DNA of 33,004 bases. Source: Paracoccaceae bacterium. GTDB lineage: Bacteria; Pseudomonadota; Alphaproteobacteria; Rhodobacterales; Rhodobacteraceae. Positions within the stretch are counted from its first letter, which is position 1. Each line of letters begins with the position of its first letter. The DNA is taken from positions 1 through 33,004 of the forward strand of contig JAASTF010000002.1 in the NCBI GenBank assembly GCA_021767525.1. Direction: 5' to 3'. Positions 1 through 33,004 of the stretch are shown one piece after another. A model generated the notes under the pieces. The model searched no databases, was not told the origin of the DNA, and saw nothing but the letters and a program-made list of their open reading frames with translations. The translations under genes were made by a program, and so were the position numbers.

Positions 1-41
1 GGGCCAATTCACCCCCCGGAGTTTTCCTGGCAAGATGAAGC
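1..41 (-). repeat. Intergenic repeat element, copy 1 (partial at window edge)
   Basis: Minus strand GCTTCATCTTGCCAGGAAAACTCCGGGGGGTGAATTGG matches copy 2 with a few mismatches and a 2-nt indel. Confidence 0.7.
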
Positions 42-1199
42 TGAGTAGCGGGCCGCGTGCCCGCCGGCCCAAAGCCCCGTGGCGAAGCAGGCGGTGAGAC
101 GGTAGCCGCCGGTCGGTGCCTCCCAATCCAGCATTTCGCCGGCGGCGAAGGTGCCGGGGCGGGATTTCAGCATCAGCTGGGCGTCGAGTGCGTCGAAGCG
201 CAGGCCGCCGGCGGTTGAGATGGCTTCGTCGATCGGGCGCAAAGTCGCGTTGTGCAGCGGCAGGTTTTTCACGAGGTTTGGCCAATCCTGCATCGGGTGC
301 TGCGCGCCGCCGGTCATTTCGAACAGCAGAGCGGTTTTCGCAGGCGGCAAGCGCAGGGTGTTTTTCAGCCAATGGGCCAGGCGGGCCTTCTTGGGGTTTT
401 TCGGCAGGCGTTTGGCGAGCGTTTCGGTGGTGATGTCCGGTAAGAGGTCGAGCGTGAGCGATGCGCCTTGCCGCAGCGCGGGCGTCAGCGGGTATAGCCC
501 GCCACCTTCCAGCCCGCGTGCGGCAATCACCGCCTCGCCCCGAGAGGTCAGCGCGCCTGCGCGCCATTCCACGGCCTTCAGCGGCTGGCCGAAATGCGGC
601 TGCATATGAGTGGTCCAGGGCAGGGAAAGGGCTGCGTTCGAGGGCTGAAACGGCGCGGTGCCGTCAACCCATTGGGTCCATGCGCCATCGGACCCCAGCC
701 TTGCCCAGCTGGCGCCGCCGCAGGCCAGAACGGTGACCTGTGGCGTCAAGCTTTGCCGGCCGTCAGGCGTGGCAAAGGTGACCGCCTTGCCGTTCCACCC
801 GGTCCAGCGCCAGCGGCGGTTGAGCGTGACGCCCAGATCGCCCAGCCGCGCCATCCAGGCGCGCAGCAGGGGCGAGGCCTTCATCGCCGTTGGAAAGACG
901 CGCCCCGACGAGCCGGTGAACAAGTCTTGCCCCAGTCCGCGTGCCCAATCCTGCACCTCGTCAGGCCCGAACTGTTTCAGCACCGGGCGCAGATGCGGCG
1001 CGGCGCTGCCGTAAGCGGCCAAGAAGCTGTCGAATGGTTCGTCCTTGGTCAGGTTCAGGCCGGACTTGCCCGCCATCAGGAATTTGCGGGCGGGGCTTGG
1101 CATCGCCTCGGCCACTGTCACGCGGCGGCCGGCCTGCGCCAGCGCATCCGCCGCCATCAGACCTGCGGGGCCTGCGCCGATAACCAGCGCGTCGGTCAT
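9..1199 (-). CDS. NAD(P)/FAD-dependent flavoprotein, TIGR03862/HI0933-like family
   Basis: N-terminal Rossmann motif DALVIGAGPAGLMAADALAQAGRRVTVAEA; KFLMAGKSGLNLT motif; C-terminal TAGGLRFDALD...PGTFAAGEMLDWEAPTGGYRLTACFATG. Start codon overlaps the stop of the upstream mscS-like gene (ATGA). Confidence 0.9.
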   Translation of the reverse strand: MTDALVIGAGPAGLMAADALAQAGRRVTVAEAMPSPARKFLMAGKSGLNLTKDEPFDSFLAAYGSAAPHLRPVLKQFGPDEVQDWARGLGQDLFTGSSGRVFPTAMKASPLLRAWMARLGDLGVTLNRRWRWTGWNGKAVTFATPDGRQSLTPQVTVLACGGASWARLGSDGAWTQWVDGTAPFQPSNAALSLPWTTHMQPHFGQPLKAVEWRAGALTSRGEAVIAARGLEGGGLYPLTPALRQGASLTLDLLPDITTETLAKRLPKNPKKARLAHWLKNTLRLPPAKTALLFEMTGGAQHPMQDWPNLVKNLPLHNATLRPIDEAISTAGGLRFDALDAQLMLKSRPGTFAAGEMLDWEAPTGGYRLTACFATGLWAGGHAARYSASSCQENSGG

Positions 1200-2539
1200 G
1201 CCTGGTCGGGCGCAAGGTTGCGCAGCTCGACCACGCGGCGCGGATAGGGAATTTCGATCTCGTGCTCTTTCAGGGCGTTCCAGATCGCGAAGAGCACCTG
1301 GCTTGTATACTTGTTGCGCCCGTCGTCGATGCCATTGACCCAGAATTCACAGGCGAAATCGATGCCGCTGTCGCCAAAGCCGCGCAGCTCGCAATCAGGG
1401 CCTTCGGGGTCTTGCAGCACGAAGGGCAGGGCCGAAACCGCCCGTTCGATTATTGCGGGCACCTGGTTGATGTCGGTGTCGTAGGACACGCTGAACGGGG
1501 CCTCGTAGCGGTTGGCGCTGCCGGCGTCGGAATAGTTGACGACGCGGGTGACGATGAAATCCTCGTTCGGGACGACGATCCACTTGCCATCGAAGGTCTC
1601 CAGGAACGCGGCGCGGGCGGTCATCTTGACGATCGTGCCGGCCTCGCCGCCGTCAAGCTCGACATAGTCGCCGACGGTGGCCTGCCCTTCGAGCAGCAGG
1701 ATGACGCCCGAGATGAAATTCGACGCGATCTTTTGCAGGCCAAAACCCAGCCCCACACCGATGGCCCCACCCAGAACGGCAAGCGAGGTGAGCGAGATGC
1801 CCATGATATTCATCACCACCAGGAAAGCAGCGCCGAAAATCGCGATCTCGGCCGCCTTTTCCGCCAGTTGGCGGGTGGCGGGGCGCATGTCCTCTTGTTT
1901 CTTGATAAATTGGCCGGTCTGGTCGTTCGACCAGCGCCCCAGCCAGAAGATGACGCCGCCAACGACGACGAATTGCAGCAGCCACAGCAGGCTGAACGAC
2001 AGGTTGCCCAGCGGCACCACCGTGCGGTCCAGCCAGCTGGTCAGCTGCGGCAGCAAACCCAGCGCATAGATTGCCGCCAGCGGCAGCAGCACGAACCGGC
2101 CCAGCACGCGCAGCATCGGATCGGTCAGGACATCGCGCACCAGCGCGCGCACGGCGAGGAACAGGAACACCCGCTTGCCGAAGGCGATAACCGCGCCCGA
2201 GCCGAAAACCGAGCGCGTCACCGCCTCGCCCAGGCCGGTCAGGGCATAGGCCAGAAGCGGCATCAGCAGCGGCAGGAACAGCAGCATGAAGCGCCGCGCC
2301 CGGGCCAGAGGGGTTTCGGCCCCATCGGCAGGCGTCAGCAGGCGCCGCAGCGCGGGGCGCAGCCGTCGCGCGAAGACAACGGCCAACAGGTAGGCGACGA
2401 CGATCAGCGCGAATTGCGACCAGGCGGCCGGGCTGAGCAGCCATGTGGTGGCCAGCTCGACCCCCTGCCCGGCATAGGCTGCGACCTGTTGCACCAGGGG
2501 CGGCTGGCTGGCCAGCCATTCGGGGTCGATCCAGTTCAT
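1196..2539 (-). CDS. MscS-family mechanosensitive ion channel
   Basis: Multi-TM N-terminus and MscS core (SLAVLGGAIGVGLGFGLQKIASNFISGVILLLEGQATVGDYVELDGGEAGTIVKMTARAAFLETFDGKWIVVPNEDFI). ORF track extends to 2626; start placed at MNWIDPEW (2539) because the extension is low-complexity and unlike the family. Confidence 0.88.
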   Translation of the reverse strand: MNWIDPEWLASQPPLVQQVAAYAGQGVELATTWLLSPAAWSQFALIVVAYLLAVVFARRLRPALRRLLTPADGAETPLARARRFMLLFLPLLMPLLAYALTGLGEAVTRSVFGSGAVIAFGKRVFLFLAVRALVRDVLTDPMLRVLGRFVLLPLAAIYALGLLPQLTSWLDRTVVPLGNLSFSLLWLLQFVVVGGVIFWLGRWSNDQTGQFIKKQEDMRPATRQLAEKAAEIAIFGAAFLVVMNIMGISLTSLAVLGGAIGVGLGFGLQKIASNFISGVILLLEGQATVGDYVELDGGEAGTIVKMTARAAFLETFDGKWIVVPNEDFIVTRVVNYSDAGSANRYEAPFSVSYDTDINQVPAIIERAVSALPFVLQDPEGPDCELRGFGDSGIDFACEFWVNGIDDGRNKYTSQVLFAIWNALKEHEIEIPYPRRVVELRNLAPDQA

Positions 2540-2587
2540 GCGCGTTGGCCCTTGCCTTTGTGCCGGTTGCGCCCATCCTTTGCCCCG

Positions 2588-2911
2588 ATGAGCGATGCGA
2601 CACAAGAGAAAGGGCCGGACGGGCACCCGATTTGCGCGCTATGCGGGCGGGGTATTCCGCCCGATGTGCCGCAATCGTTGCATCACCTTGTGCCCAAGCT
2701 GAAGGGCGGTAAGGGCGGGCCCGTCGTGTTGCTGCACCACATCTGCCACAAGGAAATCCACGCCACGCTGAGCGAGGCGGAATTGGCGCGCTGTTTCAAC
2801 ACGCCCGAGGCGCTGCGCGCCCATCCCCGGCTGGCGAAATTCGCGGCCTGGGTGGCGAAGCGGCCGCCGGGATTTGCCTCGAAAGTTCCGGGCCGGCGGC
2901 GCGGGCGGTAG
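2588..2911 (+). CDS. Small HNH endonuclease-family protein
   Basis: C-terminal part of ORF 1262..2911 from ATG 2588: MSDATQEKGPDGHPICALCGRGIPP...SLHHLVPKLKGGKGGPVVLLHHICHKEIHATLSEAEL, an HNH pattern with CxxC. The upstream part of the ORF is antisense to mscS. Confidence 0.75.
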   Translation: MSDATQEKGPDGHPICALCGRGIPPDVPQSLHHLVPKLKGGKGGPVVLLHHICHKEIHATLSEAELARCFNTPEALRAHPRLAKFAAWVAKRPPGFASKVPGRRRGR

Positions 2912-2944
2912 GCCGCGCGCCTGCTGGTGGAGGCGCTGCCCCCC

Positions 2945-2992
2945 TTGGGCCTGCGGCCCAATTCCCCCCGGAGTTTACGGGCAAGATGAAGC
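2945..2992 (-). repeat. Intergenic repeat element, copy 2, with adjoining hairpin
   Basis: Minus strand GCTTCATCTTGCCCGTAAACTCCGGGGGGAATTGG adjoining a perfect 7-bp hairpin, TTGGGCC-TGC-GGCCCAA on + (2945-2961). Confidence 0.75.
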
Positions 2993-3001
2993 GGCCTGGG
3001 G

Positions 3002-3613
3002 TCAGCCGCGGCACATCGCCTTGATCGCCTGCGCGATTTCGGGTTTGGCGGCCAGGGTGTCGGTGGCCAGGTCGCGCGCGGTTTGCAGCAGGTCCTTGGG
3101 CGCGACGATGCGATCGACCAGGCCAAAGGCATAGGCCTCGTCGGTGGTGATCTTTTGACCCGCCATCAGGATCAGTTTCGCCCGCGCCGGCCCCACCAGC
3201 GCGGCCAGGCGGCCGGGGTCGGAGGGTTGCGGCAGGTAGCCCAGTTTCATCACCGGGTAAAAGAACTTGGCCCCCGGCACCGCGATACGCAGATCGCAGG
3301 CCAGCGCCATGCCGTTCGAGCCGCCCGCCAGCGTGCCGTTGAGCGCGGCGATGGTCAGGCCCGGCAGGGCGGCGATGGCGGATGACAGACGCTCCCAATC
3401 GGGCGAGGTGGCCATGCCGGCCTTGGCCGCGTCCAGATCGGCGCCGGCGCTGAACACCTTGCCGGTGCCGGTCAGGATCAGGGCGCGCGCGTCATGTGCG
3501 CCTTCGGCGATCTCGCACAGGCGGGCCAGCATTTCGGGCGTCAGCGAATTGGCCTTGTCGGGGCGGTTTATGGTGACGGTCCAGAGGTCGCCGTCGCGGT
3601 CAAGCTCGATCAT
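3002..3613 (-). CDS. Enoyl-CoA hydratase/isomerase (crotonase) family protein
   Basis: TVTINRPDKANSLTPEMLARL, LILTGTGKVFSAGADLDA, LNGTLAGGSNGMALACDLRIA crotonase signatures; 4-bp ATGA overlap with the upstream SDR gene. Confidence 0.88.
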   Translation of the reverse strand: MIELDRDGDLWTVTINRPDKANSLTPEMLARLCEIAEGAHDARALILTGTGKVFSAGADLDAAKAGMATSPDWERLSSAIAALPGLTIAALNGTLAGGSNGMALACDLRIAVPGAKFFYPVMKLGYLPQPSDPGRLAALVGPARAKLILMAGQKITTDEAYAFGLVDRIVAPKDLLQTARDLATDTLAAKPEIAQAIKAMCRG

Positions 3614-4365
3614 GCGGTCAGCCCCAGTTTGGCGCGGATGTTTTCATCGCGCAGCGAGATTTCCTGCCCCAGCCAATCGTCGGCATCGGGGGTGCACATC
3701 CACAGCAGGCACCTGGCCGGCCATTCGGGCGGGATGTGATCGGACCAGTCCAGCTGGCTGACAGGGTTGATGCCGGTCGCTTTGATTTCGCGCTGCATCT
3801 GCGTGGCCACTGTGCCGGGTGACAGGCCCATGATGCGCAGGCCCTGATCGGCGCCTTCCAGATGGGCCGAGCGGGTCAGCATCGCGGCCCCGGCCTTGGA
3901 GGCGCAGTAATGGCTCCACCCTTCCAGCGGGTTGTGGGCCGCGCCCGAGCTGATGGTGATGATGGTGCCGCCGCCTGCCTTTTGCATCACCGGCATTGCG
4001 GCGCGCATCCCGTGAAAGACGCCTTTCAGGTTGATGTCGATCGCCTGTCCCCAGCCGGCCGGGTCGGCGGTGGCGATGTGCGACACGGGTTCGATCACGC
4101 CGGCATTGCCAATCAGGATGTCCAGCCCGCCAAAGGCATCGAGCGCCGATTGCACGGCGCCGGCGACCTGGTCGTAATCGGCCACGTCGCAGGGCACCGC
4201 ACGGGCCTGCGCGCCGATATCGTCGGCAATCGCACCTATGGCGTCGGCGCTGCGCGCGGTCAGCACGACATTCGCGCCCTCGGCGGCGAACAGGCGGGCC
4301 GTTGCCTCGCCGATGCCGCGGCTGGCGCCGGTGATCAAGGCAGTCTTGCCGGAAAGTCTGGGCAT
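3610..4365 (-). CDS. SDR family oxidoreductase
   Basis: GKTALITGASRGIGEATARLFAAEGANVVLTARS (TGxxxGIG), NAGV, S-YCASKA catalytic motif (SHYCASKAGAAML). Confidence 0.93.
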   Translation of the reverse strand: MPRLSGKTALITGASRGIGEATARLFAAEGANVVLTARSADAIGAIADDIGAQARAVPCDVADYDQVAGAVQSALDAFGGLDILIGNAGVIEPVSHIATADPAGWGQAIDINLKGVFHGMRAAMPVMQKAGGGTIITISSGAAHNPLEGWSHYCASKAGAAMLTRSAHLEGADQGLRIMGLSPGTVATQMQREIKATGINPVSQLDWSDHIPPEWPARCLLWMCTPDADDWLGQEISLRDENIRAKLGLTA

Positions 4366-4504
4366 GTCAGCGTCCTTTGCTTGTGCATTGATGCCATTTG
4401 GTAAACCGCTTGTGCGGCCCGGTCCAGCCCGGCCCCCCTTGACCCGGGGCAGACAAGGACGGAAGCTGGCGAAAATTCAGTTCCGTTTTTCGAAAGGGTA
4501 GGAA

Positions 4505-6019
4505 ATGGCTTTTCACAAGGTATTTGGCGGCGCGGGTGTGGCGCTGTGCATGATGACGGCCCCGGCGGCCTGGGCGGATGTCAGCTCGGCCCAGGTATGG
4601 GAGGATTTCAAGGCCTACATGCAGGGCTTTGGCTATTCCATGACCGCGACCGAGGCGCAGGGCGCGGGCGCATTGGTGGTCAGCGACATCACCCTGAACA
4701 TGGCCCTTCCCGATGACGATGGCACCATCACCTTCGGGCTGCCGAACATGACCTTTACCGACAGTGGCGATGGAAGCGTGGTGGTGACCTTGCCGGCGCA
4801 GTCGCAGATGCCCTTTTCGGTAGATGTGCCCGATGACGAAGATGCCAGCGGCGCTATCAGCCTGTCGCAAACCGGGTTCCTGATGACCGTGTCCGGCAAT
4901 CCCGGCGATCTGACCTATGACTACAGCGCCGCCGATCTGACCGTGGCTTTGGCCGAGCTGACGGTCGAGGGCGAGGCGGTGGAGATCGCCGCGGCCAGCA
5001 CCACCTTGCGCAACCTTGACGGTCAAAGCACCGTCACCGTTGGCGACCTGCGCGAGGTCGTGCAGCGCATGACCGCCGGCGTGGTGGAATACACCATCGA
5101 CATGACCGACCCCGAAGACGGCGAGGGGCGCATACAGTTCGACGGCGCGGCAAACAACCTGGGCTTTGAAGGTTCGATGTCGCTGCCCTTGGAAGCGATC
5201 GCCCCCGATGACGCCAATGCCATGCTTGAAGCCGGTTTCGCGGTGCGGGGCGGGTATACCCACCAGGGCGGACAGACGAATTTCACCATCGACGACGATG
5301 GTTCGGTGGTGTCGGGCACGACCTCGTCGGCATCGGGGCGCTTTGACGTGCGCATGGATTCCGAGCAGCTGGGGTACACTGTGGGCGCGCAGGCTGTGGC
5401 CCTGAACGTGACCACCAGCGACCTGCCGTTTCCCGTGGAAATGCAGATGGCGGAAACGGCGGTGAATTTCCAACTGCCGGTGACGCCGGGTGACGAGCCG
5501 CAGGATTTCGCACTGGCGTTGACCCTGGGCGATTTCACCATGTCGGACATGATCTGGGGCATGTTCGACCCGGCCGGCCAGTTGCCACGCGATCCGGCCA
5601 CCATCAAGCTGGACCTGGGCGGCACTGCAAAGCTGGACGCACCGCTGATGGACCCCGAGGCCATGGAAAGCGCCGAAACCCCCGGCGAATTGCGCTCGGT
5701 CGACATTCGCGAAGTGCTGTTGCGGATTGCCGGTGCTCAACTGACGGGCCAGGGCGGCTTTACCTTCGATAATTCCGACACCGGCACCTTCGGCGGGATG
5801 CCCCGGCCCGAGGGGTCGGTGGACCTGCGGCTTGAAGGCGGCAACACGTTGCTGGATACGCTGGTCAACATGGGGTTCGTCCCGCAGGAACAGGCCACCG
5901 GCGTGCGGATGATGATGGGTCTGTTCGCGGTGCCGGGCGACGGCGACGATGTTCTGACCTCGACCATCGAGATCAACGAGCAGGGCCATGTTCTGGCCAA
6001 CGGCCAGCGCCTGCGCTGA
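4505..6019 (+). CDS. DUF2125-like exported protein
   Basis: Signal peptide MAFHKVFGGAGVALCMMTAPAAWA; beta-rich repetitive body; size and context resemble DUF2125 proteins of Rhodobacterales. Confidence 0.7.
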   Translation: MAFHKVFGGAGVALCMMTAPAAWADVSSAQVWEDFKAYMQGFGYSMTATEAQGAGALVVSDITLNMALPDDDGTITFGLPNMTFTDSGDGSVVVTLPAQSQMPFSVDVPDDEDASGAISLSQTGFLMTVSGNPGDLTYDYSAADLTVALAELTVEGEAVEIAAASTTLRNLDGQSTVTVGDLREVVQRMTAGVVEYTIDMTDPEDGEGRIQFDGAANNLGFEGSMSLPLEAIAPDDANAMLEAGFAVRGGYTHQGGQTNFTIDDDGSVVSGTTSSASGRFDVRMDSEQLGYTVGAQAVALNVTTSDLPFPVEMQMAETAVNFQLPVTPGDEPQDFALALTLGDFTMSDMIWGMFDPAGQLPRDPATIKLDLGGTAKLDAPLMDPEAMESAETPGELRSVDIREVLLRIAGAQLTGQGGFTFDNSDTGTFGGMPRPEGSVDLRLEGGNTLLDTLVNMGFVPQEQATGVRMMMGLFAVPGDGDDVLTSTIEINEQGHVLANGQRLR

Positions 6020-6043
6020 CCGCCTGCACGATTTGCGATAACG

Positions 6044-6066
6044 AGGGGCCCCGTTTCGGGGCCCCT
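6044..6066 (+). terminator. Strong GC hairpin, probable transcription terminator
   Basis: AGGGGCCCC-GTTTC-GGGGCCCCT followed by TTGCATTT, just downstream of the 4505..6019 stop. Confidence 0.6.
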
Positions 6067-6146
6067 TGCATTTCCGGGGCCGCCCTTGTGCATTGGGCGG
6101 CATGGCTCTACCTCTTGGCCAGGTTCTGACAAGGGGATGATGCCGC

Positions 6147-7493
6147 ATGACCGAAACGCTTGCCTCGCTTTGCGATGACTTGCTGGCCGCGGCCAAGCGG
6201 GCCGGTGCGGATGCCGCCGACGCGATGGCACTGGCGGGAACGTCGGTGTCGATCGACGTGCGCGGCGGCACGCTGGAGCAGGCCGAGCGGTCCGAGGGCA
6301 CCGACCTGGGCCTGCGGGTGTTCGTGGGGCAGCGGCAAGCCAATGTCTCGGCCTCGGACACGCGGCCGGAAACGCTGGAAGAAATGGCCGCCCGCGCGGT
6401 GGCGATGGCGCGCGAGGCGCCCGAAGACCCCTATGCGGGGCTCGCCGATCCCGGCCAACTGGCGCATGGTTGGAATCTGGACGCGCTGGAACTGGCTGAC
6501 CCCGTGCCCGAACCGGACCCCGAGGCGCTGCAAGGCGACGCGCAGGCCGCCGAGGCGGCGGCGCTGGCCGTGGGCGGCGTGACGCAGGTGCAGGGCGCAA
6601 GCGCCGGCTATGGCCGCACCGATGTGTGGTTGGCCGCGACCAACGGATTTTCGGGCGGTTACACACGCACGCAGCGCAGCCGGTCCTGCGTGGCCATCGC
6701 TGGCACTGGCACGGGGATGGAGCGGGAATATGACGGCGACAGCCGCATCTTTCAGGCCGACCTGCGCGCCCCCGACGAGATCGGCCGCGTCGCCGGCGAA
6801 CGCGCGGTTGCCGCGCTGGGCGCGCGCAAGCCGCCCACCGGGCGCTATCCGGTTCTTTATGACGAGCGGATCGCGGCCAGCCTGATCGGGCACCTTCTGG
6901 TGGCGGTCAATGGCGCGTCCATCGCGCGTGGGGCTTCGTGGCTGCGCGATGCGCTGGATCAGCCGGTGTTGCCCGAGGGGCTGTCTCTGGTCGAGGATCC
7001 GTTGCGCCCGCGCGCAACCGCCTCGCGCCCCTTCGATGCCGAGGGGCTGCCAACGCAGCGCCGCACCATCGTGGAAAAGGGCGTTCTGACCGGCTGGACG
7101 CTGGATTTGGCCACGGGCCGCAAGCTGGGAATGCCCTCAACCGGCAATGCAGCGCGCGGCACCGGTGCACCGCCCAGCCCAACCGCCTGGAACGTGGCGC
7201 TGACGCAGGGCAATGCCAGCCGCGAAGCGTTGATGCGCGATATGGGCACCGGGCTGTTGGTCACGTCGATGATCGGTTCGACCATCAACCCCAATACGGG
7301 CGATTATTCGCGCGGGGCCAGCGGGTTCTGGGTGGAAAACGGCGAAATCGCCTATCCGGTGAACGAATGCACCGTGGCCGGCAACCTGCGCGACATGCTG
7401 ATGACGCTGGTGCCTGCGAATGACGCGCGGCCGTGGCTTAGCCGGGTCGTGCCCTCGCTGCTTGTCGAAGGGATGACGCTTGCCGGTGCATGA
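6147..7493 (+). CDS. pmbA: TldD/PmbA family metalloprotease-like protein
   Basis: GTSVSIDVRGGTLEQAERSEGTDLGLRVFVGQRQANVSASD; TLDLATGRKLGMPSTGNAARG; C-terminal NPNTGDYSRGASGFWVENGEIAYPVNECTVAGNLRDML. Confidence 0.92.
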   Translation: MTETLASLCDDLLAAAKRAGADAADAMALAGTSVSIDVRGGTLEQAERSEGTDLGLRVFVGQRQANVSASDTRPETLEEMAARAVAMAREAPEDPYAGLADPGQLAHGWNLDALELADPVPEPDPEALQGDAQAAEAAALAVGGVTQVQGASAGYGRTDVWLAATNGFSGGYTRTQRSRSCVAIAGTGTGMEREYDGDSRIFQADLRAPDEIGRVAGERAVAALGARKPPTGRYPVLYDERIAASLIGHLLVAVNGASIARGASWLRDALDQPVLPEGLSLVEDPLRPRATASRPFDAEGLPTQRRTIVEKGVLTGWTLDLATGRKLGMPSTGNAARGTGAPPSPTAWNVALTQGNASREALMRDMGTGLLVTSMIGSTINPNTGDYSRGASGFWVENGEIAYPVNECTVAGNLRDMLMTLVPANDARPWLSRVVPSLLVEGMTLAGA

Positions 7494-8265
7494 CCGAAAA
7501 CTGCTGATCGAGGCGGCCCGCGCCGCCGGCGAGGTGGCGCGCGGTTTCGTCGGGCGCGATCTGGACGTGACGCATAAGCCTGGCGATGCCGGCCCGGTGA
7601 CCGATGCAGACCACGCGGTGAACGACACGCTGAAACGGGTGTTGCGCCAGGCCCGGCCCGACTATGGCTGGCTGTCCGAGGAATCCGAGGACACGGGCGA
7701 TCGCATGGGGCGCAAACACGTTTTCATCGTCGACCCGATCGACGGCACGCGCAGCTTTATCGACGGGTCGAACGCCTGGGCGCATGCGCTGGCGGTGGTC
7801 GAGGACGGGCAGACCGTCGCAGCGGCGGTTTACCTGCCGATGAAGGACAAGCTCTATTCTGCGGCGCGCGGGCATGGCGCGTTCCTGAACGGCAAGCGCA
7901 TCCGCGCCACCGGGCGGCGCGACCTGACCGGCGCCAGCGTGGTGGCGGCCAAGCCGAATTTCGACCCGATGAACTGGCGCGGGCCGGTGCCGCAGATGCA
8001 GCGCACCTTTCGTCCGTCGCTGGCCTATCGGCTGGCGCTGGTGGCGGAGGGCCGGTTCGACGCCATGCTGACGCTGCGCCCCAGCTGGGAGTGGGACATC
8101 GCCGCCGGTGCCCTGATCCTGGACGAGGCCGGCGCCCGCGTGACCGATCGTATGGGCCAGGATTTGCGGTTCAACAACGCCCATCCCCAAGTCAACGGTG
8201 TGGTCGCCGCCGGGCCCGACCTGCACCGGCAGTTGCAGGACCGTCTGGCGCGGTTTCCGGGCTAG
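7480..8265 (+). CDS. Inositol monophosphatase / 3'(2'),5'-bisphosphate nucleotidase (CysQ)-like protein
   Basis: GPVTDADHAVN, WLSEESEDT, FIVDPIDGTRSFIDG and SWEWDIAAGALILDEAGA motifs of the IMPase fold. Confidence 0.88.
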   Translation: MPVHDRKLLIEAARAAGEVARGFVGRDLDVTHKPGDAGPVTDADHAVNDTLKRVLRQARPDYGWLSEESEDTGDRMGRKHVFIVDPIDGTRSFIDGSNAWAHALAVVEDGQTVAAAVYLPMKDKLYSAARGHGAFLNGKRIRATGRRDLTGASVVAAKPNFDPMNWRGPVPQMQRTFRPSLAYRLALVAEGRFDAMLTLRPSWEWDIAAGALILDEAGARVTDRMGQDLRFNNAHPQVNGVVAAGPDLHRQLQDRLARFPG

Positions 8266-8400
8266 GTTCGGGCGATTGTGCCGCCGGTTCCAAAGGCTTA
8301 AGTTGCCGCGCAAGCAGATGAAGGACCATGATCTGATGCGCGTCGCCCCCCGCCCTACACAGCGTTGCGGCCCCATGTTGCGGCGGCGGGGTTAGGCGCG

Positions 8401-9621
8401 ATGGCGCGCTCGCTTGGATTGTCGGCCTATCTGGCCTTGGCCGCGCGGCGCAAATCAGCGCCCTATTCGCCGGCCTCTGCGCGTGGGGCTGGGCGTCTGG
8501 TCTGGGGACATGCGGCGACCCTTGCCGATGCGGGGGCCTTGCTGCATCTGTTCGAGCGGTTGCGCCAGGTCCGCGGCGACATCGGCCTGTTGATGACGCA
8601 CGAGCCCGAGCTGACCCTTCCTGCCGATATCCGCACCTGCTGCACGGTCGAGCCTGCGCCGCCAGAAAACCGCGATGCGATCGGCGCGTTCCTGAAACAT
8701 TGGCAACCCGATATCTGCATCTGGACGCGCGGCAACCTGCGCCCGGCGCTGATCGACGGGGCCAGCGCAAAGGGTGTCGCGCTCTATTTGGTCAACGGGC
8801 ACGAGGACGCGTTCGATCTGCGCAGCCTGCGCTGGTTGCCCGACCTGGTCCGGCGCAGCCTGCGCGCCTTCGACATGATTTTCGTGCTGGACCGCTCTGC
8901 GCGCAACCGCCTGCTGCGGCTGGGGCTGACACCTGACGAGATCACCGTTTCGGGCCCGCTGCAAGAGGGGGGCGGGGCGCTGCCCTGCGACGACGCCACC
9001 CACGAAGATCTGACCGCCATCCTGCAAGGCCGCCCGGTCTGGCTGGCGGCGATGGTGCAACCCGATGAATTGCGCACAGTCACCGAAGCGCACCGAACCG
9101 CGCTAAGCCTGGCGCACCGCCTGCTGCTGGTGATCACGCCCGATGACGGCGCAAACGAATCCGCCTTCGCCGCCGCGCTGGATGACGAGGGCTGGCGCGT
9201 GGCGCGCTGGTCGCGCGGCGAAATGCCGGGCGAAACCACGCAGATCCTGCTGGCCGATGGCAGCGCCGAAATGGGGCTTTGGTATCGGGTGGCGCCGGTC
9301 ACCTTCATGGCCAGTTCGGTCGTGCCGGGGGCGGGCGGGCGCGACCCGTATGGTCCGGCCGCACTTGGGTCGGCGGTGCTGTATGGGCCTAATGTCAGCC
9401 GGTATCTTGGCACCTATTCGCGGCTGGCCGCGGCCGGTGCGGCGCGGATCGTGAAGGATGCCGGCACGTTATCGGGTGCGGTGACCCGCCTGACGGCCCC
9501 TGCCCACGCGGCGGAAATGGCCCATGCGGCCTGGGCGGTCACCTCGGAAGGGGCCGAGGTGACGGACCGCCTGTTGGCGCTGATCGAGGATACGCTCGAT
9601 CTGCTGGATGCGGGGGGATAG
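8401..9621 (+). CDS. 3-deoxy-D-manno-octulosonic acid transferase-like protein
   Basis: [14 protein letters not shown]-terminus; [37 protein letters not shown]-terminal [31 protein letters not shown]. Adjacent to lpxK. ORF track starts at 8365; ATG 8401 preferred. Confidence 0.8.
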
Positions 9622-9625
9622 GCCG

Positions 9626-10621
9626 ATGCGCGCACCGAAATTCTGGTTTACCCCGCCGGACCGGCCCGCGTTGCGCGCGCGGCTTTTGGCGCCGCTGGGC
9701 GCGCTTTACGGCCAAGCGACGGCGCGGCGGCTGGCGCAGGGGGCGCGGGGGCAGGTGGGCGTGCCGGTGATCTGCGTGGGCAACATCAATGCCGGCGGCA
9801 CCGGCAAGACGCCCACGGTGATCGCCGTGATCGAGGCGCTGCGCGATCTGCATCTTGAACCGGCGGTGGTGTCGCGCGGCTATGGCGGCACGCTGGACGG
9901 CCCGGTCGAGGTCGACCCAGCCCGCCACGGGGCCGCCGACGTGGGAGATGAGCCGCTGTTGCTGGCCGCCTTTGCCCGGGTCTGGGTGGCGCGGGATCGA
10001 GCGGCGGGCGCACGCGCCGCCGTGGCGGCGGGCGCACAGGTGGTCGTGCTGGACGACGGGTTTCAGAACCCCGGGCTGGCGCATGATCTGTCGATTGTCG
10101 TGGTGGATGCGGCCAAGGGATTCGGCAATGGCCGTTGCCTGCCCGCCGGGCCGCTGCGCGAACCCGTCAAGGCGGGCATGGCGCGGGCCGATCTTTTGCT
10201 GTCGATCGGCGACGATGCCGCCCAGACCGCGTTTGCAGCGACCTGGGGCGACGCGGTGACGGTGCCGCATCTGCGTGGCGTGCTGGCGCCGTTGCAGACG
10301 GGCATGGACTGGACCGATACACCCTTCCTGGCCATTGCCGGAATCGGCCACCCCGAGAAATTCTTTGCCACCCTGCGCGGCCTGGGCGCCAACCTGGTGC
10401 GGGCCGAGGCGTTGGAGGATCACCAGCCGCTGACTCACGCGCTGATGACCCGGCTGGAGAACGAGGCGAAACTGCGCGGTGCGCAGTTGGTGACCACGGA
10501 AAAGGACGCGGTGCGCCTGCCCGACAACTTTCGGATGAAGGTGATCACCCTGCCGGTGCGGTTGCAGATCGCGGATGATGCGCCGCTGCGCGCGGCGCTG
10601 AAGCGCGTGACTGCGCCTTAA
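9626..10621 (+). CDS. lpxK: Tetraacyldisaccharide 4'-kinase
   Basis: [53 protein letters not shown]-loop; [35 protein letters not shown]. Confidence 0.95.
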
Positions 10622-11265
10622 CGTGCCAGCATCCGCAGCCCCTGGGTCACGTCCGAGCGCACGGCCAGGCGCAGGCCGGGCTCATCCCCGGCCTTCAGCG
10701 CAGCCAGGATCAGGCGGTGATTATGCGGCGGCTCTTTCTGGCGCAGGCGGCCGTAAAGCGCGCGCATGGTCGGGCCCAATTGCAGCCAGACGGTTTCGGC
10801 CATCGCCAGCATCGCGGGGGCCTGGGCGCGCAGGTAAAGCGCACGATGGAATTCCAGGTTTGTGCGAATGTAGCCCACGGCATCCTGTTTCACGACCATC
10901 TCCGAGACGGTCGCATTGATCGTCGTCATTCGCTCGATCAGGGCCATGTGGGCGCGGGGCAAGGCACGGCTGGCCAGCTCGACCTCGATCAATGACCGCA
11001 GGGCGGCCAGTTCCTCGATCCGGTCATTGCTAAGCTCGGGCGTCGATACGCGGCCCGAGCTGGACAGCGTCAGCGCGCCCTCGGCCACCAAGCGGCGCAC
11101 GGCCTCGCGGGCGGGGGTCATCGAGACGCCGAATTCGCGCCCGAGGCCGCGCAGGGTCAGGGCCTGGCCGGGCGCGATTTCGCCATGCATGATCCGGGTG
11201 CGCAGCCCGCGATAAACGCGGTCATGGGCGGCGGGCGCCGGATCGGGGCGGGTGTTCATCAACAT
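10618..11265 (-). CDS. GntR family transcriptional regulator (FCD-type)
   Basis: [49 protein letters not shown] (GntR wHTH) plus helical FCD-like C-terminal domain. Start may be the internal MNTRPDP. Confidence 0.9.
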
Positions 11266-11296
11266 GGGCTATCTGTGATCACAAACGCGCGCGGCG

Positions 11297-11989
11297 TCAA
11301 TCGGCGAAGCGATAGCGGTGCAATTCATGCCCGTTCTGGCGCAGCCATCGGCGCGGCGCCTGGTAGGGGCCGTAAAGCCGCTGCACCACCGCCCAGAAGG
11401 CGGGCGAGTGGTTCATTTCGGCCAGGTGCGCGACCTCGTGCGCGGCCACGTAATCCAGCACCGGCGCAGGTGCGAGGATCAGACGCCAGGAAAACATCAA
11501 ACCGCCGTCCGACGTGCACGACCCCCACCGCGAGCGCGTGTCGCGCAGGGTCAGCCGGGCGTAGGACCGGCCAAGGGTCGCGGCGTAGCGGTCGCAGGCC
11601 GCCGACAGCCTGTCGCGCGCGGCCTCTTTCAGAAAGCCCTGTGCACGGGCGCCCATCCGCTCGACCGGGCCGGGCACGTGCAGCGCGTCTTCGGTCAGGC
11701 GCACCGCGCGCCCTGTGCCCGCGACCACCTGCCGGGCCTGTCCAAGCACGGGCAATTCAGCGCCCGGCGCGATCTGCACCGGCGCGACATGGCCGGCCAG
11801 CGTCTGCCGCAGCCAATCCGCCTTGGTCCGGGCAAAGTCCAGCGCCTCGCGCTCGGACACGCCATTGGGGCAGGTCAGCGTCACCCGCCCGTCCAGCCGC
11901 GACACGCGCAGGGAAATCCGCCGCGCGCGTCCCGATTTTCTAAGCAGCAGCGCAATAGGGGGGTTGCCGGGAAGGACATGCTGTCCCAT
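11297..11989 (-). CDS. M48/YgjP-type metallopeptidase (DUF45)
   Basis: VDYVAAHEVAHLAEMNHSPAFWAVV (HExxH) and TLRDTRSRWGSCTSDGGLMFSWRLILAP. Start placed at MGQHVLPGN (11989), preceded by GGAGG-CGAT-ATG; ORF track extends to 12103. Confidence 0.85.
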   Translation of the reverse strand: MGQHVLPGNPPIALLLRKSGRARRISLRVSRLDGRVTLTCPNGVSEREALDFARTKADWLRQTLAGHVAPVQIAPGAELPVLGQARQVVAGTGRAVRLTEDALHVPGPVERMGARAQGFLKEAARDRLSAACDRYAATLGRSYARLTLRDTRSRWGSCTSDGGLMFSWRLILAPAPVLDYVAAHEVAHLAEMNHSPAFWAVVQRLYGPYQAPRRWLRQNGHELHRYRFAD

Positions 11990-12102
11990 ATCGCCTCCGA
12001 ACGGGTCATGCCGCATCTGCGACATTGCCTTTGACACATCCCCGTCGTTATGGCAGGGGACGCGGATTGCCGACAAGATCAGAGATGCAAAGAGGGATCT
12101 CA

Positions 12103-12429
12103 ATGGCCAAGGAAGAATGGGGCGTCAAGCGCCTTTGCCCGACCACGGGCAAGCGGTTCTACGACATGAACAAAGATCCGATCGTCAGCCCCTACACGGG
12201 CGAGGTGGTTGAGGTCGAAACCGGCAAGCGCAGCATGATCGCAGCGGATGCCGAGGATTCGCAGACCAAGAAGATGAAGGAATCCGAAAGCGATTCGGAT
12301 GTCGATCTGCTGGACGATGATGACGTTGACGTTGAACTGGATGACGACATCCTGGATGACGAAGACGATGACAACGTGTCGCTTGACGATCTCAAGGACG
12401 TGGCGTCGGAAGACAGCGACGACTCGTGA
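12103..12429 (+). CDS. TIGR02300/FYDLN_acid family protein
   Basis: MAKEEWGVKRLCPTTGKRFYDMNKDPIVSPYTGE followed by a long Asp/Glu-rich tail. Confidence 0.92.
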   Translation: MAKEEWGVKRLCPTTGKRFYDMNKDPIVSPYTGEVVEVETGKRSMIAADAEDSQTKKMKESESDSDVDLLDDDDVDVELDDDILDDEDDDNVSLDDLKDVASEDSDDS

Positions 12430-12513
12430 TCCATTGCGGGCGGAATTTTCCGCTTGATCCCGTCCGCGCCTTTGCCTAGATAGCGGCGAACAGGCCGATA
12501 GGCCTGCCCGGAT

Positions 12514-12589
<76 letters not shown>

Positions 12590-12837
12590 AACCTACAATC
12601 CAACACGCGATATCCCGGCAAACAAACGCCGGTTCTGTGCCCGGCGCTGCATTCCTGTGCCACCTATGGCCATAGCGCCGCGTAATCGGGCCAGGGGCGG
12701 CGCTGCCGATTGCCATGCCGGCGTTAAGGCGCTTTGATGCGGCAGCGCGGCGCGGCAAGCCTGACCCCCTGTCGACTTTGCGGGCCTGCGCGCCTAAACA
12801 ACGGTGCAAGCCGATCCAAAGCCAAGATGACGACAGT

Positions 12838-13800
12838 ATGCCAGAGCCAGCCCATGATCGCGACGCATCGCAGCCCGAGCTTACGGTCATCATCGTCAGC
12901 TACAACACCCGCGACCTGACGTTGAAGGCGTTGGAAACGCTGTATGCCACCACGCGGGACACGTCGTTTCATACGGTGGTTTTCGACAATGCATCGCAAG
13001 ACGGCTCGGCCGAGGCGATCGCGGCCGCTTTTCCACAGGTCGAACTGATCGCGTCGGACGAAAACCTTGGTTTCGCCAAGGCCAACAATCTGGTCGCCGC
13101 GCAGGCCAAAACCGACTGGCTGTTGCTGCTGAACCCCGACACCGAATGCCATGCCGGCGCGGTGGATAACCTGATGGCGTTTTCGCGCGCCCATCCCCAG
13201 GCCGGAATCACCGGCGGGCGCACGGTGTTTCCCGATGGATCGCTGAACATCGCGTCGTGCTGGATGCGTATCACGCCCTGGTCGGCCTTTTGTTCGGCCA
13301 CTGGCCTAAGCTCGGTCTTTCCGGGATCGGCGCTGTTCAACCCCGAGGCGATGGGCGACTGGCAGCGTGACAGCGTGCGCGAGGTCGACATCGTCGTGGG
13401 CTGTTTCATGATGGTGCCGCGTGATTTGTGGGCCCGGTTGGACGGCTTTGACCTGCGCTATTTCATGTATGGGGAAGAGGCGGATTTGTGCTTGCGAGCC
13501 AAGGCATTGGGGTATCAGCCGATGATCACGCCGGATGCACAGATCATGCACCTGGTCGGCGCCTCGTCCAAGGCGCAGGCGCGCAAGTATTCGATGATCG
13601 CCAAGGCGCGCATGACCCTGATCCGCGATCACTGGCCGCCTGCCCTTGTGCCTTTCGGCCGGGCGATGCTGCGGCTATGGGCAGGCTCGCGCGCGGCGGT
13701 TTTGGGCCTGGTGGCCAGGGTGACCGGCAAAAAGAAAGAGTCTGCGGCGAAATGGGCCGAAATCTGGCACGATCGCCACGACTGGTTGCAGGGGTATTAA
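12838..13800 (+). CDS. Glycosyltransferase family 2 protein
   Basis: ELTVIIVSYNTRDLTLKALETLY, VVFDNASQDGS, ENLGFAKANN, LLLLNPDTE, GFDLRYFMYGEEADLCLRAKALGY (rhamnosyltransferase-like GT2). Confidence 0.93.
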   Translation: MPEPAHDRDASQPELTVIIVSYNTRDLTLKALETLYATTRDTSFHTVVFDNASQDGSAEAIAAAFPQVELIASDENLGFAKANNLVAAQAKTDWLLLLNPDTECHAGAVDNLMAFSRAHPQAGITGGRTVFPDGSLNIASCWMRITPWSAFCSATGLSSVFPGSALFNPEAMGDWQRDSVREVDIVVGCFMMVPRDLWARLDGFDLRYFMYGEEADLCLRAKALGYQPMITPDAQIMHLVGASSKAQARKYSMIAKARMTLIRDHWPPALVPFGRAMLRLWAGSRAAVLGLVARVTGKKKESAAKWAEIWHDRHDWLQGY

Positions 13801-13801
13801 G

Positions 13802-14380
13802 ATGACGGAACCCGCCGATCACGGCGTTCAGAAGGTGCGCAAATCGCGGGCGCAACGCTTTGTGCGCCTGCTGTTGGCGACGTTCGATCCGCGCGCCTGG
13901 GCGCATTTCATCAAGGTGATGAATTACTACAATTACAGCCACGTGCAGGAATTGCGAAAGGCACAGGTTTCGCCGCGGGCCAATATCGCGCCGAATGCAG
14001 GCTTTGCGAATGGCCAGAATATCGTGATCCACGACAACGCGACCATCGGTGCGCATTGCCAGATCTGGGCCGGCCCCGCGCGGGCCCGTGTCGTCATCGG
14101 CAAGGACGCTTTGTTTGCCCCGGACGTGATGGTGACGGCGACATCCTATCGCTACAACGAGGGCGCCCCGGTAACCGATCAGGCAATGGACGAGGCCGAT
14201 ATCGACATCGGCCCCGATTGCTGGTTGGGCCGTGGTGCGACGATCCTGGCCGGCACCCAGCTGGGCGAGGGGTGTATCGTGGGGGCGCATTCGGTGGTGC
14301 GCGGCACGTTCGCGCCATACTCGGTGATCGCAGGCAGCCCGGCCCGTGTCGTCGGGCAGCGCACGCCGCCGGGTGACTGA
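13802..14380 (+). CDS. Hexapeptide-repeat (LbetaH) acyltransferase, putative polysaccharide acetyltransferase
   Basis: VSPRANIAPNAGFANGQNIVIHDNATIGAHCQIW...IDIGPDCWLGRGATILAGTQLGEGCIVGAHSVVRGTFAPYSVIAGSPARVVGQR. Confidence 0.9.
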   Translation: MTEPADHGVQKVRKSRAQRFVRLLLATFDPRAWAHFIKVMNYYNYSHVQELRKAQVSPRANIAPNAGFANGQNIVIHDNATIGAHCQIWAGPARARVVIGKDALFAPDVMVTATSYRYNEGAPVTDQAMDEADIDIGPDCWLGRGATILAGTQLGEGCIVGAHSVVRGTFAPYSVIAGSPARVVGQRTPPGD

Positions 14381-14382
14381 CC

Positions 14383-15339
14383 ATGTGGCGCGAACGCCTG
14401 ATCGGCGTGTTGCTGTTCGGACTGGTGGCCACGCTTGCAGTGGCAGCCTTCAGCCATCTTATCCCCGAAAGCGCGCCTCAATACATCAGCGTGCAAGCCC
14501 GGATGCTGGATAGTATCCGCCCGCATCTTCTGGTGCCAGCGCTGGCGTTATGCGCTGTGCTGGCCGGCTTGGGCCAAAGGCGCGCGGCGGCGGTGGGGGG
14601 CGCGGCGGCGATGCTGGTGCTCGTCGCGCTGGTTGTCGATCATGCCGCCCGCATTGCGCCGCGTGCGGATCAGGGCGATCTTAGCGTCGTCTGGTTCAAC
14701 ATGTTGGAAACCAACGAGATCACCGCCGAAAGGCTGGCGCGCGCTCTGCGCGCCGCCGATGCCGACGTGATCGTGATCGGGGAAAGCACCGCCGCCATCG
14801 CGCGGGACCTGCCGACACAGTTGGGCGATAGTCATCCCCATCGGCTGGGCTGCACCGGCGAGGACAGATGCGGGGTGCTGTTGCTGTCACGGCTGCCACT
14901 GGGCACGTCGCGCATCCGCGATATGCCGTCGGGGCGCGAGCGTTTTATCCGCGTGGTGATCGAACAGCCGGGTCGCCAGCGCACGCACCTGATCGCCTTT
15001 CACATGGTCAAACCCTGGTTCAGCGGCTTTGCAGAAACCGAGATGACCGCGCTTGAAGCGGCGTTGGATGCCAAGACCGCGCCGCCGACGATCCTGGTAG
15101 GCGATTTCAACGCCGCCCCGTGGAGCTGGCGGATGCGCCATATCGAACGCAGCTTTGGCCTGCGTCATGCGGCCAGACCCATCGCCACCTGGCCGGCCGG
15201 GGCCGGTGCGCTGGGCGTGCCGATCGACCATGTGTTGCTGCGCGGGGGCACGGCCTTGTCATCGGTCAAGCCCTGGGGGGCGGATCTGGGGTCAAACCAT
15301 CGCGGCCTGCGGGCGGAAATCGCCTTGCCGCGCGAATAG
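14383..15339 (+). CDS. Membrane-anchored endonuclease/exonuclease/phosphatase (EEP) family protein
   Basis: N-terminal TM segments; VVWFNMLETN, VIVIGEST, ILVGDFNAAPWS, PIDHVLLR, SNHRGLRAEIALP. Confidence 0.88.
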   Translation: MWRERLIGVLLFGLVATLAVAAFSHLIPESAPQYISVQARMLDSIRPHLLVPALALCAVLAGLGQRRAAAVGGAAAMLVLVALVVDHAARIAPRADQGDLSVVWFNMLETNEITAERLARALRAADADVIVIGESTAAIARDLPTQLGDSHPHRLGCTGEDRCGVLLLSRLPLGTSRIRDMPSGRERFIRVVIEQPGRQRTHLIAFHMVKPWFSGFAETEMTALEAALDAKTAPPTILVGDFNAAPWSWRMRHIERSFGLRHAARPIATWPAGAGALGVPIDHVLLRGGTALSSVKPWGADLGSNHRGLRAEIALPRE

Positions 15340-15347
15340 CCGGCGGT

Positions 15348-16043
15348 TCAGCAGTCGCGGCCGGCGGCCCGTGCGATCATGCGGCGCAGCACGGGGTCGA
15401 CAATCTGCCGCGTTGCCCGGTCGGTCGGGTGCAACCCGTCGGGAAAGGCGTCTTGCAGCCCCGCCGCCCGCCAGCGCGGATACAGATCGATCAGCGCCAG
15501 ATCGCGTGCGTCGGCGATCTGCCCAAGTTGGGCATAGTGCTGCGCCAACCAAGGCCGCAGCCATCCGCGCACCCCATAAGCGGGTGACATGGTCATCAGC
15601 GCGATCCGCGCCTCGGGCAAGTCGCGGCGCAGACTATCCAGCATCGCATTCAAGCGCGTCCGCGCCCGATCCAGTGACAGGCCGTCGCGCAGATCGGCGT
15701 CGTTGACGGCAAATTCGATCAGAACAAGGTCGGGCCGATGCGCCACGACCTGTGCCACCTGGTCCAGCGCCCAATCGGTCGTCGCCCCCGGTTGCGCGAC
15801 GCGCTGCACCGCGACCTTGTGGCCGAAACAGGCGGCCAGGTCCCGGGCCAGCCGGTCGGGCCAGGCATTGCCGGCGCTCAGCGAGGTGCCGAAGGCCACG
15901 ATGCGCTGCGGCGTCACGCCATCCGGCCAGGCCGTGATGGGGCGGTCACGCGCGGTGGTATCGCTGCGTCCGGGCAAAAAGGCCACGGCGCTGGCAATCG
16001 CCAAACACCCTACCACGAAGGCCACGATCAGCGGCAGCCGCAT
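15348..16043 (-). CDS. SGNH/GDSL hydrolase family protein
   Basis: Block I variant IVAFGTSLSAGNAWP; LVLIEFAVNDAD; block V DGLHPTDRA; N-terminal TM/signal anchor. Confidence 0.82.
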   Translation of the reverse strand: MRLPLIVAFVVGCLAIASAVAFLPGRSDTTARDRPITAWPDGVTPQRIVAFGTSLSAGNAWPDRLARDLAACFGHKVAVQRVAQPGATTDWALDQVAQVVAHRPDLVLIEFAVNDADLRDGLSLDRARTRLNAMLDSLRRDLPEARIALMTMSPAYGVRGWLRPWLAQHYAQLGQIADARDLALIDLYPRWRAAGLQDAFPDGLHPTDRATRQIVDPVLRRMIARAAGRDC

Positions 16044-16049
16044 CGCGGC

Positions 16050-18596
16050 CTACCTGTCTTTCAGGCGCAGGTCGGCATTGCGCACCGTCAGGCTGCCTGA
16101 ACGGTCGCGCCCGACACGCTGCACCGCGATCGACAGAAGGCGGTGCCCGTCCAGCAGCGGGCCCAGTTCGAAATCGACCTTGCTGCCATTCTTGACCACG
16201 CCTTGCCATCGCTCAAGCTCGGTCACCTGTTCGCCCTTGGCGCGGGCGACCAGCCTGATCTCGGTGCTTTCGGTGCCATCCAGCCCGACCTCGAAGGAAA
16301 AGCCGTAGGTCGCGCCGCCGGTCACGGGCAGGGGACGCGACAGGCGAAGCTGGTTGTTCGAGCCGCCCGACTCCACCGCGGCGCCATCCGACAGAACCTT
16401 CCAGCTGCGCGAATGCCGCCAAACCACCGGAAGGTCGGGCAACAGCGCGCCGGTTTCGGTGTGATCGACGCTTTTGGCCTGGCTTAGCGGGCCAGTGCGG
16501 CCGGTTTTCTGCGACGGGTCATAGGCGTCTATCGCCTGGCGCAGCACGACCGCTTCGGGGGACGATGTCACGTCTTGGCCGATGTAGTCCTTGACCCCCC
16601 ACCAGTCATTGCCGCTGGTGCGGCTGTGCGACATGAAATGCATGTATTCGTTGAGGCCCTTCTCGCTCATGATTTCAAGCCACCGGCCCAGCACGCGGGC
16701 GCCCGCCGGGCCGGTGTTGAAGGCTTCGTACATGTCGAACGCGCCATCGACCGGATAGGACACGTGGCTGCCGCCCTCGTATGCCACGAAATTCAGGCCA
16801 AGCGCCTGGGCGTAATCGGCGTGGGCATCCAGCCGGAAAGATGTGCTTAGCGCCAGGCCGGACCGCAGCCCGGTAAAGATCTGCCCGAACAAGGTGCCGC
16901 CATAGCCCACAAGCTGCGTGTGAGCGATCATCTGCTCCAGGCTGCGCGTGGGCAGGCGATCGAAGATCAGAACATCGGTCCAATCGGCGGCGCCTTCGCC
17001 GCGATATTGCAGCGCGCGACCGTTCAGCCGCAGCACGCGCGGCAGGTCAGTCAGCGGGTCAAGCCCAGCCTCGATATCCGCCCAGATCAGCCGTGTCACC
17101 GCGATGTCCAGGTCGTCAGACCACGGCACGTCGCGGCGCGGGGCGCGCAGGTTTTCGGCTGTCAGCGTCACCAGCTGCTCGGGGTTCGACCCGAAGATCA
17201 GCCAATCGGCCAGCGCCTCGGCCTGGGCCTCGGCGCCGTCGACGGTTTTCAGGACATGCTGAGCCACCACCGCGTCGGGGCGTCTGTCGGCCAGGGTGCC
17301 GCCGAAATACATCGCGACCGAGTAATCCGTCACCACCTCAAGCGGCAGGGGTGTGCCGTCATTCATCTCTTGCGCTTCGCGGGCCTGGAAATAGCGCACA
17401 AGGTAGCCATCGCTCAGGCTGCCGCCAGGCCGCAAAGACCCGGAAAACGCCCAGCCGGGCGCGATGAACCGCGCTTCTCGGCCGGCGTCGTCGAACACGT
17501 CGCCCAGGATCTTGTAAAGCTGCGGGCCGCGATAGGCCGACCATTCGACGGTGGCCCAGGGGCCGACCTCGTCGAAATCCTCGAACGTGGTTTGGGCCAT
17601 GCGCAGGGAATAGCGATAGCCCTCGAAGCCGCGGGCGCTGTTGAACAGCTCGTTGCCGTATTCCCACCGCGCCACCAGCCCGTCATCCAGGTTTTCAGCG
17701 ACATAACGGCCCAGCGTGGCGGCACGGGTGTCGGTGATGTCGACAGGCAGCGCGATCCACGGGTCTGCGCCGGTCAGGTTCGACAATTCGACGATGTGCG
17801 AGATCGGCGCCGACACCTCGAAACTGCCCTCGTTTCCGGCGCCGCCGGCATGATTGTTGAACGTGTAATAGTCGGGCCCGACATAGCGCTGTTCGGGCGT
17901 GGGCGATGTCCAGTTCGAGCCCTCTTCGCCCCAGCCGTTGCCGTCTTCCTGAATCCGGTTGGCGCGCATCCAGTCCATGAACCGCAGCGTGCCATAGCCG
18001 CGCAGATCGGCCAGCAATTCGGGGGCGAATGTCTCGCCGGCGCGAAACGCCGCGAGATGGGTGTGATGGACCAGTGCAAGCGATCGGATGTGCGTTCCCG
18101 GGCGCACGTCGTGGATTTGCATCCGCAGCCGGGCCAGCTCTTCGTTGTTCACGTCGAAATTCACGTCGACGAACCAGTACTCGGTGCCCTGTATGTTTTC
18201 GGTCGGCAGAAAGGCGGCGTTCAACTTGCCCGTCAGCTGACCATCGGTGCTGCTGTGGATCGAGAACTGCCCCGCGCCGCGTCCATACAGGCGAAACATG
18301 CCGGTATGCGGCGCGATTCCGGCCACGTCGCGCGACCGGATCAGAAGATCCGAGGCGACATAGCGTTCTGGCACCACGGTGGGATAGCCGTTTTCATCAT
18401 AAGCGATACGGCCCGTGTTCGACGGATCGTCCCATGGGCGCGCGCCTTTCAACTGGTTGACGTAGATCACCAGGTTGTTGGCGCGGCTGCCCGAAAACCA
18501 GGCGACGTTGGCGCCGATTTCAGTCGACGACGCCTGTTGCTCGAAAACCGTAAGCTGCGGGTCATGGGCCAGCGCCTGGGCTAGGTCTGTGTCCAC
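16050..18596 (-). CDS. Large putative glycoside hydrolase-like protein (GH-A clan-like TIM barrel plus C-terminal beta domain)
   Basis: PWIALPVDITDTRAATLGRYVAENLDDGLVARWEYGNELFN (strand-4 NE-like) and LGLNFVAYEGGSHVSYP (strand-7 Glu-like). GTG start with GGAGG Shine-Dalgarno; in-frame TGA 18 nt upstream. Confidence 0.6.
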   Translation of the reverse strand: MDTDLAQALAHDPQLTVFEQQASSTEIGANVAWFSGSRANNLVIYVNQLKGARPWDDPSNTGRIAYDENGYPTVVPERYVASDLLIRSRDVAGIAPHTGMFRLYGRGAGQFSIHSSTDGQLTGKLNAAFLPTENIQGTEYWFVDVNFDVNNEELARLRMQIHDVRPGTHIRSLALVHHTHLAAFRAGETFAPELLADLRGYGTLRFMDWMRANRIQEDGNGWGEEGSNWTSPTPEQRYVGPDYYTFNNHAGGAGNEGSFEVSAPISHIVELSNLTGADPWIALPVDITDTRAATLGRYVAENLDDGLVARWEYGNELFNSARGFEGYRYSLRMAQTTFEDFDEVGPWATVEWSAYRGPQLYKILGDVFDDAGREARFIAPGWAFSGSLRPGGSLSDGYLVRYFQAREAQEMNDGTPLPLEVVTDYSVAMYFGGTLADRRPDAVVAQHVLKTVDGAEAQAEALADWLIFGSNPEQLVTLTAENLRAPRRDVPWSDDLDIAVTRLIWADIEAGLDPLTDLPRVLRLNGRALQYRGEGAADWTDVLIFDRLPTRSLEQMIAHTQLVGYGGTLFGQIFTGLRSGLALSTSFRLDAHADYAQALGLNFVAYEGGSHVSYPVDGAFDMYEAFNTGPAGARVLGRWLEIMSEKGLNEYMHFMSHSRTSGNDWWGVKDYIGQDVTSSPEAVVLRQAIDAYDPSQKTGRTGPLSQAKSVDHTETGALLPDLPVVWRHSRSWKVLSDGAAVESGGSNNQLRLSRPLPVTGGATYGFSFEVGLDGTESTEIRLVARAKGEQVTELERWQGVVKNGSKVDFELGPLLDGHRLLSIAVQRVGRDRSGSLTVRNADLRLKDR

Positions 18597-18733
18597 CGTC
18601 GGCTCCTCCGGTCAGGGTATATTGTTTCCAGACCCTGCCACCTGAAACTTGAATCACATCGTGTCTCGGATCAATCCCTGCCCCCTGGATAGGCAGTATT
18701 CCCCGAATTTTCCGCATATTGTTGCGCAACTCT

Positions 18734-18783
18734 GTGTCAATATTGGTGCTTTTCTTGACACTTTCAGGGGCAAAGCCCTTAAA
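18734..18783. promoter_or_regulatory. Candidate divergent promoter/operator region
   Basis: Perfect inverted repeat GTGTCAA (18734-18740)-N14-TTGACAC (18755-18761). Right arm contains TTGACA with CTTAAA 17 bp downstream on +; left arm gives TTGACA on the - strand. Confidence 0.45.
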
Positions 18784-18816
18784 CGTGAGGTCAAGTTCAG
18801 AAAGATTTTGCCGATT

Positions 18817-20916
18817 ATGAAAGCCAGTTATTTCTGCCGCCGAAACGGTGCGGTGTCCTGTGTTGTCGCGTTTTGTCTGCTGCTGCTGACCGCCGGTCTG
18901 GGCTGGGCGCAGGGCCGGTTGACGGTTGAAACGCCGATGCGCCCGAACATGGTGCTGGATAGCGGCGCAGCCTGGGGGCGCGACGCCGCGCATCTGCCGC
19001 TTGCAGGGCAGGCGCCGGCGGGGGCGCAGGTGGTCGGGCGGTTTGTCGGTGCCTCGGGTCAGGCGACGGAGTGGCAGCCGGTGGCAACCGCCGATGAGGC
19101 GGGGCACTGGCAGGGGCAGCTTGGCCCGGTGTCACGCGATGCCGGATGGGTGCGGCCGGAATTGCGCCTGTCCGACAGCGACACGGTCCAGTTCACCGGC
19201 ACGGCTCTGGCCGCGGGCCATGTGGTCGCGATCTGGGGCCAATCCGAGCTGCATCGCGCTGTTTTGCCCAGCCATGCCGCCCTGGACAGCGCCGCACCCG
19301 TGCGCGACCCGCTGGCCCTTCAGGTGACGTTTTCGCATTCAGCCAAGGACGATTACGGCGATCCTTCGCAGTTCGAGCACAGCGCGATCAGCGATCAAAG
19401 CCCGGTGTCGGCGCATATGGTGGCCCTGTCCAACATGCTGCACCAGGCCGCGCCGGGGCAGCGGTTTCACCTGGTTTTCCACACCCGGTCGGGCACCGGA
19501 TTTCAGCAGCTTTTGTCGGACGCGGCGCCGGGGCGTCTGTGGTCGGACGATCTGCGGCTGCATCGTTTCGCGCTGCCCTGGGGGGGCGCGCCGGGCCTGG
19601 CTTGGATCAGCTGGTACAACAGCGACTCGGGCCTGGGCGAGCGGTATGCCCAGGTGTTGTACGCGGCGATAACCGGCCAATCGGTCGAAGGCGCTGCGCT
19701 GGCCCCCGGTGATGTGCCCGAGGGTGGGCGGCATCCGCTGGACCACAGTTTTGCCACTCTTTACGGGCCGGACACGGTTTGGGCGGTGGCTGGGCCGCAC
19801 CGCTTCGAGATGAAGAAATTCAGCGCCCGAATCGCCGCCAACCGCGCCGGTGTCGATGCCTTGTTCGCCAGGCCAACGCCCGGCAATTTGCGCCGCGCGC
19901 TTGAACCTCTGACCTATCTCAACGGCAATCCGGCCTGGGGCAACGGTGATTTCAGCCATCCCGACACCAGCGCACAACCGGCCGATGGCATGGGGCGGCT
20001 GATGCTATTGATGGGCAATTCGATCCTGCGCCAGCTTGGTCTTGCGCAATGGCCCCTGCCGGCCTTCGATCACGCGCGCCTTAGCGCCGATGGCACCGAG
20101 GTGCAGGTATGGTCGGATGCGGGCCCCGTGACCACCACGCGTGCGGTGCAGACCGGGCAGGCCGACGCACCGGTTGCCGGGTTTCAGATCAATGGCGCCC
20201 CCGCAACCCAGGCGCATCTGCGCGATGGGCGGGTGGTGATCCGCTTCGATGCGCAGGGGCGTGCCTTTCCGCCGGGTGCGCGGCTGACCTTCGGCGCGGG
20301 CGGGATCGGCGCGCAGAATCTGAACCGCGATGTGCGCAAAACCCAGGTCTGGCGCGATTATCCCATCGTCGACGTGGGGCAGGTCGCGATCGAGGGCATC
20401 CCGGTCAAGGCGCAGACACCGCAGCATGTTCTTGATGTTTTGCCGCCGTCGCCCGACCTGACCATGCCGCTGCCCCAAGGCAACCTTTTGCCGCCGAAGG
20501 TGGCGGGCTTTGCCGAAACCGATCAGCCACCGGGTTGGGCTCGCTTCGGCGAGGGGTGGGAGCTGAACAGCGCCGAAAACACCGCCCGCGCGTCGTTGAC
20601 GGCGCGCGGCGGTTTGCAGGCCGTCATCCCCGAGGGCGCGGTGCGCGGCCTGAGCAACCGCCGGCTTGTTCTGACATTCGTGCCGCAGACCACCGGCAGC
20701 GACCCCGAGGTGCTGCGCGTCGCGGTCAGCGCCACGGGTGGCGCCAAATCGACTCTTTTCCTGGACGAGGTCACGCTGACCCCGGGCCAGCGTATGTATC
20801 TGCCGCTTGCCAAGACGCGGCAGGATGCGCCGGGGCTGATCATCCGGTTTCGTCGCCGTGGCGCGCTGACCGGGGACATTTCACTGACGGGTCTTGGCCT
20901 GTATGCCCTGCGCTAA
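18817..20916 (+). CDS. Secreted sialate O-acetylesterase/SGNH-like protein
   Basis: Signal peptide MKASYFCRRNGAVSCVVAFCLLLLTAGLGWAQ; WQPVATADEAGHWQGQLGPV...GHVVAIWGQSELHR (GQS block I-like); C-terminal beta-sandwich-like domain. ORF track start 18649 replaced with ATG 18817. Confidence 0.5.
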   Translation: MKASYFCRRNGAVSCVVAFCLLLLTAGLGWAQGRLTVETPMRPNMVLDSGAAWGRDAAHLPLAGQAPAGAQVVGRFVGASGQATEWQPVATADEAGHWQGQLGPVSRDAGWVRPELRLSDSDTVQFTGTALAAGHVVAIWGQSELHRAVLPSHAALDSAAPVRDPLALQVTFSHSAKDDYGDPSQFEHSAISDQSPVSAHMVALSNMLHQAAPGQRFHLVFHTRSGTGFQQLLSDAAPGRLWSDDLRLHRFALPWGGAPGLAWISWYNSDSGLGERYAQVLYAAITGQSVEGAALAPGDVPEGGRHPLDHSFATLYGPDTVWAVAGPHRFEMKKFSARIAANRAGVDALFARPTPGNLRRALEPLTYLNGNPAWGNGDFSHPDTSAQPADGMGRLMLLMGNSILRQLGLAQWPLPAFDHARLSADGTEVQVWSDAGPVTTTRAVQTGQADAPVAGFQINGAPATQAHLRDGRVVIRFDAQGRAFPPGARLTFGAGGIGAQNLNRDVRKTQVWRDYPIVDVGQVAIEGIPVKAQTPQHVLDVLPPSPDLTMPLPQGNLLPPKVAGFAETDQPPGWARFGEGWELNSAENTARASLTARGGLQAVIPEGAVRGLSNRRLVLTFVPQTTGSDPEVLRVAVSATGGAKSTLFLDEVTLTPGQRMYLPLAKTRQDAPGLIIRFRRRGALTGDISLTGLGLYALR

Positions 20917-20936
20917 GGCGCGGGGCGCGGCGCCGG

Positions 20937-22106
20937 TCAAAGCTTTTGCATTTCCTGTGCGATCAGGTCTGTATAGCGGTCAAGCCGCTCGTCCACGCGG
21001 GTCAGCGCGGTGTCGATCTCGGCCAAAAGGGTCGGGCGGTTTTCGAATCCGTCCTTTATCCGGGCCAGGATCTCGTCTGCGCTGTCGCTTTTGCAATCCA
21101 CCGAGCGGTCATATCCCAGCGTGCCGAAGACGCCGCGAAACTTGCGGCTATAAGCCATCGGGATCACCGGCACACGCGACGAAAAGGCGGCGATGGTGGC
21201 GTGCATCCGCGCCCCCATGAAGAAATCCAGACCCGCGATATAGGTTTTCGCGTCGATCGGTGATTTGAAAAAGGGTGACACGATCGTGCCGGGGAATTCG
21301 CGGGCAAGGGCCTCGTTCACGCGGTGATCGTCTTCGACCGCGATTTCATGCGATTGCACATGTCCGACCAGGTGCAATTCCACCCCGTCCTGCTGCTGGA
21401 AATACCGGATGATGCTGCGGATCAGCGCGGGATAATCGGCGGCAAGGCCGAATTGGTTCGATTGCGTGTAACCGCCGTTGAACAACAGCCCCGACACGTT
21501 CAGCCCCACCCGGATCGGCGCGCCATCCGCACGCGGCGCGGGCGGATCATAGGGCAGGCGCATGGCCACATCCGTCGCTTCGAGCATGTTTTCACGGACA
21601 CCCAGATCCGACAAAAAGGCGGTCGTCGGCGCATCGCGGCTGACCACCAGCCTGGACCGGCGCAGCGCCCAGCGGGCCAACCGCCGGGCATAGTGGGTTT
21701 CGAACGGCCCCACCGTTTGCGGCGACAGGATCAGGGGCTTTCCCATGCGCAGCGCGTGCAGCTTGGTGGCCCAGATGGTGAAAAACCGTTTCGGCCCGTA
21801 GATGTCGGTAAAGCTGTCGCCGCCGCCGATATCCACCACCATATCCGCCCGGCGCAGGCCAGCCGCCAATGGGCCAGACGGCGCGGGGATGTGCCGGGTG
21901 CGGAAATGCAGGTTCTCGATATCGTCCCAATGGCCGTAATCGGGGCGGGGGTCTTGCCAGCTCATGGCCAGAAAATGTGGCGTCACGCCAGCCTTCGCGG
22001 CGGCGGCGCGCAGGATTTCGGCATTGCTGAGCGTCAGGGCACCGACGCCCAGGTTGTCGGAATTCATCGAGTGCCACAAAAGTGCCAATGTAATGGTGCG
22101 CGTCAT
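20937..22106 (-). CDS. Polysaccharide pyruvyl transferase family protein
   Basis: NSDNLGVGALTLSNAEIL, DMVVDIGGGDSFTDIYG, GKPLILSPQTVGPF, SRDAPTTAFLSDLG, FFMGARMHATIAAFSSRVPVIPMAYSRKFRGVFGTLGY. Confidence 0.92.
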   Translation of the reverse strand: MTRTITLALLWHSMNSDNLGVGALTLSNAEILRAAAAKAGVTPHFLAMSWQDPRPDYGHWDDIENLHFRTRHIPAPSGPLAAGLRRADMVVDIGGGDSFTDIYGPKRFFTIWATKLHALRMGKPLILSPQTVGPFETHYARRLARWALRRSRLVVSRDAPTTAFLSDLGVRENMLEATDVAMRLPYDPPAPRADGAPIRVGLNVSGLLFNGGYTQSNQFGLAADYPALIRSIIRYFQQQDGVELHLVGHVQSHEIAVEDDHRVNEALAREFPGTIVSPFFKSPIDAKTYIAGLDFFMGARMHATIAAFSSRVPVIPMAYSRKFRGVFGTLGYDRSVDCKSDSADEILARIKDGFENRPTLLAEIDTALTRVDERLDRYTDLIAQEMQKL

Positions 22107-22206
22107 CGGTCCCCGACCGTGAAATACCTGTTCCGACTTTCCTTAACGCGCTTCATGACATATTACAAAGCAAGTCATGCTGCTTTGCAGAAATTAGGAA
22201 GACGCC

Positions 22207-23469
22207 GTGCCATCTGCTGCTGAAAAAGAAGCAAATTCGCCACGGCATCGGCCACAGCCCACGCAGGTCGCGCCGTCGCTGGTGCGCGTTGCGACGGGGG
22301 ATTTATGCGCAGGCTGCGGCGGGTGCGCGGCGATCGCGCCCGGCGCGATCCGGATGGCCGAGGATGCCGCCGGATACCTGCGCCCGGTTCAGACAGGGAC
22401 GGTCAGCACCGAACAGGATGCGCTTATCGCGGCGACGTGCCCGGGCCTGACGCAAGAGGTTGACGGCGCCGGGCGCACCGACCATGCGCTGTGGGGGCCG
22501 TTCGTGGATATGCATTCGGGCCATGCGCTGGATGACGACCTGCGTTTCGCCGGGGCGTCGGGCGGGGCGCTGTCGGGGCTTGCCGCCTGGCTGATCCGCT
22601 CGGGCGAGGTTCAGGCGGTGGTGCAGATCAAGGCCGACCCGGACAACCCTGTCGGCAATGTCGCCACCATCAGCCGCACCCGTGACGAGGTTCTGGGCGC
22701 CGCCGGCTCGCGCTATGCGCCAGCGGCCCCACTGTCGATTCTGCCGGATTTGCCCGACGATCTGCAGCGGCTTGCCTTTATCGGCAAGCCTTGCGATGCC
22801 GCCGCGCTGCGTGCCATGTGCGCGCGCGACCCGGAATTGGCGCGTCGGTTTCCCGTGATCCTGTCATTTTTCTGCGCCGGCACGCCGTCGCTGGCCGGGG
22901 CGCGGGCGGTTCTGGCGGCGCTGAACACCGCGCCCGAACAGGCGCGTGCCTTTCGCTACCGCGGCAACGGCTGGCCCGGCCTCGCCACGGTAACCCGCGC
23001 CGACGGGTCGACCGAGAGCATGAGTTACCACGACAGCTGGGGCAAAATCCTGTCAAAGCACGTGCAGCATCGGTGCAAGATTTGTGCTGACGGGACCGGC
23101 GCCGCGGCGGATATCGTCTGCGCCGATGCATGGGAAAGCGACGCGGACGGCTATCCCCTGTTCGACGAGGCCGAGGGCTGCAGCCTGATCGTCGCCCGGA
23201 CGCAACAGGGCGCCGCGCTGCTGGACCGTGCCGCCCGGGACGGCGCCATCACGCTGGGCCCGTTCGACGTGCCGCAATTGACGGCGATCCAGCCGGGGCA
23301 GCGCAATCGGCGCCGCGCACTGGCGGCACGGTTGGCGGCGCTGCGCCTGATCGGCAAACCCGTACCGCGCTATCGCGGGCTGCGCCTGCTGGCGGCCGCG
23401 CGGCAGGCGCGCCCCGGTTTCCTGCTGCGCAATTTCCTTGGCACCCTGCGCCGCGGGCTGCGAAAATGA
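22207..23469 (+). CDS. Coenzyme F420 hydrogenase/dehydrogenase beta-subunit (FrhB)-like Fe-S protein
   Basis: LCAGCGGCAAIAPGAIRM cysteine motif; FAGASGGALSGLAAWLIRSGEVQAVVQI; GKPCDAAALRAM; FFCAGTPS; HRCKICADGTGAAADIVCADAW. GTG start. Confidence 0.88.
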   Translation: MPSAAEKEANSPRHRPQPTQVAPSLVRVATGDLCAGCGGCAAIAPGAIRMAEDAAGYLRPVQTGTVSTEQDALIAATCPGLTQEVDGAGRTDHALWGPFVDMHSGHALDDDLRFAGASGGALSGLAAWLIRSGEVQAVVQIKADPDNPVGNVATISRTRDEVLGAAGSRYAPAAPLSILPDLPDDLQRLAFIGKPCDAAALRAMCARDPELARRFPVILSFFCAGTPSLAGARAVLAALNTAPEQARAFRYRGNGWPGLATVTRADGSTESMSYHDSWGKILSKHVQHRCKICADGTGAAADIVCADAWESDADGYPLFDEAEGCSLIVARTQQGAALLDRAARDGAITLGPFDVPQLTAIQPGQRNRRRALAARLAALRLIGKPVPRYRGLRLLAAARQARPGFLLRNFLGTLRRGLRK

Positions 23470-23503
23470 GCGGGTGCGACAGCGTTTTGGCGGGGTGGCC
23501 GTG

Positions 23504-24922
23504 ATGCTGCGAAAGGTGCTGATATTGCTGTCGGGCAATGCGGCGGCCTCGGTCCTGTTGCTGGCCCGCAACCTGATCGTGGCGCGTTTGATCCCGGTCG
23601 AGGATTACGGCATCGCCGCCACCTTTGCCGTCACGATGGCGCTGGTGGAAATGTCGACGCAGTTCGGCCTGCAACAGCAGATCATCCAAAGCAAGGACGG
23701 CGAGGACGCCCGATTTCAAGCTGCCTTGCAGGGCTTCCAGGTGCTCCGCGGGATTATCGCCGGCGCGGTTCTTTTCCTGCTGGCCCAGCCGATTGCCAAC
23801 TTTCTGAACATCCCCGAGGTCGCCTGGGCCTATCAGGTGATGGCGCTGATGCCGGTGTTTCGTGCGTTGCAGCATTTCGACATTCACCGGCTGAACCGCG
23901 CGCTGCGTTATGCGCCGATGCTGCTGACAAGCGGTGTGCCCGCGCTGCTGTCCTTGTTGGCGGTGTTCCCGCTGGCGATGTGGCTGTCGGATTACCGGGT
24001 GATGCTGTTCGCGCTGTTGCTGCAAGAGGCGCTGGGCGCGATCACGTCGCACGTGATGGCCGAACGCCCGTATCGCCTGGTGCTGGACAGGCGGATCATG
24101 GCCGGATCGCTGCGATTTGGCTGGCCATTGCTGGTTAACGGGGCGCTGTTGTTTCTGGTGATGCAGGGCGACAAGCTGATCGTCGGGCGAGAGCTGGGCA
24201 TGGTGGCGCTGGGGGTGTTCGGCATGGGCATTACCCTGACGCTGACACCCACGCTGATCCTGGCCAAGACCACGCAGAATTTCTTTTTGCCGCAGCTGTC
24301 CGCGATTGCCGAAGGCGGCGACAGCGCGCGGTTCGACAGCCTGGCGCGTGCGTCGTTCCAGGCTGCGATGTTGAATGGTGTCGCGCTGCTGCTGGGCGTC
24401 TTTGCCATCGGCATTCCGTTTGTCGATCTGCTGCTGGGCAGCAAATATGCGGCGCTGCATCCGCTGTTGATCTGGCTGGCCGCACAACAGGGCATACGCG
24501 TTTTCAAAAGCGGACCGTCCACCGTTGCCGTGGCGCGCGCGGTGACCTCGAACGCGCTTTATCCCAATATCGTCCGTGCCCTTGGGCTGCCGGTGGCCTG
24601 GGTCGTCGTGGTGAATGGCGGCGGAATCTGGCACGTGATCGTCGTTGCGCTGGTGGCCGAGGCCCTGGGGTATGCCGTGGCGCTGTTCCTGGCGCGGCGC
24701 CGACTGGGCATCGCCCTGGGGCCGTTGCTGCCCAGCCTGCTGCTGACGGCCGCGCTTTTCGCCGCAGCGTTGGTCGTGCCGGCCTCGGGGCGCGATGCAG
24801 CGTCGCTATGGCTGAACGCGGCTTTTGTCCTGGCTGCGCCGGTGGGGCTGCTTATGACGATGAAAGACCTGCGCCAATATGCCAGAAGCCACCTGGGCGC
24901 CCGGGCCAAAGGAAAGGTGTAA
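23504..24922 (+). CDS. Oligosaccharide flippase / Wzx-like polysaccharide transporter
   Basis: Multi-TM protein; LLARNLIVARLIPVEDYGIAATFAVTMALVEM; C-terminal LLGSKYAALHPLLIWLAAQQGIRVFKSGPS, typical of MATE/MVF Wzx relatives. Confidence 0.88.
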   Translation: MLRKVLILLSGNAAASVLLLARNLIVARLIPVEDYGIAATFAVTMALVEMSTQFGLQQQIIQSKDGEDARFQAALQGFQVLRGIIAGAVLFLLAQPIANFLNIPEVAWAYQVMALMPVFRALQHFDIHRLNRALRYAPMLLTSGVPALLSLLAVFPLAMWLSDYRVMLFALLLQEALGAITSHVMAERPYRLVLDRRIMAGSLRFGWPLLVNGALLFLVMQGDKLIVGRELGMVALGVFGMGITLTLTPTLILAKTTQNFFLPQLSAIAEGGDSARFDSLARASFQAAMLNGVALLLGVFAIGIPFVDLLLGSKYAALHPLLIWLAAQQGIRVFKSGPSTVAVARAVTSNALYPNIVRALGLPVAWVVVVNGGGIWHVIVVALVAEALGYAVALFLARRRLGIALGPLLPSLLLTAALFAAALVVPASGRDAASLWLNAAFVLAAPVGLLMTMKDLRQYARSHLGARAKGKV

Positions 24923-24925
24923 TCC

Positions 24926-25849
24926 GTGACCAGCACTCCTGTTCCTCTGTTGCATGTCGGCTATCACAAGACGGCGACCACGTGGATGCAAAAGCATCTT
25001 TTCGTGCCGGCGCACGGGTTTCGCCAGATGATGGACCACCAGGCGGTGTTCGACCTGATCGTGAAACCGCACGGCCTGCGTTTCGACCCTGGGCCGGCCC
25101 GGTCGGCGCTGGCGCAGGCCATGACCGCGCTTCAGCCGGGCGAGGTTCCGGTGATCTCGTCCGAGGTTCTGTCGGGGCATCCCTTTCAGGGCGGGCACGA
25201 AAGCGATGTCTATGCCGAACGCCTGGCCCGCATCGTGCCCGAGGCCAGGATATTGCTGTCGATCCGTGACCAGATGCACATCATCCCGTCGGTCTACATG
25301 CAGTATCTGCAACGGGGCGGGACGATGCCCTTCGATCAGTTTTTCGAAGGCACGAACCGGCCGGGCTATTTCGGGTTCACGGACGAGCATTTCGAATACG
25401 ACGTTCTGGTGGCCCATTACCAATCGCTGTTCGGCGCGGACAACGTTTATGTGCTGACGCAGGAATCGCTGAAATCTGATATGGATGGCGCGTCGGCCGC
25501 GCTGGCGCAGTTCGCGGGTGCGGCCGGGTTCGGCGGTTTGCAGCCATCGGCCCGGCGGGTTCATGCCGCGGGCTATCCCGAATACGCCGCGCCGTTCCTG
25601 CGCCGGGCGAACCACCTGCAAACCAGCACGTTGAACCCGCGCCCTATCGTTGCCTTGGGTGAAACGCCGGGCGGGCTGTTCCGGCTGGTGGGCGGCCTGT
25701 CGCGGCGCTGGCCGATCAAGCCGCTGCTGTCGAACCGCCGCCCGGTTTCCGCACATGTGGCCAGGCGCTTTGCCGGGCGCTACACTGAGCATAACAAACG
25801 TCTGGCCGCCATTGTGCGGCACCCGCTGAATCTGAGCATGTATTGCTGA
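24926..25849 (+). CDS. Sulfotransferase family protein
   Basis: N-terminal 5'-PSB-like LLHVGYHKTATTWMQKHLF; ILLSIRDQMHIIPSVYMQYLQRGG (3'-PB-like); DNVYVLTQESLKSD. Confidence 0.75.
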   Translation: MTSTPVPLLHVGYHKTATTWMQKHLFVPAHGFRQMMDHQAVFDLIVKPHGLRFDPGPARSALAQAMTALQPGEVPVISSEVLSGHPFQGGHESDVYAERLARIVPEARILLSIRDQMHIIPSVYMQYLQRGGTMPFDQFFEGTNRPGYFGFTDEHFEYDVLVAHYQSLFGADNVYVLTQESLKSDMDGASAALAQFAGAAGFGGLQPSARRVHAAGYPEYAAPFLRRANHLQTSTLNPRPIVALGETPGGLFRLVGGLSRRWPIKPLLSNRRPVSAHVARRFAGRYTEHNKRLAAIVRHPLNLSMYC

Positions 25850-25889
25850 CCCCAACCGGGCGAAACCGACAACCAAAAGCGAGACCGTC

Positions 25890-27263
25890 GTGAGCATCGC
25901 CGAGACATCGCCCCCGCGCCTTGCCGCCGCACGCAGTGCCGAGCGGCTTTCGCCGGTGGTGACAATCTATATCCTGTGCGTTGTCTTTCCGATCTTCTTT
26001 TTCGTCGGCCCGCTTTACATGAACACCTTGCGGCTGATGCTGCTGGTGCTGGTGATCCCGCTTTGGTTCCGCCTGATCCTGGGCCACTACGGCCGCGTCA
26101 TCGTGACGGACTGGCTGTTCGTGGCCTATTTCGTCTGGCAGATCCCGGCGCTGGCTGTGAACAACCCCGAGGCGGTGGTGCAGCAGTCGGGCTCGACCGG
26201 GGCCGAGTTTCTGGGCGGCTACCTCGTTGGGCGCGCGTTCATTCGTGACCGCGGCGCCTTTATCGCGATGTGCCGGCAATTGTCGCTGATCGTGTTGCTG
26301 ATCCTGCCCTTCGGCCTGCTTGAGGCGCGCACCGCCGACCCCTTCATCCCGGACCTGATCCGCAGTGTGCCCGCGCTGTTTTCGGTGCCCGATGTGAACA
26401 TACCCGGGCGGATGGGGCTGAACCGCGTGCAGAATACCTTTACCCACCCGATCCATTACGGGCTGTTCTGTTCGGTGGTGTTTTCTTTGAATTTCATAGC
26501 CTTGCAAGACAAGATCGGAACCACCTGGCGCTGGCTCTCCAGTATGCTGATCGGTTTGGGGTGTTTCCTTGCGCTGTCTTCGGGGGCATTGCTGGCCTTG
26601 CTTTTGCAACTGGGCCTGATCGCCTGGGCGTTCGTGTTGCGCAAGGTGTCGTGGCGGTGGTGGCTGCTGCTGGGGCTTGGGGTGCTGGCCTATGTGGTGG
26701 TCGATCTTCTGTCGAACCGGACGCCCCTGCGTGTCTTTCTGAGTTACGCCACCTTTTCCGCGCACACCGCTTACTGGCGGTCGCTGATCTTTGAATACGG
26801 TTTCCAGAACGCGCTGGACAACCCGCTGTTCGGGATCGGCCTGAACGACTGGGAGCGCCCCGACTGGATGTACGGCGACAGCATGGATAATTTCTGGCTG
26901 GTGGTTGCCGTGCGCTATGGGTTTCCCGCCGCGATCTTTATCATCGCGGGATATCTGTATGTCATCTTCAAGGTGATGTTCCGCGAGGTCGACAGCGACC
27001 CCGAGCTTTGGAAAATCCGCCGCGCCTGGGTGTTCAGCTTTGTCGGGCTGACCTTTACCTTGTGCACGGTGCATATCTGGGCAAATGTCTATTCCTTCGT
27101 GTTCTTCATCTTTGCCGCGGGTATCTGGTTGATCGATGCCAAGCCCAAGGGCGGCGAAGAGGACGAGACCGACGAAACCCCGCAGCGTCCGTCGCATCTG
27201 CCCTTCAGCCGATTCCAGCACACGCCGCGCGACACGCGCCGGCCCGCGCCCGCGCTGCGCTAG
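25890..27263 (+). CDS. O-antigen ligase/Wzy polymerase-like membrane protein
   Basis: About ten predicted TM segments; periplasmic loop FEYGFQNALDNPLFGIGLNDWERPDWMYGDSMDNFWLVVAVRYGFPAAIF typical of Wzy/WaaL. Confidence 0.82.
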   Translation: MSIAETSPPRLAAARSAERLSPVVTIYILCVVFPIFFFVGPLYMNTLRLMLLVLVIPLWFRLILGHYGRVIVTDWLFVAYFVWQIPALAVNNPEAVVQQSGSTGAEFLGGYLVGRAFIRDRGAFIAMCRQLSLIVLLILPFGLLEARTADPFIPDLIRSVPALFSVPDVNIPGRMGLNRVQNTFTHPIHYGLFCSVVFSLNFIALQDKIGTTWRWLSSMLIGLGCFLALSSGALLALLLQLGLIAWAFVLRKVSWRWWLLLGLGVLAYVVVDLLSNRTPLRVFLSYATFSAHTAYWRSLIFEYGFQNALDNPLFGIGLNDWERPDWMYGDSMDNFWLVVAVRYGFPAAIFIIAGYLYVIFKVMFREVDSDPELWKIRRAWVFSFVGLTFTLCTVHIWANVYSFVFFIFAAGIWLIDAKPKGGEEDETDETPQRPSHLPFSRFQHTPRDTRRPAPALR

Positions 27264-27350
27264 GGCGCGGCGCGCAATACGCTTTTCTTTCAATTGGCCA
27301 ACCACTAGACACTTGGGCACGGTAACGCGCCAAAGGGGGCTTGCGCTGCG

Positions 27351-28067
27351 ATGCTGTCCGGCTTGTTCAGACGATCCGATCCCGCCGCAGGGTTGCGTCC
27401 GGATAGCGACATGGCGGTGATCGGTGACGTTCACGGGCGCGCCGACCTGCTGGCGCGTGCGCTGGAGGATAGCCGGGGCATACCGACGGTTTGTGTCGGT
27501 GACTATATCGACCGCGGCCCGCAATCGGCCGATGTATTGGCGATGCTGCGCGCGCGGCCGGATGTGACCTGTCTGGCCGGTAATCACGAAGATATGCTGC
27601 TGGCATTTCTGGATGCGCCCGAGCAGGCCGGGCCAACGTGGTTGCGTCATGGCGGCGAGGCGACGGTTGAAAGCTTTGGCCTGAATGGTGATCTGGCCAG
27701 GGGCGGCCCGTTGGCCGATCTGCGCGATGCGCTGGCGGCGGCGATGGGCGAGGATCTGATTGGTTGGCTGCGCGATCTGCCGGTGCTCCATATCAATGGA
27801 AACGTGGCCGTCGTTCACGCCGCTGCCGACCCGGCCAAGCCGCTGGATCAGCAGGATCGGCGCACGCTTTTGTGGGGGCATCCGGGCTTTGCCAGGGGGC
27901 GGCGCCGCGATGGAATGTGGGTCGTGCATGGCCACACGGTGGTGGCACAGCCGAGCCTGGCGAACGGGCGGATCGCGGTCGACACCGGGGCCTATGCAAC
28001 AAATCGCCTAACCGTTGCGCATATAGGTGCGGGAAAAATACACTTTTCAACTGCGACCTTCCCGTGA
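27351..28067 (+). CDS. Metallophosphoesterase (PPP-type Ser/Thr phosphatase-like)
   Basis: MAVIGDVHGRADLL, VGDYIDRGPQSADVL, CLAGNHEDMLLAF, VVHGHTVV, VDTGAY motifs. Confidence 0.93.
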   Translation: MLSGLFRRSDPAAGLRPDSDMAVIGDVHGRADLLARALEDSRGIPTVCVGDYIDRGPQSADVLAMLRARPDVTCLAGNHEDMLLAFLDAPEQAGPTWLRHGGEATVESFGLNGDLARGGPLADLRDALAAAMGEDLIGWLRDLPVLHINGNVAVVHAAADPAKPLDQQDRRTLLWGHPGFARGRRRDGMWVVHGHTVVAQPSLANGRIAVDTGAYATNRLTVAHIGAGKIHFSTATFP

Positions 28068-28077
28068 CAAGAATATG

Positions 28078-28098
28078 GTGCCCCTGCGGCACTTTTTT
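28078..28098 (+). terminator. Rho-independent terminator
   Basis: GTGCC-CCTGC-GGCAC followed by TTTTTT, 10 nt after the 27351..28067 stop. Confidence 0.75.
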
Positions 28099-28285
28099 GG
28101 CAAATGGTTAATATGACGTAGGTATTTGTTAACTAAGGATTTCCCGGGTCTTGGTTAACTGATTCTCTCTGCGAAAAACGCCACGAAACAATAGGCGCGC
28201 TTGCCCGTATTTGTTTCTTAATCTATCCTAATTCAGCACGTGTTGCGGGCTTGGTATGCCACACATGGCGAAAAAAACGGCACCT

Positions 28286-28375
28286 GCCCTTACCTAAGGG
28301 CGAAGCCATCGAGTTTTGACTCGACTCGACTGTTAACCTTAATGATACGTTATCCACAGTCCTAACGTGGTTAAT
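28286..28375 (+). promoter_or_regulatory. Candidate promoter/operator upstream of the sugar transferase
   Basis: Dyad GCCCTTA-CC-TAAGGGC (28286-28301); TTGACT (28316-28321), 17-bp spacer, TTAATG (28339-28344); palindrome GTTAAC (28332-28337) inside the spacer. Confidence 0.4.
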
Positions 28376-28437
28376 TGCAGCTGCTGGATTATGACGACCG
28401 ATTTGATTGCAACCGAGATCACTACCTGGGGGTAGAC

Positions 28438-29121
28438 ATGCGAAATTTTGAAGCGCGCGTTCACGGTGACACCAATTTTGTTCAAGGGCGTTCTTCGTCC
28501 CGCCTTTATTCCTATCGTGCCTTTGGCAAGCGTCTGTTCGACATCACCATGGTTCTGGCATCCCTGCCCGTTGTGGCGCCCCTGATTTTTATCTTGTGGG
28601 TGATCGTGCGGCTGGATGGCGGGGCCGGGTTCTATTCGCAGACGCGGATCGGCAAGAATGGCCGCGAGTTCCGGTGCTGGAAACTGCGGACGATGATCCC
28701 GAACGCGGATCGCGTTCTGAAAGAGATGTGCGACGCCGACCCCGAGCTGGCGCGCGAATGGCATGAAAACCAGAAACTGGAAAACGATCCGCGCATCACC
28801 CGCATCGGTCGGTTTCTGCGCGCGTCCAGTCTGGACGAGCTGCCGCAGCTTTGGAACATCCTGCTGGGCGACATGAGCATCGTGGGCCCGCGCCCTTTCA
28901 TGGCCGACCAGGCGCCGCTGTATAACACCGCTGGAGGCAAAGCCTACTACACGGTGCGGCCGGGTATCACCGGCCCGTGGCAGGTGTTCGGCCGCGGCGA
29001 AACCACCTTCGTCGACCGGGTGAAATACGACACCATGTATTGCCGTGACCTGAGCATGGTGAACGACATCGTTTTGATCTGGAAGACCTTTGGTGTGGTC
29101 CTGCGCGGGACCGGCAGCTAA
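28438..29121 (+). CDS. Undecaprenyl-phosphate sugar phosphotransferase (initiating glycosyltransferase)
   Basis: KRLFDITMVLASLPVVAPLIFILWVIVRLDGGAGFYSQTRIGKNGREFRCWKLRTM; LRASSLDELPQLWNILLGDMSIVGPRPFM; VRPGITGPWQVFGR. Confidence 0.96.
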   Translation: MRNFEARVHGDTNFVQGRSSSRLYSYRAFGKRLFDITMVLASLPVVAPLIFILWVIVRLDGGAGFYSQTRIGKNGREFRCWKLRTMIPNADRVLKEMCDADPELAREWHENQKLENDPRITRIGRFLRASSLDELPQLWNILLGDMSIVGPRPFMADQAPLYNTAGGKAYYTVRPGITGPWQVFGRGETTFVDRVKYDTMYCRDLSMVNDIVLIWKTFGVVLRGTGS

Positions 29122-29155
29122 GCAATTTCACGAATAGTTTTGTCAGCGAGTTCAA

Positions 29156-29179
29156 GGCGCCCCAAAGGGCGCCGTTTTT
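29156..29179 (+). terminator. Rho-independent terminator
   Basis: GGCGCCC-CAAA-GGGCGCC-G-TTTTT downstream of the sugar transferase stop. Confidence 0.85.
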
Positions 29180-29441
29180 CTGTCTGGCCGCCGCTGCTGC
29201 GAATCGCTTTTCGCCCTGCGCGGCATCATCGCACAACCAAAAATAGCATAAGCTTGCTGCCTGGGGCGACAATCCCATGCCCAATCGCGATTGTGTCGAA
29301 AAAGTGGCCACCACTGGTTGAAAAATCGGCACAAAAGGGACAAAGCTTAGTCTTTTCCGGTGTTTGAGGTATCATCGGTCGTGGAACCAAACGGTGCTTG
29401 CGCAAGTTGGCAATGTGCCGTGACACGGAAGGCAGATCATC

Positions 29442-30875
29442 ATGCGTAGCTTGTTCGCTTTACTTTTGGCCAGCACCTGGGCTGTGTCGGCATCCGCCGC
29501 AACGCAGACGCCCGGCGATACAAGCGATTCCCAACTTCTCGAAGCCGAGGCCGAGGTTGCCGCCGGCGACCAGCGCGCCGGTTTTTCCTGGACGCCCTCC
29601 TTCGGGTTCAACCCGATGCGGCTGCCTGCCCAGGATGCCGAGCCCTTCGTGGGGCTGGTCGGCGCGCCTTTGCCCGGGGCCGGCTACGCCTGGCACCCGG
29701 AATTCGGCCTGATCTCGACAGCTGATGGAGAGGATGCCAACCCCGCGGAAAACGCGATCGACTGGTCCGACAGCGGTAATTCCGTGCGTGCGGTTTTGTG
29801 GAGCGATGCGTATCTTGAAATTCTGGTCGACCAGATGGCGCCGCCTGACGGTTTGACCGTCACCGAGGTGATTGACGTGTCGCCAGACGGCAAGATCCTG
29901 GGCAAGGCAGAAACTGCCGACGGGACCAGCGTTTTCTTCACCTGGGCCCAAGCCGGGCCGATGACCATCGTTCAGCCCGCGGATGGCGCGCAGATGGTGG
30001 GCATGTCGCGACTTGCCACTAGCGGCCATGCGGTGGGGCAGGTGGCAACCGGCGATGAGCAGCCGCTTATGGCCGCGCTTGTGGCGCCCGATGGCAGTGT
30101 TGCGCCGCTGCCCGGACCGGGTGGCGCCGGATCGGTTGCGAATGGCGTGAACAGCGCGGGTGTCGTGGTTGGCGCGTCGACCAGCGAACCGCCGACCGCC
30201 CTGATCTGGGGGCCGGACGGGCAACCGATGGTGTTGGAAACCATGATGTCCGCACCGTTGCCGGACGGTTTCAAACTGCTTGGCGCCGACGATATCAACG
30301 ACGCGGGCGAGATCGTGGCCACGGCCCTTTCGCCCAGCGGCGCGATCCACGCAATCAAATTGACGCCCGATGCCCAGGCACCAGGACAGTACAAGCCGCG
30401 CCCGATTGGCGAGTTGTTTCCGCAGGGAGGGCCGCGCCCGACGCAGCCGATGTCGCTGTCGAATGCCGGGGCCATCGCGGGGGAATGCGCCTTTGGCGCG
30501 CGGGATTGTCCGACCGGTGACATGAGCTTTGCCAACCTCGACACGAATATCACCAACTTTGGCGGGTCGGGCCTGGGCGGTCAGCCCGGGACGTTCCTGC
30601 CGCTGGTTACCGGCAAGGGGCTGAGTGCATCGGGGCGTGGCTTTGGCCAGCCGGGTGCGGGGCTGGGTGGCGATTCGCCTTTTGATCGCTCGCGGCCCGA
30701 TTTCGGTTCACCGAACTTTCCCACGCTGACATCGACCTCGACCGACGATAACGCCGGACCGCTGCCGACACCGCTTCCCGCCGCCGGGGCGCTGTTGCTG
30801 TTCAGTGTTATCCTGCTGCGTTGGCCCGCGGGTCTTGTATCTTATGTGCGAAAAGCGGTTGATCGCACGCTGTAG
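29442..30875 (+). CDS. Secreted HAF-repeat-like protein with VPLPA-CTERM-type C-terminal sorting signal
   Basis: Signal peptide MRSLFALLLASTWAVSASAATQ; repeated VNSAGVVVG / INDAGEIVA / LSNAGAIAG units; Gly/Ser/Pro-rich linker; C-terminus PLPTPLPAAGALLLFSVILLRWPAGLVSYVRKAVDRTL (motif, TM helix, basic tail). Confidence 0.75.
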   Translation: MRSLFALLLASTWAVSASAATQTPGDTSDSQLLEAEAEVAAGDQRAGFSWTPSFGFNPMRLPAQDAEPFVGLVGAPLPGAGYAWHPEFGLISTADGEDANPAENAIDWSDSGNSVRAVLWSDAYLEILVDQMAPPDGLTVTEVIDVSPDGKILGKAETADGTSVFFTWAQAGPMTIVQPADGAQMVGMSRLATSGHAVGQVATGDEQPLMAALVAPDGSVAPLPGPGGAGSVANGVNSAGVVVGASTSEPPTALIWGPDGQPMVLETMMSAPLPDGFKLLGADDINDAGEIVATALSPSGAIHAIKLTPDAQAPGQYKPRPIGELFPQGGPRPTQPMSLSNAGAIAGECAFGARDCPTGDMSFANLDTNITNFGGSGLGGQPGTFLPLVTGKGLSASGRGFGQPGAGLGGDSPFDRSRPDFGSPNFPTLTSTSTDDNAGPLPTPLPAAGALLLFSVILLRWPAGLVSYVRKAVDRTL

Positions 30876-31389
30876 CAGCGCCCATTTCGATCAGATCGGC
30901 GCCTGTCAGGCGGTGTAGCGTGGTCAGGCTGAACCGCGCATGGTCCATGTACCAACCTTGCAACGCGCGCGGATAGTGCTGCGCAATGATGATCGACACG
31001 CGGTCGAACAATGCCTTTTCCAGCGGCACGCCGCGGCGTGACGGACCGTGAAAGCCGAAAACCGTGTTCGGCATTACGCAGACATTCTTTAGCCCCAACA
31101 GCATCGTGCAACTGGACAAGCAGGCCGTGCCGCGAATTTCGACGCGGCGATTTGCGGCGCGCAGGGTCTGGATCGCCAACAGACGCTCCTTGACCGAGCC
31201 GCCGTAGTCGGTGCGCACGATATACGGCAAGGGGTGCGCCGGGGCCGAGGCCCGGTCGGCGGGCTTCAAGGGCGGCGCCGCATGGCCGGGTGCGATCATC
31301 AGAACGGTCAGGACGGTCGCCAACGCCAGCGCCAGCACCGCGCGGGACAGTCGGCGGATCGCCCAAAAGGTTTTGCCCAAGCCTTTCAT
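30808..31389 (-). CDS. Periplasmic ClpP/crotonase-fold-like protein
   Basis: Signal/TM segment LALALATVLTVLMIAPGHAAP; YGGSVKERLLAIQTLRAANRRVEIRGTACLSSCTMLLGLKNVCVMPNTVFGFHGPSRRG resembles ClpP-like SSC and FHGP motifs. Confidence 0.6.
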   Translation of the reverse strand: MKGLGKTFWAIRRLSRAVLALALATVLTVLMIAPGHAAPPLKPADRASAPAHPLPYIVRTDYGGSVKERLLAIQTLRAANRRVEIRGTACLSSCTMLLGLKNVCVMPNTVFGFHGPSRRGVPLEKALFDRVSIIIAQHYPRALQGWYMDHARFSLTTLHRLTGADLIEMGAATACDQPLFAHKIQDPRANAAG

Positions 31390-31507
31390 GTCCTTGGCCT
31401 TCCGATATCTGCTTTACAGATTCAGAAATGACTAAGGATTGTGGCCAAACTTGTTCGCCGCCTTGGCGATTATGGGGACGAAACCGCGTAAATTGCTGGA
31501 TTTCCGG

Positions 31508-33004
31508 TCACTCTGGAATGAAATTGGGCAGCCGCTTCATCGCTTCGGCCATGAAGCTTTGCAGCCGTTCATCGGCCACGCTGACGGGCTGACCCTGATC
31601 GATCTCGGTGACAAAGCGCACGATGGCGCCATCGGTCCGGCCGCGTGTCAGCCCGTCTTTCAGCACAGAGATCTTGGCTGCGAAATCGTTGGTCATGCGC
31701 GTGCCGCGCTGTTCGAACCAGTAATAGACCAGCTGCTGTTCAAAGCCTTTTTCGATGATCGCGCGGTTCACCGTAAAGGTGCCGTATACCGTGTCGGGCA
31801 AGCTGACATCGTATTTTTCCAAGGAATAGATTTCCCAGCCCCCGGCGGGCAAACACACCTCGGGTGAGTGCAGGCCCTCGCCCTGGGTCTGGCTGGCATA
31901 CCAGGCAGAAAAGAACTGCACCACGTCGCCTTCGCCGGACTTGATGTATACGCTGTTGATGTAATCCGTAGCACCCAGCACGTCTTCGACATCGTCATCC
32001 AAGGGCAGCATGGTGCCCAGCCAGCCGTCGATTTCACGAGGAAACAGGCCAAAGCTGTCGCGGAACGGCAGCGGCGTTTCCGGCCGGGGCGTCAGCACGG
32101 CGACCGATGCCAGGGCCGTTATGACAAGCCCGGCGATCATGTTTCGGCCGACCGGGCCCAGGTGCAGAATGCGTGCCAGATGCGGCTGCATTCCGCCAAA
32201 GTCGAAATCGATGGTTTCGCCAAGCGTCTTCGGGTTCGGGGTCATGCGTTGCAGGATCAGCGCGGTGATGAACAGGATCGTGACGCAAGCGCCAAAGATC
32301 ACCCAGCCTTCGAAAAAGTGCAAAAAGCCCTCGGCATGGCCGATACCGTAGCTGTTCACCAGAACGCCGATCACGCCGATCCGAAAGGCATTCATCAAGA
32401 CGGTCAGCGGCGCGGCCATCACGAACAGCACCAGCTTGTGCCAGAACGGCCCCCTATACAGGATCGCCATCAGATAGCTGAACGACAGGATAGGAAAGAG
32501 ATAGCGCAGCCCTGAACAGGCTTCGGCCACAAGCAACTGATAGGGGCCCAGGTCGATGATGTTGCCATCAAGATAGACGGGGATGCCGAACAGGCGGATG
32601 ACCCAAACGCCGATCTCGGACGACACCGCCTGCAGGAACGTCGTCAACTTCCAATACACGAATTGCGGCAGCGGCAGCATGAAGATCAGGTGCAGCACCG
32701 GCAGCTGATGCATCCGCCCCTCGGCCCAGCCCATCGTGACCAGCACCACGCCCGACACCCATATGATGAAGGCATAGGTCACGATATCGGGGATGCTGGT
32801 CAAATTTCCCAGGATCGCGATGCACGCGGCCAGCAAGATAACCGCCACCCCCGGCCAACGGCTGGACGGGCCGCCGGATGGCACGGCGGGCTTGTCCCGC
32901 AATTCGCGCAGGAACAGGTAAAGCGAGATCATGGGGATCAGCGGGCCGTGGCTGTATTCGGGCGTGATCCAGGCGCGGCCCAGCGATACGAAGCCGCTCC
33001 AGAA
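31508..33004 (-). CDS. xrtD: Exosortase (XrtD-like, VPLPA-CTERM type) fused to an EpsI domain; 5' end beyond window
   Basis: Exosortase Cys/Arg/His blocks [52 protein letters not shown]-terminal EpsI-like [13 protein letters not shown]...[14 protein letters not shown]. Reading upstream of ATG 32932 gives an uninterrupted [24 protein letters not shown], so the gene is truncated by the window edge. Confidence 0.88.

Follow-up and report, generated by a model that had tools for sequence, protein, structure and literature searches.

A clan GH-A-like protein without a signal peptide, from an undescribed family, in an XrtD exopolysaccharide locus of a Paracoccaceae bacterium

The window, that is, the whole stretch of DNA analyzed here (33,004 nt, a complete contig of a marine Paracoccaceae bacterium), encodes an 848-aa protein in the midst of genes for exopolysaccharide (EPS) synthesis. 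The protein is predicted to be a glycosidase of the clan GH-A type, and its family is undescribed in the copies of Pfam, NCBIfam and the PDB that we used. We recognize no known type of export signal in it. Our best explanation is an EPS glycosidase which acts outside the cytoplasm after export by a Sec-independent or unrecognized route, and we give this explanation about an even chance.

Results

The open reading frame occupies positions 16050..18596 of the minus strand. The initial annotation had described a GTG start with a GGAGG and an in-frame TGA 18 nt upstream, and all of this is confirmed: the GTG is at position 18596, the ribosome-binding site at 18605..18609 (minus), 8 nt from the GTG, and the TGA at 18612..18614 (minus). 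The reading frame is coding. Over 841 aa its protein is 62% identical to an ortholog in Tritonibacter multivorans CECT 7557 (L031, 7962-10556), and the two genes differ by 0.28/0.24/0.52 per codon position. Both are therefore under purifying selection. The ortholog has 864 aa, starts with TTG instead of GTG and has its own stop codon 21 nt ahead of the start. Such orthologs are rare. The T. multivorans protein is the sole one found, with no further ortholog at E ≤ 1e-20 in 397 genomes of the bacterial family (396 genera; the window's own apart) and none at E ≤ 1e-30 in the remaining 17 genomes from the genus of T. multivorans.

Signal peptides were called throughout from hydropathy and inspection. 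Within the first 45 aa the maximal hydropathy over 11 residues is 0.75 for the GH-A-like protein and 1.03 for the ortholog, and by this measure neither has an N-terminal signal peptide for Sec export. A hydrophobic leader upstream of the GTG is absent in all three frames. The earlier claim that the protein has no N-terminal export signal thus holds, also for the ortholog. We considered a frameshift or a mis-set start that masks a signal peptide, the former having been named at the outset as what would overturn the claim, and rejected both as no frame encodes a signal peptide. With an ortholog that is likewise leaderless, and with purifying selection on both genes, a sequencing frameshift is excluded for practical purposes. 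The protein also does not have the features of an XrtD substrate, a signal peptide together with a C-terminal VPLPA-CTERM tail; its C-terminus reads ...SLTVRNADLRLKDR.

The two glutamate motifs, EYGNELFN (residues 312-319) and VAYEGGSH (residues 604-611), had been proposed to be placed like the catalytic pair of clan GH-A enzymes, and conservation and structure prediction support this. Residues E312, N315, E316, Y606, E607, G608, G609 and H611 are the same in all 12 homologs compared, which have 21-62% identity. In 19 sequences, phage-like ones included, E312, N315 and E316 are at least 90% conserved and R205 on strand 2 and Y430 on strand 6 hardly vary. Judged from these alignments, the conservation of the motifs is far beyond chance. 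AlphaFold2 predicts a (beta/alpha)8 barrel for residues 26-691 (16524..18521, minus), with the strands 26-31, 203-206, 278-283, 309-313, 375-378, 424-433, 602-612 and 650-654 and with a beta-domain inserted after strand 1 (about residues 72-177). As is typical of clan GH-A, an Asn-Glu pair, N315-E316 (17649..17654, minus), directly follows the predicted strand 309-313 at the end of barrel strand 4, and a second glutamate, E607 (16776..16778, minus), lies within the motif YEGGxH on the predicted strand 7. The former is the proposed general acid/base and the latter the proposed nucleophile. In GH-A enzymes an Arg on strand 2, a Tyr on strand 6 and a Trp on strand 8 are active-site positions, and we take R205, Y430 and W666 to be these positions. 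Where the family commonly has a His on strand 3, the GH-A-like protein and its ortholog have Val285 instead.

Superposition on GH-A enzymes had been suggested as a check, and its outcome is divided. The models have eight alternating strand/helix units in the GH-A strand order, whereas the global superposition is poor and the mean pLDDT is 60.5 and 66.1 for the models built from 11 and 19 sequences, with most core strands at 70-96. When the barrel of the first model was compared with the PDB by Foldseek, clan GH-A enzymes were among the best matches (GH79 heparanase, GH5 mannanase, GH51, GH2). The matches of the second model were dominated by the C-terminus, which resembles a carbohydrate-binding module (CBM). 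Because of this second search and the low global TM-scores, we regard the barrel fold as probable rather than proven. E316 and E607 are the predicted catalytic pair on this barrel, and the enzyme reading is strengthened.

Neither the protein nor its family matches a sequence in Pfam, NCBIfam or the PDB: no GH profile of Pfam or NCBIfam (GH5, PF00150, included) hits the protein or its homologs, and PDB sequence profiles gave no significant match. Membership in GH5 was rejected since hhalign of the family against the GH5 profile gave a probability of 0.3%; the layout is clan-like only. For a comparison with GH39, the 61 sampled genomes held no usable members. At the C-terminus, residues about 748-848 (16053..16355, minus) resemble a CBM4/22/16-like beta-sandwich by Foldseek against the PDB. 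In the alignment, this domain is not seen in distant relatives. The AlphaFold2 prediction makes the C-terminus the last strand of the folded domain, and conservation between the orthologs is 49% here versus 65-71% in the barrel.

The gene lies in an EPS locus, as had been assumed, namely in a Wzx/Wzy locus with an XrtD exosortase, and the setting is the same in T. multivorans. An SGNH/GDSL hydrolase with an N-terminal signal-anchor segment (15348..16043, minus; PF13472, 8e-22; hydrophobic N-terminus) begins 6 nt past the stop of the GH-A-like gene. In T. multivorans, where the gene order is the same, the distance is 4 nt. From this spacing of 4-6 nt in both loci, the two genes are probably translated together. 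The locus further encodes a polysaccharide pyruvyl transferase (20937..22106, minus; PF04230, 4e-25; 82% identity to L031), a Wzx-like flippase (23501..24922, plus; PF13440, 3e-44; longer possible start at 23438), a polymerase of the Wzy/O-antigen-ligase type (25890..27263, plus; PF04932, 9e-13) and the XrtD VPLPA-CTERM exosortase (31508..32932, minus; TIGR04152, 643 bits versus a cut-off of 400; frame open to 33004). The VPLPA protein here is a VPLPA-CTERM/HAF-repeat protein (29442-30875, plus), and positions 30808-31389 (minus) encode a secreted ClpP-like protein.

By protein identity the two loci match gene for gene: glycosyltransferase 84%, acetyltransferase 83%, pyruvyl transferase 82%, sulfotransferase-like protein 78%, Wzy 73%, XrtD 71%, Wzx 70%, GH-A-like protein 63%, SGNH hydrolase 56%, sugar transferase 54% and EEP-like protein 52%. 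The VPLPA-CTERM/HAF-repeat protein (39%) and the secreted ClpP-like protein (49%) diverge fastest. A 755-aa open reading frame at 18649-20916 (plus) has a signal peptide, a beta-rich C-terminal region and no match in Pfam or NCBIfam. It has no counterpart between pyruvyl transferase and GH-A-like gene in T. multivorans, where the former is immediately upstream of the latter.

The family was detected in 69 of 199 Rhodobacteraceae genomes (68 of 198 besides the window's own), a sample with mostly one genome per genus. Distant homologs have about 20-26% identity; they are also found on plasmids, under the annotation 'calcium-binding protein'. A Wzx homolog lies within about 9 kb in 12 of the 20 contexts of family members that were fetched. 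Two members are located in other XrtD loci (L074, L076); the co-occurrence of the family with XrtD is not general. There are also members in phage-like IMG/VR contigs, some of them fused to collagen-like, SGNH or repeat-rich sequence resembling tail fibers. XrtD loci, Wzx-type EPS islands and tail-fiber-like phage contigs all point to a polysaccharide substrate.

A conserved Rhodobacteraceae EPS island (L079-L084, L094, L097, L098) contains an NRPS-like protein of about 1550 aa, a protein of about 235 aa, an SGNH, SGNH-GH or GH protein, GT2, GT4, Wzx, a Wzc-like protein and a sugar transferase; genes without a profile scan were named from inspection. On the phage-like contigs, the GH domain is joined to collagen-like repeats and SGNH domains in L071 (4663-11337) and to long repeats in L068 (1-5637), and L063 (5155-7578) carries the same domain. 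From their sequence, these three proteins are likely phage fiber depolymerases. A tblastn search of annotated phages with a phage-like family member as query gave no match.

Relatives of the GH-A-like protein are equipped with signal peptides, SGNH fusions or RTX tails, singly or combined. Seven SGNH-GH fusions (L018, L019, L021, L025, L026, L027, L094) begin about 9-14 aa before the GHSL block of the SGNH domain and lack a basic n-region. Where this island position is occupied by a form without the SGNH domain, that form has a signal peptide. Within the EPS-island clade of the tree, forms with a called signal peptide are intermingled with forms that have none, and well-supported branches force at least 5-6 changes of signal-peptide status there. 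The pair from the window and T. multivorans sits on a very long branch of 3.6 changes per site, so that caution against long-branch effects applies. We rejected the blanket reading that every relative without a called signal peptide is cytoplasmic, since the tree mixes SGNH-GH fusions that have no signal peptide with GH forms that have one, and the fusions open with a hydrophobic segment which may itself act as a signal.

Cysteine is absent from the 848 aa of the GH-A-like protein and from the 864 aa of the ortholog. Nor does it occur in any of the 11 other members for which no signal peptide was called, against a background of 1.03% in soluble leaderless proteins, and nearly the whole family is Cys-free. 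In the background set, 5 of the 73 soluble leaderless proteins with 400 aa or more have no cysteine; at least two of these 5 belong to the same family, and homologs are not independent. Cysteine is present in some signal-bearing proteins of the window locus. The Cys-free composition argues for export.

Discussion

We suggest the following role for the GH-A-like protein. It would be a retaining glycosidase of the clan GH-A type, with E316 as acid/base and E607 as nucleophile, and its substrate would be the acetylated, pyruvylated and probably sulfated EPS of the XrtD-associated Wzx/Wzy locus. The C-terminal domain could hold the EPS polymer and the co-transcribed SGNH esterase may work alongside. 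The site of action is most likely outside the cytoplasm, where the polymer forms. We propose a Sec-independent or still unrecognized export route because the protein has neither a signal peptide nor an RTX tail.

The main rival is that the protein stays in the cytoplasm and serves as an editing enzyme which acts ahead of the Wzx flipping step, trimming or recycling repeat units linked to undecaprenyl or intermediates that have stalled. Cytoplasmic action on a lipid-linked intermediate was one of three implications that the initial annotation had drawn from the missing signal peptide. Both orthologs are leaderless despite 38% divergence, the T. multivorans gene follows the cytosolic pyruvyl transferase in a single gene run, and RTX repeats and a linked type I system are absent; all this would fit. 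Against it stand the absence of cysteine in both orthologs, the exported relatives and the CBM-like domain, which suits a polymer that exists only after Wzy. The protein has also changed faster than the cytosolic enzymes encoded in the locus: its 63% identity to T. multivorans lies between theirs (78-84%) and that of the signal-bearing proteins (39-56%). Moreover, we know of no Wzx/Wzy locus with an established cytosolic glycosidase. Cytoplasmic action thus survives as a rival but is in our view unlikely, and extracytoplasmic action is favored. The more specific proposal of a cytoplasmic GH-A-type editor or recycler of undecaprenyl-linked EPS units, from an undescribed family common to EPS islands and phage tail proteins, seems rather unlikely.

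Extracytoplasmic action could come about by type I secretion without RTX repeats, with an atypical signal and a PrtD-type transporter encoded elsewhere. Leaderless secretion of the classical type, which the initial annotation had considered, is not supported by the sequence: PF00353 has no match in the GH-A-like protein and no RTX nonapeptide was counted in the ortholog, so that an RTX substrate of a type I system was rejected. A double-glycine leader (GFGG) in the ortholog was dismissed as it is not conserved in the GH-A-like protein. Nor did we find a type I system nearby, within the reach of the two contigs: the window, a whole contig, has no ABC and MFP genes for one, and the 88-kb contig of the ortholog has no type I transporter. 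A PrtD-type ABC protein above the family cut-off is nevertheless encoded in both genomes, on other contigs, and RTX-bearing family members exist. The rhizobial EPS glycanases PlyA and PlyB leave the cell via the type I system PrsDE (PMC2275737). Yet the C-terminus is predicted to be a strand of a folded domain and is poorly conserved, and the transporter gene is not linked. We therefore hold this route to be improbable.

That the protein is a catalytically dead, lectin-like relative which binds EPS or its precursor is very improbable: Val285 in place of the strand-3 His in both orthologs and the very long branch could speak for it, but both glutamates, N315, R205, Y430 and H611 are kept under purifying selection. 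A non-enzymatic role, also raised at the outset, is unlikely because the glutamate pair is fully conserved.

The family was detected in roughly one in three of the Rhodobacteraceae genomes sampled, repeatedly in EPS loci, and it extends to phage-like contigs. None of the copies of Pfam, NCBIfam and the PDB that we used includes this recurrent family, so new EPS depolymerases are likely to be found in it. With the leaderless pair one can ask cleanly whether an EPS glycosidase works in the cell on lipid-linked units or beyond it, following an unrecognized export step.

The nearest known systems share some of these features. The ortholog of T. multivorans has the XrtD EPS locus, the missing signal peptide, the CBM-like tail and the Cys-free composition in common with the GH-A-like protein. 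The SGNH-GH, GH and GH-RTX proteins of Rhodobacteraceae, annotated as 'calcium-binding protein' or hypothetical, have the same predicted barrel and the same glutamate motifs and many belong to Wzx-type EPS loci; they differ by a signal peptide, a fused SGNH domain or an RTX tail, and they have no C-terminal CBM-like domain. Glycosidases of the PslG type are clan GH-A hydrolases encoded in the locus of the polymer they cut, and PslG has a Sec or anchor N-terminus. The GH-A-like protein, likewise encoded in the locus of its proposed substrate, is by contrast leaderless and has no match to GH39 in Pfam. PlyA and PlyB, whose type I export was predicted from RTX-type features that the GH-A-like protein does not have, are comparable as alphaproteobacterial glycosyl hydrolases that cleave EPS.
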